In this document: piece after piece, positions 1 through 64,000 of the stretch
Numbering within the stretch: position 1 is the first letter of the stretch
How the letters are laid out: each line of letters starts with the position of its first letter
DNA from: Ramlibacter tataouinensis
GTDB taxonomy: Bacteria > Pseudomonadota > Gammaproteobacteria > Burkholderiales > Burkholderiaceae_C
Direction of reading: 5' to 3'
DNA: 64,000 bases
NCBI RefSeq assembly: GCF_027941915.1
Contig: NZ_CP116009.1
Location: 2,418,001-2,482,000 of the forward strand
Program-made: the position numbers and the translations under genes
The notes under the pieces: generated by a model
What the model saw: only the letters and a program-made list of their open reading frames with translations
The model's database searches: none
Told to the model about the DNA's origin: nothing

Positions 1-151
1 AATAGGCCAGCGCCAGGTCGTGCTGGTTGATCAGTTGCTTGGTGGCGTGGATCGCGAGCTTGCCGGGGGTCGGATGCTCGTGGTACTCGAGGGCGGCCTG
101 GCGCAACTCGGCGCGGCTGGCGTCCGCGTACTGCGATTCGATGGGGGGCAT
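1..151 (-). CDS. maeB: NADP-dependent malic enzyme, N-terminal fragment (runs off the window)
   Basis: Oxidative decarboxylation of malate to pyruvate with NADP, in the cytoplasm. Only the first 50 codons are in the window. They begin MPPIESQYADASR and continue through ALEYHEHPTPGKLAIHAT and KQLINQHDLALAY. This matches the conserved N-terminus of the large MaeB-type malic enzymes (malic enzyme domain fused to a phosphotransacetylase-like domain). The ATG at 149-151 is preceded by a good AGGAG ribosome site. A TACAAT -10-like element lies about 60 bases upstream on the same strand (211-216). The family assignment rests on this short N-terminus, so the C-terminal domain is assumed rather than seen. 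Confidence 0.8.
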   Translation of the reverse strand, partial: MPPIESQYADASRAELRQAALEYHEHPTPGKLAIHATKQLINQHDLALAY

Positions 152-266
152 GCGGTTGTTCTCCTCTTGCGCGGTCGTCCCCTGCCCGCCGGGCGGGCAT
201 CAGGGGCGCGATTGTAGGCGGGCGCTACGTGGAAACCCCGGTACGGGTTCCTGCGTATGACGCGGC

Positions 267-1652
267 TCAGGCGCGCATCAGCGCTTCGATTTCATCCGGC
301 CGAACCGGCACGTCGCGCGTGATCAGCTCGCAGCCGGCCTCGGTGACGATGGCGTCGTCCTCGATGCGGATGCCCAGGTGGTGGAAGCGCTCGGGCACGC
401 CCTCGGCCGGCCGCACGTACAGGCCGGGCTCGATGGTGAGCACCATGCCGGGGCGCAGGATGCGGCTCGGGCGGTTCTTGATCACCTCGCCGGACAGCGG
501 GTCCCTGCGTTCGCTCACCTGGCCGACCTCGGACGGCTCGACGTAGCTGCCGCAGTCGTGCACGTCCATGCCCAGCCAGTGGCCGGTGCGGTGCATGTAG
601 AAGGCGAAGTAGGCGCGCTGCTCGATCACGTCGTCGACGCTGCCGACCCGGTCGCGATCGAGCAGGCCCAGGTCCAGCAGGCCCTGCGACAGCACCCGAA
701 CCGTGGCCTCGTGCGGGTCGTTGAAGCGCGCGCCGGCGCGGGTGGCGGCCACGGCGGCGTCCTGCGAGGCCAGCACCAGCTCGTACAGCGCGCGCTGCGG
801 TCCGCTGAAGCGGCCGTCGGCCGGGAAGGTGCGGGTGATGTCGCTGGCGTAGCCGTCGAGCTCGCAGCCGGCGTCGATCAGCACCAGCTCGCCGGCGCGC
901 ACCGGGGTGTCGGCGGCGCGGTAGTGCAGCACGCAGGCATTGGCGCCGGCGGCGACGATGGAGCCATAGGCCGGAAACTGCGAGCCGGCCAGGCGGAACT
1001 CGTGCAGCAGCTCGGCGTCCAGGTGGTACTCGCGCACGTCGCGGCCCTCGCGCAGCATGCGGGCCGACAACTGCATGGCGCGCACGTGGCCGCGGGCGCT
1101 GATCTGCGCGGCGCGGCGCATGGTGTCCTGCTCGTGGGCGTCCTTGACCAGCCGCATCTCGTCGAGCACCGCGCACAGGTCGTCCTGCCGCTCGGGGCAC
1201 AGCGCCCCGAAGCGCACCCGGGCGCGCACCCGGTTCAGCCAGCCGCCCACGCGCGCTTCCAGCCCGGGGTGGATCGCGAACGGGTACCAGACCGCCTCGC
1301 GGTTCTCCAGCAGCTGCGGCAGCGCCGACTCGAGTTCGTCGATCGAATGCGCGGCCTGCACCCCCAGCGCGTCGGGCGCCGCGGCGGGGCCGAGCCGGTA
1401 GCCATCCCAGATCTCGCGCTCCAGGTCCTTGGGCGCACAGAACAGCGTGCTGCGGCCATCACCCGTGATCACCAGGAACGCATTGGGCTCGGCGAAGCCG
1501 GTCAGGTAGAAGAAGTAGCTGTCGTGCCGGTACGGAAAGTCGCTGTCGCGGTTGCGCGGCCGCTCCGGCGCGGTCGGCACCAGCGCGATGCCATCGGGGC
1601 CGATGGCCCGGGCCACGCGTGCGCGGCGCTCGGCGTAAAGGGTGTTGTTCAT
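267..1652 (-). CDS. pepP: Xaa-Pro aminopeptidase (aminopeptidase P)
   Basis: Cytoplasmic dinuclear manganese peptidase that removes an N-terminal residue preceding proline. The 461-residue protein has the N-terminal aminopeptidase-P domain (HDSYFFYLTGFAEPNA) and a C-terminal pita-bread catalytic domain. All five metal ligands are recognisable: the Asp pair in LIDAGCELDGYASDITRTF, His in HRTGHWLGMDVHDCG, Glu in LTIEPGLYV, and Glu in GIRIEDD. Length fits the family (about 440-465). The ATG at 1650-1652 is chosen because it overlaps the stop of the upstream nucleotidyltransferase gene as ATGA, which suggests translational coupling; a longer open frame upstream reads into that gene. It is the last gene of a three-gene overlapping minus-strand set. 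Confidence 0.93.
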   Translation of the reverse strand: MNNTLYAERRARVARAIGPDGIALVPTAPERPRNRDSDFPYRHDSYFFYLTGFAEPNAFLVITGDGRSTLFCAPKDLEREIWDGYRLGPAAAPDALGVQAAHSIDELESALPQLLENREAVWYPFAIHPGLEARVGGWLNRVRARVRFGALCPERQDDLCAVLDEMRLVKDAHEQDTMRRAAQISARGHVRAMQLSARMLREGRDVREYHLDAELLHEFRLAGSQFPAYGSIVAAGANACVLHYRAADTPVRAGELVLIDAGCELDGYASDITRTFPADGRFSGPQRALYELVLASQDAAVAATRAGARFNDPHEATVRVLSQGLLDLGLLDRDRVGSVDDVIEQRAYFAFYMHRTGHWLGMDVHDCGSYVEPSEVGQVSERRDPLSGEVIKNRPSRILRPGMVLTIEPGLYVRPAEGVPERFHHLGIRIEDDAIVTEAGCELITRDVPVRPDEIEALMRA

Positions 1653-2347
1653 GCTGCGTTGAGTAGGGCCAGCCGCTCGGGCGTGCCGACGTCGGTCCAC
1701 TCGCCGTCGTACAGCTGCGCGCTAACCTGGCCATTGTCGGCGGCCTGCCGCAGCAACGGGGCGAGCGGGACTTTCTGCCCCTCGGGATTGCCCGCCGGCA
1801 GGCTGGCAAAGAAGGCCTTGCGGTACAGCCCGATGGTGGAAAAGGTGTGGCGGCCCTCGCGCGCGTTCGACAGCAGCCCGTCGGCCGTGATCGAGAAGTC
1901 GCCGGCGGGGTTGTGCGGCGGGTTGCGCACCAGGTACAGGTGGGCCAGGCGCGGGCCCTTGGCAAAGCGCTGCAGGGCCTCGGGCGCGAAGCGGAATCCC
2001 GGCACGTAGACGTCGCCGGCCACCACCCAGAACGCATCCTCCAGCAGCGGCAGGGCGCGGGCGATGCCGCCGGCGGTCTCCAGCGCACCGCCGAAGTCGA
2101 CGCCTTCGCGCGACCAGGCCAGTTGCAGCGGGCCATGGCGCTCGCCGTAGTGGCGCTCCAGCCGCTCGCCCAGCCAGTCGGTGTTGATCACGGCCTGGCG
2201 GTAGCCGGCGCGCGCGAGCGCCGCCAGGTGCCAGCCGATCAGCGGCGTTCCGTGCACCCGCAGCAGCGGCTTGGGGCACAGGTCGGTCAGCGGCCGCATG
2301 CGCTCGCCGCGGCCGGCGGCCAGCACCATCACCGGTGCGCCCGTCAC
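1649..2347 (-). CDS. murU: Nucleotidyltransferase, MurU-like (N-acetylmuramate-1-phosphate uridylyltransferase family)
   Basis: A 232-residue sugar-1-phosphate nucleotidyltransferase. It has the signature [15 protein letters not shown] followed by [13 protein letters not shown], and a VAGDVYV metal-binding segment. In pseudomonads, MurU (about 224 residues) activates recycled N-acetylmuramate-1-phosphate to UDP-MurNAc, bypassing de novo peptidoglycan precursor synthesis. The GTG start at 2345-2347 overlaps the upstream gene's stop as GTGA, and the stop overlaps the pepP start as ATGA. The usual sugar-kinase partner AmgK is not adjacent here; an AdoMet-decarboxylase-like gene occupies that place. 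A general NDP-sugar synthase role cannot be excluded, so the family is firm and the exact substrate is inferred. Confidence 0.75.
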
Positions 2348-2706
2348 GCGCTCTCTCCGCGGTCGAGCGAACGCTGCTCGGTCCACTCCGGCTGGAAGCG
2401 TTGCACCAGCGCCTGCATCAGCTCGCGCGCCCGCACCGCGAGGTCGTCCTGCGCGTGCGTCAGGCAGACGTCCACCAGCACGCCGCGATCGCCCGGCGAG
2501 GTATGCAGCAGCACGTGCGAGCCCGGCAGCAGCAGCGCGGCGCTGGCGCCGCCGCCGGGGCCGGCGCACGACAGCTCGTGCTCGACCGCCAGGCCGACGG
2601 CTTCGGCCGCCTGGCGCGACCACTGGCCGAGCTGCCGGGGCTCGGTCAGCCAGCGCGCCTCGCAGCGGCATTGGTAGAGATCGGCGGTGAGGTGCAGGCC
2701 GCGCAT
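2344..2706 (-). CDS. S-adenosylmethionine decarboxylase-like small protein with altered catalytic motif
   Basis: A 120-residue protein resembling prokaryotic AdoMet decarboxylase (SpeH type), which makes decarboxylated AdoMet for spermidine synthesis using a self-generated pyruvoyl group. With the ATG at 2704-2706, the core [16 protein letters not shown] puts Ser63 and His68 at the positions of the pyruvoyl-forming Ser and processing His of the Thermotoga enzyme. However, the Glu before Ser is Gly, the TWPE segment is TSPG, and the catalytic Cys expected at 83 is Thr, with a Cys at 81 instead. It may be a divergent decarboxylase or an inactive relative. An ATG at 2728-2730 is an alternative start but breaks this register. 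Its stop overlaps the next gene's GTG start. Confidence 0.6.
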
Positions 2707-2771
2707 GCGTGCGACTTTAGACCAAGGCACAGGCGAGCTGCCTGGCGGCAGCGGCGGCGGACCTCAACCGC

Positions 2772-2777
2772 TAAAAT
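2772..2777 (+). promoter_or_regulatory. Candidate -10 element for the transketolase gene
   Basis: TAAAAT, 25 bases before the transketolase ATG in otherwise very GC-rich DNA. No convincing -35 hexamer is seen at 17 bases. TAAAAT and TAGAAT -10 boxes are common in this group of bacteria. Confidence 0.4.
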
Positions 2778-2802
2778 TCCGGGTTTCCCCCTAGCCGCGC
2801 CC

Positions 2803-4893
2803 ATGTCACTCCACTCTGCTGTTTCCTCCCCGGTCCAAGCTGACGCCGGGGCGACGCTGGACGCTGTCCAGATGGCCAACGCAATCCGGGTCCTCTCGAT
2901 GGACGCGGTCCAGCAGGCGAACTCGGGACATCCGGGCGCGCCCATGGGCATGGCCGACATCTCGGTGGCGCTGTGGCACCGGCACCTGAAGCACAACCCG
3001 GCCGACCCGCACTGGTTCGACCGCGATCGTTTCGTGCTGTCCAACGGCCACGGCTCGATGCTGGTCTACTCGCTGCTGCACCTGACCGGCTACGACCTGC
3101 CGCTGCAGGAGCTGAAGAACTTCCGCCAGCTGCACAGCAAGACCGCCGGCCACCCCGAGGTGGGCATCACGCCCGGCGTGGAGACCACCACCGGCCCGCT
3201 CGGCCAGGGCCTGACCAACGCGGTCGGCATGGCGCTGGCGGAGAAGCTGCTGGCGGCCGAATTCAACCGCGATGGCCACGTCGTCGTCGACCACTTCACC
3301 CACGTGTTCCTGGGCGACGGCTGCCTGATGGAGGGCATCAGCCACGAGGCCTGCGCGCTGGCCGGTGCCTGGAAGCTGAACAAGCTGGTGGCGATCTACG
3401 ACGACAACGGCATCTCGATCGACGGCCAGGTCACGCCCTGGTTCATCGACGACACGCCGGCGCGCTTCCGTGCCTACGGCTGGAACGTGGTGGGCCCGAT
3501 CGACGGCCATGACATCGATGCGGTGGACCGCGCCATCGCCGACGCCCGCCAGGGCGTGGGCGGCAGCGCCGAGCGGCCGACGCTGATCGTGGCCAAGACC
3601 CAGATCGGCAAGGGCAGCCCGAACCGCGTCAACACCGCCAAGGCGCACGGCGAGGCGCTCGGGCTGGAGGAAGTCCAGCTCACCCGCGAGGCGCTGGGCT
3701 GGCCGCACGATCCGTTCGTGGTGCCGCAGCCGGTGTATGACGCCTGGGACGCCAAGGCCCGCGGCGCGGCCGCGCAGGCCGAGTGGGAAGCGCGCTTCGC
3801 CGCTTACCGGGCGGCCTACCCGGAGGCGGCAGCCGACTTCCAGCGCCGCATGAAGGGCGAGCTGCCGCGCCACTTCGCCCAGGTGGCGGTCGATGCGGCG
3901 GTGGCGGCCCACGCCAAGGCCGAGACGGTGGCGTCGCGCAAGGCCTCGCAGCTGGCGCTGGAGGCGTTCACCGCCGCGCTGCCCGAGCTGCTGGGCGGCA
4001 GCGCCGACCTGACCGGCTCCAACCTGACCAACACCAAGAGCACGCCGCCGCTGCGCTTCGACGTCGCCGGCAACGTCAAGCGCGACGAGCTGGGCCGCAT
4101 CGGCCGCCACATCAACTACGGCGTGCGCGAGTTCGGCATGGCGGCCGTGATGAACGGCGTCGCCCTGCACGGCGGCTACATCCCCTACGGCGGCACCTTC
4201 CTGACCTTCAGCGACTACAGCCGCAACGCGATCCGCATGGCGGCGCTGATGAAGCAGCGGGTGGTGCACGTGTTCACCCACGACTCGATCGGGCTGGGCG
4301 AGGACGGCCCGACCCACCAGTCGGTCGAGCACGCCGCCAGCCTGCGCCTGATCCCCAACCTGGACGTCTGGCGCCCGTGCGACACGGCCGAGACGGTGGT
4401 GTCGTGGGCGGTGGCGCTGCAGAACATGAGCCGGCCGACGGCGCTGCTGCTGTCGCGGCAGAACCTGCCGTACGCGCCCAAGGCCGGGCTGGAAGACATC
4501 AGCAAGGGCGGCTACGTGCTGGCCGAGCCGACCGAGGTCGGCCTGGCGCGGGCGCAGGCCGTGATCATCGCCACCGGCTCGGAGGTGCAACTGGCGCTGA
4601 AGGCGCAGGAGCTGCTGGCGCACGATGGCATCGGGGTGCGCGTGGTCTCCATGCCCAGCACCACCACCTTCGACCGCCAGAGCGCCGCCTACAAGCAGGA
4701 GGTGCTGCCGCGGGCGCTGCCGCGCATCGCGGTGGAAGCCGGCGTGACCGACTTCTGGTGGAAGTACGGCTGCGCCGCCGTGGTCGGCATCGACAGCTAC
4801 GGCGAATCGGCGCCGGCGAACGTGCTGTTCAAGCACTTCGGCTTCACCCCGGAGAACGTGGCCGACACGGTCCGGGTGGCGCTGGGCCGCTGA
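2803..4893 (+). CDS. tktA: Transketolase
   Basis: Thiamine-diphosphate enzyme moving two-carbon ketol units between sugar phosphates in the pentose phosphate pathway (and the Calvin cycle where present). The 696-residue length is typical. The N-terminal ThDP domain has [14 protein letters not shown], the [13 protein letters not shown] ThDP/metal motif and [10 protein letters not shown]. The pyrimidine domain has NYGVREFGM with the catalytic Glu and [13 protein letters not shown]. The C-terminal domain ends [14 protein letters not shown]. The ATG at 2803 follows an A/T-containing -10 candidate; the residues before MANAIRV form a short leader usual in this family. GAPDH lies downstream, separated by a small secreted protein, so central sugar metabolism is grouped here. 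Confidence 0.96.
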
Positions 4894-4941
4894 CGCGCGC
4901 AAGGATCGACAACACCGGCTGCCGCCGAGGAGGAGACTGCG

Positions 4942-6562
<1,621 letters not shown>

Positions 6563-6585
6563 TCGCTCGTCAGAACGGATGAAGG

Positions 6586-6609
6586 ACGCGCCCGCCCGGG
6601 CGCGTTTTT
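6586..6609 (+). terminator. Rho-independent terminator after gap
   Basis: Seven-bp GC stem (CGCGCCC with GGGCGCG), GCCC loop, then TTTTT. It lies 24 bases after the gap stop and before the cyclase gene. Confidence 0.85.
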
Positions 6610-6671
6610 CGTTCCGGCGCGGCCTATCGTGCCGCTCCGCCCGCCCGGTGCGCGGGCCGGCGAGGGGCGGC

Positions 6672-7904
6672 ATGGACGATCCGGCATTCCGGCAATGGCT
6701 CACCCGCAGGAGCTGGGCCCTGAGCGTTCGCTACTGCAAGGTGGTGGCGCTGCTGCTGCCGCCGGCGGCGCTGGTGACCGACGTGCCGCTGCTGCGCGCC
6801 AACGGGGTGGCGGGCATCGAATGGCTGCTCGCCTGGCAGCTGGCCGCCGAACTGGTCTGCCTGGTTCTGGTCGCGGCCGACCGCTGGTGGCCCGCACTGC
6901 GCGGCCGCGAGGCATCGCTGTATGCCTTCTGCACGTTGTTCATCGCCCTGTGCACCTGGATCGGCATGGCCGACGGCGGGCTGCGCGGCGACTTCGCCAT
7001 CTATGCGGCCGGCATGACGTTCGGCGCGGCGGTGGCCGCCACGCCGCGGCCGATCCGCCAGCCGCTGTATGCCGCCAGCCTGTTCGCCATCGCGGTGCCG
7101 GTGTGGCTGCGCGAGGCTGGCGACGGCGCCCGGGTGGCGGCCGGACTGGTCAACCCGTTCTGCGTGGTGATGCTGTGCCTGTGGCTGGACCGCTTCACCT
7201 GGTCGCGCGACCGCGCGCTCTATCTCGAGACGCAGCGCGCCGAAGCCGAGCGCGCCCGCGCCGACGAGGTGCTGCACAACGTGCTGCCGCCGGCGGTGGC
7301 CGAGGAGATCAAGCACGCCGGCCGGGTGCAGGCGCGCAAGTTCGACAACCTGGGCGTGCTGTTCGCCGACATCGCGGGCTTCACCAGCTTCTCGAGCCGG
7401 TTGCCGCCGGACGCGCTGGTGCTGGTGCTGGACGAGATCTTTTCGTCATTCGACGCCCTGGTGCAGCGGCATGGCGTCGAGAAGATCAAGACCATCGGCG
7501 ACGCCTACATGGTGGTCTCGCACGCCGGCGTGCCGGCCCTGTGCCGGCTGGCGCTGGACCTGCGGGCTGCACTGGAGCACTACAACCATGCGAACGGCAC
7601 CGCCATGGCCATGCGCATCGGCATCCATGCCGGCCCCGCCGTGGGCGGGGTGCTGGGTGCCCGCCGCTTCCTCTATGACGTGTGGGGCGACACGGTCAAC
7701 GTGGCCAGCCGGCTCGAGTCGGCCGGCCGGGCGGGCAGCATCCAGGTCAGCGAAGCGGTGGTGCGGCAGGCGGGCGCGGACTTCGCCTTCACCGCCCGCG
7801 GGCTGGTTGAACTGCAGGGGCGCGGCCGGGTGCTCACCTACTGGCTGCTGGGCCCGGCGCGGCCGGACAAGCTGGCGCCGGCCGCCTGGGCCGAGGCGGC
7901 ATGA
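6672..7904 (+). CDS. Membrane-anchored class III adenylate cyclase
   Basis: 410 residues. The N-terminal half carries about five or six hydrophobic segments (for example VVALLLPPAALV, LLAWQLAAELVCLVLV, ASLYAFCTLFIALC). A short helical linker (LYLETQRAEAERARADEVLHNVLPPAVAEEI) leads into a C-terminal class III cyclase domain. Catalytic residues are intact: metal Asp in LFADIAGFTSFS, metal Asp in TIGDAYM, adenine-specifying Lys in EKIKTIGD and Asp in YDVWGD, and the Asn/Arg pair in TVNVASRLES. ATP to cAMP is therefore the expected reaction. The ATG at 6672 has GAGGGGCGGC just upstream. This is one of two cyclases in the window; the other lies in the kinase cluster near 26-28 kb. Confidence 0.88.
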   Translation: MDDPAFRQWLTRRSWALSVRYCKVVALLLPPAALVTDVPLLRANGVAGIEWLLAWQLAAELVCLVLVAADRWWPALRGREASLYAFCTLFIALCTWIGMADGGLRGDFAIYAAGMTFGAAVAATPRPIRQPLYAASLFAIAVPVWLREAGDGARVAAGLVNPFCVVMLCLWLDRFTWSRDRALYLETQRAEAERARADEVLHNVLPPAVAEEIKHAGRVQARKFDNLGVLFADIAGFTSFSSRLPPDALVLVLDEIFSSFDALVQRHGVEKIKTIGDAYMVVSHAGVPALCRLALDLRAALEHYNHANGTAMAMRIGIHAGPAVGGVLGARRFLYDVWGDTVNVASRLESAGRAGSIQVSEAVVRQAGADFAFTARGLVELQGRGRVLTYWLLGPARPDKLAPAAWAEAA

Positions 7905-7964
7905 CGGCGTTGGCGCCGCAGGCGCCAGGGCGCCGCCATCGGTCGCCATTCGCGCGGCACTCCC

Positions 7965-7995
7965 TTGACCTTGCCAGGATGGCAAGGTTTCCAAT
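7965..7995 (+). promoter_or_regulatory. MerR/CueR-type metal-responsive operator-promoter
   Basis: A perfect 9-bp inverted repeat, ACCTTGCCA (7968-7976), GGA, TGGCAAGGT (7980-7988), overlaps a -35 TTGACC (7965-7970). It is followed at 19 bp by a -10 TCCAAT (7990-7995). A dyad inside an over-long 19-bp spacer is the hallmark of promoters twisted into activity by MerR-family regulators, and the half-site ACCTTGCC matches CueR/HmrR-like copper sites. The predicted transcript starts at or next to the ATG at 8003. No MerR-family gene is in the window. Confidence 0.75.
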
Positions 7996-8002
7996 CGTGC
8001 GC

Positions 8003-8344
8003 ATGAACACCTCTACCGCTTACCGCCGACTCATCGATCGACTGGACCGCAACGCTCCGCCCGAGGAGCAGTGGCGCCTGCTGATGGCCGCCCACGTGGC
8101 CGGCCAGCTCGTGCTGCGCCTGCACTGGGACAGCCACTGCCGCATGCTGGCACTGGCCTGGCGCCAGCGCGACATCGGCGAGGTGGCCGGCCAGCTGCTG
8201 CGCCTGGCGCTGGTGCCCGTCGGCCATGCGCTGCAGCGCCTGCCGGCGGGCAACGTGGGCCGGGCGACCGTGAACGCGTTCCGGCCGATGCAGCCGCCGC
8301 CCGAGGTGGCGGCGCTGCTGCGCTGGGCCCGGGGCGCGGACTGA
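8003..8344 (+). CDS. DUF3703 family protein, probably metal-responsive
   Basis: 113 residues, mostly helical. It matches DUF3703 through HVAGQLVLRLHWDSHCRMLALAW, the central QLLRLALVPVGHALQRLP, and the C-terminal GNVGRATVNAFRPMQPPPEV; several conserved His residues could bind metal. The biochemical function of the family is not known to me. The ATG at 8003 is chosen over upstream in-frame starts because the MerR-type promoter lies inside the longer version, with its -10 ending only 7 bases before this ATG. The message would be leaderless or nearly so, and there is no Shine-Dalgarno sequence. The stop is 10 bases from the convergent topB stop. Confidence 0.75.
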   Translation: MNTSTAYRRLIDRLDRNAPPEEQWRLLMAAHVAGQLVLRLHWDSHCRMLALAWRQRDIGEVAGQLLRLALVPVGHALQRLPAGNVGRATVNAFRPMQPPPEVAALLRWARGAD

Positions 8345-8354
8345 AGGAGCTGGT

Positions 8355-11291
8355 TCAGCCCAGGTGCTTGCCGACCAGGCCGGCCAGCTCGAACATGGTC
8401 ACCTGCGGCTTGCCGAACACGGCCTGCAGCTTGGGGTCGGCATTGATGGCGCGCTTGTTGGTGGCGTCCTGCAGGCCGTTGGCCTTGATGTAGTCCCAGA
8501 GCTTGCGGATCACCTCGGTGCGCGGCAGCGGCTCGGGCCCGATCACCGCGGCCAGTTCCGCGCTGGGGGTCAGGCCGGGGCCGGCCTTGCGCGGCGCCTT
8601 GGGCTTGGCCGCGGCCTTCTTCGCGGCGGCCGGCGCCTTCTTGGCCGCTGGGGCCGCCTTCTTCGCCGCGCCCTTGCCGGCGTACTTTGCCGCCGGTTCG
8701 CGCGCGGCCTTGCCGGCCGCCCCCTTGCGCGGCGGGAACTTGCTCTCGCGCGGCTCGAACGCGAAGTTGACCTTGCCGGCTTCGGCGTCCCAGGCCAGGA
8801 AGGCCTTGAACGGGCGGCGCGTGCGCATCGAGACGAACTTGTCCAGCAGGTCGGTCTTGCCGCTGGCCAGCAGCTTGGCCATCTGCTCGCGCTCGACCGG
8901 CTGCTGCAGGATCACCTGGCCGCTCTTGAAGTCGCAGCTCGGGGTGGGATGCGCCGCGGTCGGCACCGAGTTCTCGCAGACATAGTTCTTGCCCCATTCG
9001 AACACCCGGGCGCCGCACTTGGGGCAAGGACCCAGCGGCTGCTGGCCGCTGAAGTCGATCAGCTCGCCGGTCTGCGCCGGATCCTGTTCGCCGCCGAAAT
9101 CGAACTCCAGTTTCCAGTTCTTCTCGTCCTCGTCGTAGGTCAACGCGATCTCGGCGGTAAAGGGCCAGCCGGCCTTGGAGCGGAAGCCCTCGAGCGGGCC
9201 GAGCCGCTTGTCGCGCAGGAACTGCTCGGCCTCGGCGATTTCGAACGGCCGCCCGGCCGGAATCTTGGTGAAGGAAAAGCCGCAGGCGTCCTCGCCACTG
9301 CCGCTGCGGCCGGTGCAGGCATAGCGGCGGTAGTTCTCGCGCACCACGCCGCCGCAATTCGGGCACGGGGTGGCCAGCGTGGCGTAGTCGCCGGGCACGG
9401 TGTCGCGGTCGTACTCCTTGGCCTTCTTGACGATGTGCTTCGTCATCTCGCCGATCTCGCGCATGAACTCGTCGCGCGACAGCCGCCCGTGCTCCATCTG
9501 GGCCAGCTTGTACTCCCACTCGCCGGTCAGCTCGGGGCGGGTCAGTTCCTCCACCCCGAGGCCGCGCAGCAGCGTCATGAGCTGGAACGCCTTGGCCGTG
9601 GGCACCAGCTCGCGTCCCTCGCGCAGCATGTACTTCTCGTTGATCAGGCCTTCGATGATGGCGGCGCGGGTGGCCGGCGTGCCCAGCCCCTTTTCCTGCA
9701 TCGCGTCGCGCAGCTCCTCGTCCTCGATGCTCCGGCCGGCGGTCTCCATCGCGCCCAGCAGCGTGGCTTCCGAGTAGCGCGCCGGCGGGCGAGTCTTCAG
9801 GCCGCGCGCTTCCACCGATTCGGTGCGCACCATCTCGCCCGGCTGCACCGGCACCAGCGTGCGGCTGTTCTCGTCGGCGGCATCGCCGCTGTCGGCCTCC
9901 TTGCCCCAGATCGCCAGCCAGCCGGGCTTGACCAGCACCTTGCCGTCGGTGCGGAAGCTGTGGCCCGCCACCTGGCTGATGCGCGTCGTCACCAGGTATT
10001 CGGCGGCCGGGAAGAACACCGACAGGAAACGGCGCACCACCAGGTCATACAGCTTCTGCTCGGCATCCGACAGGCCGTGCGGCGCCTGCAGGGTGGGGAT
10101 GATGGCGAAGTGGTCGCTGACCTTGCTGTTGTCGAACACCCGCTTGGTCGGCTTGACGTACTGGTTCTCCAGGGCCTGCCGGGCGAACGGCGCCAGGTGG
10201 CCCATGCCGCTGTCGGCCAGCATGCCCATGGTCTGGCCGACCGTGCCCAGGTAGTCTTCCGGCAGGTGCTTGGAGTCGGTCCGCGGGTAGGTCAGCGCCT
10301 TGTGCCGTTCGTACAGCGACTGGGCCAGCGCCAGCGTGGTCTTGGCCGAGTAGCCGAAGCGGCCGTTGGCCTCGCGCTGCAGCGAGGTCAGGTCGAACAG
10401 CGGCGGCGCCGCGCGCGTCTGCGGCTTGGACTCCTCGGTGACCGTGGCGGCCTTGCCGCGCACCGCGTCGGCGATCGCCTGGGCTTCCTTGAACGACCAC
10501 AGCCGATCGGCCTTCTGCTCGGCATCCTCCGGGTTCTTCTTCCACTTGGGGTCGAACCACTTGCCCGGGTATTCGCCAGCCTCGGCCAGGAAGCTGGCAT
10601 GGATTTCCCAGTAGTCGCGGCTGACGAACTTGCGGATCTGCTCCTCGCGCTCGACCACCACCGCCAGCGTCGGCGTCTGCACCCGGCCGACGGTGGTGAG
10701 GAAGAAGCCGCCGTCGCGCGAGTTGAACGCGGTCATGGCGCGCGTGCCGTTGATGCCGACCAGCCAGTCGGCTTCCGAGCGCGAGCGCGCCGCCGAGGCC
10801 AGGCCTTCCATCTGGCGGTCGCTGCGCAACTGCTCGAAGCCATCGCGGATGGCCTGCGGCGTCATCGACTGCAGCCACAGCCGCTTGACCGGCTTGCCCA
10901 GCGCCTTGCCGGCACCGGCGTACTGCTCGATCAGGCGGAAGATCAGCTCGCCTTCGCGCCCGGCGTCGCAGGCATTGATCAGCTCGGTGACGTCCTTGCG
11001 CCGGGCCAGCCGGACCACCGCATTGAGCCGGCCCTTGGTCTTGTCGACCGGCTTGAGCTCGAAATAGGGCGGGATCACCGGCAGGTGGGCGAAGCTCCAC
11101 TTGCCGCGCTTGACGTCGAACTGTTCGGGCGCCTGGATCTCCACCAGGTGGCCCACGGCGCTGGTGACCACGAAGTCCTCGGCCTCGAAGTACTCGTCGT
11201 GCTTGTCGAACTTGCCGGCGACCGGCGCCAGGGCGCGCACGATGTCCTGCGCGACCGACGGCTTCTCGGCAATGACCAGAGTCTTTCCCAT
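8355..11291 (-). CDS. topB: DNA topoisomerase III with C-terminal SWIB domain
   Basis: Type IA topoisomerase, 978 residues, longer than E. coli TopB (653). Order: Toprim (LVIAEKPSVAQDI, INACDAGREGELIF); catalytic core with active Tyr335 in ALTYPRTDSKHLP; zinc-ribbon-like repeats (ATPCPNCGGVVRENYRRYAC and GPCPKCGARVFEW); a Lys/Ala-rich stretch at about 865-905 (AKKAAPAAKKAPAAAKKAA, KPKAPRK) resembling histone H1-like tails; then a SWIB/MDM2-type domain (LPRTEVIRKLWDYIKANGLQ, NKRAINADPKLQAVFG) to the end. It relaxes and decatenates single-stranded or hemicatenated DNA. The ATG at 11289-11291 gives the exact family N-terminus MGKTLVIAEKPSV. It is divergent from a SET-domain gene. Confidence 0.94.
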   Translation of the reverse strand: MGKTLVIAEKPSVAQDIVRALAPVAGKFDKHDEYFEAEDFVVTSAVGHLVEIQAPEQFDVKRGKWSFAHLPVIPPYFELKPVDKTKGRLNAVVRLARRKDVTELINACDAGREGELIFRLIEQYAGAGKALGKPVKRLWLQSMTPQAIRDGFEQLRSDRQMEGLASAARSRSEADWLVGINGTRAMTAFNSRDGGFFLTTVGRVQTPTLAVVVEREEQIRKFVSRDYWEIHASFLAEAGEYPGKWFDPKWKKNPEDAEQKADRLWSFKEAQAIADAVRGKAATVTEESKPQTRAAPPLFDLTSLQREANGRFGYSAKTTLALAQSLYERHKALTYPRTDSKHLPEDYLGTVGQTMGMLADSGMGHLAPFARQALENQYVKPTKRVFDNSKVSDHFAIIPTLQAPHGLSDAEQKLYDLVVRRFLSVFFPAAEYLVTTRISQVAGHSFRTDGKVLVKPGWLAIWGKEADSGDAADENSRTLVPVQPGEMVRTESVEARGLKTRPPARYSEATLLGAMETAGRSIEDEELRDAMQEKGLGTPATRAAIIEGLINEKYMLREGRELVPTAKAFQLMTLLRGLGVEELTRPELTGEWEYKLAQMEHGRLSRDEFMREIGEMTKHIVKKAKEYDRDTVPGDYATLATPCPNCGGVVRENYRRYACTGRSGSGEDACGFSFTKIPAGRPFEIAEAEQFLRDKRLGPLEGFRSKAGWPFTAEIALTYDEDEKNWKLEFDFGGEQDPAQTGELIDFSGQQPLGPCPKCGARVFEWGKNYVCENSVPTAAHPTPSCDFKSGQVILQQPVEREQMAKLLASGKTDLLDKFVSMRTRRPFKAFLAWDAEAGKVNFAFEPRESKFPPRKGAAGKAAREPAAKYAGKGAAKKAAPAAKKAPAAAKKAAAKPKAPRKAGPGLTPSAELAAVIGPEPLPRTEVIRKLWDYIKANGLQDATNKRAINADPKLQAVFGKPQVTMFELAGLVGKHLG

Positions 11292-11311
11292 GTTTCTACA
11301 ATCCCGCTCTT

Positions 11312-11347
11312 TGCACGCGCGCATACGCGCACGCGTGCGTGTGTGCA
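11312..11347. repeat. 36-bp uninterrupted alternating pyrimidine-purine tract (Z-DNA-prone)
   Basis: Every step alternates pyrimidine and purine from TGCACGCGCG through GTGTGTGCA, mostly CG and CA/TG steps, with TTGCAC and GTGCAA at the ends making a near palindrome. It lies inside the 79-bp divergent intergenic region between topB and the SET gene. Such tracts adopt Z-DNA under negative supercoiling, notable beside a topoisomerase promoter. A TACAAT -10-like element on the plus strand (11297-11302) precedes it. Confidence 0.7.
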
Positions 11348-11370
11348 ATCAACTTATCAGAGTTTTCCCG

Positions 11371-11841
11371 ATGCCAGAAAAAGCAGGGGGCGGCCGGCGC
11401 ATCCAGACGCGCCGGTCCGGCGTCCACGGCAAGGGTGTTTTCGCCGTGCAGGACATAGCCGAAGGCGAGACCATCATCGAGTATGTGGGCGAAATCATCT
11501 CGTGGAAGGAGGCGCAGCGCCGCCATCCCCACGATCCGGACGATCCCAACCACACCTTCTATTTCCACGTCGACGAGAACCGGGTGATCGACGCCCTGCA
11601 CGGGGGCAATGCGTCGCGCTGGATCAACCATTCCTGCGACCCGAACTGCGAGGCGGACGAGCAGGACGGCCGGGTCTTCATCAAGGCGCTGCGCAACATC
11701 CGCGCCGGCGAGGAGCTGAACTACGACTACGGCCTGATCATCGACGAGCCCTACACGAAGAAGCTCAAGGCCGAATACCCGTGCTGGTGCGGCGCTGCCT
11801 CCTGCCGCGGCACGCTGCTGGCGCCCAAGCGGCGGCGCTGA
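11371..11841 (+). CDS. SET-domain protein lysine methyltransferase
   Basis: 156 residues, essentially a stand-alone SET domain with a post-SET cysteine cluster. Motifs: RRSGVHGKGVFAVQDI (SAM-binding GxG region), IIEYVGEII, the hallmark RWINHSCDPNCEA, ELNYDYGL, and the post-SET CWCGAASCRGTLL. All core elements of an active SAM-dependent lysine methyltransferase are present. SET proteins are typical of eukaryotes and known from bacteria such as Chlamydia, where a histone-like Lys/Ala-rich protein is a substrate. The ATG at 11371 gives MPEKAGGGRR before the domain; the longer upstream frame is only the topB leader and Z-DNA tract. Substrate unknown; the neighbouring TopB tail is one candidate. 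Confidence 0.88.
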   Translation: MPEKAGGGRRIQTRRSGVHGKGVFAVQDIAEGETIIEYVGEIISWKEAQRRHPHDPDDPNHTFYFHVDENRVIDALHGGNASRWINHSCDPNCEADEQDGRVFIKALRNIRAGEELNYDYGLIIDEPYTKKLKAEYPCWCGAASCRGTLLAPKRRR

Positions 11842-11931
11842 GACGCCGGCCATGGCGCATGACAGCGGCTTCGCCTCGATGAGAAGCGCCGGCGCCCCGG
11901 TCATTTCCCGTTCCTTGCCTGTCGCCGCCCC

Positions 11932-12675
11932 ATGACTGCGCTCAGCCGGCAACTCGACGCGCTGCTGCCGGGCCTGGCCGTCGAATCCGTCACCGAGATC
12001 GACTCGACCAACAGCGAGCTGATGCGGCGCGCCCGCGCCGGCCGGCTCGAGCCGGTGCTGCTGCTGGCGCAGCGCCAGACCGCCGGGCGCGGCCGGCTGG
12101 GCCGCCAGTGGCTGGGGGAGCCGGGCGCCTCGCTCACCTTCTCGCTGGGGCTGCTGCTGGCGCCGCCCGACTGGTCGGGGCTGTCGCTGGCGGCCGGGGT
12201 GGCGGTGGCCGAAGCCCTGCACCCGGCGGTGCGCCTGAAGTGGCCGAACGACCTGTGGGTGCAGGACCGCAAGCTGGGCGGCATCCTGATCGAGACCGCA
12301 GCGCCGTCGGAGGGCGGACCGGCGCGCTACACCATCGTCGGCCTGGGCCTGAACCTGGCCCCGCGCGAAGGCGACGCCTATGCCACGCCGCCGTGCGCCT
12401 TGCGTGAACTGCTGCCGAAGGCGGCCGCCGACGCCGTGCTGCAGCAAGTGGCGCCGCCGCTGCTGCAGGCGGTGCTCGGTTTCGAGCAGTTCGGCTTCGC
12501 CCCGTTCCAGGCGCGCTTCGAGGCCCGTGATGCGCTGGCCGGCCGTTCCGTGCGGCTGAGTGATGGCATGGTCGGCAGTGCCCACGGGGTGGACACCCGG
12601 GGCGCGCTGCTCGTGCATACTGCCGCCGGCATGAAGGCCGTGGCCACCGCCGAGGTGAGCGTGCGGCCCGCCTGA
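11932..12675 (+). CDS. birA: Biotin--[acetyl-CoA-carboxylase] ligase
   Basis: Attaches biotin to the biotin carboxyl carrier protein through biotinyl-AMP. The 247-residue catalytic form lacks the N-terminal helix-turn-helix of E. coli BirA, so it should not act as a repressor. Visible motifs: EIDSTNSELM, the adenylate loop QTAGRGRLGRQW, VRLKWPNDLWV, DRKLGGILIE and TIVGLGLNL, with the small C-terminal beta domain ending in VATAEVSVRP. The ATG at 11932 gives the usual short N-terminus. The SPOR-domain gene begins 9 bases downstream, so the two are probably co-transcribed. The type III pantothenate kinase gene (coaX) often found between these two in relatives is missing. Confidence 0.93.
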   Translation: MTALSRQLDALLPGLAVESVTEIDSTNSELMRRARAGRLEPVLLLAQRQTAGRGRLGRQWLGEPGASLTFSLGLLLAPPDWSGLSLAAGVAVAEALHPAVRLKWPNDLWVQDRKLGGILIETAAPSEGGPARYTIVGLGLNLAPREGDAYATPPCALRELLPKAAADAVLQQVAPPLLQAVLGFEQFGFAPFQARFEARDALAGRSVRLSDGMVGSAHGVDTRGALLVHTAAGMKAVATAEVSVRPA

Positions 12676-12684
12676 TCCACTCTG

Positions 12685-13344
12685 ATGCTGCGCCTGGCCG
12701 TCCTGCTGCTGCTGCTCGCCAATGGCGTCTATTACGCCTGGAGCGAGGGGTTGCTGCTGCCCTGGGGCTGGGGCCCGCTGCCCCAGACCGAGCCGTACCG
12801 GCTGGAGCAGCAGATCCAGCCCGAACGGATCCGGGTGCTGCCGGCCGAAGAAGCCAAGCGCCCCGAGGCCGCCACGGCCGCAGCCGCCGTGCGGCTGGGC
12901 GAATGCCTGCAGGCCGGGCCGCTGCCGGAGCCGGCCGCCGAACCGCTGCGGCAGGCGATGGCCGGCTGGCCCGCCTCGGCCTGGACGCTGGAGCCGGTGA
13001 CCGAGCCGCCGCGCTGGATCGTCTACATGGGCAAGTACCCGAGCGCCGCCGAAGTCGATCGCAAGAAGGGCGAGCTGCGGCAGATCGGCGTGGCCTGGGA
13101 GCCGCTGACCAACGCCGATCTGGAACCGGGGCTGTCGCTGGGCGGCTTTGCCACCCAGCAGGCGGCCGACCAGCACCGCGACAAGCTGCTGGGGCGCGGC
13201 GTGCGCACCGCGCGCGTGCTGCAGGAGCGCCCGGAAACCCGCGGCCACCATCTCAAGCTGGTGGCCATCGACGAGACGTTGCGGGCGCGGCTCGAGGAGC
13301 TGCGGCCGCTGCTGAACGGCAAGGCCCTGCGGCCCTGCCGCTGA
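12685..13344 (+). CDS. SPOR-domain membrane protein
   Basis: 219 residues with one N-terminal membrane segment (MLRLAVLLLLLANGVYYAW) and a periplasmic remainder. The C-terminal region, WIVYMGKYPSAAEVDRKKGE followed by LSLGGFATQQAADQHRDKL and a VRTARV strand, has the shape of a SPOR domain, which binds denuded glycan strands at the division septum. The middle is Pro/Ala/Glu-rich linker with one Cys in GECLQAGPL. The start at 12685 is 9 bases after birA and is required for the membrane segment. It probably has a cell-envelope or division role; no specific function can be named. Confidence 0.75.
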   Translation: MLRLAVLLLLLANGVYYAWSEGLLLPWGWGPLPQTEPYRLEQQIQPERIRVLPAEEAKRPEAATAAAAVRLGECLQAGPLPEPAAEPLRQAMAGWPASAWTLEPVTEPPRWIVYMGKYPSAAEVDRKKGELRQIGVAWEPLTNADLEPGLSLGGFATQQAADQHRDKLLGRGVRTARVLQERPETRGHHLKLVAIDETLRARLEELRPLLNGKALRPCR

Positions 13345-13363
13345 ACCCAGGAGGAAATCCGCG

Positions 13364-14023
13364 ATGACACTCAAGCTCTACTTCGCCCCCGGCGCCTGCT
13401 CCTTCGTGCCCCATGCGTTGCTGGAGGCGACCGGGCAGCCGTTCGAGACGCAGATGGTCAAGTTGCACAAGCAGGAGCAGGACTCGCCCGAGTACCGGGC
13501 GCTGAACCCGCGCGGACAGGTGCCGGTGCTGGTGGACGGCGAGGCGGTGATCACCCAGATCCTGGCCATCATCGGCTACCTGGACGCGCGTTTTCCGCAG
13601 CAGCAGTTCCTGCCGAGCGATCCCCTGGCGCGCGCCAAGGCGATGGAGACGCTGGCCTGGATGAACAACACGGTGCATCCGACCTTCACCCACGTGTTCA
13701 TGCCGTACAAGTTCAGCGACGAGCCGGACACCCAGGGCCGGATCAAGGCCTTCGCGGCCAGGCAGTACCGGCCGCTGCTGGCCGAGATCGAGGCCATGGC
13801 CGCGAAAGCCGCGCAGCAGGGGCGGCCGTTCCTCGGCGGCGAGCGCTTCGGGCCGATCGACGCCTATGCGCTGACGCTGCTGCGCTGGGGCGGCTACGCC
13901 GGCATCGACCCGGCCGGCTTTCCGGCGCTCTGGCCCCACGTGCAGAAGCTGGCCACGCTGCCGCCGGTGGCCCGCGCGATGGAGCGCGAGCGCCTGCAGC
14001 TGAACGTCTACAAGGCGGCCTGA
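13364..14023 (+). CDS. Glutathione S-transferase family protein
   Basis: 219 residues with a thioredoxin-like N-terminal domain beginning MTLKLYFAPGACSFVPHALL, typical of bacterial beta-class transferases, where the Ser/Cys-containing loop handles the glutathione thiol. The cis-Pro loop is in NPRGQVPVLVDG followed by ITQILAIIGYLD. An all-helical C-terminal domain follows (FLGGERFGPIDAYALTLLRW). A specific substrate cannot be assigned; conjugation or thiol-disulfide exchange in detoxification is likely. AGGAGG ribosome site before the ATG at 13364. Its 3' end overlaps the convergent histidine-kinase gene by 16 bases. Confidence 0.88.
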   Translation: MTLKLYFAPGACSFVPHALLEATGQPFETQMVKLHKQEQDSPEYRALNPRGQVPVLVDGEAVITQILAIIGYLDARFPQQQFLPSDPLARAKAMETLAWMNNTVHPTFTHVFMPYKFSDEPDTQGRIKAFAARQYRPLLAEIEAMAAKAAQQGRPFLGGERFGPIDAYALTLLRWGGYAGIDPAGFPALWPHVQKLATLPPVARAMERERLQLNVYKAA

Positions 14024-15486
14024 GCCGCCGCACCGGCGGACCGGGCCGCAGCCGGCGCGCCGGCAAATCGCACCACCGCCCGCACGCCGGGCGGCTGGCT
14101 GCCCGGGTGGGCATCCTCCAGCCGCACCTCGGCGTCGTGCTGGCGGGCGATCTCCAGCACGATCGGCAGGCCCAGACCGGAACCGTCGACGTTGGTCTCC
14201 AGCGAGCGGTAGAACGGCTGGAACACCAGCTCCCGCTCGGCCTCGGGGATGCCGGGTCCGCTGTCCTCCACCTGCAGCAGCACCACGCCGCCGATCGGGT
14301 CGGCCAGCACCCGCGCCGTGACCACGGCCGCTTGCGAAGCGCCGGACGGCGTGAAGTTGAGGGCGTTGTCCAGCAGGTTGCGGATCAACTCCTTCAGCAA
14401 GGTCGGGTTGCCGGTGACCTGGGCGCCGACGGCGCCGGGTCCGGCGCCGTCGTAGCCGAGGTCGATGCGCTTGTCCAGGGCGCGCGGCACCAGGTCCTGC
14501 ACCGCCTCCTGCGTCAGCTGCGCGAGGTCGCACGTTTGCCGCGGCAGCGTCTTGCCGCTGCTCTCGGCGCGGGCCAGCGCCAGCAACTGGTTGACCGTGT
14601 GGGTGGCCCGGATGCTGGAGCGGCCGATCTGCTTGAGCGACTGCTTCAGTTCGTCGGCATTGGCGCCTTCGCGCTGGGCCAGGTCGGCCTGCATGCGCAG
14701 GCCGGCCAGCGGCGTCTTGAGCTGGTGGGCGGCATCGGCCAGGAAGCGCTTCTGGGTGGCAATGGAGTCCTTCAGCCGCGTGAGCAGGTCGTTGACCGAA
14801 GACACCAGCGGCGCCACCTCCAGCGGCACCGCCCGCTCGTCCAGCGGCGACAGGTCGTCCGGCTTGCGCGCGCGGATGCGCTCCTCCAGCTGCGACAGCG
14901 GCTTGATGCCGCGCACCAGCGCCAGCCACACCAGCAGCACCGCCAGCGGCAGGATCACGAACTGGGGCAGCATCACGCCCTTGATGATCTCGGTGGCCAG
15001 CACGGAGCGTTTCTCGCGCGTCTCGGCCACCTGGACCAGCGCCGGCGCTGCGCCGGGCAGGTCCAGCGCCACCCAGGTGTAGGCCACCCGCACGTCCTGG
15101 CCGCGCATCTCGGCGTCGCGCAGGCGCACCTCGCCCGGTGCCGGCGCCTCCTCGCCCGGCGGTTGCGGAAAGTCGCGCTCGCCGCTGAGCAGCTCGCCCT
15201 GCGGACCGCGGACCTGGTAGTAGACGTAGTCGGAGTCGTCCGCGCGCAGCAGTTCGCGCGCCGGCTGCGGCAGGTAGAACACCGCCTTGTGGTTCTGCAC
15301 CGCGACCAGCTGCGCCAGCGCCTGCACGTTGTATTCGAGCGCCCGGTCGAACGGCCTGCCGGCGATGCTCTGGGCCACCAGCCAGGTCAGCGCCAGGCTG
15401 ACCGGCCACAGCAGCAGCAGCGGCGTGAGCATCCAGTCCAGGATCTCGCCGAACAGCGAGCGCTGCTCGCGCTGGAACAGCTTCAT
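14008..15486 (-). CDS. Sensor histidine kinase, TctE-like
   Basis: 492-residue inner-membrane kinase. An N-terminal segment (LTPLLLLWPVSLALTWLVAQSI) and a second at about 150-180 (VMLPQFVILPLAVLLVWLALV) enclose a periplasmic sensor domain of the 2CSK_N type. A HAMP-like linker follows, then the H-box FLADAAHQLKTPLAGLRMQA, N-box ELIRNLLDNALNFTP, and G-boxes VEDSGPGIPEAE and GSGLGLPIV. The family usually senses di- or tricarboxylates, but no transporter is adjacent, so the signal is unknown. The ATG at 15484-15486 gives the usual MKLFQREQRSLFGEILDWM start. The partner response regulator is directly upstream on the same strand. Confidence 0.88.
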   Translation of the reverse strand: MKLFQREQRSLFGEILDWMLTPLLLLWPVSLALTWLVAQSIAGRPFDRALEYNVQALAQLVAVQNHKAVFYLPQPARELLRADDSDYVYYQVRGPQGELLSGERDFPQPPGEEAPAPGEVRLRDAEMRGQDVRVAYTWVALDLPGAAPALVQVAETREKRSVLATEIIKGVMLPQFVILPLAVLLVWLALVRGIKPLSQLEERIRARKPDDLSPLDERAVPLEVAPLVSSVNDLLTRLKDSIATQKRFLADAAHQLKTPLAGLRMQADLAQREGANADELKQSLKQIGRSSIRATHTVNQLLALARAESSGKTLPRQTCDLAQLTQEAVQDLVPRALDKRIDLGYDGAGPGAVGAQVTGNPTLLKELIRNLLDNALNFTPSGASQAAVVTARVLADPIGGVVLLQVEDSGPGIPEAERELVFQPFYRSLETNVDGSGLGLPIVLEIARQHDAEVRLEDAHPGSQPPGVRAVVRFAGAPAAARSAGAAAQAAL

Positions 15487-15516
15487 GGCGGGTGGCGGGT
15501 GGCGGATGGACGGGCC

Positions 15517-15540
15517 GGGCGCCGCTGCGGCCCGGCGCCC
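15517..15540. repeat. Intercistronic GC hairpin between regulator and kinase genes
   Basis: GGGCGCCG (15517-15524) and CGGCGCCC (15533-15540) form an 8-bp stem with an 8-base loop in the 94-base gap between the response regulator and kinase genes. There is no T tract, so termination is unlikely; it may stabilise or attenuate the downstream kinase message. Imperfect GGCGGGT repeats lie alongside (15488-15505). Confidence 0.45.
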
Positions 15541-15580
15541 AGGCGGCGACCCGCCATGGGCGGCGGCGCCAGGCCGGGCG

Positions 15581-16255
15581 TCATCCGGGGATCTTCTCGA
15601 GGCAGTACCCCAGCCCCCTGACCGTGGCGATGCGGATCGGCCCCTTCTCGATCTTCTTGCGCAGCCGGTGGATGTACACCTCGATCGCGTTGTTGCTGAC
15701 CTCCTCGCCCCACTCGCACAGGCGCTCGACCAGCTGGTCCTTGCTGACCAGCCGGCCGGCGCGCTGCAGCAGCACCTCGAGCAGGCCCAGCTCACGCGCC
15801 GACAGCTCGACCAGCTTGCCGTCGATGGTGGCCACCCGGCCGGCCTGGTCGTACACCAGCGGGCCGTGGCGGATGGTGCTGCTGGCGGCGCCCATGCCGC
15901 GCCGGGTGAGCGCGCGCACCCGCGCCTCGAGCTCCTGCAGCGAGAACGGCTTGGCCATGTAGTCGTCGGCACCCAGGTCGAGGCCGCGCACCCGCTCCTC
16001 CACGCTGTCGGCGGCGGTCAGGATCAGCACCGGAATCGAGGAGCCGCGGGCGCGCAGCTTGCGCAGCACCTCCAGGCCATGCAGCCGCGGCAGCCCCAGG
16101 TCGAGGATCAGCAGGTCGAACTCGTTGTTCGTCAGCAGCGCCGCGTCGGCCTCGCGGCCGTTGTCGACGTGGTCGGCGGCGGCGCCCGAAGCGCGCAAGG
16201 TGCGCAGCAGGCCGTCGGCCAGCACCTGGTCGTCTTCGGCGATGAGGATGCGCAT
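15581..16255 (-). CDS. OmpR-family response regulator, TctD-like
   Basis: 224 residues. Receiver domain: MRILIAEDDQVLADGLLRTL, phospho-acceptor Asp51 in LLILDLGLPRLHGLEVL, Thr/Ser in VLILTAADS, and Lys in YMAKPFSLQELEAR. The C-terminal winged-helix DNA-binding domain has VELSARELGLLEVLLQRAG, SNNAIEVYIHRLRKKIE and IATVRGLGYCLE. Start ATG at 16253-16255. It is expected to be phosphorylated by the kinase encoded downstream and to control transcription; targets are not evident here. A candidate hairpin lies between the two genes. Confidence 0.92.
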   Translation of the reverse strand: MRILIAEDDQVLADGLLRTLRASGAAADHVDNGREADAALLTNNEFDLLILDLGLPRLHGLEVLRKLRARGSSIPVLILTAADSVEERVRGLDLGADDYMAKPFSLQELEARVRALTRRGMGAASSTIRHGPLVYDQAGRVATIDGKLVELSARELGLLEVLLQRAGRLVSKDQLVERLCEWGEEVSNNAIEVYIHRLRKKIEKGPIRIATVRGLGYCLEKIPG

Positions 16256-16324
16256 GGGCGCGAAAGTCTCCTGGCGAAAATTCTAGGTGCCGCCGCGCGC
16301 CCGGCCTACAGGGTGGACCCGGGT

Positions 16325-16810
16325 TCAGCGAGCCGCCGCCGGGCCGGCATACGCCTCCAGCCCGAGTGCCACCACGGTGGCGACCTCGGCGCCGACCTCG
16401 GCGCGGAATTCCTGCTCGGCCAGCTGGACGGCCTCGCGAAAGGCGTGCAGCCACGCCAGCCCCGCTTCGGTGAAGCGCACCCGCCGGGCGCGGGCGTCGA
16501 GCGGGTCCGGCTCGCGCACCACCAGGCCCCAGGCCTCGCACTGGTTCACCAGGTCGCCCATGGCCTGCTTGCTCATGCCGGCCCGCTCGGCCAGCTCGGT
16601 CAGGCGCGAGCCCTCCAGTGCCAGGTGGCGCGTGATGTGGATGTGGGCGGCGCCGACCTGGGCGCGCGCGGCCAGGTTGGACAGCGCCAGCGGCACGTCG
16701 ATGTTGCGGGCGATCAGCTCGAGCACCCGCTCGTCGAAGCGCCGGCTGGCGTGGCCGAACAGGCGACCCAGGTGGGTCTGGCGCCAGGCGTCATCCAGGC
16801 TGGGGAGCAT
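16325..16810 (-). CDS. MarR-family transcriptional regulator
   Basis: 161 residues with a winged helix-turn-helix. The recognition region is SRLTELAERAGMSKQAMGDLVNQCEAWGLV, followed by the wing REPDPLDARARRVRFTEAG. Dimerisation helices flank it at both ends. MarR proteins usually repress genes for efflux or stress enzymes and release DNA on binding small aromatic ligands. No adjacent same-strand target is seen; the protein is divergent from recA across 144 bases and may autoregulate from there. Start ATG at 16808-16810. Confidence 0.85.
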   Translation of the reverse strand: MLPSLDDAWRQTHLGRLFGHASRRFDERVLELIARNIDVPLALSNLAARAQVGAAHIHITRHLALEGSRLTELAERAGMSKQAMGDLVNQCEAWGLVVREPDPLDARARRVRFTEAGLAWLHAFREAVQLAEQEFRAEVGAEVATVVALGLEAYAGPAAAR

Positions 16811-16874
16811 TATTCAAATGGTAAGGCAAACTGACCAAAAACGACGTTACCTTGTTCCATCACTCGCGTTACAG

Positions 16875-16894
16875 TACTGGCCATGCATCCAGCC
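16875..16894 (+). promoter_or_regulatory. Candidate LexA (SOS) box upstream of recA
   Basis: TACTG followed by ten bases and CAG (TACTGGCCATGCATCCAGCC) keeps the CTG-N10-CAG core of the LexA operator, with outer TA matched on the left only. It lies 60-80 bases before the recA ATG. A possible promoter (TTACCT at 16847-16852, 17 bp, TACAGT at 16870-16875) would start transcription inside the box, as expected for repression. Confidence 0.55.
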
Positions 16895-16954
16895 TGTGAT
16901 TCGGCGCAGTGGGTGCCAGCCATCACAACCCATTGATCCACAAGGAGATTTCCC

Positions 16955-18019
<1,065 letters not shown>

Positions 18020-18049
18020 GCGGGCCCGCGCACCGTGCCGCGCGCCGGC

Positions 18050-18493
18050 ATGACGACGCTGTCACTGAAAGGCAGAGCCTTGCGCCTGCTCGGCGGCCGG
18101 GAGCATTCCCGCGCCGAGCTGGAGCGCAAGCTGGCTGCGCACGAGCCGGAGCCGGGGCAGTTGCGGCAGGTGCTGGACGAGCTGCAGGCCAAGGGCTTCA
18201 TCAGCGAGCAGCGGGTGGTCGAGTCGGTGCTGCACCGGCGCGCGGGCCGGCTGGGCGCCGGTCGCATCCGGCAGGAGCTGCAGCAAAAGGGCATCGGCGA
18301 CGAACTGGTCGCCCAGGCCGTGCAGCAGTTGCGCAGCACCGAGCTGGAACGCGCCCGCGAGGTGTGGCAGCGCCGGTTCGGTGCGCCGCCGCAGGATGCG
18401 ACCGAGCGCGCCCGGCAGTCGCGCTTCCTGGCCGCGCGCGGCTTCGGCGGCGACGTGATCCGACGGGTCCTGGCCGGCCGCGACGACGACTGA
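18050..18493 (+). CDS. recX: Regulatory protein RecX
   Basis: 147 residues; binds RecA filaments and limits recombinase activity. Helical repeats typical of Rec[60 protein letters not shown] and [16 protein letters not shown]. The ATG at 18050 is preferred; an in-frame GTG at 18035 would add five residues (MPRAG). It follows recA by 30 bases, the standard arrangement, and is expected to be co-transcribed at a lower level. Confidence 0.92.
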
Positions 18494-18549
18494 GGCGAAG
18501 CCGCCCGCCGACCCGGCCGTTGGCGCAAGCGCGCCGGCGCGAACCGGCG

Positions 18550-19470
18550 TTAGAGCCCCAGCATCAGCTGCAGGTTCTGCACCGCGGCGCCGCTGGCGCC
18601 CTTGCCCAGGTTGTCCAGCCGCGCGATCAGCACGGCATGGCGGTACTCCATGTTGCCGTACACGCGCAGTTCCATCTTGTTCGTGTCGTTCAGCGCGGTG
18701 GGCTCGAGCTTGCCGTCCTCGGTGGGCGGCTGCACGCTGACCCACTCGCTGCCTTCGTAGTGGCGCCGCAGCACCTGTTCGATCTCCTGCGGGCTCGGCT
18801 GGCCCGGCAGCAGGTCCAGGTGCAGCGGCAGCTCCACCAGCATGCCCTGGCGGAAGTTGCCCACCGAGGGGATGAAGATCGGCCGGCGCGTCAGGCCGGT
18901 GTACTTCAGGATCTCGGGCAGGTGCTTGTGCTTCAGCCCCAGCGCATACACCTCGTACGGCGGCGCCTGGCCGCTGTCGTAGGCCTCGATCATGGTGCGC
19001 CCGCCGCCCGAGTAGCCGCTGACGGAGGGCAGCGCCACCGGGTGATCGGGCGGCAGCACGCCGGCGTCGATCAGCGGCCGCAGCAGCGCGATGGCGCCGG
19101 TCGCATAGCAGCCCGGGTTGCTCACCCGGTCGGCGCTGCGGATCGCCTCGCGCTGGCCGGGCGCCAGCTCGGCAAAGCCGAACACCCAGCCCTCGGCCAC
19201 GCGGTGGGCGGTGGAGGCGTCGATGATGCGCGGCGCGCGCCCCTGCTCGCGCCGGATCTGGTCGACCATGGCGGCCGACTCGCGCGCCGCGTCGTCATGC
19301 AGGCAGAAGATGACCAGATCGACGCCCGCCATCAGCTCGCGCTTGGCCGCCGGGTCCTTGCGGCGCTCGGGCGCGATGCTCACCAGTTCCACCTGCGGCA
19401 TCGTGGCGAGCCGCTCGCGGATCTGCAGGCCGGTGGTGCCGGCCTCGCCGTCGATGAAGACCTTGGGCAT
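18550..19470 (-). CDS. argC: N-acetyl-gamma-glutamyl-phosphate reductase, short (type 2) form
   Basis: NADPH-dependent reduction of N-acetylglutamyl phosphate to the semialdehyde in arginine synthesis. The 306 residues match the short ArgC type ([20 protein letters not shown]) rather than the roughly 345-residue form. Catalytic Cys is in [12 protein letters not shown], with a downstream His-containing [10 protein letters not shown] and [14 protein letters not shown]. Start ATG at 19468-19470. Convergent with recX and divergent from sucC; no other arginine genes are nearby. Confidence 0.93.
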
Positions 19471-19623
19471 GTTCTCGTCCTGCTGTGCGCGGCGCCCTCG
19501 CTGGGGTGCCGTCAGGGTTTGTGCGATGCACCATGATACAGTCGACGGCTGCATTTCGCAGGGCCAGCGCCACAGCCGCGCCGGGGGCCCCTGCACCCTC
19601 CACGACTCTCCGGAAGAGACCCC

Positions 19624-20786
19624 ATGAAGATTCACGAGTACCAAGGCAAGGAGATCTTGCGCAGCTTCGGCGTGCCCGTGCCGCGCGGCATCCCTGCATT
19701 CACGGTCCAGGAAGCGGTGGAAGCCGCGCAGAAGCTCGGCGGCCCGGTGTGGGTGGTCAAGGCGCAGATCCACGCCGGCGGCCGCGGCAAGGGCGGCGGC
19801 GTCAAGGTGGCCAAGTCGATCGACGACGTCAAGCGGCTGGCCGGCGAGATCCTGGGCATGCAGCTCAAGACCCACCAGACCGGCCCCGAGGGCCAGAAGG
19901 TGCGCCGCCTGTACATCGAGGACGGCGCCGACATCCAGAAGGAGTACTACGTCTCGGTGGTCACCGACCGCGCGACGCAGCAGGTCGCGTTCATCGCCTC
20001 CAGCGAAGGCGGCATGGACATCGAGGAAGTGGCGCACAGCCAGCCCGAGAAGATCAAGAAGGTGTTCGTCGATCCGCTCGAGGGGCTGACGGACGCGCAG
20101 GCCAAGGAGCTGGCCGACGGCATCGGCATCCCGGCCGGCTCCACCGCCCAGGCGGTGGACGTGTTCCAGAAGCTGTACCGCTGCTACATGGACACGGATG
20201 CTTCGCTGGTCGAGATCAACCCGCTCAACCGCGACGGCAAGGGCAACATCATCGCGCTGGACGCCAAATTCAACTTCGACGCCAACGCCCTGTTCCGCCA
20301 CCCGGAGATCGTCGCGCTGCGCGACCTGGATGAAGAGGATCCGGCCGAGATCGAGGCGTCCAAGTACGACCTGGCCTACATCAGCCTGGACGGCAACATC
20401 GGCTGCCTGGTCAACGGCGCCGGCCTGGCCATGGCGACCATGGACACCATCAAGCTGTTCGGCGCCGAGCCGGCCAACTTCCTCGACGTGGGCGGCGGCG
20501 CCACCCCGAGAAGGTGACCGAGGCCTTCAAGATCATGCTGAAGAACCCCAAGGTCAAGGCGATCCTGGTGAACATCTTCGGCGGCATCATGCGCTGCGAC
20601 ACCATCGCCACCGGCGTCATCACCGCCTGCAAGGCGGTGAACCTGAACGTGCCGCTGGTGGTGCGCATGAAGGGCACCAACGAGGAACTGGGCAAGAAGA
20701 TGCTGGCCGAGTCGGGCCTGCCCATCATCAGCGCCGACACCATGGCCGAAGCGGCCCAGAAGGTCGTCGCCGCCGTCAAGGCCTGA
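19624..20786 (+). pseudogene. sucC: Succinyl-CoA synthetase beta subunit, interrupted by a one-base frameshift
   Basis: ATP-grasp subunit of the TCA-cycle enzyme converting succinyl-CoA to succinate with ATP formation. Frame one (19624-20517) begins [22 protein letters not shown] and is normal to [10 protein letters not shown]. After CACCCC (20504-20507) the frame ends PRR-stop, while the conserved continuation [20 protein letters not shown] and the normal C-terminus lie in the next frame to 20786. One missing C in the C-run restores the family sequence (about 387 residues). Because sucD downstream is intact and the gene is central to metabolism, a sequencing error is at least as likely as a real mutation. 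The break falls inside the CoA-ligase domain, so a natural split is unlikely. A GTG (20514) overlaps the premature stop as GTGA. Confidence 0.92.
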
Positions 20787-20803
20787 AGCCGGGGAACACA
20801 GAC

Positions 20804-21697
20804 ATGTCGATCTACATCAACAAGGACACGCGGGTCATCACCCAGGGCATCACCGGCAAGACCGGCCAGTTCCACACCGAGAAGTGCCAGGAGTACGCCA
20901 ACGGCAAGAACTGCTTCGTCGCCGGCGTCAACCCGAAGAAGGCCGGCGAGAAGATCTTCGACATCCCGATCTTCGGCTCGGTGAAGGAAGCCGCGCAGCA
21001 GACCGGTGCGACCGTCTCGGTGATCTACGTGCCGCCCGCCGGCGCTGCCGCGGCGATCTGGGAGGCAGTGGAAGCCGACCTGGACCTGGCGATCTGCATC
21101 ACCGAAGGCATTCCGGTGCGCGACATGCTGGAAGTGCGCAACAAGATGAAGGCCAAGGAAGCCGCGGGCGGCAAGAAGACGCTGCTGCTGGGCCCCAACT
21201 GCCCCGGCCTGATCACGCCCGACGAGATCAAGATCGGCATCATGCCCGGCCACATCCATCGCAAGGGCCGCATCGGCGTGGTGTCGCGCTCGGGCACGCT
21301 GACCTATGAGGCGGTGGCCCAGCTGACCGAGATCGGCCTGGGCCAGTCCAGCGCCGTGGGCATCGGCGGCGACCCGATCAACGGCCTGAAGCACATCGAC
21401 GTGATGAAGGCCTTCAACGACGACCCGGACACCGACGCCGTGATCATGATCGGCGAGATCGGCGGCCCCGACGAGGCCGACGCCGCGCGCTGGTGCAAGG
21501 ACCACATGAAGAAGCCGGTGGTCGGCTTCATCGCCGGAGTCACCGCACCCCCGGGCAAGCGCATGGGCCACGCCGGCGCGCTGATCTCCGGCGGCGCCGA
21601 CACCGCGGACGCCAAGCTGGCCATCATGGAGGAGTGCGGCTTCAAGGTGACGCGCAACCCCTCGGAGATGGGCAAGCTGCTCAAGTCGCTGCTCTGA
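20804..21697 (+). CDS. sucD: Succinyl-CoA synthetase alpha subunit
   Basis: 297 residues; binds CoA and carries the phosphohistidine intermediate. N-terminal CoA-binding Rossmann domain: TQGITGKTGQFHTEKCQEY, VAGVNPKKAG and VIYVPPAGAAAAIWEA. The phospho-His is in RMGHAGALISGG, and GPNCPGLITP is the conserved middle motif. The ATG at 20804 lies 17 bases after the sucC stop, so the two are one operon. A strong intrinsic terminator follows. Confidence 0.97.
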   Translation: MSIYINKDTRVITQGITGKTGQFHTEKCQEYANGKNCFVAGVNPKKAGEKIFDIPIFGSVKEAAQQTGATVSVIYVPPAGAAAAIWEAVEADLDLAICITEGIPVRDMLEVRNKMKAKEAAGGKKTLLLGPNCPGLITPDEIKIGIMPGHIHRKGRIGVVSRSGTLTYEAVAQLTEIGLGQSSAVGIGGDPINGLKHIDVMKAFNDDPDTDAVIMIGEIGGPDEADAARWCKDHMKKPVVGFIAGVTAPPGKRMGHAGALISGGADTADAKLAIMEECGFKVTRNPSEMGKLLKSLL

Positions 21698-21732
21698 CGC
21701 TTGACCGCCGGCGGTGCCACCGCCGCTGCTCG

Positions 21733-21761
21733 AAAGCCGACGCCTTGCCGTCGGCTTTTTT
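21733..21761 (+). terminator. Rho-independent terminator after sucCD
   Basis: Stem GCCGACG / CGTCGGC (extended by AAA/TTT pairing), six-base loop CCTTGC, then a run of T. Begins 36 bases after the sucD stop. The following bases up to the kinase gene hold no further gene. Confidence 0.9.
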
Positions 21762-21949
21762 CATGCCCGGCGCGCGTCTGCCGGTCTTGCCGCAAAATTG
21801 CAACGAAATGTTCGGATGCTTTGTCAAACTTCCTTGTTCACTTCAGGGGGCTCTGTTAACGTCAGCTGCGAGCCCTGCCCCCCGAAAGTGAGGCGCGGGC
21901 CAAGGTGCTGTCCTTGGGCAGTCAAAGCCTTAGAGGGCGAGGGGCAGAA

Positions 21950-24703
<2,754 letters not shown>

Positions 24704-24714
24704 GCCGGCCAGCC

Positions 24715-25500
24715 ATGAATTACGAGTTCAGCACCCGCACCGACCCCGGCCTCGCCCGCGAGAACAACGAGGATTCGGTCACCTACGACGAGCCCACCCG
24801 GCTGGCCATCCTGGCCGACGGCATGGGCGGCTACAACGCCGGCGAGATCGCCAGCGGCATGGCGACCACCTTCATCAAGTCGGAGCTGGGCCGCTGGCTC
24901 ACCCAGGCCGGCCGCCACGCCAACGCCAGGGAAGTGCGGCGGGCCATGGAGATCTGCGTCGACAACGCCAACCGTTCGATCTTCAACGCCGCCAACTCCA
25001 ATCCGCAGTACGCCGGCATGGGCACCACCCTGGTGATGGGCGTGTTCCAGGACGGGCGGCTGCTGCTTGGCCACATCGGCGACTCGCGCTGCTACCGCCA
25101 GCGCGGCGCCGAGCTGGCGCAGATCACCAAGGACCACTCCCTGCTGCAGGAGCAGATCGACGCCGGCCTGATCACGCCCGAGCAGGCGGCGGTGTCCACC
25201 AACAAGAACCTGGTCACCCGCGCCCTGGGCGTGGAAGACGCCGTGCTGCTGGAAGTCAACGAGCACCGGGTCGATCCGGGCGACATCTACCTCATGTGCT
25301 CCGACGGGCTGTCGGACATGGTCGACGACGAAGGCATCGCGCGCATCCTGTCCAACGATGCGCCGCTGGAGGAAAAGGCGCTGCAACTGGTGGATGCGGC
25401 CAATGCCAATGGGGGGCGCGACAACATCTCGGTGCTGCTGGCGCAGGCGGACAACGAAAGTAAAAAGAAGAGCCTCATTTACCGATTGCTGGGAAAATAG
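24715..25500 (+). CDS. PP2C-family protein serine/threonine phosphatase
   Basis: 261 residues, a soluble Stp1-type phosphatase expected to reverse the neighbouring kinase. Metal-binding motifs are intact: DPGLARENNEDSV, AILADGMGGYNAGE, GMGTTLVMG, LGHIGDSRCYR, CSDGLSDMV and GGRDNISVLL. The ATG at 24715 is 11 bases after the kinase stop; a GTG 15 bases upstream is possible but overlaps the kinase gene. Tight spacing indicates co-transcription and stoichiometric pairing of kinase and phosphatase. Confidence 0.94.
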   Translation: MNYEFSTRTDPGLARENNEDSVTYDEPTRLAILADGMGGYNAGEIASGMATTFIKSELGRWLTQAGRHANAREVRRAMEICVDNANRSIFNAANSNPQYAGMGTTLVMGVFQDGRLLLGHIGDSRCYRQRGAELAQITKDHSLLQEQIDAGLITPEQAAVSTNKNLVTRALGVEDAVLLEVNEHRVDPGDIYLMCSDGLSDMVDDEGIARILSNDAPLEEKALQLVDAANANGGRDNISVLLAQADNESKKKSLIYRLLGK

Positions 25501-25557
25501 GCATCCGGTCTCCGGTATCGAATTTGCGACAAGAGATCACGAACAGAGGAGTGGGCC

Positions 25558-26208
25558 ATGCCGAAAATGATCGTTTCGATCGACGGTGTCGTCATCAAGG
25601 AAGTGCAGCTGACGAAGGACCGCACGACGCTGGGCCGGCGGCCCTACAACGACATCGTGATCGACAACCTGGCGGTCAGTGGCGAGCACGCCGTGCTGCA
25701 GCTGGCCGGCAATGAGGTCCACCTTGAAGACCTGAACAGCACCAACGGCACCTACATCAACGGCAAGGCCGTGAAGAAGCAGCTGTTGCAGAACAACGAC
25801 ACCATCGAAATCGGCAAGTACAAGATCAAGTACATCAACGAGGTGCCGGGCGCCACCTTCGAGAAGACCATGATCATGAAGGCCGGCATGGTGCCCCCGC
25901 CGGTGGCCAAGCCGGCCGGCGCGCCGGCGCCCGCCGAGGCCGGCGACGTCAAGGGTGCGATCAAGGTGCTGTCGGGCGCCGCCGCCGGCCGCGAGGTGCC
26001 GCTGGTCAAGGTGGTCACCACCATCGGCAAGCCGGGGGTCGCGGTGGCCGCGATCACCAAGCGTCCGCACGGCTTCGTGGTGGCCCATGTCGAGGGCGGC
26101 AACAAGCCCATGCTCAATGGCTCGGCCGTCGGTCAGGACCCCGTCACACTCAAGAACGGCGACGTGCTGGAGCTGGCCGGCACCCAGATGCAGTTCGTCC
26201 AGGGCTGA
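25558..26208 (+). CDS. Twin-FHA phosphopeptide-binding protein
   Basis: 216 residues. The first FHA domain (about 5-95) has the canonical set: TTLGRRPYNDIVID, SGEHAVLQL, EDLNSTNGTYINGK. It should bind phosphothreonine, for instance on the CHASE2 kinase. A Pro/Ala linker leads to a second FHA-like domain (about 130-215: TTIGKPGVAVAAITKRP, NGSAVGQDPVTLKNGDVLEL) that lacks the S-x-x-H motif and the arginine, so it probably does not bind phosphate. The ATG has AGAGGAG upstream. It is likely an adaptor that carries the kinase signal to a partner; that partner is not known. Confidence 0.88.
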   Translation: MPKMIVSIDGVVIKEVQLTKDRTTLGRRPYNDIVIDNLAVSGEHAVLQLAGNEVHLEDLNSTNGTYINGKAVKKQLLQNNDTIEIGKYKIKYINEVPGATFEKTMIMKAGMVPPPVAKPAGAPAPAEAGDVKGAIKVLSGAAAGREVPLVKVVTTIGKPGVAVAAITKRPHGFVVAHVEGGNKPMLNGSAVGQDPVTLKNGDVLELAGTQMQFVQG

Positions 26209-26240
26209 CCGCAGCCCCCGCCCCCCGGAGACACCGCGCA

Positions 26241-28496
26241 ATGCCGGGCTGGACCCGCCTGCTGGCCCGGCATGGGGCCCGCATCGGGCTCACGCTGGTG
26301 CCGCTGCTGATCGCACTGCTGCATGCCACCGGTGCAATGCCGCTGCAGGCACTGCACCGGCTCGACCAGGTGCTGTACGACGCCCGGCTGCGCGCCACCA
26401 TGCCGGGCACGCTGGACGAGCGCATCGTGATCGTCGACATCGACGAGAAGAGCCTCGGCGAGGTCGGGCGCTGGCCGTGGAGCCGCAACCGCCTGGCCCA
26501 GCTGACCGACGAGCTGTTCCAGCGCCAGCAAGTGGCCGTGCTCGGCTTCGACGTGGTGTTCGCCGAGCCGGACGAGAGTTCCGGCCTGAAGCGGCTGCGG
26601 CAGCTGGCCCAGTCCGAACTGAAGGACCACCCCGGCCTGGCCGGCCGCATCGAGCAGCTGGCGCCCTCGCTGGACTACGACGCCCTGTTCGCCCGCGCGC
26701 TGGCCGATCGGCCGGTGGTGCTGGGCTACTACTTCAGCAGCGATCGCGGCGGTGGCAAGTCCGGCGTCCTGCCGGCCCCCGTGATGCAGGCGCAGGACCT
26801 GCTCGGCCGGCCGATCCGCTTCACCCACTGGAACGGCTACGGGGCCAGCATCGAGCAGCTCGCCCGGGCTGCGCCGATGGCCGGTTTCTTCAACCCGATC
26901 ATCGACATCGATGGCGTGGTGCGCTCGGTGCCGCTGCTGGCCGAGTTCGGCGAGCGCCATTACGAATCGCTGTCGCTGGCCATGTTCCGGCTGCTGACGG
27001 GGATGCCCTCGGTGGAGCCTGGCTTCCCTGCCGGCGGCGGCCGGGCCTACCAGGCGCTCGACAGCGTGGTGCTGCGCCTGGGCCAGAAGACCATGGCCAT
27101 TCCGGTCGACGAGCGGGTGGCTGCGCTGGTGCCGTACCGCGGCCCGGGCGGCGCCAGCGGCGGCTCGTTCCGTTACGTGGCGGCGGCCGACCTGCTGGCG
27201 CAGCGCGTCGCGCCCGGCGCCCTCAAGGGCAAGATCGTGCTGGTCGGCACCACGGCGCCCGGTCTGCAGGACCTGCGCTCGACCCCGGTCGGCGAAACCT
27301 ACCCCGGCGTGGAGACGCACGCCAACCTGCTCTCCGGCCTGCTCGACGGCCGGCTGGCGGTCCGCCCCGACTACGCCGCGGGTTACGAGGTGGTGCTGCT
27401 GCTGGTGGCCGGCCTGTTCCTGGCCATCGCGCTGCCGCTGCTGTCGGCTCTCAGGGCGGTGGTGGCCAGCCTGGCGGTGCTGGCGGCGGTGGTCGGCCTG
27501 AACATCGGGCTGTACCTGGGGGCCGGGCTGGTGCTGCCGTTGGCGGCGGCGCTGGCCCTGGTGCTGACCGCCTTCGCCCTGAACATGAGCTACGGCTATT
27601 TCGTCGAGAGCCGCTCCAAGCGCGAGCTGGCCAACCTGTTCGGCACCTACGTCCCGCCCGAGCTGGTGGACGAGATGGTCAAGGACCCCGACAGCTACAG
27701 CATGCAGGCGTCCAACCGCGAGCTGACGGTGATGTTCTGCGACATGCGCGGCTTCACCCGCCTGTCCGAGAAGATGGAGCCGGTGCAGCTGCAGGAGCTG
27801 CTCAACTCGGTGTTCAACCGCCTGACCGACATCATCCGCCGCAACCGCGGCACCATCGACAAGTACATGGGCGACTGCGTGATGGCCTTCTGGGGCGCGC
27901 CGGTGGAGACTCCCGAGCACGCCCACCTGGCGGTCAAGAGCGCGCTGGAGATGGCCAACGCCGTGCGCCGCATCAACGAGGAACACCGCGGCCAGGGCCT
28001 GCCCGAGATCGGCGTGGGAATCGGCCTGAACACCGGGATGATGTGCGTGGGCGACATGGGCTCGCAGGTGCGGCGCAGCTACACGGTGATCGGCGACGCG
28101 GTCAATCTCGGCTCGCGCCTGGAAGGGCTGTCCAAGGCCTACGGTGTCGACATCGTGGTGAGTGAATCGACCCGCAAGCTCGCGCCCCAGTTCGCCTGGC
28201 AGGAGCTCGATCGGGTGCGGGTCAAGGGCAAGGAGCAGGCGGTCGCGATCTTCTGGCCGCTGGCGCCGGCCGACCGGCTGGACAAGCCCCAGGCCGACGA
28301 ACTGAAGGCCTGGGGCGCCTTCCTCAAGGCCTACCGGTTGCAGGATTGGGACGCGTGCGACACGCTGATGCTCAACCTGCAGCGGATGAACCCGAGGAAA
28401 TACCTGTACGAGTTGTATTCCGAGCGTGTAGCCTCGATGAGGCTGCTGCCATTCGACCCCGCCTGGGACGGCGCCACCAATTTCGAGACCAAGTAG
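26241..28496 (+). CDS. CHASE2-domain adenylate cyclase
   Basis: 751 residues. One N-terminal membrane segment (LTLVPLLIALLHATG), a CHASE2 sensor (about 45-360, with IVIVDIDEKSLGEVGRWPWSRN, close to the sensor of the upstream kinase), three membrane helices at about 375-455, then a class III cyclase domain at about 490-660. Catalytic residues: LTVMFCDMRGFTRLS (metal Asp), GTIDKYMGDCVMAFW (Lys and second Asp), YTVIGDAVNLGSRLE (Thr in the adenine-contact place, Asn and Arg). The C-terminal 80 residues are a helical tail. The Lys/Thr pair is usual for bacterial adenylate cyclases. The ATG at 26241 follows GGAGACACCGC. It is flanked by the FHA gene and a phosphodiesterase. Confidence 0.9.
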   Translation: MPGWTRLLARHGARIGLTLVPLLIALLHATGAMPLQALHRLDQVLYDARLRATMPGTLDERIVIVDIDEKSLGEVGRWPWSRNRLAQLTDELFQRQQVAVLGFDVVFAEPDESSGLKRLRQLAQSELKDHPGLAGRIEQLAPSLDYDALFARALADRPVVLGYYFSSDRGGGKSGVLPAPVMQAQDLLGRPIRFTHWNGYGASIEQLARAAPMAGFFNPIIDIDGVVRSVPLLAEFGERHYESLSLAMFRLLTGMPSVEPGFPAGGGRAYQALDSVVLRLGQKTMAIPVDERVAALVPYRGPGGASGGSFRYVAAADLLAQRVAPGALKGKIVLVGTTAPGLQDLRSTPVGETYPGVETHANLLSGLLDGRLAVRPDYAAGYEVVLLLVAGLFLAIALPLLSALRAVVASLAVLAAVVGLNIGLYLGAGLVLPLAAALALVLTAFALNMSYGYFVESRSKRELANLFGTYVPPELVDEMVKDPDSYSMQASNRELTVMFCDMRGFTRLSEKMEPVQLQELLNSVFNRLTDIIRRNRGTIDKYMGDCVMAFWGAPVETPEHAHLAVKSALEMANAVRRINEEHRGQGLPEIGVGIGLNTGMMCVGDMGSQVRRSYTVIGDAVNLGSRLEGLSKAYGVDIVVSESTRKLAPQFAWQELDRVRVKGKEQAVAIFWPLAPADRLDKPQADELKAWGAFLKAYRLQDWDACDTLMLNLQRMNPRKYLYELYSERVASMRLLPFDPAWDGATNFETK

Positions 28497-28583
28497 AGAC
28501 CGCCATGGACCGCCCCGCCCGCCCCATGCCGCCGCCCGCGCGCGGCGCCAGTGCCTGCCGCAACCGGCGGCAAGGAGACTGAC

Positions 28584-29375
28584 GTGAGGGTGCGCGTGCT
28601 GGGCTGCTCGGGCGCCATCGCCCGGGACTGCCGGACGACTTCCTTCCTGGTCGATGGTGACCTGCTGGTCGATGCCGGCACCGGCGTCGGCGACCTGACG
28701 CTGGAGGAGATGGCGGGCATCGGCCACGTGCTGCTGACCCATTCGCACCTCGACCACGTGGCGGCGCTGCCGCTGATGATCGACTCGATCGCCTCGCAGC
28801 TCACCCGCCCGGTGTGCGTCCATGCCCTGCCCGGCACCATCGCGGCGCTCAAGGAACACGTCTTCAACAACGTGATCTGGCCCGACTTCAGCCGCATTCC
28901 CACGCCCGAGCGGCCCTTCATCACCTTCAGCGAGGTCCGGTTCGGCCAGGTGCTGGAGCTGGGCGGCAAGCGCATCGAGGTGATGCCGGCCGTGCACACG
29001 GTGCCGGCCTGCGGCTACGCCATTGCAGGCGGCGGCGGCCACTGGGTGTTCACCGGCGACACCGAGCGCAACCCCGCCTTCTGGCAGCGCTTGAACGCGA
29101 TGGACGTGGCGGCGCTGGTGATCGAGACCGCCTTCAGCAACCGCGAGCAGGATCTGGCCCGGCGCAGCCTGCACCTGTCCCCGCACGCGCTGGCCCAGGA
29201 GCTCGACTGCATCGACAGGAGCAAGTCGTTTCCGATCTTCATCACCCACACCAAGCCGGCCGAGACCGACCTGATCATGGCCGAGATCCAGAAGTTCGAC
29301 CGGACCCAGCCGTTCGGCCCCAACGTCACCCACGACATCCGCTACCTGCGCGCCGGCCAGGAGTTCGAGCTGTAG
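28584..29375 (+). CDS. Metallo-beta-lactamase-fold 3',5'-cyclic-nucleotide phosphodiesterase (class II type)
   Basis: 263 residues. Fold motifs: LGCSGAIARDCRTTSFLVDG, the zinc site LLTHSHLDHVAALP, AVHTVPACGYAI, WVFTGDTERNP, and a final IFITHTKPAETD. This pattern is that of class II cyclic-nucleotide phosphodiesterases (PDE1/CpdP-like). Hydrolysis of cAMP is the likely reaction, and the position immediately after an adenylate cyclase supports it. The GTG at 28584 is chosen for the AAGGAG site 8 bases before it; an upstream GTG at 28551 lacks one. A 25-codon open frame upstream (28505-28582) is probably only leader. Confidence 0.82.
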   Translation: MRVRVLGCSGAIARDCRTTSFLVDGDLLVDAGTGVGDLTLEEMAGIGHVLLTHSHLDHVAALPLMIDSIASQLTRPVCVHALPGTIAALKEHVFNNVIWPDFSRIPTPERPFITFSEVRFGQVLELGGKRIEVMPAVHTVPACGYAIAGGGGHWVFTGDTERNPAFWQRLNAMDVAALVIETAFSNREQDLARRSLHLSPHALAQELDCIDRSKSFPIFITHTKPAETDLIMAEIQKFDRTQPFGPNVTHDIRYLRAGQEFEL

Positions 29376-29415
29376 CAGCCCCGCGCGCCCGCGTGCACGT
29401 CCCAGGAGTCAGCCC

Positions 29416-31821
29416 ATGAGCGCCGTCCTCAAGCAAGAGCGCGATTCGCAGGCGTTCTTCGATTCGCAGCAGCTGCCGCCCGACAAGCGCGGGGTCACGT
29501 TCGAGGCGCTGTTCTTCCGGCAACTGCAGCTGGTGACGACCCGCATCCACGAGACGGAGAACATCGAGCAGATCATGCTGGAGTCGAGCCAGGACATCTG
29601 CAAGCTGTTCAACGCCGACCGGCTGACGCTCTACGCCGTCAACGAAGACCGCAGCGCCATCATCTCCAAGGTCAAGACCGGCCTGAACGCGGCCAAGGAC
29701 CTGAAGCTGCCGATCAGCGCGCAAAGCATCGCCGGCTACGTGGCGTTCAGCAAGCAGATGGCCAACATCGCCGACGTCTACGACGACGAGGCGCTCAAGC
29801 GCATCCACCCGACCCTGAGCTTCCTGAAGGAGGTCGACAAGCGCTCGGGCTACCGCACCAAGCAGATGCTGGTGGTGCCCATCCTGGACGGCGACGTACT
29901 GCACGGCGTCATCCAGGTGATCAACAACAAGAGCGACCAGCCCTTCGGCGAACTGGAGATCGAAGGGGCCGCCCAACTGTCCAAGACGCTGGCCACCGCG
30001 ATCCGCCAGCGCATGCAGAAGGAACAGGACAGCCAGCGGCGGCGCGCCACCAAGTACGACGGCCTGCTGGCCGACGGCGTGCTGACGCAGGAGGAACTGC
30101 ACAAGTGCATCGCCAAGGCGCGCGAGGAGGGCAAGCCGGTCGAGCACGTCCTGATGGGCGACTACCAGATCCGCCCGGCGCAGATCGGACCGTCGCTGTC
30201 GAAGTTCTTCGCCGTGCCGTACGAGCCGTTCAACGCCGGGCGCATCCGCTCCGAGCAACTGCAGGGCCCCCTCAAGCGCGATTTTGTCGAGGAGCAGGGC
30301 TGGATCCCGCTGGAGGAGTCGGCCGAAGGCCTGGTCGTGATGTGCATGGACCCCGAGGCGGTGCGCGGCTCGCGCATCGTGCCGCAGGTGTTCCCGCGCC
30401 ACTCGAAGTTTTCGTATCGCGTCACCACCCAGACCGAGTTCGAGGAAACGCTGGCCCAGCTCTATGGCCTGGGCGACGGCGGCGCCTCCATCGACGAACT
30501 GCTGGCCGACCTGAACGCGCCGGTCGACGACGACGGCGACGACAACAGCCTGGAGTCGGCCGCCTCGGACAACGAACTGGTCAAGTTCGTCAACAAGGTC
30601 ATCATCGACGCCTACAACCAGCGCTGCTCGGACATCCACATCGAACCGCTGCCGGGCAAGGGCAAGACCGGCATCCGCTTTCGCATCGACGGCAGCCTGG
30701 TGCCCTACATCGAGGTGCCGGCGCACTTCCGGCAGGCGCTGGTGACGCGCCTGAAGATCATGTGCGACCTCGACATCTCCGAGCGTCGCAAGCCGCAGGA
30801 CGGCAAGATCAAGTTCAAGAAGTACGGGCCGCTCGACATCGAGCTGCGCGTCGCCACCATCCCTTCGGCCGGCGGCGTCGAGGACGTGGTGATGCGGATC
30901 CTGGCGGCCGGTGAGCCGATCCCGCTGGAAAAGCTCGGGCTCACGGCGGTCAACAAGGAGCGGCTGGAAAAGACCGTCAGCAAGCCCTACGGCCTGTTCT
31001 ACGTGTGCGGCCCCACCGGCTCGGGCAAGACCACCACGCTGCACTCGATCCTGAAGTACCTCAACACGCCCGAGACCAAGATCTGGACCGCCGAGGACCC
31101 GGTGGAAATCACCCAGAAGGGCCTGCGCCAGGTGCAGATCAACAAGAAGGCCGGCATCGACTTCGCGCTGGTGATGCGCGCCTTCCTGCGCGCCGACCCG
31201 GACATCATCATGGTGGGCGAGTCGCGCGACAAGGAAACGGTGTCGATGGGTGTGGAAGCCTCGCTCACCGGCCACCTGGTGTTCTCCACCCTGCACACCA
31301 ACTCGGCGCCCGAGTCCATCATCCGCCTGCTGGACATGGGCATGGACCCGTTCAACTTCGCCGACGCCCTGCTCGGCATCCTGGCGCAGCGGCTGGCCAA
31401 GCGCTTGTGCGACTGCAAGGAGCCCTACTTCCCCGAGCCCGACGAGATCAAGACCTTCATCGCCGAATACGCCGACGACCTGCGTCACACGGCCGCCTGG
31501 AAGGCCGACTACGGCGCCGAGGCCAAGAAGCTGTACGAGGGCTGGGTCAAGAGCTACGGCGAGAACGGGCGGCTGCGCATGTACCGGGCGGTGGGCTGCG
31601 ACAAGTGCAACAAGACCGGCTACAAGGGCCGGGTCGGCCTGCACGAGCTGCTGGTCGGCGACGATGGCATCAAGAAGCTGATCCAGGAGCGCGCCCGCGT
31701 CGCCGAACTGTTCGTCAGCGCCGTCGCCGGCGGCATGCGCACGCTGAAGATGGACGGGATGGAAAAGATCATGTTGGGGTTGACGGACCTGAAGCAGGTG
31801 CGTTCCGTGTGCATCAAGTAG
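29416..31821 (+). CDS. GAF-domain GspE/PilB-family secretion or pilus ATPase
   Basis: 801 residues. Order: an N-terminal GAF domain at about 35-200 (ESSQDICKLFNADRLTLYAV, YRTKQMLVVPILDGDVLHGV, IQVINNKS); an MshEN/T2SSE N-terminal domain at about 210-340; then the type II secretion/type IV pilus ATPase core with Walker A GPTGSGKTTT (about 533), Asp box IWTAEDPVEI, Walker B DPDIIMVGESRD and His box GHLVFSTLHTN. A C-terminal cysteine cluster (CDCKEPYF and CDKCNKTGYKGRVG) probably binds zinc. Canonical PilB or GspE lack the GAF domain, which binds cyclic nucleotides or other small ligands in many proteins. It follows the cAMP phosphodiesterase by 40 bases and precedes a pilin gene. Confidence 0.9.
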   Translation: MSAVLKQERDSQAFFDSQQLPPDKRGVTFEALFFRQLQLVTTRIHETENIEQIMLESSQDICKLFNADRLTLYAVNEDRSAIISKVKTGLNAAKDLKLPISAQSIAGYVAFSKQMANIADVYDDEALKRIHPTLSFLKEVDKRSGYRTKQMLVVPILDGDVLHGVIQVINNKSDQPFGELEIEGAAQLSKTLATAIRQRMQKEQDSQRRRATKYDGLLADGVLTQEELHKCIAKAREEGKPVEHVLMGDYQIRPAQIGPSLSKFFAVPYEPFNAGRIRSEQLQGPLKRDFVEEQGWIPLEESAEGLVVMCMDPEAVRGSRIVPQVFPRHSKFSYRVTTQTEFEETLAQLYGLGDGGASIDELLADLNAPVDDDGDDNSLESAASDNELVKFVNKVIIDAYNQRCSDIHIEPLPGKGKTGIRFRIDGSLVPYIEVPAHFRQALVTRLKIMCDLDISERRKPQDGKIKFKKYGPLDIELRVATIPSAGGVEDVVMRILAAGEPIPLEKLGLTAVNKERLEKTVSKPYGLFYVCGPTGSGKTTTLHSILKYLNTPETKIWTAEDPVEITQKGLRQVQINKKAGIDFALVMRAFLRADPDIIMVGESRDKETVSMGVEASLTGHLVFSTLHTNSAPESIIRLLDMGMDPFNFADALLGILAQRLAKRLCDCKEPYFPEPDEIKTFIAEYADDLRHTAAWKADYGAEAKKLYEGWVKSYGENGRLRMYRAVGCDKCNKTGYKGRVGLHELLVGDDGIKKLIQERARVAELFVSAVAGGMRTLKMDGMEKIMLGLTDLKQVRSVCIK

Positions 31822-31871
31822 CGCCGGGACCTCCGTACATGTTTCTGCCAATACTGACTTCGTAACTGTTC

Positions 31872-31906
31872 TGACAACTTTGTCGGAATTTGCTGACTCG
31901 CCTGTC
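31872..31906 (+). promoter_or_regulatory. Possible PilR-type activator sites upstream of the pilin promoter
   Basis: TGTC-containing motifs occur at 31881-31884 and 31903-31906, and in inverted form (GACA) at 31873-31876. They are about 80-110 bases before the expected sigma-54 start. In Pseudomonas, PilR binds clustered TGTC-core sites at a similar distance. The motif is short, so this is suggestive only. Confidence 0.35.
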
Positions 31907-31958
31907 AGACGGGCGCGTCGGCCCTCCAGCTCGTCATGATTAGGTATGTATTTCGGCC

Positions 31959-31973
31959 TGGCACGGCACTTGC
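31959..31973 (+). promoter_or_regulatory. Sigma-54 (RpoN) promoter of the pilin gene
   Basis: TGGCAC-GGCAC-TTGC matches the -24/-12 consensus TGGCAC-N5-TTGC exactly. The start point would be about 31985, giving a 30-base leader before the pilin ATG. RpoN control with an enhancer-binding activator such as PilR is standard for type IV pilins. Confidence 0.9.
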
Positions 31974-32014
31974 GGTATGGCCGGGCTTCTTCAACAACCT
32001 CTGGAGGGATCCAA

Positions 32015-32494
32015 ATGAAGCGTCAACTGCAAAAGGGCTTTACCCTGATCGAACTGATGATCGTCGTGGCGATCATCGGCATTCTGGCCGCCGTCGCACT
32101 GCCGGCATACCAGGACTACACCGTGCGCGCTCGCGTCTCGGAAGTGATCCTGGCAGCGTCCTCGTGCCGTACCAGCATTACCGAGTCGCTGCAGAGTGCG
32201 CCCAATGCCGATGCGCAGTCCGCCATCCAAGGCTGTGCCATCTCCAACACCAAGATGGTGGTGAGCGGCGTGTCCGACAACAATGGCGTGATCACGGTCC
32301 AAGGCAGCGCTGCGGCTCTGGGCGGCAGCATCACCTCGACGACCAACCAGATCGAGCTGAAGCCGTACATCGCTGGCGCCGCCGTGGTGGGTTCCACCGA
32401 CGGCGGCAAGACGATCCAGGAATGGCGCTGCGGCCCCGCCACGAACAATCCGATGCCCGCCAAGTACCTGCCGGGCTCGTGCAAGGCTTCCTGA
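32015..32494 (+). CDS. pilA: Type IV pilin major subunit (type IVa)
   Basis: 159-residue prepilin. The leader MKRQLQKG is cut by prepilin peptidase before [20 protein letters not shown]; mature Glu5, needed for assembly and methylation, is present. The hydrophobic helix continues to [18 protein letters not shown]. The C-terminal D-region has two cysteines ([11 protein letters not shown] and LPGSCKAS) expected to form a disulfide loop, and the protein ends in Ser. A C-terminal Ser after the loop is the site of TfpO-type O-glycosylation in some Pseudomonas and Acinetobacter pilins, which fits the adjacent PglL-family ligases. The ATG at 32015 has CTGGAGGGATCCAA upstream and follows a sigma-54 promoter. 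Confidence 0.95.
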
Positions 32495-32517
32495 TCATCG
32501 GGGCCTGAGCAATTAGG

Positions 32518-32547
32518 AGAGGCCGCGCAAGCGGCCTCTTTCGTTTT
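32518..32547 (+). terminator. Rho-independent terminator after the pilin gene
   Basis: Nine-bp stem (AGAGGCCGC with GCGGCCTCT) closed by a GCAA tetraloop and followed by TTCGTTTT. The ligase gene starts 29 bases later, so its expression needs read-through or a promoter inside this short gap. Confidence 0.88.
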
Positions 32548-32575
32548 CTGGGCTCACCGCCGTCGCAGTTTCCCA

Positions 32576-34267
32576 ATGCCTTTCAAGCGCGATCTGCGAA
32601 ACGTCTCGCTGTACGCAGTCCTTCTGACGGTGGCCTTGGCCGTGGGTTGGTTGCTGCCCAACCACTATCCGCCCTGGAATACCTTCCATTCCAACGCCTG
32701 GATCGCGGGTGTCTTGTGCGTGATCGCCCTGTGGCGCACCGTGGCCGCCTCGGTCCGCCTGTCTGTCCTGCCGCTGGTCGTGGCGGGGGTGGCACTTGTT
32801 CCATGGCTGCAGTACGCGGCCGGGCTGCTGCCGCTCGCCGACTCTGCGCTGGTGGGCTCGCTCTACATGCTGGGCTTGGCCGCAGCGCTGGCTGTTGGCG
32901 AGCAATGGAGTCGCCAGCGCCCGGACGAGCCGGCCAGCCTGGTGCTGTCGGCCGCGGCGCTTGCCGCACTGGTCTCGGTTGCCCTGCAGATCTATCAATG
33001 GCTGGGGTTTGCGCAGGCTCCGGAACTGACCGACATCTGGATCTTCCCGTCGACAGGTGGGCGTCCCTACGCCAACCTGGGCCAGCCCAACCAGCTCGCT
33101 TCGCTGTTGCTCTGGGGCCTGCTCGGCATCGCGCTGGCGTGGCACAAGCGCTGGCTCCGCGGTTGGCTCGCCACCGGGTTGGCCGCCGTCATCCTGTTCG
33201 GCGTCGCCCTGACCGAGTCGCGCACCGCGCTACTGACACTCACTCTCTGCGCCATGGGCCTGGCCGCCAGGCGCCCCGCTTTCATCGAGCGCCGCATGGC
33301 CCTGATCGCCTTGGGACTGTACCTTGGCTATGTGACCTGTCTGTTCGGCTTGGAGCCCCTGGGGCGATTGGCTGGTAAACCGGACGCCTCTCTCACCGTG
33401 TTTCATCGCTCGGCCGGCGAACTGCGTTGGCTGCTGTGGGATATGGCTCTGGATGCCGCTTCGCGCCAGCCGTGGTTCGGCTTCGGCTGGGGACAGACCA
33501 ATGAGGCGTACCTGCTGGTTCATCCCTGGCATCCAGTCCCGCCGCAGTTCTACGTCGAGCAAAGCCACAACCTGCTGCTGGATCTGGTGCTCTGGGCCGG
33601 GTGGCCACTGGCGTCGGTCCTGGCCGTCGCTGGCGCTTGGTGGTTCTGGCGCGTGGTTCGATCGGTGCGCAGCTTGGCGCAGCTGATCACCACGGCAGCG
33701 CTGGCGGTGATGCTGGTGCACGCCATGCTCGAACTGCCCCTGCACCATGGCTACTTCCTGTGGCCCTTCGGCCTGCTGGCCGGAGCGGCATCGGCCAAGC
33801 TGGAGCTCAAGCCGTTGCTGCAGGTGCCGCGGCGGATCGGCGCCGCGGTCATCGTCGCGCTGGCGTCGGTGCTTGTCATCGTCGTCCACGATTACCTGCG
33901 GGTGGAGTCCGCCTTCTCCGAGTTGCGCTTCCAGCTCCAGCGCATCGGGACCGGCCATGACGAAACGCCGCCGCCAACGTTGCTGCTGGCGGAATGGTCG
34001 GCCTTCATCGAGATGAGCCGGGCCGTGCCGCACGCGGGAATGAGCATGGAGGAAATCGATCATTGGCAACAGCTGCTGCTGTACAACACCTCGCCCCTGG
34101 CATTCCGCAAGGTCATCGCTGCCCTGATGCTGAACGGCCACGTGGAGCAGGCAAGGTTCTGGGCCGATCGTGCCTGTGCAGTCATGCCGCCGCCCGCTTG
34201 CCGCAACCAGCTCCGGGAGTGGGAGGGGCGCGAGCAGCCGCCCGCGTCCGCGGCCGGCGCTGGGTGA
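32576..34267 (+). CDS. PglL-family O-oligosaccharyltransferase (Wzy_C), candidate pilin glycosylase
   Basis: 563-residue polytopic inner-membrane protein with about 12 hydrophobic segments, a Wzy_C core and a C-terminal extension of about 150 residues with helical repeats. Motifs usual for PglL/WaaL ligases are visible: GRPYANLGQPNQLASLLLWG, ALTESRTALLTL, WFGFGWGQTNEAY, EQSHNLLLDLVLWAG and the HAMLELPLHHGYFLWPFG segment. It would transfer a lipid-linked glycan to Ser/Thr in the periplasm. Position directly after pilA, whose product ends in Ser, suggests a TfpO-like role. The ATG at 32576 gives MPFKRDLRNVSLYAVLL. Confidence 0.88.
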   Translation: MPFKRDLRNVSLYAVLLTVALAVGWLLPNHYPPWNTFHSNAWIAGVLCVIALWRTVAASVRLSVLPLVVAGVALVPWLQYAAGLLPLADSALVGSLYMLGLAAALAVGEQWSRQRPDEPASLVLSAAALAALVSVALQIYQWLGFAQAPELTDIWIFPSTGGRPYANLGQPNQLASLLLWGLLGIALAWHKRWLRGWLATGLAAVILFGVALTESRTALLTLTLCAMGLAARRPAFIERRMALIALGLYLGYVTCLFGLEPLGRLAGKPDASLTVFHRSAGELRWLLWDMALDAASRQPWFGFGWGQTNEAYLLVHPWHPVPPQFYVEQSHNLLLDLVLWAGWPLASVLAVAGAWWFWRVVRSVRSLAQLITTAALAVMLVHAMLELPLHHGYFLWPFGLLAGAASAKLELKPLLQVPRRIGAAVIVALASVLVIVVHDYLRVESAFSELRFQLQRIGTGHDETPPPTLLLAEWSAFIEMSRAVPHAGMSMEEIDHWQQLLLYNTSPLAFRKVIAALMLNGHVEQARFWADRACAVMPPPACRNQLREWEGREQPPASAAGAG

Positions 34268-34334
34268 CTACACTTCCGCGCGAGCCGGACGCGCGCCGGC
34301 TGCGCCCGACGTGTTCCGCTCCGGTGTACCGCCT

Positions 34335-35123
34335 ATGACCGCCCTCGTTCCTGCACAACTCCTGAGTCTTGCGTTGCGGCAGCGCTTGCTGCCGGTCCTA
34401 GTTCACCTGCTCGGTAGCCTCCTGATTGCGCTGACTGCCGCTGGCCTGGTGTTCGGCCTGTGGTATCCCGAGCCGTATCGTCAGATCGCCGGTGGACAGG
34501 AGTTGTTCATGTTGCTGGTCACCGTGGATGTGGTGGTCGGCCCCCTCATCACCTTGGTTGTGTTCGACCGGCGCAAGCCGCGGACCGAACTGCGCCGCGA
34601 CATGGCCGTTGTCGTCCTGCTGCAGCTGGCCGCACTCGGCTACGGCATCTGGACGCTGGCTGCCGCACGGCCGGTGCACCTGGTGTTCGAGCTGGACCGG
34701 TTCCGCGTGGTGCATGCGATCGACGTGCCTCCGGAACTGCTGCCCCAGGCGCCCGAGTCGCTGCGCACCCTCCCGTGGACGGGACCGACGCCCATGTCGC
34801 TGCGACCGTTTCGCAGCGACAAGGAGAAGTTCGAGGCCACCATGGCCGCACTGGGCGGCGTTTCACTGGCGGCCCGGCCCGATCTCTGGCAAGACTACGA
34901 GGCGGGCCGCGTGGCCTTGCTGAGGGAGGCTCAGCCCCTGGGTCGCCTGCGCGAGCGCTTCCCCGCTCAAGCGAGCGAGATCGACTCGGCAGTGGCACGT
35001 TCCGGACGGCCTGAGCCCGCGCTGGCCTGGCTTCCGCTGGCTGCCCGCAAGTCCTTCTGGACCGTGCTGGTGGATCGCTCCAGCGCCGAGATCGTGGGCT
35101 TCCTGCCGATCGACTCGTTCTGA
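34335..35123 (+). CDS. TfpX/TfpZ-family type IV pilin accessory protein
   Basis: 262 residues with about four N-terminal hydrophobic segments (LPVLVHLLGSLLIALTAAGLV, LFMLLVTVDVVVGPLITLVV, MAVVVLLQLAALGYGIW) and a soluble C-terminal part ending IVGFLPIDSF. The pattern YPEPYRQIAGGQELF, VDVVVGPLITLVVFDRRKP and RPVHLVFELDRFRVV is that of TfpX/TfpZ proteins, which promote surface piliation for particular pilin alleles. It lies between two PglL-family genes in the pilin locus. The ATG at 34335 is chosen at the family N-terminus; a longer in-frame extension reads back into the upstream ligase gene. Confidence 0.85.
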   Translation: MTALVPAQLLSLALRQRLLPVLVHLLGSLLIALTAAGLVFGLWYPEPYRQIAGGQELFMLLVTVDVVVGPLITLVVFDRRKPRTELRRDMAVVVLLQLAALGYGIWTLAAARPVHLVFELDRFRVVHAIDVPPELLPQAPESLRTLPWTGPTPMSLRPFRSDKEKFEATMAALGGVSLAARPDLWQDYEAGRVALLREAQPLGRLRERFPAQASEIDSAVARSGRPEPALAWLPLAARKSFWTVLVDRSSAEIVGFLPIDSF

Positions 35124-35179
35124 ACGGGGCCGCAATCGAACCTGCAACCGCCGAGCGCCAGGCCGCAGGCGCCCGCCTG

Positions 35180-36811
35180 GTGCTTGGCCTGGCGGCTGCC
35201 TTGCCGTGGCTGAGCCCGCTGACTTTCGGGCCATCCGCCAACGCGGTACCGCTGTTCATGGCCTGGGGCTGCGCGATGCTGGCCTTGGCCGCGAGCGCCG
35301 AGCGGCTGCGGGCGGGTGCATGGGCCGCCGGGATCTTGGCACTGGCGGCGGTGGCCGTTCTTGCGGGGCGCTCGGCCGGTCCGCAAGCACTTGCGCTGCT
35401 GGCCGCCTTGCTGGCCGCGGCCGCGTGCGCCGCGGCGGTCAAGGCGGCCCGCGACCCGGTTGCCGCCCTGCGCGCCATCGCCTGCGGCTGGTTGCTGGCA
35501 GCCCTGGCCAGCAGTGCCATGGCCTTGCTCCAGTACGCCGGCTGGTCGGCGGCTTTCGCGCCCTGGATCACGGCCGCCGATGCGGGAACGGCCTACGCCA
35601 ACCTGCGCCAGCGCAACCAGTTCGCCACCCTCACCAGCATCGGCCTGTGCGCGCTGCTCTGGCTCGGTGGCGGTCGGCCGCGGCTGGCCGCGGCGGGCGT
35701 GCTGCTGCTGGCTTGCGGCAACGCCGCAACGGCTTCGCGCGCGGGCCTGCTGCAGTGGATGTTGCTCCTGCTGCTGGTGCTGGCCTGGCGGGGTGCACAG
35801 CGGCGACAGTGGTTGCGGCTGCTCGCCCTCGGATTGGCGGCCTACTCCGCCGCGGCGCTGCTGCTGCCGCTGGCGCTGCAATGGGCGACCGGCGAGGCGA
35901 CCGACAACGTCTTTGGGCGCCTGGCGCCGCAGGCGGCCTGCAGCACCCGGACCTTCCTGGTGCCCAACGTGCTCGAACTCATTGCAACCCGGCCCCTGTC
36001 GGGTTGGGGCTGGGGCGAGCTCGACTACGCCCACTATTGGCACCTGTACGCCCAGCCGCGCTTCTGCGACATCCTGGACAACGCGCACAACCTGCCGCTG
36101 CATCTGGCCGTCGAACTGGGGCTGCCAACCGCGCTGCTGCTGACCGGCGCGACCATCTGGCTCGTGGCACGACAGCGTCCGTGGCGCGAAACGCAGGCGC
36201 ATCGGCAGGTCGCCTGGATGGTGCTGGGCTGCATCGGCCTGCACAGCCTGGTCGAGTATCCGCTCTGGTACGGCCCCTTCCAGATGGCAGCCGGCTTCGC
36301 CATCGGCGCCCTCTGGACCAGCAGGCCCGGCGACGGCCGTCCGTCAACAGGATCTGGCGCCCGCTGGGCGATCGCCATCGCTGCGCTGGCCTGCCTGGTT
36401 GGCGCCGCCTACGACTATGCCCGCGTGAGCCAGGCCTATCTGCCGCCCGAGCGGCGATGGGACGGATGGCGCCAGGATCCGGTGGCGCAGGCGCGCGACA
36501 GCTGGCTGTTTCGCGACCAGGTGGATTTCGCCGAACTGACGCTCACGCCGGTGACGCCGCAAAACGCCGCGGCGGTGCAGCAGCTCGCCTTGCGCATGCT
36601 CCACTTCTCGCCGGAGCCGGCGGTCATCGAGAAGCTGCTAGAAAGCACGCTGCTCGTAGGGAGCGACGACCTGCTGGCCGAGCACCTGGCGCGCTACCGC
36701 GCCGCCTTTCCCGAGGCCTATCGCCAGTGGATGGATCGGCACGCGGCGGCTACGCCGCCCGCCAGTCCCCCGACTTCCCCCCGCGCTTCTCCAGCAGCTT
36801 CAGGTCGGTGA
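35180..36811 (+). CDS. Second PglL-family O-oligosaccharyltransferase (Wzy_C)
   Basis: About 543-residue polytopic membrane protein related to the ligase two genes upstream. Visible motifs: [64 protein letters not shown] and [14 protein letters not shown], then a soluble tail. The start is uncertain: the GTG at 35180 is the first conventional start, but the frame stays open into the end of the TfpZ gene and a non-standard start near 35120 would add about 20 residues. Its 3' end overlaps convergent moaC by 62 bases, so the Pro/Ala/Ser tail is antisense to conserved moaC codons. Confidence 0.82.
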
Positions 36812-37226
36812 TGGTCATGCCCCGGTCCACCGCCTTGCACATGTCGTAGATCGTCAGCAGCGCCACCTGCACGGCGGTCAGCGCCTCCATCTCGACCCCG
36901 GTCGGGCCGACGGTCTCGGCCGTTGCGGTGCACACCACGGCATGGGCTGCCTCGTCCAACTCGAACTCCACGGCCACCCGCGTCAACGCGATCGGATGGC
37001 ACAGGGGCACCAGCTCGCTGGTCTTCTTGGCCCCCATGATGCCGGCCAGGCGGGCGACGCCCAGGACGTCGCCCTTCTTCGCCGTGCCCTGGCGCACCAG
37101 GTCCAGCGTGGCCGGTTGCATGGCGATGCGGCCCTGCGCCACGGCGATGCGGTGGCTGGCCGCCTTGGCGCCGACATCGACCATGTGGGCCTGGCCTTGT
37201 GCGTCGAAATGGGTGAAGCCGCTCAT
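36750..37226 (-). CDS. moaC: Cyclic pyranopterin monophosphate synthase
   Basis: 158 residues; with MoaA converts GTP to cyclic pyranopterin monophosphate, the first step of molybdenum cofactor synthesis. Family motifs: [65 protein letters not shown], and the closing [15 protein letters not shown]. The ATG at 37224-37226 gives MSGFTHFD. It is a lone Mo-cofactor gene, convergent with and overlapping the second ligase gene and divergent from the M48 protease gene. Confidence 0.95.
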
Positions 37227-37330
37227 GACTGGTGGACGATGGGTCGCGGCAATCATAAGCGCCGTCGCGCGCGGGGCTTGCCGCCGGGGCCGGCAGGGCT
37301 GTTACCTCTCGTTTACGCTTGTGCCGCATC

Positions 37331-38857
37331 ATGGCGCCAATGAGCCTTCGGCCCCGCACCCCCGTCCGCCACCGCCTCGCTGCGGCGGCGCTCGCCGCCG
37401 TGGTGGCCTGCTTTCCGGCCGCGCACGCCCAGCTGCCCACGCTCGGCGACGGCAGCGAGATGAGCAGCGCCGCCGAGCGCCGGCTGGGCGAGAAGATCGC
37501 GCGCGAGCTCTATCGCGACCCCGACTACATCGACGACCCGGTGCTGGTCGACTACGTGCAGGACATCTGGCAGCGGCTGCTGGATGCGGCGCGCGCGCGC
37601 GGCGAGCTGTCGGCCGAACTGGACGAGCGCTTTGCCTGGCAGGTGCTGCTGGGCAAGGACCGCAGCGTCAATGCGTTCGCGCTGCCGGGCGGCTGGCTCG
37701 GGCTGCACCTGGGGCTGGTGAGCGTCACTGCCAGCCGCGACGAGCTGGCCTCGGTGCTGGCGCACGAGCTGAGCCACGTCACCCAGCGCCACATCTCGCG
37801 CCTGGTCAGCCAGGAAAAGCGCCAGGCGCCGTGGGTGATCGGCGCGATGATCCTGGGCGCGCTGGCCGCCAAGAAGAGCCCCGACGCCGCCAACGCCATG
37901 ATTTCCGGCAGCCAGGCGATGGCGGTGCAGAACCAGCTGAATTTCTCGCGCGACATGGAGCGCGAGGCCGATCGCATCGGCTACGGCATCCTGGTGCAGG
38001 GCGGCTTCGACCCGCAGGGCTTCGTTGGCATGTTCGACAAGCTGCAGCAGGCCGGCCGCCTGAACGACTCCGGCGCCTTTCCCTACTTGCGCACCCACCC
38101 GATGACGACCGAGCGCAGCGCCGACATGCAGGCGCGCCTGCAACTGCTGCCGCGCGAGCAGGCCCAGGGGCCGGCCGGCGCCTCGCTGCTGCACGCCCTG
38201 ATGGCCGCGCGCGCCCGCGCGCTGTCGGCGGTCGGGGTCGATGCGCTTCGCGCGCTGGCGGCCGAGCCCACGGGCCTGCCGGCCGACGCGCCGCGGGCGC
38301 GGCGCGCGGCTTCGCTTTATGCCGCCAGCCTGGCCGCCTCGCGCCTGCGCGACACCGGGGCGGCGGTGCTGCAGGCGCAACGGCTGTCGACGGCGGTGGC
38401 CGGCGACGCCGAGGCCGCGCGACAGGCGCGCCTGCTGGCCGCGGAGGTCGCACTGGCCGGTGGCCGCATCGAGAGCGCCGCGGCCTTGCTCGATGGCGCC
38501 GCCCGCGCACGGCCGGAGGTGCTGTTGTGGGCGCAGGCCCGGCAGGCTGCCGGTCATCCGGCCGAGGTGGCGCAGCGGCTGCAGGGCTGGGTGGCGCAGC
38601 AGCCGCGCGACGCCGCGGCCTGGCAGTTGCTGTCGACGGCCTACGGCGCGCAGGGCCAGTCGCTGCGGGCGATCCGGGCGGCCGCGGAGGCGCAAGTGGC
38701 GCAGCTCGACTACGGCGCGGCGCTCGACCGGCTCAAGGCCGCGCAGGACCTGGCGCGGCGCGGCGGCGCGGCGGGCGACCACATCGAGGCGTCGATCATC
38801 GACACCCGCACCCGCGAGGTGGAATCACTGTTTCGGGAACAGTCGCTCGAGCGCTGA
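37331..38857 (+). CDS. M48-family periplasmic metalloprotease, BepA-like
   Basis: About 508 residues. A signal peptide (LAAAALAAVVACFPAAHA) exports it. The M48 domain (about 45-270) has the zinc motif LAHELSHVTQRH and the third ligand Glu in MEREADRIGYG; TPR-like helical repeats (RPEVLLWAQARQAAGHPAEV, WQLLSTAYGAQGQSLRAIRA) follow. BepA in E. coli degrades stalled LptD and assists BAM-dependent outer-membrane assembly. The start is ATG 37331 or ATG 37340. The 3' end overlaps the convergent small membrane protein gene by 33 bases. Confidence 0.9.
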   Translation: MAPMSLRPRTPVRHRLAAAALAAVVACFPAAHAQLPTLGDGSEMSSAAERRLGEKIARELYRDPDYIDDPVLVDYVQDIWQRLLDAARARGELSAELDERFAWQVLLGKDRSVNAFALPGGWLGLHLGLVSVTASRDELASVLAHELSHVTQRHISRLVSQEKRQAPWVIGAMILGALAAKKSPDAANAMISGSQAMAVQNQLNFSRDMEREADRIGYGILVQGGFDPQGFVGMFDKLQQAGRLNDSGAFPYLRTHPMTTERSADMQARLQLLPREQAQGPAGASLLHALMAARARALSAVGVDALRALAAEPTGLPADAPRARRAASLYAASLAASRLRDTGAAVLQAQRLSTAVAGDAEAARQARLLAAEVALAGGRIESAAALLDGAARARPEVLLWAQARQAAGHPAEVAQRLQGWVAQQPRDAAAWQLLSTAYGAQGQSLRAIRAAAEAQVAQLDYGAALDRLKAAQDLARRGGAAGDHIEASIIDTRTREVESLFREQSLER

Positions 38858-39181
38858 GTCGATCACCACGCCGAGCGCCGAGTAGATCAGCGAGCCGACC
38901 AGCGCCGCCACGAAGCCCGGCACCCGGAAGCCGTCCAGCACCGAGCCGGCGGCCCAGAACATCAGGGCGTTGATGACGAACAGGAACAGTCCCAGCGTCA
39001 CCAGCGTCACCGGCAGGGTCAGCACCACCAGGATCGGTCGCACCACCAGGTTGAGCAGGCCGATGACGAAGGCCGCGATCAGCGCCGCGGTGAAGTCGCG
39101 CACCTCGACGCCCGGATAGACGTAGGCCACGAACAGCAGCGCGGTGGCGCTGAGCAGCCACTTGGCGATCAGCTTCAGCAT
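38825..39181 (-). CDS. Small membrane protein of the phage-holin-4-2 / YvlD family
   Basis: 118 residues with four hydrophobic helices: MLKLIAKWLLSATALLFVAYV, ALIAAFVIGLLNLVVRPILV, LTLPVTLVTLGLFLFVINAL and VAALVGSLIYSALGVVI. The LNLVVRPIL segment and the mid-protein LPVTLVTLGLF are characteristic of PF04020. Despite the family name there is no phage context; function in most bacteria is unknown. The ATG at 39179-39181 is the natural membrane-protein start. Confidence 0.85.
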   Translation of the reverse strand: MLKLIAKWLLSATALLFVAYVYPGVEVRDFTAALIAAFVIGLLNLVVRPILVVLTLPVTLVTLGLFLFVINALMFWAAGSVLDGFRVPGFVAALVGSLIYSALGVVIDSALERLFPKQ

Positions 39182-39254
39182 GGCGCGGGAGGATAGCACC
39201 CGTCCTGGCGGCGGGTCCTTTGCCGCAGGGCTATCATGCCGGCCCGATCGCGAC

Positions 39255-39692
39255 ATGGCTGCCATCCACATCACCGACATCGAGGCCGCCATCAATTTCT
39301 GGCGCGCCCGCAAGCCCTCGCCCGACGGCGTTACGCTGGCGCCCGAGTTGCGCGCGCTGGCCGAGGTGTACGCGCTGATGGTCTATTACCGCGAGGACGA
39401 GGCCGACGAGCGCGGCTTTCCGGCCCGCGCCTATGCGGCCTGGAGCGCCTGGTACGACAGCACGCCCGACACGCCCTGCATCGCGATCTGCTCCACCAGC
39501 CAGGGCGACGAGGTCTGCAAGGGCTGCGGGCGCAGCTTCGAGGAGGTGCAGCTCTGGCCGGAGATGAGCCCGGCGGCCAAGCGCCACACCTGGCGGCGCA
39601 TCACGCTGGAGGGCGACGCCTGGCGCTTCAACCGCTACGCCGAGCGCGCGGCCGAAGGGCCGCCGCCGTCCGCGGCGCCGGCGGCCTCCTGA
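39255..39692 (+). CDS. DUF3717-DUF1289 fusion protein
   Basis: 145 residues. N-terminal DUF3717 (IHITDIEAAINFWRARKPSP, LRALAEVYALMVYYR) and a C-terminal DUF1289 zinc-binding module with PCIAICSTSQGDEVCKGCGR and WPEMSPAAKRHTWRRI. The four Cys likely bind a metal. Functions are unknown. The ATG at 39255 gives MAAIHITD. The stop overlaps the next gene's ATG by one base (TGATG), so the two are translationally coupled. Confidence 0.85.
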   Translation: MAAIHITDIEAAINFWRARKPSPDGVTLAPELRALAEVYALMVYYREDEADERGFPARAYAAWSAWYDSTPDTPCIAICSTSQGDEVCKGCGRSFEEVQLWPEMSPAAKRHTWRRITLEGDAWRFNRYAERAAEGPPPSAAPAAS

Positions 39693-40000
39693 TGCGACGG
39701 CTGGCGCGCGCTCCCAACATCGCCATCGCGGCGCTGTGGGTCGACGCGCTGCGCCATGCCGGCTTCGACGCCTCGATGCAGCGCTACTTTTTGGGTGCCG
39801 CGGCCGGCGAGCTGCCGCCCGACCAGTGTCTGCCGGAAGTCTGGATCGCCGACGATGCGCAGGAAACGGCCGCGCTCGAGCTGCTGGAGGCGCTGCAATC
39901 GACGCCGCAGCGGCGCTGGTTCTGTACCTGCGGCGAGCTGGTGGAAGGCGGCTTCGAGAGCTGCTGGAACTGCGGGCGGGCGATGCCGCAGCCGGGCTGA
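39692..40000 (+). CDS. DUF2007-type small protein with C-terminal zinc ribbon
   Basis: 102 residues. The N-terminal half (MRRLARAPNIAIAALWVDAL, FLGAAAGELPPDQCLPEVWI) resembles DUF2007, a putative signal-transducing fold. The C-terminus has a four-cysteine ribbon, WFCTCGELVEGGFESCWNCG. The ATG overlaps the previous stop (TGATG). No biochemical role is established. It is convergent with yaeQ, only 10 bases apart. Confidence 0.8.
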   Translation: MRRLARAPNIAIAALWVDALRHAGFDASMQRYFLGAAAGELPPDQCLPEVWIADDAQETAALELLEALQSTPQRRWFCTCGELVEGGFESCWNCGRAMPQPG

Positions 40001-40010
40001 GGCCGGCGGC

Positions 40011-40570
40011 TCAGCGCCAGCGCACCGGCTCCACGTCCACGCTGCCGCGCGCCGACGACAGCATCAGCACGCCTTCCTGGACGGTCGCCTGCAGTTGCAT
40101 GCTGCGCTCGGCCAGTGCCGCCAGCGCCTGCGAGGCGGCGGTGGGGATGCGCCAGACCTGCACCTTGTCCAGCCGCGCCAGCTTGCCTTCGATCCCGCGC
40201 CACCAGACCTCGGCGGCGTGGTGGAAGGCGTACACCTGCACCTGGTCGGCCCGGGAGCTGGCCCGCGCCAGCGGCTTGTCCTCGGGCTGGCCGACCTCGA
40301 TCCAGCGGCGGATGCGGCCGGTGAAGTCGCGCAGCAGCACGTCGGGATCGTCCGGGTCGGACAGCCCGGCGCCGAAGCCCAGCGTGCCGTCACCGCCGCA
40401 ATCGGCCTGCAGCGCATGGGCGTTCAGCGCCAGCGCCACCAGCCGCACCATCATCCGTTCGTCGGTCTCGCTCGGGTGGCGCGCCAGCGTCAGCGCATGG
40501 TCGGCGTAGTAGCCGTGGTCGATGTCGGCGACCGCCAGTTGCGCCCGGAAAACCGTGGACTTGAGCGCCA

Positions 40571-40571
<1 letters not shown>
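40011..40571 (-). CDS. yaeQ: YaeQ family protein
   Basis: 186 residues. Family features: MALKSTVFRAQLAVADIDHG, YYADHALTLARHPSETDERM, FTGRIRRWIEVGQPEDKPL and VWWRGIEGKLARLDKVQVW. YaeQ has a PD-(D/E)xK-like fold; E. coli YaeQ was linked to RfaH suppression, but its activity is not established. The ATG overlaps the purB stop by one base (TGATG), so translation is probably coupled. Confidence 0.92.
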
Positions 40572-42037
<1,466 letters not shown>

Positions 42038-42038
42038 C

Positions 42039-42044
42039 TAGAAT
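42039..42044 (+). promoter_or_regulatory. Candidate -10 element for the glutathione transferase gene
   Basis: TAGAAT, 30 bases before the ATG at 42075, in DNA otherwise free of A/T runs. No matching -35 is recognised. Confidence 0.4.
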
Positions 42045-42074
42045 CCCCGCGTGTCCCCCACCAGCAAGAGTCCC

Positions 42075-42689
42075 ATGAAACTGATCGGCGCCGTGACCAG
42101 CCCCTACGTGCGCAAGGTGCGCGTCGTCATGGCCGAGAAGAAGCTGGACTACCAGTTCGTGCAGGAGGACGTGTGGGCGGCCGAGACCACCATCTCGGAA
42201 TCCAACCCGCTGGGCAAGGTGCCCTGCCTGGTGATGGAAGGCGGCGAGGCGCTGTTCGACTCGCGCGTGATCGTGGAATACCTGGACACGCTGTCGCCGG
42301 TGGGCAAGCTGATCCCGCCGGTCGGGCGCGAGCGCGCCGAGGTCAAGACCTGGGAGGCGCTGGCCGACGGCGTGCTCGATGCGTCCATCCTGGCCCGGCT
42401 CGAAGCCAACTGGCCCGGGCGCGGCAAGACCCAGCGCAGCCAGGCCTGGATCGACCGCCAGCTGGGCAAGGTGCAGGCCAGCCTGAAGGCGATGTCCCAG
42501 GGATTGGCCGACAAGCCGTTCTGTGCCGGCAACCACTTCAGCCTGGCCGACGTTGCCGTGGGCTGCACGCTGGGCTACCTGGATTTCCGCTTCCCCGACA
42601 TCGACTGGCGCACGCCGCACGCCAACCTGGACAAGCTGTACGCCAAGCTGATGCAGCGCGCCAGCTTCCTGGATTCCCAGCCCGCCTGA
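42075..42689 (+). CDS. Glutathione S-transferase family protein, YibF-like
   Basis: 204 residues. Thioredoxin-like N-terminal domain with MKLIGAVTSPYVRKVRVVM (Ser of the SPYVRK loop as likely thiol-contact residue), VQEDVWAAET, and the cis-Pro and Ser-Arg loops NPLGKVPCLVM and LFDSRVIVEYLD. The helical C-terminal domain has FCAGNHFSLADVAVGCTLGY. The pattern is close to YibF-type transferases; substrate unknown. The ATG at 42075 gives the standard N-terminus; a GTG at 42051 would add eight residues. Confidence 0.88.
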   Translation: MKLIGAVTSPYVRKVRVVMAEKKLDYQFVQEDVWAAETTISESNPLGKVPCLVMEGGEALFDSRVIVEYLDTLSPVGKLIPPVGRERAEVKTWEALADGVLDASILARLEANWPGRGKTQRSQAWIDRQLGKVQASLKAMSQGLADKPFCAGNHFSLADVAVGCTLGYLDFRFPDIDWRTPHANLDKLYAKLMQRASFLDSQPA

Positions 42690-42938
42690 GCGGCCCCTGT
42701 CCCGCAGCGCGGGCACCGGCGGCTTGCTGCCGCCCGTCGGCCAAAAGAAAATTGCCGCGAAGCGCCCCGTGACGAAGAGGAGGGAGGGAGGAGGAGAAGA
42801 GCCGTCCCGGGATTGCAGCCGGGTGGAACCCGGAAGGCTTCGCAGCAGCAAACGAATACTTGTGCCTCTAGGACACGCCGCGCCGGCCGGGGTTCCGCGA
42901 CCGGGGCGCCGGTCGGTAAAGGTTTGTAGCCGCGCGGC
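42690..42938. other. Non-coding gap between convergent transferase and peroxidase genes
   Basis: 249 bases with no supported gene. It contains a GGCGGC/GCCGCC hairpin without a T tract (about 42718-42734), a purine-only GAGGAGGGAGGGAGGAGGAG stretch near 42777-42800 and several short CCGGG/CCCGG inverted pairs. It is the least coding-like sequence in the window after the pilin leader. No promoter, RNA gene or repeat family is recognised. Confidence 0.5.
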
Positions 42939-43508
42939 TCAGTGAGCGGCCAGCAGCCGTTCGATCTGAGCCACCAGCGCCTTGTCCTGCGGCGTCGTGC
43001 GGCTGCCGTAATGCGCCACCACCTGGCCGTCGCGGCCCACTAGGTACTTGTGGAAGTTCCACGTCGGTTGCTGGCTGGTCTTCGCGGCCAGCGTCTTGAA
43101 CAGCGGGTTGGCTTCGGCGCCGCGCACGCTGCTCTTGGCGAACATCGGGAATTTCACGCCGTAGGTGTTCTCGCAGAACTCGGCGATGTCGCGATTGCTG
43201 CCGCGCTCCTGGGCGAAGTCGTTGGAGGGAAAGCCCAGCACCACCAGCCCCTGGTCGCGGTAGCGCCCGTACAGGTCCTCCAGCCCCTGGTACTGCGGCG
43301 TGAAGCCGCAGTAGCTGGCCGTATTGACCACCAGCAGCACCTTGCCGGCGTACTGGCACAACGACTGGGGCTTCTCGTCCTGCAAGCGCGGAAACTGTTG
43401 CTGCAGCAGGGCCGGGCAGGCGGCTGCGGCGGTCGCGGGCGACTGGGCGCGGGCTGGGGCCGGCAGCAGGGCGGCGGCTACCAGCAGAGGCGCAAGGAGT
43501 CGAAGCAT
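42939..43508 (-). CDS. Exported glutathione peroxidase family protein
   Basis: 189 residues. A signal peptide (MLRLLAPLLVAAALLPAPARA) directs it to the periplasm, unusual for the mainly cytoplasmic family but common in Burkholderiales. Catalytic Cys (not selenocysteine) in VNTASYCGFTPQYQGLE, Gln/Asn motif LGFPSNDFAQERGSN and Trp-Asn in PTWNFHKYLVGRDGQVV give a thioredoxin-fold peroxidase reducing peroxides, probably with a thiol partner other than glutathione. The ATG at 43506-43508 has GGAGAACACCG upstream; an ATG 18 bases earlier (43526) lacks a ribosome site. Two extra Cys (ACPAL, SLCQYA) precede the active site. Confidence 0.9.
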   Translation of the reverse strand: MLRLLAPLLVAAALLPAPARAQSPATAAAACPALLQQQFPRLQDEKPQSLCQYAGKVLLVVNTASYCGFTPQYQGLEDLYGRYRDQGLVVLGFPSNDFAQERGSNRDIAEFCENTYGVKFPMFAKSSVRGAEANPLFKTLAAKTSQQPTWNFHKYLVGRDGQVVAHYGSRTTPQDKALVAQIERLLAAH

Positions 43509-43574
43509 CGGTGTTCTCCGCGACATCAAACGGCCATTCTGGAGCAAGTGTCGCGCCAGCGTCACAGCGCCGCT

Positions 43575-43580
43575 TAAAAT
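43575..43580 (+). promoter_or_regulatory. Candidate -10 element for the ferritin-like protein gene
   Basis: TAAAAT, 15 bases before the ATG at 43596. No clear -35. Confidence 0.4.
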
Positions 43581-43595
43581 AAAGGCAACTCCACA

Positions 43596-44465
43596 ATGGT
43601 CGCCATGCTCTACCCTGAACTGTTCAAGCAACTCGAGTCCGTCCGCTGGGACATGGACAAGGACATCCCCTGGGACCGCTTCGATGCCGGCCAGTTGTCC
43701 GACGAGCAGGCGCAGACGATCAAGATGAACGCCATCACCGAGTGGGCGGCGCTGCCGGCCACCGAGATGTTCCTGCGCGACAACCGCGACGACAGCGACT
43801 TCTCGGCGTTCATGTCGATCTGGTTCTTCGAGGAGCAGAAGCACTCGCTGGTGCTGATGGAATACCTGCGCCGCTTCCGCCCCGAGCTGGTGCCCACCGA
43901 GCAGGAGCTGCACGAGGTGCGCTTCGAGTTCGAGCCGGCGCCGGCCCTGGAGACGCTGATGCTGCACTTCTGCGGCGAGATCCGCCTGAACCACTGGTAC
44001 CGGCGGGCCGCCGAGTGGCACACCGAGCCGGTCATCAAGCACATCTACCAGACCCTCAGCCAGGACGAGGCCCGCCATGGCGGCGCCTACCTGCGCTACA
44101 TGAAGCGCGCCATCAACAAGTTCGGCGGCGAGGCCAGGGCCGCGTTCGCCAAGATCGGCGTGCTGATGGCCAGCGCGCGCCGCACCGCGCAGGCGCTGCA
44201 CCCGACCAACCTGCACGTCAACAAGGCCCTGTTCCCGCGCGACACGGTGCAAAGCCGGCTGCCCAACCCGGAGTGGCTGGAGCACTGGCTGGACAAGCAG
44301 ATCGCCTTCGATGCCGCCTGGGAAGGCAAGGTGGTCGAGCGCATCCTCCACAACCTGAGCCTGCTGATGGACCGCAGTTTCAAGAGCGTGCAGGAACTCA
44401 ATCGCTATCGCAAGGAGATGGCGGCCACGCTGGTGCCCGCCACGACGGCGCCGCGCGTCGCCTGA
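43596..44465 (+). CDS. Ferritin-like diiron protein of the acyl-ACP desaturase superfamily
   Basis: 289 residues, all-helical. Diiron ligands are visible in FMSIWFFEEQKHSLVLMEYL (E-x-x-H) and TLSQDEARHGGAYLRYM (second E-x-x-H), with further Glu in NAITEWAALPATEMFL and LHFCGEIRLNHWY. This pattern is that of ferritin-like proteins near the stearoyl-ACP desaturase/ribonucleotide-reductase-like group. Substrate is not known; a lipid or other oxidation is possible. The stop overlaps the rfaE2 start by one base (TGATG), a strong coupling. A second in-frame ATG at 43605 is possible. Confidence 0.8.
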   Translation: MVAMLYPELFKQLESVRWDMDKDIPWDRFDAGQLSDEQAQTIKMNAITEWAALPATEMFLRDNRDDSDFSAFMSIWFFEEQKHSLVLMEYLRRFRPELVPTEQELHEVRFEFEPAPALETLMLHFCGEIRLNHWYRRAAEWHTEPVIKHIYQTLSQDEARHGGAYLRYMKRAINKFGGEARAAFAKIGVLMASARRTAQALHPTNLHVNKALFPRDTVQSRLPNPEWLEHWLDKQIAFDAAWEGKVVERILHNLSLLMDRSFKSVQELNRYRKEMAATLVPATTAPRVA

Positions 44466-44959
44466 TGGCCGCGCCCGCGCCGCCGGACTTCCTGCGCAAG
44501 CTCGTCCCGCGTGCCCGGGCCGCCGCCGCCGTGGCGGCGCTGCCGCAGCCGGTGGTGTTCACCAACGGCGTGTTCGACGTGCTGCACCGCGGCCATGCCA
44601 GCTACCTGGCGCAGGCGCGCGCGCTCGGCGCCAGCCTGGTGGTGGCGGTCAACACCGATGCTTCCGCGCGCCGCCTGGACAAGGGGCCGGAACGCCCGTT
44701 GAACAACGAACAGGACCGGGCCGCCCTGCTGGCCGCGCTCGCATCTGTGGACCTGGTCACCTGGTTCGACGAGGACACCCCGGTGCAACTGCTCGGCGAG
44801 CTGCGCCCGGCCGTCTACGCCAAGGGCGGCGACTACGACATGGCCAGCCTGGCCGAGACCGCGCTGGTGCAAGGCTGGGGCGGCCGGGCGGTGGCCATCC
44901 CCTTCGTCGAGGGCTACTCGACCACCACCCTGGTGCGCAAGATCCGCGCCGGCCGCTGA
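44465..44959 (+). CDS. rfaE2: D-glycero-beta-D-manno-heptose 1-phosphate adenylyltransferase
   Basis: 164 residues, equivalent to the C-terminal nucleotidyltransferase domain of HldE, making ADP-heptose for lipopolysaccharide core. Motifs: VVFTNGVFDVLHRGHASYLA (the H-x-G-H nucleotide site), VAVNTDASARRLDKGPERP, LNNEQDRAALLAAL, YAKGGDYDM and FVEGYSTTTLVRKI. The kinase domain is not fused, as in other betaproteobacteria with split RfaE1/RfaE2. The ATG overlaps the upstream stop (TGATG). Confidence 0.93.
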   Translation: MAAPAPPDFLRKLVPRARAAAAVAALPQPVVFTNGVFDVLHRGHASYLAQARALGASLVVAVNTDASARRLDKGPERPLNNEQDRAALLAALASVDLVTWFDEDTPVQLLGELRPAVYAKGGDYDMASLAETALVQGWGGRAVAIPFVEGYSTTTLVRKIRAGR

Positions 44960-44964
44960 ACGGC

Positions 44965-44991
44965 TGTCACGAACGCCACCGTCCCGCCGTC
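44965..44991 (+). promoter_or_regulatory. ECF41-type promoter of the sigma factor gene (autoregulation)
   Basis: TGTCACG (44965-44971), 16 bases, CGTC (44988-44991). The known ECF41 consensus is TGTCACA at -35 and CGTC at -10. An almost identical copy with the same 16-base spacer lies before the partner gene. The ATG is only 8 bases after CGTC, so the message would be leaderless or nearly so. Confidence 0.75.
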
Positions 44992-44999
44992 TTGCCGGC

Positions 45000-45881
45000 A
45001 TGGACCACCGCACCGAACTCTTCCAGCGCCACCGCCGCCGGCTGCTGGGCGTCGCCTACCGCATGCTGGGCTCGACGTCCGATGCCGAAGACGTGCTGCA
45101 GGATGCCTGGCTGCGCTGGAACGAATCCGACACCGACGGCCTGCGCAGCCCCGAGGCCTGGCTGGTGACCGTCGTCAGCCGGCTGGCGATCGACCGCCTG
45201 CGCGCGCTGCGCGCGGAGCGCGAGCGCTATCCCGGACTCTGGCTGCCCGAGCCGCTGGTGGAGCCGATCGAGGACGACACCCCCCAGTCCCTGCTGGAGC
45301 GCGCCGACGACGTGTCGGTGGCGCTGCTGAAGGTGCTGGAGCAGCTCGGGCCCGAGGAGCGCGCGGCCTTCGTGCTGCGCCAGGTCTTCGACATGGATTA
45401 CGGCGAGCTGGCGCAGGCCCTGGGCAAGAGCGAGGCGGCTGCGCGGCAGCTCGTGCACCGCGCGTCCGAGCGCGTGCGGGCGGGCCGGCCCCGCTTCGCT
45501 GCGGACCCGGAGAACCACCGCCGGCTGGTGGCAGCCTTCGCCGAAGCCGCGGGCTGCGGCGACCTCGCCGGCATGCGCGCGCTGCTCACCGAGCAGGCCG
45601 AGCTGGTCGGCGACGGCGGCGGCAAGGTGCCTTCCTTCGATTTCGTGCTGCAGGGCGCGCGCCGCCTCGCGATGGTGTATTTCGCGGTGCGCCGCCGCTT
45701 CGACGGCCAGGTGGCCTACCGGCTGGTGCGGGTGAACGGCGAGCCCGGGCTCGCGCGCTTAATCGCCGGGACGCTGGAGTCGGTGCACGCGTTCGAGTTC
45801 GCCGGCGAGCGCATCGCGGCGATCCACGTGCAGCGCAACCCCGACAAGCTCGCGCGCGCCGCCGCTGTCACAAGCCGGTGA
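45000..45881 (+). CDS. ECF41-group RNA polymerase sigma factor with SnoaL-like C-terminal domain (SigJ-like)
   Basis: 293 residues. Region 2: LLGVAYRMLGSTSDAEDVLQ, DAWLRWNE, VTVVSRLAIDRLRA. Region 4: LLKVLEQLGPEERAAFVLRQ, FDMDYGELAQALGKSEAAAR. A C-terminal domain of about 110 residues has a SnoaL/NTF2-like fold. The hallmark ECF41 motifs are present: WLPEP in the linker (YPGLWLPEPLVEP), DGGGK (ELVGDGGGKVPSFDF) and NPDKL near the end (VQRNPDKLARA). In this group the extension both inhibits and is needed for activity, replacing an anti-sigma factor. The adjacent carboxymuconolactone-decarboxylase-like gene is the standard ECF41 partner. Confidence 0.9.
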   Translation: MDHRTELFQRHRRRLLGVAYRMLGSTSDAEDVLQDAWLRWNESDTDGLRSPEAWLVTVVSRLAIDRLRALRAERERYPGLWLPEPLVEPIEDDTPQSLLERADDVSVALLKVLEQLGPEERAAFVLRQVFDMDYGELAQALGKSEAAARQLVHRASERVRAGRPRFAADPENHRRLVAAFAEAAGCGDLAGMRALLTEQAELVGDGGGKVPSFDFVLQGARRLAMVYFAVRRRFDGQVAYRLVRVNGEPGLARLIAGTLESVHAFEFAGERIAAIHVQRNPDKLARAAAVTSR

Positions 45882-45892
45882 CCCGGCGCGTC
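45866..45892 (+). promoter_or_regulatory. ECF41-type promoter of the carboxymuconolactone-decarboxylase-like gene
   Basis: TGTCACA (45866-45872), 16 bases, CGTC (45889-45892), a full match to the ECF41 consensus, overlapping the 3' end of the sigma gene. CGTCTTGC follows in both this and the upstream copy. Predicted leader about 27 bases with AGGAG. Confidence 0.8.
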
Positions 45893-45925
45893 TTGCAGAT
45901 GGATCCATCACCCCAGGAGCAAACC

Positions 45926-46384
45926 ATGGACACCGATCGCATCGCCAACTACCCTCGCCTCATCCCCGAACTGTTCCAGGGCCTGCAGGCGCAGAGCCAG
46001 CGCCTGAAGGAGACGACGCTGGGCAAGGCGCTGATCGCGCTGGTGGACCTGCGCGTGTCGCAGATCAACGGCTGCGCCTACTGCGTCGACATGCATGGGC
46101 GCGAATTCCTGGCGGCCGACGGCGACCTGCAGCGCCTCAACAGCGTCGCCACCTGGCGCGAGGTGGCGTTCTACAGCGCGCGCGAACGCGCCGCGCTGCA
46201 GTGGGCCGAGAGCCTCACCCGCATGGGCGAGACGCACGCGCCGCGCGAGGACTTCGACGCCCTGCAGCCGCACTTCAGCGAGCGCGAGATCGCGGAACTG
46301 ACGATGGCGGTCGCCGTGATCAACGCCTGGAACCGGGTCGCGGGCGGCCTGCGCACGGCGGTGGCGCGCAAGCCGCTCGCCTGA
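45926..46384 (+). CDS. Carboxymuconolactone decarboxylase / AhpD-like protein, ECF41 target
   Basis: 152 residues, all-helical AhpD fold. The redox motif NGCAYCVDMHGREF (Cys-x-x-Cys with following His) is intact; other family blocks are LGKALIALVDLRVSQI, REVAFYSARERAALQWAESL and AVAVINAWNRVAGGLR. It probably acts as a thiol-dependent peroxidase or reductase rather than a true decarboxylase. The ATG at 45926 has CCCAGGAGCAAACC upstream. The dedicated ECF41 promoter links it to the upstream sigma factor. Confidence 0.9.
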   Translation: MDTDRIANYPRLIPELFQGLQAQSQRLKETTLGKALIALVDLRVSQINGCAYCVDMHGREFLAADGDLQRLNSVATWREVAFYSARERAALQWAESLTRMGETHAPREDFDALQPHFSEREIAELTMAVAVINAWNRVAGGLRTAVARKPLA

Positions 46385-46397
46385 TCCGGCTCAGGGC

Positions 46398-49300
46398 TCA
46401 GGGTTCCGGGCGCGGCTGCGCGGTCGTGGTCACTGCGTGCGGCTCCTTGTGCCGCAGCCGGCGGAGCTGCCGCCGGAAGAACTGCTCGATGTCGTCCACG
46501 TAGGTGTAGACCACCGGGATCACCACCAGGCTCAGCACGGTGGAGGTGATCAGCCCGCCGATCACCGCGATCGCCATCGGCGAGCGGAAGCTCTGGTCGG
46601 CGCTGCCCAGGCCGAGCGCGATCGGCAGCATGCCGGCGCCCATCGCCAGCGTGGTCATCACGATCGGCCGGGCCCGCTTGTGGCAGGCGTCCAGCAGCGC
46701 GTCCCAGCGGCTCATGCCGCGCTCGGTGCGCGCCATGATGGCGTACTCCACCAGCAGGATCGAGTTCTTGGTCGCGATCCCCATCAGCATGATCAGCCCG
46801 ATCAGCGACGGCATGGACAGCGTGGCGTTGGCCAGCAGCAGCCCGACGAAGGCGCCGCCGATCGACAGCGGCAGCGCCGCCAGGATGGTGAAGGGGTGCA
46901 GGAAGTCCTTGAACAGCAGCACCAGCACCACGTAGATGCACAGCACGCCGGTCAGCATGGCCAGCCCGAAGCTGGCGAACAGCTCGCCCATCACTTCGGC
47001 GTCGCCGACCTCGCGCACGAACACGCCCGGTGGCAGGTTCTTCACCGCCGGCAGCTCCTGCACCTTGGCGGCCACCTCGCCCAGCGGCTGGCCCGACAGC
47101 TCGATCTCGAAGTTGATGTTGCGCGAGCGGTCGTAGCGGTCGATCACCGCCGGCCCGCCGGTCAGCTCCAGCGTCGCCACCTGCCCCAGCATCACCGGCC
47201 CGCGCGCGCCCGGCACCGCCAGCCGCTCCAGCAGTGACAGGTCGCGCCGGGCGTCGTCCTGCAGCTTCACCACGATCGGCACCTGCCGCTGCGACAGGTT
47301 CAGCTTGGGCAGGGCCACGTCGTAGTCGCCGGTGGTGGCGATGCGCAGGGTCTCGGCGATCGCGCTGCTGGTCACGCCCAGGTCGGCGGCGCGGGCGAAG
47401 TCGGGCCGCACGGCGATCTCGGGCCGGATCAGGCTGGCGGTCGAGGCGATCTGGCCCAGGCCGGGAATGGTGCGCAGGTCCCGTTCCACCGCCATCGCGG
47501 CCGCCTGCAGCGCCTGCGGGTCCTCGCCGCTGAGCACCAGGATGTATTTCTCGCCCGAGCCGCCCAGGCCGACCTTGCTGCGCACGCCGGGCAGCGGCTC
47601 CAGCGCGTGCCGGATCTGGTTCTCGATCGGCTGCTTGCGCGGGCGCTCGCCGCGCGGATCGAGCAGGATGGTCAGCGTGGCCTTGCGCGGCTCGGCCGCG
47701 CCGACGTTGGCAAACGGGTCGGTGCCGGCGCTGCCGCCGCCGATGGTGGTGTAGACGCTGCGCACGTGCGGCACCTGCGCGATCGCCTGGCGCGCCTGCT
47801 CGGCGACGCGCACGGTCTGCTCCAGCGTGGAGCCGGGCGGCAGCTCCAGGTAGACCTGGGTCTGCGAGTTGTCGTCCGGCGGGATGAAGGCCGCCGGCAG
47901 CAGCATCGTGAGCGCCAGCGAGCCGATGAAGAACAGCCCGGCGGCGATCGACGTCGCCAGCCGGTGGCGCAGCGCCCACTGCACCGCGCGGATGTAGGGC
48001 GCCATCCAGCCCGGCTCGCGGTGGCCGCCCACCACCGGCTTGAGCAGGTAGGCCGCCATCATCGGCGTCAGCACGCGCGCCACCACCAGCGAGGCGAACA
48101 CCGCCAGCGCCGCGGTCCAGCCGAACTGCTTGAAGAACTTGCCGGCGATGCCGCTCATGAAGGCGGTGGGCAGGAACACCGCGATCAGGGTGAAGGTGGT
48201 GGCGATCACCGCCAGCCCGATCTCGTCGGCCGCCTCCATCGCCGCCTGGTAGGGCGTCTTGCCCATGCGCAGGTGGCGCACGATGTTCTCCACCTCGACG
48301 ATCGCGTCGTCCACCAGGATGCCGACCACCAGCGACAGCGCCAGCAGGGTGACGATGTTGATCGAGAAGCCCAGCAGGTACATGCCCAGGAAGGCGGGAA
48401 TCGCCGACATCGGCAGCGCCACCGCCGAGACGAAGGTGGCGCGGAAGTCGCGCAGGAACAGCCACACCACCAGCACCGCCAGCAGCGCGCCTTCGTACAG
48501 CAGGTGCAGCGAGCCCTCGTACTCCTCCTGCACCGGCGTGACGAAGTCGAAGGCCTGGGTCAGCCGGATGTGCGGGTGCCGCGCCTTCAGCTCGTCCAGC
48601 GCCCGGTGCACCGCGGCGCCGACCGCAATCTCGCTTTCGCCGCGGCTGCGCGAGACCTCGAAGCCGACCACCGGCCGGCCGTCGAGCAGGGCGGCGGCGC
48701 GCGGCTCGGCGATGGTGTCGCTGACGGTGGCGATGTCCGACAGCCGGATGCTGCGCCCGGGCGCGCCGGCCGCACCCGCCAGCGCGATCTCGAGGCGGCC
48801 GATCTCGCCGGCGGTGCGCACCGTGGCCAGCGTGCGCACCGGCTGCTCGCCGCCGCCCAGGTCGGTGCGCCCGCCGGCGCTTTCGGTCTGCACCTGGCGC
48901 AACTGGCGCGACACCTCGGCGGCGGTGATCCCCAGCGCCTGCATGCGCAGCGGGTCGAGCGCGACCCGGACCTCGCGGCTGACGCCGCCCACCCGCGCGA
49001 CCGCCCCGACGCCGGGCACTGCCAGCAGCCGGCGCGTGACGTCGTTGTCGACGAACCAGGACAGCGCTTCGTCGTCCAGTTGCGAGGAGGCGATGGTGAA
49101 CGCCAGCATCGGCTGGGTCGCCAGGTCCAGCTTGTTGACCACCGGGTCGCGCAGGTCGGCCGGCAGGTCGCTGCGCACCCGCGAGACTGCCGAGCGCACG
49201 TCGTCCACCGCTTCCTGCACCGGCTTTTCCAGCCGGAACTCCGCGGTGATGGTGACCACCCCGTCCTGCACCTTGGTGTACAGGTGCTTGAGGCCCTGCA

Positions 49301-49523
49301 GCGTCGCCAGCGCGTTTTCCAGCTTGCGGGCGACCTCGGTCTCCAGCTGCCCCGGCGCCGCCCCCGGCAGCGAGGCGCTCAGCACCACCGTCGGCAGGTC
49401 GATGTCGGGGAAGTTCTGCACCTTCATCGCCTGGAAGCCGAGCAGGCCGCCGAAGGTCAGCAGCACGAACAGCAGCAGCGCCGGGATCGGGTTGCGGATC
49501 GACCAGGACGAGACGTTCAGCAC
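46398..49523 (-). CDS. RND efflux transporter permease subunit
   Basis: 1041-residue inner-membrane, proton-driven multidrug-type pump with 12 expected membrane helices in two repeats and two large periplasmic loops. Conserved features: IRNPIPALLLFVLLTFGGLLG, FPDIDLPTVVLSASLPGAAP, the charged TM4 motif LVVGILVDDAIVEVENI, FIPPDDNSQTQVYLELPPG and LMLMGIATKNSILLVEYAI. It belongs to the AcrB/MdtB-like hydrophobe efflux group. The GTG at 49521-49523 follows TAGGAGCG at good spacing. Last gene of an OMF-MFP-RND operon; the substrate cannot be told from sequence. Confidence 0.93.
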   Translation of the reverse strand: MLNVSSWSIRNPIPALLLFVLLTFGGLLGFQAMKVQNFPDIDLPTVVLSASLPGAAPGQLETEVARKLENALATLQGLKHLYTKVQDGVVTITAEFRLEKPVQEAVDDVRSAVSRVRSDLPADLRDPVVNKLDLATQPMLAFTIASSQLDDEALSWFVDNDVTRRLLAVPGVGAVARVGGVSREVRVALDPLRMQALGITAAEVSRQLRQVQTESAGGRTDLGGGEQPVRTLATVRTAGEIGRLEIALAGAAGAPGRSIRLSDIATVSDTIAEPRAAALLDGRPVVGFEVSRSRGESEIAVGAAVHRALDELKARHPHIRLTQAFDFVTPVQEEYEGSLHLLYEGALLAVLVVWLFLRDFRATFVSAVALPMSAIPAFLGMYLLGFSINIVTLLALSLVVGILVDDAIVEVENIVRHLRMGKTPYQAAMEAADEIGLAVIATTFTLIAVFLPTAFMSGIAGKFFKQFGWTAALAVFASLVVARVLTPMMAAYLLKPVVGGHREPGWMAPYIRAVQWALRHRLATSIAAGLFFIGSLALTMLLPAAFIPPDDNSQTQVYLELPPGSTLEQTVRVAEQARQAIAQVPHVRSVYTTIGGGSAGTDPFANVGAAEPRKATLTILLDPRGERPRKQPIENQIRHALEPLPGVRSKVGLGGSGEKYILVLSGEDPQALQAAAMAVERDLRTIPGLGQIASTASLIRPEIAVRPDFARAADLGVTSSAIAETLRIATTGDYDVALPKLNLSQRQVPIVVKLQDDARRDLSLLERLAVPGARGPVMLGQVATLELTGGPAVIDRYDRSRNINFEIELSGQPLGEVAAKVQELPAVKNLPPGVFVREVGDAEVMGELFASFGLAMLTGVLCIYVVLVLLFKDFLHPFTILAALPLSIGGAFVGLLLANATLSMPSLIGLIMLMGIATKNSILLVEYAIMARTERGMSRWDALLDACHKRARPIVMTTLAMGAGMLPIALGLGSADQSFRSPMAIAVIGGLITSTVLSLVVIPVVYTYVDDIEQFFRRQLRRLRHKEPHAVTTTAQPRPEP

Positions 49524-49533
49524 GCGATCGCTC

Positions 49534-50709
49534 CTAGCGGGCGCTGCCGTTGGCGGCCGAGGCGGCCGGCGCGGCCGGCGCGGCACGCTCGGCCTCGACG
49601 ATGCGCACCAGGTCGCCGTCGTTCAGGAAACCGGCGCCGCTGGCGACGATGCGCGCATCGGGCGGCAGGCCGGCGGTGATCTCGATGCGGTCGCCGGCCA
49701 GCCGGCCGGTCTGTACCTTGGCCTGCGCCACCCGGTTGTCGGCGCCGACGCGCAGCACGTAGCTGAAGCCCTCGCGCAGCACCAGCGCCGACTGCGGCAC
49801 GGTCAGCGCCGGCGTGCGGCCGAGGTCGAACTCGCCGCGCGCGAACATGCCGGCGCGCGCGCTGCCGTTGCCGGCGCCCGGCAGCGGTGCGAGATCCACG
49901 TAGACCAGGGCGATGCGGGTCTGCGGATCGACCGTGGCGCCGAGCGTGCGCAGCTTGCCGGCCAGCCGCGCACCGCTGGCGGCCGTGACGGTCGCCGGCG
50001 TGCCGGGCGCCAGCCGCCCGAGTTCGTCGGCGGTGACTTCGGCGCGCCATTCCAGCCGGCCCTGGCGGATCAGCCGGAACAGCTCGGTGCCGGGGGCGAC
50101 CACCTGGCCGACGGTGGCCATGCGGGCCGAGATGATGCCGCTGTCCGGCGCCGCCAGCGTCGATTGCGCCAGCCGCACCTGCTGCGCCTCGAACACCGCC
50201 CGCGCCGCCTGCACGCGCGCCCTGGCGGTCTGCTCGGCGGTCAGGTACTGGTTGATCTGCGCCGCGCTCAGGGCGCCGGTGGCCTGCAGGCTGCGGGCCC
50301 GGTCGGCGTTGGCGCCGGCGTCGGCCGCCGCCGCTTCGGCTTCGGCCACGCTGGCGCGCGCCTGCGCCAGCTCGGCGCGCAGGGTGTCGGAGGCGAAGGT
50401 GGCCAGCACCTGGCCCTTGTCGACCCGTTCGCCGACGTTGACCCGCACGTCGGTGATGCGCAGGCCGCCGGCCTCGGCGCCGACGCTGGCCTCCTGCCAG
50501 GCCGCGATGTTGCCGTTGGCGGCCAGCCGCACCGGCAGCGTGCTGGCCTGGGGCGTGGTGGTGGTGACGGTGAGCGCCGGCTTCGGGGCCGCCGCCGGGC
50601 TGGCCGCCGCGGCGTCATCGGTGCTGCGACGCGCCAGCAGCACCGCCACCAGCGCCGCCAGCAGCAGCACGGCCGCCGTGACCGCCGCGGTGCGTTTGGA
50701 GATCCTCAT
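49534..50709 (-). CDS. RND efflux periplasmic adaptor (membrane fusion) subunit
   Basis: 391 residues. N-terminal membrane anchor (AAVTAAVLLLAALVAVLL), lipoyl/barrel-sandwich halves around an alpha-hairpin (VRVNVGERVDKGQVLATF, then a coiled-coil with AQARASVAEAEAAAAD, then STLAAPDSGIISARM), beta-barrel (GTPATVTAASGARLAGKL) and a membrane-proximal domain with LTVPQSALVLREGFSYVL. It bridges the permease and outer-membrane channel. The ATG overlaps the upstream channel gene's stop as ATGA. Confidence 0.92.
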   Translation of the reverse strand: MRISKRTAAVTAAVLLLAALVAVLLARRSTDDAAAASPAAAPKPALTVTTTTPQASTLPVRLAANGNIAAWQEASVGAEAGGLRITDVRVNVGERVDKGQVLATFASDTLRAELAQARASVAEAEAAAADAGANADRARSLQATGALSAAQINQYLTAEQTARARVQAARAVFEAQQVRLAQSTLAAPDSGIISARMATVGQVVAPGTELFRLIRQGRLEWRAEVTADELGRLAPGTPATVTAASGARLAGKLRTLGATVDPQTRIALVYVDLAPLPGAGNGSARAGMFARGEFDLGRTPALTVPQSALVLREGFSYVLRVGADNRVAQAKVQTGRLAGDRIEITAGLPPDARIVASGAGFLNDGDLVRIVEAERAAPAAPAASAANGSAR

Positions 50710-52145
50710 TGGCTTTGTCCTTGTTCTTGTTGTGTGCCGTCGATGCCGGCGCTGGCGGCGGCGCTCCAGCCGCCGCCCGCCGCGCGGTACAGGTCGATCC
50801 AGGCGCCGATCCCCTCGCGTTGCAGCCCGACCAGCGCGGTCTCGGCGGCCAGCAGGGTGCGGCGCGCGTCCTCCAGCTCCACCACGCTGGCCAGCCCGGC
50901 GCGCAAGCGCGCCTCGGTGGCGGCGAACGAGGCCCGATAGCCCTCGGCGGCGATGCGGGCGTCGTCGTTGCGCGAGCGGGCGCTGTCCAGCGCCAGCAGC
51001 GCCTGTTCCACCTCGCGCACCGCCTGCCGCACGCGGCCGCGGTACTGGGCGGCGGCGTCTTCGTAGCGGGCCTGCGCCGCTTCCACGTTGGCGGCGCGGC
51101 GGCCGCCGTCGAACAGCGGCAGCGACAGGGCGAGCGGGCCGATCGACCAGCTCTGGGCATCGGTGCTGGCGCCGCCGACGCGCACGCTGCCGGCCGCCAC
51201 CGAGCCGGACAGCGCCAGCCGCGGGTAGCGGTCGGCCTGGGCCGCGCCGACATCGGCGCTGGCGGCGGCCACGGCCAGTTGGGCGCCGAACACGTCGGGG
51301 CGCTGCGCCAGCAGCTGCGCCGGCAGCGCCGGCACCGGCGCCAGCACGGCCTCGGCGGGCGGCTGCCAGGGCGCCGCCAGTTGCTGGCGCAAGGCGGGTT
51401 CGGGCAGCGCGGTCAGCGCCACCAGCCCCTTGAGTTCGGTTTCGCAGGCGGCCCGTTGCTGGCGTTCGCGCGCGGCGCCCTCGGCGGCACTGGCGCGCGC
51501 CAGCGCGGCATCGGCCGGCGCGGCAAAGCCGGCCTCGCTGCTCAAGCGGATCAGGCGCGCCGATTCGGCGCGCGAGCGTGCATCGTTGCCGGCCACGGCC
51601 AGCTGCAACTGGCAGGTGCGCCAGCCGAAATAGCTGGCGGCGGTCTCGGCGGCCACCGCCACCCGGGCCTCGTGCCAGCCGGCCCGGGCCGCGGCCAGCC
51701 GCGCCTGCGCCGCGTCGCGGCCGGCGGCACGGCCGCCGAACAGGTCCAGCTCCCAGGCGGTCTGGGCGCCGACCTGGCTGACCGTGGCCGTGGTGCCCGG
51801 CAGCGCGGCCTGCTGGTTGCCGCGCCCGACCGAGGCACTGGCATCGAGCGCGGGCAGCAGCGCAGCGTGCGCGGCCGCGCGATCGGCACGGGCCTGCGCG
51901 ATGCGGCTGCCGGCGGCGCTGACGCTGGGGTTGGCCGCCTGGGCCGCGTCGATCAGCTCGGGCAGCAGCGGGTCGCCCAGTTGCTGCCACCAGCGTTGCA
52001 GGTCGGCCGGCCGCCCGTCATGCGGGATCGGCGCGTACCAGCCGGGCGCGATCGGGGCCTCGGCCGCTGCCGGCGGTCGCGGCAGCGCGCAGCCGGCCAG
52101 CGCCAGCAAGGCCGCGGCCGCGGCAAGCGGTCGGAAGGTGTTCAT
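50706..52145 (-). CDS. Outer-membrane efflux lipoprotein, NodT/OprM family
   Basis: About 479 residues. Lipoprotein signal with lipobox LAGCA (MNTFRPLAAAAALLALAGC). Two OEP repeats: WWQQLGDPLLPELIDAAQAA, AQTAWELDLFGGRAAGRDAA, YFGWRTCQLQLAVAG; then QRPDVFGAQLAVAAASADVG, PLALSLPLFDGGRRAANVEA and LRAGLASVVELEDARRTLLA. This is a TolC-like trimeric exit duct. The ATG at 52143-52145 is preferred for the AGGGA ribosome site; ATG 52154 is alternative. First gene of the efflux operon. The 112 bases upstream to glnE are non-coding. Confidence 0.92.
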   Translation of the reverse strand: MNTFRPLAAAAALLALAGCALPRPPAAAEAPIAPGWYAPIPHDGRPADLQRWWQQLGDPLLPELIDAAQAANPSVSAAGSRIAQARADRAAAHAALLPALDASASVGRGNQQAALPGTTATVSQVGAQTAWELDLFGGRAAGRDAAQARLAAARAGWHEARVAVAAETAASYFGWRTCQLQLAVAGNDARSRAESARLIRLSSEAGFAAPADAALARASAAEGAARERQQRAACETELKGLVALTALPEPALRQQLAAPWQPPAEAVLAPVPALPAQLLAQRPDVFGAQLAVAAASADVGAAQADRYPRLALSGSVAAGSVRVGGASTDAQSWSIGPLALSLPLFDGGRRAANVEAAQARYEDAAAQYRGRVRQAVREVEQALLALDSARSRNDDARIAAEGYRASFAATEARLRAGLASVVELEDARRTLLAAETALVGLQREGIGAWIDLYRAAGGGWSAAASAGIDGTQQEQGQSQ

Positions 52146-52257
52146 CGGATCCATCCCTGGTGCGGGCTCGGCGGGCCCTGTGTCGCAAGCCCTCGTGGGG
52201 CCGGCTGCCGCCGGGCCGCCCGCGAGCCTACCACCGCCGTGTGGCCGGCCCGGAGCT

Positions 52258-55044
52258 TCAGCCGAAGACGGCGCTCCAGAGGGCGCCGATCGCCGCGCGC
52301 TGCGGCGCCGCCGCTTCCGGCGCGAGCTGGGTCGGCTCCTCGTTCAGGCGGGCGCCGTGCTGCACCCGGCGCAGCTCGCGGTAGGCCGCCGCCGCCTGCT
52401 GGCCGACCCCGGCCGGCAGCAGCCCGGCGGCCTCGGCGCGCTGCAGCAGCGCGATGTTGCCGACGTTGGGGATCAGCTCGCGGTGCCGGCCGGCGTGGGC
52501 CAGCACCAGGTACTGCACGGCGAACTCGGCATCGACCATGCCGCCTTCGCTGTGCTTGACGTCGAAGCGGCCGGCCTTGACCGGATGGCCGGCGCGCACC
52601 CGCTCGCGCATGGCGACGATCTCCTGGCGCAGCGCCGCCAGGTCGCGCGGGGCGGTGATCACCGCTTCGCGCACGGCATCGAAGCGGCCCGACAGGTCCG
52701 GCCGGCCCAGCACGCAGCGCGCCCGCGTCATCGCCTGGTGCTCCCAGGTCCACGCCGTGTTGCTGCCGCGGCCCTCCTGGTAGCGGGCGTAGGCGTCGAA
52801 GGTGGTCACCAGCAGGCCGGAGCTGCCATTGGGCCGCAGCGCGGTGTCGATCTCGTACAGGTCGCCCTCGGCGGTCTTGGTGGTCAGCCAGGTGATCAGC
52901 TTGCGCACCAGCGCGCCATAGACCTCCGGCGCGCGCTCGTCGGCGTCGTCGAACACGAACACGATGTCCAGGTCGCTGCCGTAGCCCAGCTCCTTGCCGC
53001 CCAGCTTGCCGTAGCCGATGACGGCGAAGCTCGGCTCGTCGCGGTGGCGCGCCTTCAGCCGGTCCCAGCACCAGCGGGCGGTGACGCGCAGCACGGCGTC
53101 GGCCAGCGCGCTCAGGTCGTCGGCCACCTGCTCCACCGTCAGCCGGCCCTCGATGTCGCGTGCCAGCGTGCGGAACACCTCGGCGTGGTGGGCGCGGCGC
53201 AGCAGGTTCAGCAGCGCCTCGTCGTCGTCCTCGCCGGTGCGCTGCAGCGCGCGGCGGCGCTCTTCCAGCTCCTGCTCGAAGTCGGCGGGCGCGAACCGCT
53301 CGGAGAACAGCGCCTCGCCGGCCAGTTCGTCGATCACGCCGGGGTGGCGCAGCAGGTAGCGCGCCGGCCAGCGCGCCGCGCCCAGCAGGGCCAGCAGGCG
53401 CTCGTGCACGCGCGGGCGCTCCAGCAGCAGCGCCAGGTAGCTTTCGCGCCGCAGCAGCGGCTCCAGCCAGTCGGCCATGCGCAGCGCCGCCTCCTCGCTC
53501 ACCCGCCCCTCCAGCAGCCATTGACCGGTGCGGGCGATCAGGCGCGACAGGCGCTGGCGCGCGTCCTCGCGCAGCGCCTGCACGCGCGGCTGCTCGCACC
53601 AGCGGGCGATGCGCTCGCGCAACTGCGCCGGCAACTGCTCCAGCAGCGCTTCCAGGTCGGGCGCGGCCGGCCGGCCGCCCTTGCCGCCGTTGCAGCCCCT
53701 GCATTCCTGCGTCGCCCCGAGCAGCTTGTCGAACTCCTGCGCGACGAACTCGCGGTGCCGGTCCAGCTCGTGCAGGAAGGGGCAGCCATCGGCATAGCCC
53801 AGGGTGCGGGCGATCCAGGCCAGGTCGCCGTCGTCCTCGTCGGCCGCGCCGCCCATCGGCAGCACGTGGGTCTGCTGGTCGTCCAGGTACTGGATGCGGT
53901 GCTCGACCCGGCGCAGGAACACGTAGGCCTCGGCCAGCTGGCGCGCGGTCTCCTCGGGCATCAGGCCGGCGGCGGCCACCCGCTGCAGCGCCTGCAGCGT
54001 GGGCCGGGTGCGCAGTTCGGGGAACTGGCCGCCGCGCACCACCTGCAGCAGCTGCACGATGAACTCGATCTCGCGGATGCCGCCGCGCGACAGCTTGACG
54101 TCGTTGGCGCGCTCGGGCCGGCCGGCGCTGCGCCGGGCCGCGTGCTCGCGGATCTGCCGGTGCAGCACCCGCAGCGACTCGAACACGCTGTAGTCCAGGT
54201 AGCGGCGGAACACGAACGGCAGCACCACCGGGCGCAGCGCCTGCGCCGTGCCCTGCTCCACCTCACTGCGCGGCGCCACCACCCGGCTCTTGAGCCAGGC
54301 GAAGCGCTCCCATTCGCGGCCCTGCACCAGGAAGTACTCCTCCAGCGCATCGAGCGACACCGCCGGCGGTCCGGAATTGCCGTTCGGGCGCAGCGCCAGG
54401 TCGACCCGGAACACCAGGCCGTGCTCGGTGGTCTCGCCCACCAGCGCGAAGATGGCCCGCACCGCCTTGGCGAAGTACTCCTGGTGGCTGATGCGGCCGC
54501 GGCCCTCGACCCCGGCGGTTTCGCCGTCCTGCTCGTACACGTAGATCAGGTCGATGTCGCTGGAGACATTGAGCTCGCGCGCACCCAGCTTGCCCATGCC
54601 GATGATCCACAGCGGCACGCGCCGGCCGTCCGGCGCCAGCGGCGCGCCGTGCAGCGCATCGAGGTCGGCCAGCGCCTGCCGGCAGGCGGCGTCGAGCGCG
54701 AACTCGGCCAGCGCGGTCATGGCGCCGGTCACGTCGGCCAGCGGCGCCTGCGCCTCGCAGTCGAGCCGAACCAGGCGTTCCACCACCAGTTGCCGCAGGA
54801 TGCGCAGCGCCGCCGGCAGCGCATGGCCGCGCGCGCGCAGGGCGTCGAAGGTGGCTTGCAGCGCGTCGGGGCCGGGCAGGCCGGCCGTCAGCAGGGGCAG
54901 CTCGGCTTCGTAGCGCCTGCGGATGCGCTGGGCAAAGCGCGAATGGGAACCCTCGGGCACCGGCGGCGTCTGATCCGGTGCGGCCAGCCCCGCGCCCGCC
55001 GGCGTGTCGCGGCCCGTCGCGCCGGGTGCTGCGCCGCGGCTCAT
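52258..55044 (-). CDS. glnE: Bifunctional glutamine synthetase adenylyltransferase/adenylyl-removing enzyme
   Basis: 928 residues, the usual length. It adenylylates and deadenylylates glutamine synthetase in response to PII state. Two nucleotidyltransferase halves are recognisable: IGMGKLGARELNVSSDIDLI (adenylyl-removing side, about residue 130) and IGYGKLGGKELGYGSDLDIV (adenylylating side, about 675), each followed by RPNGNSG or RPNGSSG and by RGGIREIEFIVQ or SEGGMVDAEFAVQYL. The ATG at 55042-55044 gives a short Ala/Gly/Pro-rich N-terminus. Divergent from the YhdP-like gene across 24 bases. Confidence 0.96.
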   Translation of the reverse strand: MSRGAAPGATGRDTPAGAGLAAPDQTPPVPEGSHSRFAQRIRRRYEAELPLLTAGLPGPDALQATFDALRARGHALPAALRILRQLVVERLVRLDCEAQAPLADVTGAMTALAEFALDAACRQALADLDALHGAPLAPDGRRVPLWIIGMGKLGARELNVSSDIDLIYVYEQDGETAGVEGRGRISHQEYFAKAVRAIFALVGETTEHGLVFRVDLALRPNGNSGPPAVSLDALEEYFLVQGREWERFAWLKSRVVAPRSEVEQGTAQALRPVVLPFVFRRYLDYSVFESLRVLHRQIREHAARRSAGRPERANDVKLSRGGIREIEFIVQLLQVVRGGQFPELRTRPTLQALQRVAAAGLMPEETARQLAEAYVFLRRVEHRIQYLDDQQTHVLPMGGAADEDDGDLAWIARTLGYADGCPFLHELDRHREFVAQEFDKLLGATQECRGCNGGKGGRPAAPDLEALLEQLPAQLRERIARWCEQPRVQALREDARQRLSRLIARTGQWLLEGRVSEEAALRMADWLEPLLRRESYLALLLERPRVHERLLALLGAARWPARYLLRHPGVIDELAGEALFSERFAPADFEQELEERRRALQRTGEDDDEALLNLLRRAHHAEVFRTLARDIEGRLTVEQVADDLSALADAVLRVTARWCWDRLKARHRDEPSFAVIGYGKLGGKELGYGSDLDIVFVFDDADERAPEVYGALVRKLITWLTTKTAEGDLYEIDTALRPNGSSGLLVTTFDAYARYQEGRGSNTAWTWEHQAMTRARCVLGRPDLSGRFDAVREAVITAPRDLAALRQEIVAMRERVRAGHPVKAGRFDVKHSEGGMVDAEFAVQYLVLAHAGRHRELIPNVGNIALLQRAEAAGLLPAGVGQQAAAAYRELRRVQHGARLNEEPTQLAPEAAAPQRAAIGALWSAVFG

Positions 55045-55068
55045 AATTCCTGCCACCCCGAAGTATTC

Positions 55069-58000
55069 ATGAACGATTCGCTGCCGCTTCCATCGGGCCT
55101 GCTGAAGGTCTATGCCGCCTGCGCGAAGTGGTCCCTGTGGCTCCTGGCAGCCGCCTGGCTGCTGCTCGCGCTGGGCTGGGGTGCCCTGCACGCGTGGATT
55201 GTGCCGCGAATCGGCGAGCTGCGTCCGCAGCTGGAAGCGCAGGCCTCGCGGGCGCTGGGGGTGCCGGTGCGCATCGGTGCGCTGAGCGCCAGCCGCCAGG
55301 GGCTGGTGCCCTCGCTGCAGCTCGAATCGGTGGTGCTGCTCGACCCGCAGGGCCGCGAGGCGCTGCGCCTGCCGCGGGTGGTGGCGGCGTTGTCGCCGCG
55401 CTCGCTGTGGAACCTGGGGTTCGACCAGCTGTACATCGAGCGGCCGGTGCTGGACGTGCGCCGCTCCGCCGACGGGCATGTCTGGGTCGCCGGACTGGAC
55501 CTCTCGCGCGGCGCCCAGGGCGGCGACGGCAGTGCCGCCGACTGGGTGTTCCGCCAGGGCGAGTTCGTGATCCGCGGCGGCACCCTGCGCTGGACCGACG
55601 AGATGCGCGGCGCGCCGCCGCTGGAGCTGGCCGATGTCGACGTGGTGGTGCGCAACAGCGGCCGCCGCCATGACCTGCGCGTCGATGCCACGCCGCCGCC
55701 GGCCTGGGGCGAGCGCTTCACGATGCAGGGCATGTTCCGCCAGCCGCTGCTGTCCACCCACGCCGGCCGCTGGCAGGAGTGGGACGGCCAGATCCATGCC
55801 GACCTGCGCCGGGTCGACCTGGGCCAGCTGCGCCGGCACGCGACGCTGGGCGAATTCGAGCTGCACGGCGGCCACGGCGCGTTGCGGGCCTGGGCCGACG
55901 TCCAGAACGGGCAGCTGACCGGCGCCACGGTGGACATTTCGGCGGCCGACGTGTCGACCACGCTGGCGCCCGGGCTGCAGCCGTTGGCGCTGGCCATGCT
56001 GGCCGGCCGCCTGTCCGGCAAGCGGCTGGCGGGCGGCTTCGAGGCGCAGGCGCGCCAGTTGCAGTTCACCACCGCCGACGGCCAGCACTGGCCGGCCGGC
56101 GACGCCTTCGTCTCCTGGGTCGAGCCCGGCCCGCGCCGCGCCGGTGCCGGCGAGCTGCGCGCCGACCGCCTCGACCTGTGGGCGCTCGGCCAGCTGGCCG
56201 GCCGGCTGCCGCTGGGCGAGGCCACCCACGCCGTCCTGGCCCGCCATGCGCCGCAGGGCGTGCTGCAGGCGCTGCAGGTGCGCTGGCAAGGCGACTGGCA
56301 GGCGCCGCAGAAATACCAGGCCAAGGGCCGGGTGGCCGGCCTGCACGTGGCGGCGCAACCGGCGGCCGGCACCCCCGGCGTGCGCAACCTGGGCGGCGAT
56401 TTCGATTTCGACGAAACCGGCGGCAAGGCCCGGCTGGCCATCCAGGGCGGCGCGCTGGAGCTGCCCGGCGTGTTCGAGGACCCGCTGCTGCCGCTCGAGC
56501 GGCTCAGCGCCGATGCCCAGTGGCAGCTCAAGGGCGAGCGCATCAGCTTCACCGCCAGCAACCTGAAGTTCGCCAACGCCGACGCCCAGGGCGAAGGCCA
56601 GGCGAGCTGGCGCACCGGCGACGATCCGGCGCACCGCTTCCCGGGCGTGCTGGACCTGCAGGCCAGCCTGGCGCAGGCCAACGGCGCGCGGGTCTGGCGC
56701 TACCTGCCGCTGGGCGTGCCGAAGGAAGCGCGCGACTACGTGCGCGAATCGGTGGTCCAGGCCCAGGTCACCGACGGCCGCTTCCGGGTGCGCGGCGACC
56801 TGCGCGGCTTCCCGTTCGACCGCGCACCGGGCGAGTTCCACATCACCGGCCAGGTGAAGAACGCCACCTACGCGTTCGCGCCGAAGAACGTGGTCAAGGG
56901 CAGCGGCCCGGCCTGGCCGGCACTGACGCAGCTGTCGGGCCGGCTGGTGTTCGACCGCGCTGGCATGCGGGTGGAGGAGGTCGACGGCCGCTTCGCCAAC
57001 GCGGCCGCGCTGCGGGTGAAGGCGACCGCCGAGATCCCGGACCTGTCCCACACCACGGTCGGCGTGCGGGGCGAGATCCGGGGTCCGCTGGGCGACGCGC
57101 TGGCGCTGGTGCAGCGCTCGCCGGTGGCGGCGCTCACCCAGGATGCGCTGGCCCAGGCCAGCGGCTCGGGGCCGGCCGACGTCAAGCTGCAGCTGTCGCT
57201 GCCGATCGACCAGATCGACCGCAGCAAGGTGCAGGGCACCGTCACCTTCGCCGGCAACGACCTGCAGATGACGCCGGAGACGCCGCTGCTGCAGCGCGCG
57301 CGCGGCGCCGTGACCTTCAGCGAGCGCGGTTTCGCGCTGGTCGGCACCCAGGCCCGGGCCCTGGGCGGCGAGGTCCGCATCGAGGGCGGCAGCCGCAGCG
57401 GCGCCAACGAGCCGCTGGTCCTGATCCGGGCCCAGGGCACCGCCACCGCCGAGGGCCTGCGCCAGGCGCGCGAGCTGGGCTTCGTCTCGCGCCTGGCCAG
57501 CCAGGCCAGCGGCTCCTCGCCATACGCCGTGACGCTGGCGTTCCGGCGCGGCACGCCCGAGGTGCTGGTCACCAGCAGCCTGCAGGGGCTGGCGCTCGAC
57601 CTGCCGGCGCCGCTGTCGAAGGCGGCCGATGCGGCCATGCCGCTGCGCTACGAGACCGCGCTGCTGCGCGATGCGCCCGCCGGGGCGCTGCACGACCGGC
57701 TGTCGGTGGAGATCGGCCGCGTCGCCGCCGTCCAGTACGTGCGCGACGTCGCCGGCGACGAGCCGCGGGTGCTGCGCGGCGCCGTCGCCATCGGGTTGCC
57801 GGCGGGCGAGACCGCCGCCCTGCCGGACCAGGGCGTGATGGCCAACGTGCGGCTGGGCGCCACCAGCGTCGATGCCTGGCAGCGCGTGCTGGGCGACGCG
57901 CCGGGCGCCGCGCCGGCTGCCGGTGGGTCGCCGGCGCAGCGGGCCAGCCGCGGCTCGTCCGCCGCCCAGGGCTATCTGCCGACCCTGATCGCGGTGCGCG

Positions 58001-59199
58001 CCAGCCAGCTCACGGTGGAGGGGCGCACGCTGCACAACGTGGTGGTCGGCGGCTCGCGCGAGGGCCCGCTGTGGCGCGGCAACGTCGATGCGGACGAATT
58101 GAGCGGCTACCTCGAGTACCGGCAGCCGGCCGGGGCCGGCGCCGGGCGCGTCCATGCGCGACTGGCGCGGCTGTCCATCGCGGCGGCGCAGGCCAGCGCG
58201 GTGGAGACCCTGCTGGGCGACCAGACCGCCAGCATCCCGGCGCTGGACGTGGTGGTCGACGACTTCGAGCTGCGCGGGCGCAAGCTCGGGCGGCTGGAGA
58301 TCGACGCTGTCAACCGCGGCGGCGCCGCCGTGGCGCGCGAAGGCGGGGTGCGCGAGTGGCGTCTGAACAAGCTCTCGCTGGCCATGCCGGAGGCGGAGTT
58401 CAGCGCCACCGGCAACTGGGCGGCCATCGATGCCCAGGCCGGGCCGCGCCCGGCGCGCGCCGCGCCGGAGCGGCGCCGCACGGTGATGAATTTCCGGCTC
58501 GACATCCGCGATGCCGGCCAGCTGCTCACGCGCTTCGGGATGAAGGACGTGGTGCGGCGCGGCGACGGCCGCATGGAAGGCCAGGTCGCCTGGGTCGGCT
58601 CGCCGCTGGCGCTCGACTACCCGAGCCTGCAGGGCGCCTTCCACGTCAACGTGCAGGGCGGCCAGTTCCTCAAGGCCGACCCGGGGCTGGCCAAGCTGCT
58701 GGGCGTGCTGAGCCTGCAATCGCTGCCGCGGCGGCTGGCGCTCGACTTCCGCGACGTCTTCAGCCAGGGCTTCTCGTTCGACTTCCTGCGCGGCGACATC
58801 ACCGTCCAGCAGGGGGTGGCATCCACCAACAACCTGCAGATGAAGGGCGTCAACGCCGCCGTGCTGATGGAGGGCAGCGCCGACCTCGCCCGCGAGACCC
58901 AGGACCTGCGGGTGGTGGTGGTGCCCGAGATCAACGCCGGCACCGCCTCGCTGGTGGCGGCGGCGATCAACCCGGCGATCGGGCTGGGCACCTTCCTGGC
59001 CCAGGTGTTCCTGCGCGAGCCGCTGGCGCGCGCCGCCACCCAGCAGTTCCAGATCGACGGCAGCTGGTCCGACCCGCGGGTGACCAAGCTGGCGCGCCAG
59101 CAGTCCGGCGCAGCGGGAGCCGCGGCCGGGGCCGAAGCCGGTTCGGCGCCGGCCCGGCCCGCCGCGGGCGCGTCCGCGGAGAAGGAGGCCAGCCGATGA
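55069..59199 (+). CDS. Large AsmA/YhdP-family membrane-anchored protein (TIGR02099 type)
   Basis: 1376 residues. One N-terminal membrane anchor (WSLWLLAAAWLLLALGWGAL), then an extended beta-rich periplasmic body containing an AsmA-like C-terminal region (MNFRLDIRDAGQLLTRFG, DYPSLQGAFHVNVQGGQFL, FDFLRGDITVQQGVASTNN, VVVPEINAGTASLVAAAINP). YhdP-type proteins are thought to form hydrophobic-groove bridges carrying phospholipid to the outer membrane. The ATG at 55069 begins MNDSLPLPSGLLKVYAAC. The stop overlaps the nitrilase start as ATGA. Confidence 0.9.
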   Translation: MNDSLPLPSGLLKVYAACAKWSLWLLAAAWLLLALGWGALHAWIVPRIGELRPQLEAQASRALGVPVRIGALSASRQGLVPSLQLESVVLLDPQGREALRLPRVVAALSPRSLWNLGFDQLYIERPVLDVRRSADGHVWVAGLDLSRGAQGGDGSAADWVFRQGEFVIRGGTLRWTDEMRGAPPLELADVDVVVRNSGRRHDLRVDATPPPAWGERFTMQGMFRQPLLSTHAGRWQEWDGQIHADLRRVDLGQLRRHATLGEFELHGGHGALRAWADVQNGQLTGATVDISAADVSTTLAPGLQPLALAMLAGRLSGKRLAGGFEAQARQLQFTTADGQHWPAGDAFVSWVEPGPRRAGAGELRADRLDLWALGQLAGRLPLGEATHAVLARHAPQGVLQALQVRWQGDWQAPQKYQAKGRVAGLHVAAQPAAGTPGVRNLGGDFDFDETGGKARLAIQGGALELPGVFEDPLLPLERLSADAQWQLKGERISFTASNLKFANADAQGEGQASWRTGDDPAHRFPGVLDLQASLAQANGARVWRYLPLGVPKEARDYVRESVVQAQVTDGRFRVRGDLRGFPFDRAPGEFHITGQVKNATYAFAPKNVVKGSGPAWPALTQLSGRLVFDRAGMRVEEVDGRFANAAALRVKATAEIPDLSHTTVGVRGEIRGPLGDALALVQRSPVAALTQDALAQASGSGPADVKLQLSLPIDQIDRSKVQGTVTFAGNDLQMTPETPLLQRARGAVTFSERGFALVGTQARALGGEVRIEGGSRSGANEPLVLIRAQGTATAEGLRQARELGFVSRLASQASGSSPYAVTLAFRRGTPEVLVTSSLQGLALDLPAPLSKAADAAMPLRYETALLRDAPAGALHDRLSVEIGRVAAVQYVRDVAGDEPRVLRGAVAIGLPAGETAALPDQGVMANVRLGATSVDAWQRVLGDAPGAAPAAGGSPAQRASRGSSAAQGYLPTLIAVRASQLTVEGRTLHNVVVGGSREGPLWRGNVDADELSGYLEYRQPAGAGAGRVHARLARLSIAAAQASAVETLLGDQTASIPALDVVVDDFELRGRKLGRLEIDAVNRGGAAVAREGGVREWRLNKLSLAMPEAEFSATGNWAAIDAQAGPRPARAAPERRRTVMNFRLDIRDAGQLLTRFGMKDVVRRGDGRMEGQVAWVGSPLALDYPSLQGAFHVNVQGGQFLKADPGLAKLLGVLSLQSLPRRLALDFRDVFSQGFSFDFLRGDITVQQGVASTNNLQMKGVNAAVLMEGSADLARETQDLRVVVVPEINAGTASLVAAAINPAIGLGTFLAQVFLREPLARAATQQFQIDGSWSDPRVTKLARQQSGAAGAAAGAEAGSAPARPAAGASAEKEASR

Positions 59200-60005
59200 A
59201 GGTCGCTGCGCTGCAGATGGTGTCCGGCACCGGGCTGGAGGACAACCTGGCGGCCGCCCGCCGCCTGATCGGCCAGGCCGCGGCCCAGGGCTGCGAGCTG
59301 GTGGTGCTGCCCGAGTACTTCTGCCTGATGGGCCACAAGGACACCGACAAGCTCGCCTGGCGCGAGCAGCCGGGCCAAGGGCCGATCCAGGACTTCCTGG
59401 CCGCAGCCGCGCGCGAGCATGGCCTTTGGCTGGTGGGCGGCACGCTGCCGCTGGTGGCGGGCGACGAGCAGCACGTGCGCAACACCAGCCTGGCGTTCTC
59501 GCCGGCCGGCGAGTGCGTGGCGCGCTACGACAAGATCCACCTGTTCTGGTTCGACGACGGCCAGGTGAGCTTCGACGAGGCGCGCGTGATCGAGCCCGGC
59601 CGCGAGCCGGTGGCCTTCGAGCTGCGCGCGCGCGACGGCCAGTGCTGGCGCGTCGGCCTGTCGGTCTGCTACGACCTGCGCTTCCCCGAGCTGTACCGCG
59701 CCCTGCGCGCCGACATCCTGCTGGTGCCCAGCGCCTTCACCTTCGTCACCGGCCAGGCGCACTGGGAGGCGCTGCTGCGCGCCCGCGCGATCGAGAACCT
59801 GGCCTGGGTGGTGGCGCCGGCCCAGGGCGGGCGGCACGAGAACGGCCGCCGCACCTGGGGCCACAGCCTGCTGGTCGATGCCTGGGGCCAGGTGGCCGCC
59901 TGCCGCGCCGAGGAGGGCGAAGGCCTGGCGGTGGCCGAACTCGATGCGCAGCGGCTGCGCGACTGGCGCCGCCGCTTGCCGGCGCTGGCGCACCGCGTGC
60001 TATGA
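59196..60005 (+). CDS. Carbon-nitrogen hydrolase (nitrilase superfamily, Nit1-like)
   Basis: 269 residues with the Glu-Lys-Cys triad: VVLPEYFCLMG (Glu), ARYDKIHLFWFD (Lys) and LSVCYDLRFPELYRAL (Cys). The sequence resembles the Nit1/NitFhit branch, whose members hydrolyse deaminated glutathione as metabolite repair; other omega-amidases are close. The ATG at 59196 overlaps the upstream stop (ATGA), indicating translational coupling with the YhdP-like gene. Confidence 0.92.
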   Translation: MKVAALQMVSGTGLEDNLAAARRLIGQAAAQGCELVVLPEYFCLMGHKDTDKLAWREQPGQGPIQDFLAAAAREHGLWLVGGTLPLVAGDEQHVRNTSLAFSPAGECVARYDKIHLFWFDDGQVSFDEARVIEPGREPVAFELRARDGQCWRVGLSVCYDLRFPELYRALRADILLVPSAFTFVTGQAHWEALLRARAIENLAWVVAPAQGGRHENGRRTWGHSLLVDAWGQVAACRAEEGEGLAVAELDAQRLRDWRRRLPALAHRVL

Positions 60006-60093
60006 GCACGCCCGACCGACGGCGCTCGCCCCTGCGCAGGCGCAAGAACCAGGAGCAACCCGCGAAGCGGGCCGGATCGCAGGAGGCTTCGCG

Positions 60094-62172
60094 ATGAGCG
60101 AGACCGCGGGCGCCGGCAACGCGCCGCCGCAGCCCCGGGCCGCCGGCCTGCCGCGCTGGGGGCTGTGGGTGCTGCTGGTCGCGCTGGTGGCGATCCTGCT
60201 GAGCACCCTGGTCTGGCTGGCCGGCCGCTACGAGGCCAGCCAGCTGCAGTCGCGGCTGGAGCGCGACGCCGCCGAGGCGGTCAGCGACCTGCGCTCGGGC
60301 CTGACCCGCAACGTGCAGTCGCTGCAGGCGCTGCAGGCCGGCCCCCCGAGCCCGCAGCGCTGGATCGCAGACGCGCAGCTGCTGCTGCACGAGCGGCGCG
60401 AGCTGCTGCGCATCGAGTGGCGCAACGAGCTGCTGCAGGTGCAGGCCTTCGCCGAAACCCCTTACCGGCGCGTGCCGGCGTTCGTCCGCACCGGCCGCGA
60501 CGATGCGCAGGTTCACGTGGTGCTGGCCTGCGCCAATGCGGAACGCGTCAGCGGCCCCGGCTACGGCATCAGCTATTTCCTGCCGCAGCCCGACGGGCAG
60601 GGGCTGGAGGTGATGGAGCTGTGCCTGCCCCAGGTCAGCGGCGGCGAGCCGACCGGCTTCGTGATCGCCACCTATGCGCTCGGGCAGATGCTGTCCTCGC
60701 TGGTGGGCCCGCAGCTCACGCGGGGCCAGGACGTGTCGTTCACCGAGGCCGACGGCACCCGGCTGGCCATGCACGGCGGCCTGAGGCGCGGCACCCGGAT
60801 GTTCACCGCCCAGCAGCTGCTCGACCTGCCGGGCAATCCGCTGGTGCTGCGCATGGACGACTGGCGCGCCGAGCCGGACCTGTTCCCGAACGTGCTGACG
60901 GCGCTGGTGACGACGATGTCGATCGCGCTGCTGTCGGTGCTGTTCCTGCTGGGCAAGGACATGCGCCGGCGCCTGCAGGCGGAGCACGACCTGGCCGAGG
61001 CGCTGGCGTTCCGCAAGGCGATGGAGGATTCGCTGGTCACCGGGCTGCGCGCGCGCGACCTGGCCGGGCGCATCACCTACGTCAATCCGGCGTTCTGCGC
61101 CATGGTCGGCTTCTCGGCCGAGGAGCTGCTCGGCCACGGCACGCCGGCGCCCTACTGGCCGCCGGAGCGGGCCGGCGAGTACCAGCAGCGCCAGGAGGTG
61201 CGGCTGGCCGGCCGCCACGTGCCGCCGCGCGAGGGTTTCGAGTCGGTGTTCATGCGCAAGGACGGCTCGCGCTTCCCGGTGCTGATCATCGAGGCGCCGC
61301 TGATCAACGCGCAAGGCGTGCAGACCGGCTGGATGAGCGCCTTCCTCGACATCAGCGAGCAGCGCCGGGTCGAGGAGCTCTCGCGCGCCAGCCAGGAGCG
61401 GCTGCAGGCCACCGCCCGGCTGGCCACCGTGGGCGAGATGGCGTCGCTGCTGTCGCACGAGCTGAACCAGCCGCTGGCGGCGATCTCCAGCTATGCCACC
61501 GGCTCGCTCAACCTGCTGTCCTCGGGCGGCGGCGGCGCGCCGGCGCCGGCCGACCTGCAGCTGGCGCTGCGCCGCATCGCCGAGCAGGCCGAGCGCGCCG
61601 GCAAGGTGATCAAGAGCGTGCACGATTTCATCCGCCGGCGCGAGCAGGCGCGCGAGCCGGTGGCCCCGCGCGCCCTGATCGACGCCGTGATGCCGCTGGT
61701 GACGCTGCAGGCGCGCAAGCTCGGGGTGCGGGTGGAAACGCGGATCGAACCCGGACTGCCGCCGGTGCTGTGCGACCGCACGATGGTCGAACAGGTGCTG
61801 CTGAACCTGGCGCGCAACGCCATGCAGGCGATGGACGAGGCCGGCGTGGCCCGCCCCTCGCTGCTGCTGCAGGTGCGCTGGGCCAAGGCGGGCGATGGCG
61901 CCGCCCAGGGCTGGCTGGCGTTCTCGGTGGCCGACCAGGGGCCCGGCATTCCGGCGCCGGTGCGCGAGCGCCTGTTCACGCCCTTCTTCACCACCAAGGC
62001 CGAAGGCATGGGCCTGGGCCTGTCGATGTGCCGCACGGTGATCGAGCAGCACGGGGGCTCGCTCGCCTACGAGTCCAACCGGCCGCGCGGTACCATTTTC
62101 CGCTTCACCTTGCCGACCGCCGCCGCCGAGCCCGCCGCCCCCAGCGGCAGCCGCGCCGCCACCACCGCCTGA
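60094..62172 (+). CDS. PAS-domain sensor histidine kinase, DctS-like
   Basis: 692 residues. Membrane segments at about 22-44 (WGLWVLLVALVAILLSTLVW) and 270-292 (LTALVTTMSIALLSVLFLLG) enclose a periplasmic sensor. A PAS domain follows at about 305-425 (GRITYVNPAFCAMVGFSAEE, GFESVFMRKDGSRFPVLIIE), then a kinase core: VGEMASLLSHELNQPLAAIS (phospho-His), VLLNLARNAMQAMDEA, ADQGPGIPAPVRERLFTPFF, GMGLGLSMCRTVIEQHGG. The architecture and a FixJ-type partner resemble DctS/DctR systems that sense C4-dicarboxylates, but no transporter is adjacent. The ATG at 60094 has AGGAGG upstream. Confidence 0.9.
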   Translation: MSETAGAGNAPPQPRAAGLPRWGLWVLLVALVAILLSTLVWLAGRYEASQLQSRLERDAAEAVSDLRSGLTRNVQSLQALQAGPPSPQRWIADAQLLLHERRELLRIEWRNELLQVQAFAETPYRRVPAFVRTGRDDAQVHVVLACANAERVSGPGYGISYFLPQPDGQGLEVMELCLPQVSGGEPTGFVIATYALGQMLSSLVGPQLTRGQDVSFTEADGTRLAMHGGLRRGTRMFTAQQLLDLPGNPLVLRMDDWRAEPDLFPNVLTALVTTMSIALLSVLFLLGKDMRRRLQAEHDLAEALAFRKAMEDSLVTGLRARDLAGRITYVNPAFCAMVGFSAEELLGHGTPAPYWPPERAGEYQQRQEVRLAGRHVPPREGFESVFMRKDGSRFPVLIIEAPLINAQGVQTGWMSAFLDISEQRRVEELSRASQERLQATARLATVGEMASLLSHELNQPLAAISSYATGSLNLLSSGGGGAPAPADLQLALRRIAEQAERAGKVIKSVHDFIRRREQAREPVAPRALIDAVMPLVTLQARKLGVRVETRIEPGLPPVLCDRTMVEQVLLNLARNAMQAMDEAGVARPSLLLQVRWAKAGDGAAQGWLAFSVADQGPGIPAPVRERLFTPFFTTKAEGMGLGLSMCRTVIEQHGGSLAYESNRPRGTIFRFTLPTAAAEPAAPSGSRAATTA

Positions 62173-62802
62173 ATGCAGCCCGCTCCCGATGCCACCGTTT
62201 TCATCGTCGACGACGACGAGAGCGTGCGCGAGGCCCTGGCCTGGCTGCTGCGCACCCGCCAGTTGCCGAGCGAACGCTTCGCGACCGCCGAGGAGTTCGA
62301 GGGCATGCTGGCGCGCGGCTACCTGCCCACCGAGCCGTGCTGCCTGCTGCTGGACGTGCGCATGCCGGGCATGAGCGGGCTGGCGCTGTTCGACCGCATC
62401 GCCGAGCGCGGGCTGGTCGACCTGATGCCGGTGATCTTCCTGACCGGCCATGCCGACGTGCCGACCGCCGTCGACATGGTCAAGCGCGGCGCCTTCGATT
62501 TCTGCGAGAAGCCGTTCTCCGACAACGCGCTGGTCGACCGCGTCGAGCAGGCGCTGCAGCGCTCGGCCCAGGTGCTGGCGCAGCGCCGCGAGCGCAGCCG
62601 GCTGACCGCGCGGCTGGCCGAGCTGACCGAGCGCGAGCGCGACGTCATGCACCTGGTGGCGCGCGGCCTGCCCAACAAGCTGATCGCCGACCAGCTGGCG
62701 ATCAGCGTGCGCACGGTGGAAGTGCACCGCTCGCGCGTGTTCGACAAGATGGAGGTGAAGTCGGCGGTGGAGCTGGCCAACCTGCTGCGCGACCGCGAAT
62801 GA
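62173..62802 (+). CDS. LuxR/FixJ-family response regulator, DctR-like
   Basis: 209 residues. Receiver: ATVFIVDDDESVREALAWLL, Asp in CCLLLDVRMPGMSGL, Thr in PVIFLTGHADV, Lys in FDFCEKPFSDNAL. The C-terminal LuxR-type helix-turn-helix has LTERERDVMHLVARGLPNKL, ADQLAISVRTVEVHRSRVFD. The ATG directly follows the kinase stop (TGAATG), so the pair is co-translated and forms one two-component system. Confidence 0.94.
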   Translation: MQPAPDATVFIVDDDESVREALAWLLRTRQLPSERFATAEEFEGMLARGYLPTEPCCLLLDVRMPGMSGLALFDRIAERGLVDLMPVIFLTGHADVPTAVDMVKRGAFDFCEKPFSDNALVDRVEQALQRSAQVLAQRRERSRLTARLAELTERERDVMHLVARGLPNKLIADQLAISVRTVEVHRSRVFDKMEVKSAVELANLLRDRE

Positions 62803-62835
62803 CCCGGTGCCGATGACGATCGGCCCGGTCTGCGC

Positions 62836-62964
62836 TCAGCCGTCCTTCGGCCGGTCTTCCTCGCGCGGCGGCTCGCCCCGGGGCCGGCCGGAGAACATGG
62901 TCCACCACACGATCAGCACCAGCACGGCCAGCGCGAGCAGGGCTTCCAGCAGAATCAGCAGCAT
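62836..62964 (-). CDS. Small single-pass membrane protein
   Basis: 42 residues: one membrane helix (MLLILLEALLALAVLVLIVW), WTMFSGR, and a charged tail with PPREEDRPKDG. I recall similar short proteins in related bacteria but no function. The ATG at 62962-62964 overlaps the mltA ATG head to head (CATG). An upstream in-frame ATG (62989-62991) would add nine residues and lie inside mltA. No clear Shine-Dalgarno for either start. Confidence 0.55.
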   Translation of the reverse strand: MLLILLEALLALAVLVLIVWWTMFSGRPRGEPPREEDRPKDG

Positions 62965-64000
62965 GAGACGAACCTGGACATGGGCGGCCATTGTAGGAAT
63001 GCTGGCCGGCTGCGCCTCGGTGCCGCTGCCGGAACCGGCGCCGGTGCCGGCAGCGCCGCCGCCCGCTGCCGTGGCCCCGCCGGCGGCCGACGAGCCGGTG
63101 GCCGGCGCGCCGCTGCTGCGCGGCAAGAGCCGCTGGCAGCCGGTGGCCTGGAGCGAGCTGCCGGGCTTCGGCCAGGACACCCTGCACGAGGCCTGGAACG
63201 CCTGGCTGCGCAGCTGCGAGCGGCCGCCGCCGGCGTTCGCGCCGCTGTGCCCGCAGGTGCGCCAGCTGTCGATCGCCGGCGCCGACGAGCAGCTCGAGTG
63301 GATGCGCCGGCACCTGCAGCCCTACCGGGTCGAGCCGCTGCAGGGCCCGGCCGAAGGCCTGCTCACCGCCTACTACGAGCCGCTGCTGGAAGGCTCGCGC
63401 CAGCCGACGGCCCGGCACGCGGTGCCGCTGTACCGGCCGCCCGCGAGCTTGTCCTCGCGCCGGCCCTGGTACACGCGGCAGGAGATCGACACGCTGCCGG
63501 AAGCCAAGGCGCAGCTGCGCGGGCGCGAGATCGCCTGGCTGGCCGATCCGCTGGATGCGCTGGTGCTGCAGATCCAGGGTTCGGGCCGGCTGCGCGTCAC
63601 GGAGGCGGACGGCAGCCAGCGCCTGGTGCGGCTGGCCTTTGCCGGCAGCAACGAGCAGCCCTATCGCAGCGTGGGCGGCTGGCTGCTGCAGCAGGGTGCG
63701 CTGCGCGACGCCTCGTGGCCCGGCATCAAGGCCTGGGCGCGCGACAACCCGCAGCGGCTGCAGGAGATGCTGTGGAGCAACCCGCGCACCGTGTTCTTCC
63801 GCGAAGAGCCGCTGGACGAACTGGACGCCGGCTTCGGCCCGCGCGGGGCGCAGGGCGTGGCGCTGACGCCGGGGCGCTCGATCGCGGTGGACAAGGACAG
63901 CATCCCCTATGGCACGCCGGTCTGGCTGGCCTCCAGCGGCCCGACCGTGCAGCTGCAGCGCCTGGTGCTGGCGCAGGACACCGGCAGCGCCATCGTGGGT
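62963..64000 (+). CDS. mltA: Membrane-bound lytic murein transglycosylase A, N-terminal 346 residues (runs off the window)
   Basis: Outer-membrane lipoprotein cleaving peptidoglycan to 1,6-anhydro-muropeptides. Lipobox MLAGCAS after MRRTWTWAAIVG, then a Pro/Ala linker. The MltA body has LLTAYYEPLLEGSRQPTARH, IAWLADPLDALVLQIQGSGR, RLAFAGSNEQPYRSVGGW, NPRTVFFREEP and VDKDSIPYGTPVWL, and the catalytic-Asp motif VLAQDTGSAIVG lies at the window edge. The ATG at 62963 is needed to include the signal peptide; no Shine-Dalgarno is seen. Confidence 0.94.
   Translation, partial: MRRTWTWAAIVGMLAGCASVPLPEPAPVPAAPPPAAVAPPAADEPVAGAPLLRGKSRWQPVAWSELPGFGQDTLHEAWNAWLRSCERPPPAFAPLCPQVRQLSIAGADEQLEWMRRHLQPYRVEPLQGPAEGLLTAYYEPLLEGSRQPTARHAVPLYRPPASLSSRRPWYTRQEIDTLPEAKAQLRGREIAWLADPLDALVLQIQGSGRLRVTEADGSQRLVRLAFAGSNEQPYRSVGGWLLQQGALRDASWPGIKAWARDNPQRLQEMLWSNPRTVFFREEPLDELDAGFGPRGAQGVALTPGRSIAVDKDSIPYGTPVWLASSGPTVQLQRLVLAQDTGSAIVG

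Follow-up and report, generated by a model that had tools for sequence, protein, structure and literature searches.

A predicted CueR-type copper promoter in front of a DUF3703 gene of Ramlibacter tataouinensis

No described function was found for the DUF3703 family in the literature searched. The locus described here raises the question of whether one of its members answers to metal, and if so to which metal and through which regulator. The gene lies in a window of 64,000 nucleotides, which is part of a 4.47-Mb single-contig genome (G000:C1:2418001-2482000), and its product scores 97 bits against Pfam PF12487 (gathering score 22.3, E 8e-28). From the design of its promoter we infer that the gene is very probably copper-inducible, through binding of CueR, and belongs to the CueR regulon.

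Promoter and gene

The features of the locus, in window coordinates, are as follows.

6579..7904, + strand: adenylate/guanylate cyclase gene, upstream neighbour; syntenic in Ramlibacter sp. Leaf400 and also upstream in genome G186
7965..7970, + strand: -35 element TTGACC, read directly; the same hexamer is shared with the boxes of copA, copZ, the second ATPase gene, the His-rich protein gene and the CDF gene
7968..7988, + strand: CueR-type operator, a perfect 9-3-9 dyad ACCTTGCCA GGA TGGCAAGGT with arms complementary at 9/9 positions
7971..7989, + strand: promoter spacer of 19 bp, the length of MerR-activated promoters, read directly (PMC1526738)
7990..7995, + strand: -10 element TCCAAT, read directly; identical in the 69%-identical Leaf400 orthologue
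8002..8003, + strand: predicted start of transcription, on the A of the ATG or one base 5' of it, judged by the spacing from the -10 and by the orthologue comparison
8003..8344, + strand: DUF3703 gene (P0001), 113 aa, PF12487; GC by codon position 0.81/0.50/0.93
8355..11288, - strand: topB-like DNA topoisomerase gene (SWIB domain), convergent neighbour; topB and DUF3703 are adjacent in 11 genomes of the genus

The first-pass annotation placed a perfect 9-3-9 repeat inside a 19-bp spacer between TTGACC and TCCAAT. The repeat, the two hexamers and the spacer length are correct base for base. The dyad, however, begins in the last 3 bases of the -35 element and thus spans the -35 and the spacer instead of lying wholly within the latter. 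The distance it gave from the end of the -10 to the ATG at 8003 agrees with direct reading, seven bases (7996-8002) separating the two. Allowing up to 3 mismatches, the dyad pattern matches once in the 64-kb window and never in 100 shuffles. The -10 TCCAAT is weak, and a weak -10 is usual for MerR promoters. The published CueR/HmrR design is a palindrome in a promoter with a 19-bp spacer (PMC1526738); the layout here matches it, as well as the genome's own copper genes, in keeping with the earlier description of a MerR-activated design with copper-type half-sites.

The 7-nt gap to the -10 predicts a leader of nearly zero length. The transcript is predicted to be near-leaderless, starting at or beside the A of the ATG, and the orthologue comparison backs this reading of the spacing. 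In Cupriavidus metallidurans, tagRNA-seq has revealed many leaderless mRNAs, including those of copJ, merP and czcI2 (PMC7563307); there the leaderless metal-gene mRNAs were measured, whereas here the leader length is deduced from spacing and comparison. Two other start codons were rejected, as GTG 7997 would lie 5' of the predicted transcription start and the in-frame ATG 8084 would cut off the conserved first helices. The terminator search found no intrinsic terminator at the DUF3703 gene, and the upstream cyclase gene is not thought to be part of the copper unit.

The same box at the copper genes, and CueR

The pattern TTGACCTT-N11-AAGNTT has five exact matches in the whole genome and seven with at most one mismatch; its reversed control pattern has none in the whole genome. 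The genes behind the five exact boxes are the DUF3703 gene, a copA-type ATPase gene (ATG 6 nt past the -10), the divergent gene for a CopZ-like chaperone, a second copper-type ATPase gene whose product has a His-rich start, and the gene for a small His-rich exported protein. Two of the five flank the copA/copZ divergon, one on each side. The inner half-site bases at the DUF3703 gene are CCA/TGG, as at copA and copZ; in CDF-DUF3703 operons they are AAG/CTT. A box with one mismatch stands in front of a CDF exporter gene. This box (L104, G000:C1:809246-809270, - strand) is CueR-type and the exporter ZitB/DmeF-like, with a poor -10, GAGGAT, and an ATG 58 nt off. Another one-mismatch match, at 3076704, has no clear dyad and is probably due to chance.

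Overlapping the copA-type gene is a CueR gene (L009), which scores 166 bits against TIGR02044 (cut-off 147.4) and whose product can be aligned to E. coli CueR across the C-x7-C copper-ligand region. Searches with the CueR and CadR-PbrR models found no second metal-type MerR regulator above cut-off in the genome; the best CadR-PbrR score, 85.6 where 151 is needed, belongs to the same CueR gene. The remaining MerR-family proteins were rejected as candidate regulators: judged from their sequences they look MlrA-, LiuR- and CarH-type, along with a cyclase fusion, and none passes the CueR or CadR-PbrR cut-off. A genome scan for the dyad and for a CueR/HmrR gene, suggested in the first-pass annotation as a check, has thus yielded five exact boxes, all at DUF3703 or copper-type genes, and one CueR equivalog. 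Because the box is common to the genome's copper genes and CueR is the only metal-sensing MerR regulator, the DUF3703 gene is predicted to be a member of the CueR regulon.

In the proposed mechanism, a dimer of the CueR encoded behind copA would occupy the 9-3-9 dyad of the promoter, whose 19-bp spacer is over-long, and apo-CueR would keep the promoter off. With Cu(I), or also Ag(I) or Au(I), bound, CueR would underwind the spacer DNA, which would let sigma-70 RNA polymerase use TTGACC and TCCAAT together. Underwinding of the spacer is the established activation mode of the MerR family. Transcription would begin from or beside the A of the ATG, producing an mRNA with almost no leader, and the DUF3703 product would then aid copper tolerance in the cytosol.

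The locus resembles the CueR/HmrR copper regulon in its palindrome in a 19-bp spacer, its TTGACC -35, its half-sites ACCTTGCCA, which are those of the genome's copA and copZ, and the CueR equivalog behind copA (PMC1526738). The members named for that regulon are transporters, chaperones, a multicopper oxidase, cytochromes and GST (PMC1526738). DUF3703 is not among them, and here it is a lone gene beside topB with a predicted near-zero leader. The putative CueR promoter is sound and of ordinary design, and it is the target that is unusual. DUF3703 also occurs in MerR-controlled heavy-metal clusters, for instance the cad/pbr-type operons of plasmid pA81 of Achromobacter xylosoxidans A8 and of Aquincola plasmid B. 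Unlike the lone gene with a copper-type box described here, the gene in those operons accompanies a P-type ATPase, a CDF gene and lspA, and the sensor is of CadR/PbrR type. A literature search for the pbt operon returned unrelated papers only.

Orthologues, the wider family and competing explanations

DUF3703 adjoins topB in 11 genomes of the genus Ramlibacter. Only two of these orthologues, those of the window and of Leaf400, have a CueR-type dyad; the other nine lack it, though those tested encode CueR. The pattern TTGACCTTNCCANNNTGGNANGGTTTCCAAT has a single exact match in the genome collection, that of Ramlibacter sp. Leaf400, whose orthologue has the same neighbours and 69% protein identity. 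Its box, ACCTTCCCACGGTGGCAGGGT, is followed by the -10 TCCAAT 6 nt before the ATG, and its dyad pairs at only 7/9 positions. A TopB tree built from ten of the 11 genomes makes the window and Leaf400 mutually nearest (86% identity); both fall in a well-supported group of four, whose internal branching is tentative. As only these two carry the dyad among the 11, the copper wiring appears to be lineage-specific, a trait that the window's lineage alone acquired (or retained) among the topB-adjacent orthologues. Since 9/11 are without the dyad even where CueR is encoded, copper control would also not be essential to the DUF3703 gene. Elsewhere in the genus, CueR-type boxes precede two further DUF3703 genes, in G164 and G195. 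Back-translated patterns found no close relatives in the genome-collection contigs.

Read by eye, seven orthologues without the copper box (G172, G180, G181, G194, G150, G161 and G200) have TTGACA or TTGACC, mostly an 18-bp spacer, a TACNAA-like -10 and an ATG 5-7 nt on. As the leader would be short in these seven too, its length is predicted to be independent of the copper box.

Several further observations were made in the genus. Of the 11 genomes read, 10 have the copA ATG 6-7 nt past the -10 (L100, L109, L112, L114, L116-L118, L120, L123, L132); copZ, unlike CueR-driven copA, mostly has a leader of about 22-38 nt. Common to the non-copper orthologues L080-L085 is TTGACA-(N)-GTA-(N)-TGTTACNAAT, the GTA being central in several of them, and this may be a further regulated promoter. 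Upstream of L075 and L076 there is a 7/9 dyad that is not copper-type. In the DUF3703 copies L073 (G176), L075 (G179) and L076 (G161) the reading frame is broken by a stop codon or by what look like frameshifts, so that some species seem to be losing the gene, unless the drafts are in error.

Across the family, 11 of 69 DUF3703 genes have a MerR-type promoter directly upstream (TTGAC, a 19/20-bp spacer and a dyad within ~300 bp of the start), and the same scan of 800 kb of control DNA (both strands, same genomes) found none. Four of the 11 are copper-type (window, Leaf400, G164 and G195), and the half-sites of the others differ, most of them being CadR/PbrR-like. In 31/70 DUF3703 loci, vs 0/120 control windows, there is a gene for a heavy-metal ATPase, CDF, MerR or RND protein within 1.5 kb, a measure of recurrence and not an unbiased census, because the queries were drawn from annotated plasmid DUF3703 neighbourhoods. 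In plasmid annotation DUF3703 stands beside P-type (heavy-metal) ATPases, CDF/cation transporters, cadR, lspA, cadmium transporters and ArsR, and most metal-linked relatives sit with Cd/Pb/Zn-type systems. A second clade adjoins a cytochrome-c-peroxidase-like gene (13 loci). In this clade (e.g. L059, L053, L055, L025, L078) a conserved palindrome, CTTGAACGAAAAGGCTGC...GCAGCC...TTCGTTCAAG, precedes DUF3703, FixH-like or cytochrome c peroxidase-like genes, and is possibly another regulator's site. The lead of a metal response first suggested for this gene therefore applies, as a predicted copper response, to the window's lineage; for the family it widens to heavy metals broadly, mostly in Cd/Pb/Zn-type operons. 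Given the CueR-type promoter here and the clustering of relatives with heavy-metal pumps, the DUF3703 family probably takes part in metal resistance in bacteria.

The promoter might instead be served chiefly by a divalent-metal sensor of the CadR/PbrR/ZntR kind, and answer Cd, Pb or Zn but not copper. Among DUF3703 loci with a MerR box, most indeed carry half-sites of CadR/PbrR-like type, and their -10 region, GGTTTCCAAT, is the one found here. CadR of Rubrivivax gelatinosus also binds the copA promoter, or copA-type boxes, and contributes to CopA expression (PMC11591864), which favours such an arrangement as well. We nevertheless consider it unlikely, as the genome encodes no CadR/PbrR/ZntR-like regulator above cut-off and the inner half-site bases are those of its copper genes. 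Much the least probable is that the dyad acts as an RNA hairpin, terminating or attenuating transcription of the cyclase gene, and resembles a promoter only incidentally. The end of the cyclase gene lies some 60 nt upstream, and the transcript could form a 10-bp stem (-15 kcal/mol), but this fold is little better than those of shuffles (z -1.56), and five copper or CDF promoters have the same -35, 19-bp spacing and copper half-sites. No T tract of terminator type was found, and the terminator reading was rejected on that ground.

A CueR box that is real but captured by chance, or that regulates something else, would leave DUF3703 with no metal role of its own. The genus orthologues beside topB, with plain-looking promoters and outside metal operons, are in line with this, as are the decayed copies in G161, G176 and G179. 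Against it, CueR boxes are found in no fewer than three separate lineages of DUF3703 within the genus, and the family at large has strong ties to metal operons; we judge this reading slightly less probable still than a divalent-metal sensor. Copper induction through CueR remains the preferred reading.

The protein and its possible role

Nine residues are invariant in 41 DUF3703 sequences: H31, Q35, H41, H45, E60, Q64, P81, N84 and G86. H75 is present in 31 of the 41, and the other ten, which have T or S, form the second clade. Most Cu(I) carriers have conserved Cys. None is conserved in the 41 sequences, and this speaks against a Cu(I) carrier of the classical thiolate kind. One DUF3703 copy (L078:1192-1839, - strand, G187:C98) has a long Cys-rich, metallothionein-like C-terminal tail (CICTGTCTGNCTCAGTCSC...).

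The structure model, a confident one (pLDDT 96.8), is all-helical, with helices at residues 3-12, 20-33, 38-54, 58-77 and 100-109. The order of the helices would bring H31, H41 and H75 together at one end of the bundle and place H45 a turn further in. Conservation and helix order together suggest metal binding through the invariant H31, H41, H45 and E60. A PDB sequence search with the family profile gave no match, and Foldseek gave no significant match (best E 1.3). A second look at the Foldseek candidates with VIA returned a best Z of 8.4 and mostly 5-7, for common helical arrangements that are uninformative on function. Most likely, DUF3703 is a small cytosolic, all-helical accessory protein of metal resistance that binds or passes metal via conserved His. 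A broader and more tentative proposal, which we put at a little under even, is that it represents an unrecognised cytosolic helical metal-handling family with a His site (H31, H41 and H45, plus H75 in one clade), repeatedly recruited by different MerR-family sensors (CueR, CadR/PbrR-like), with each lineage fitting the protein to its own metal.

As predicted here, the CueR regulon would be extended to a new type of target, DUF3703. The main value of the finding is a functional lead for DUF3703, which becomes a directly testable metal-resistance family.
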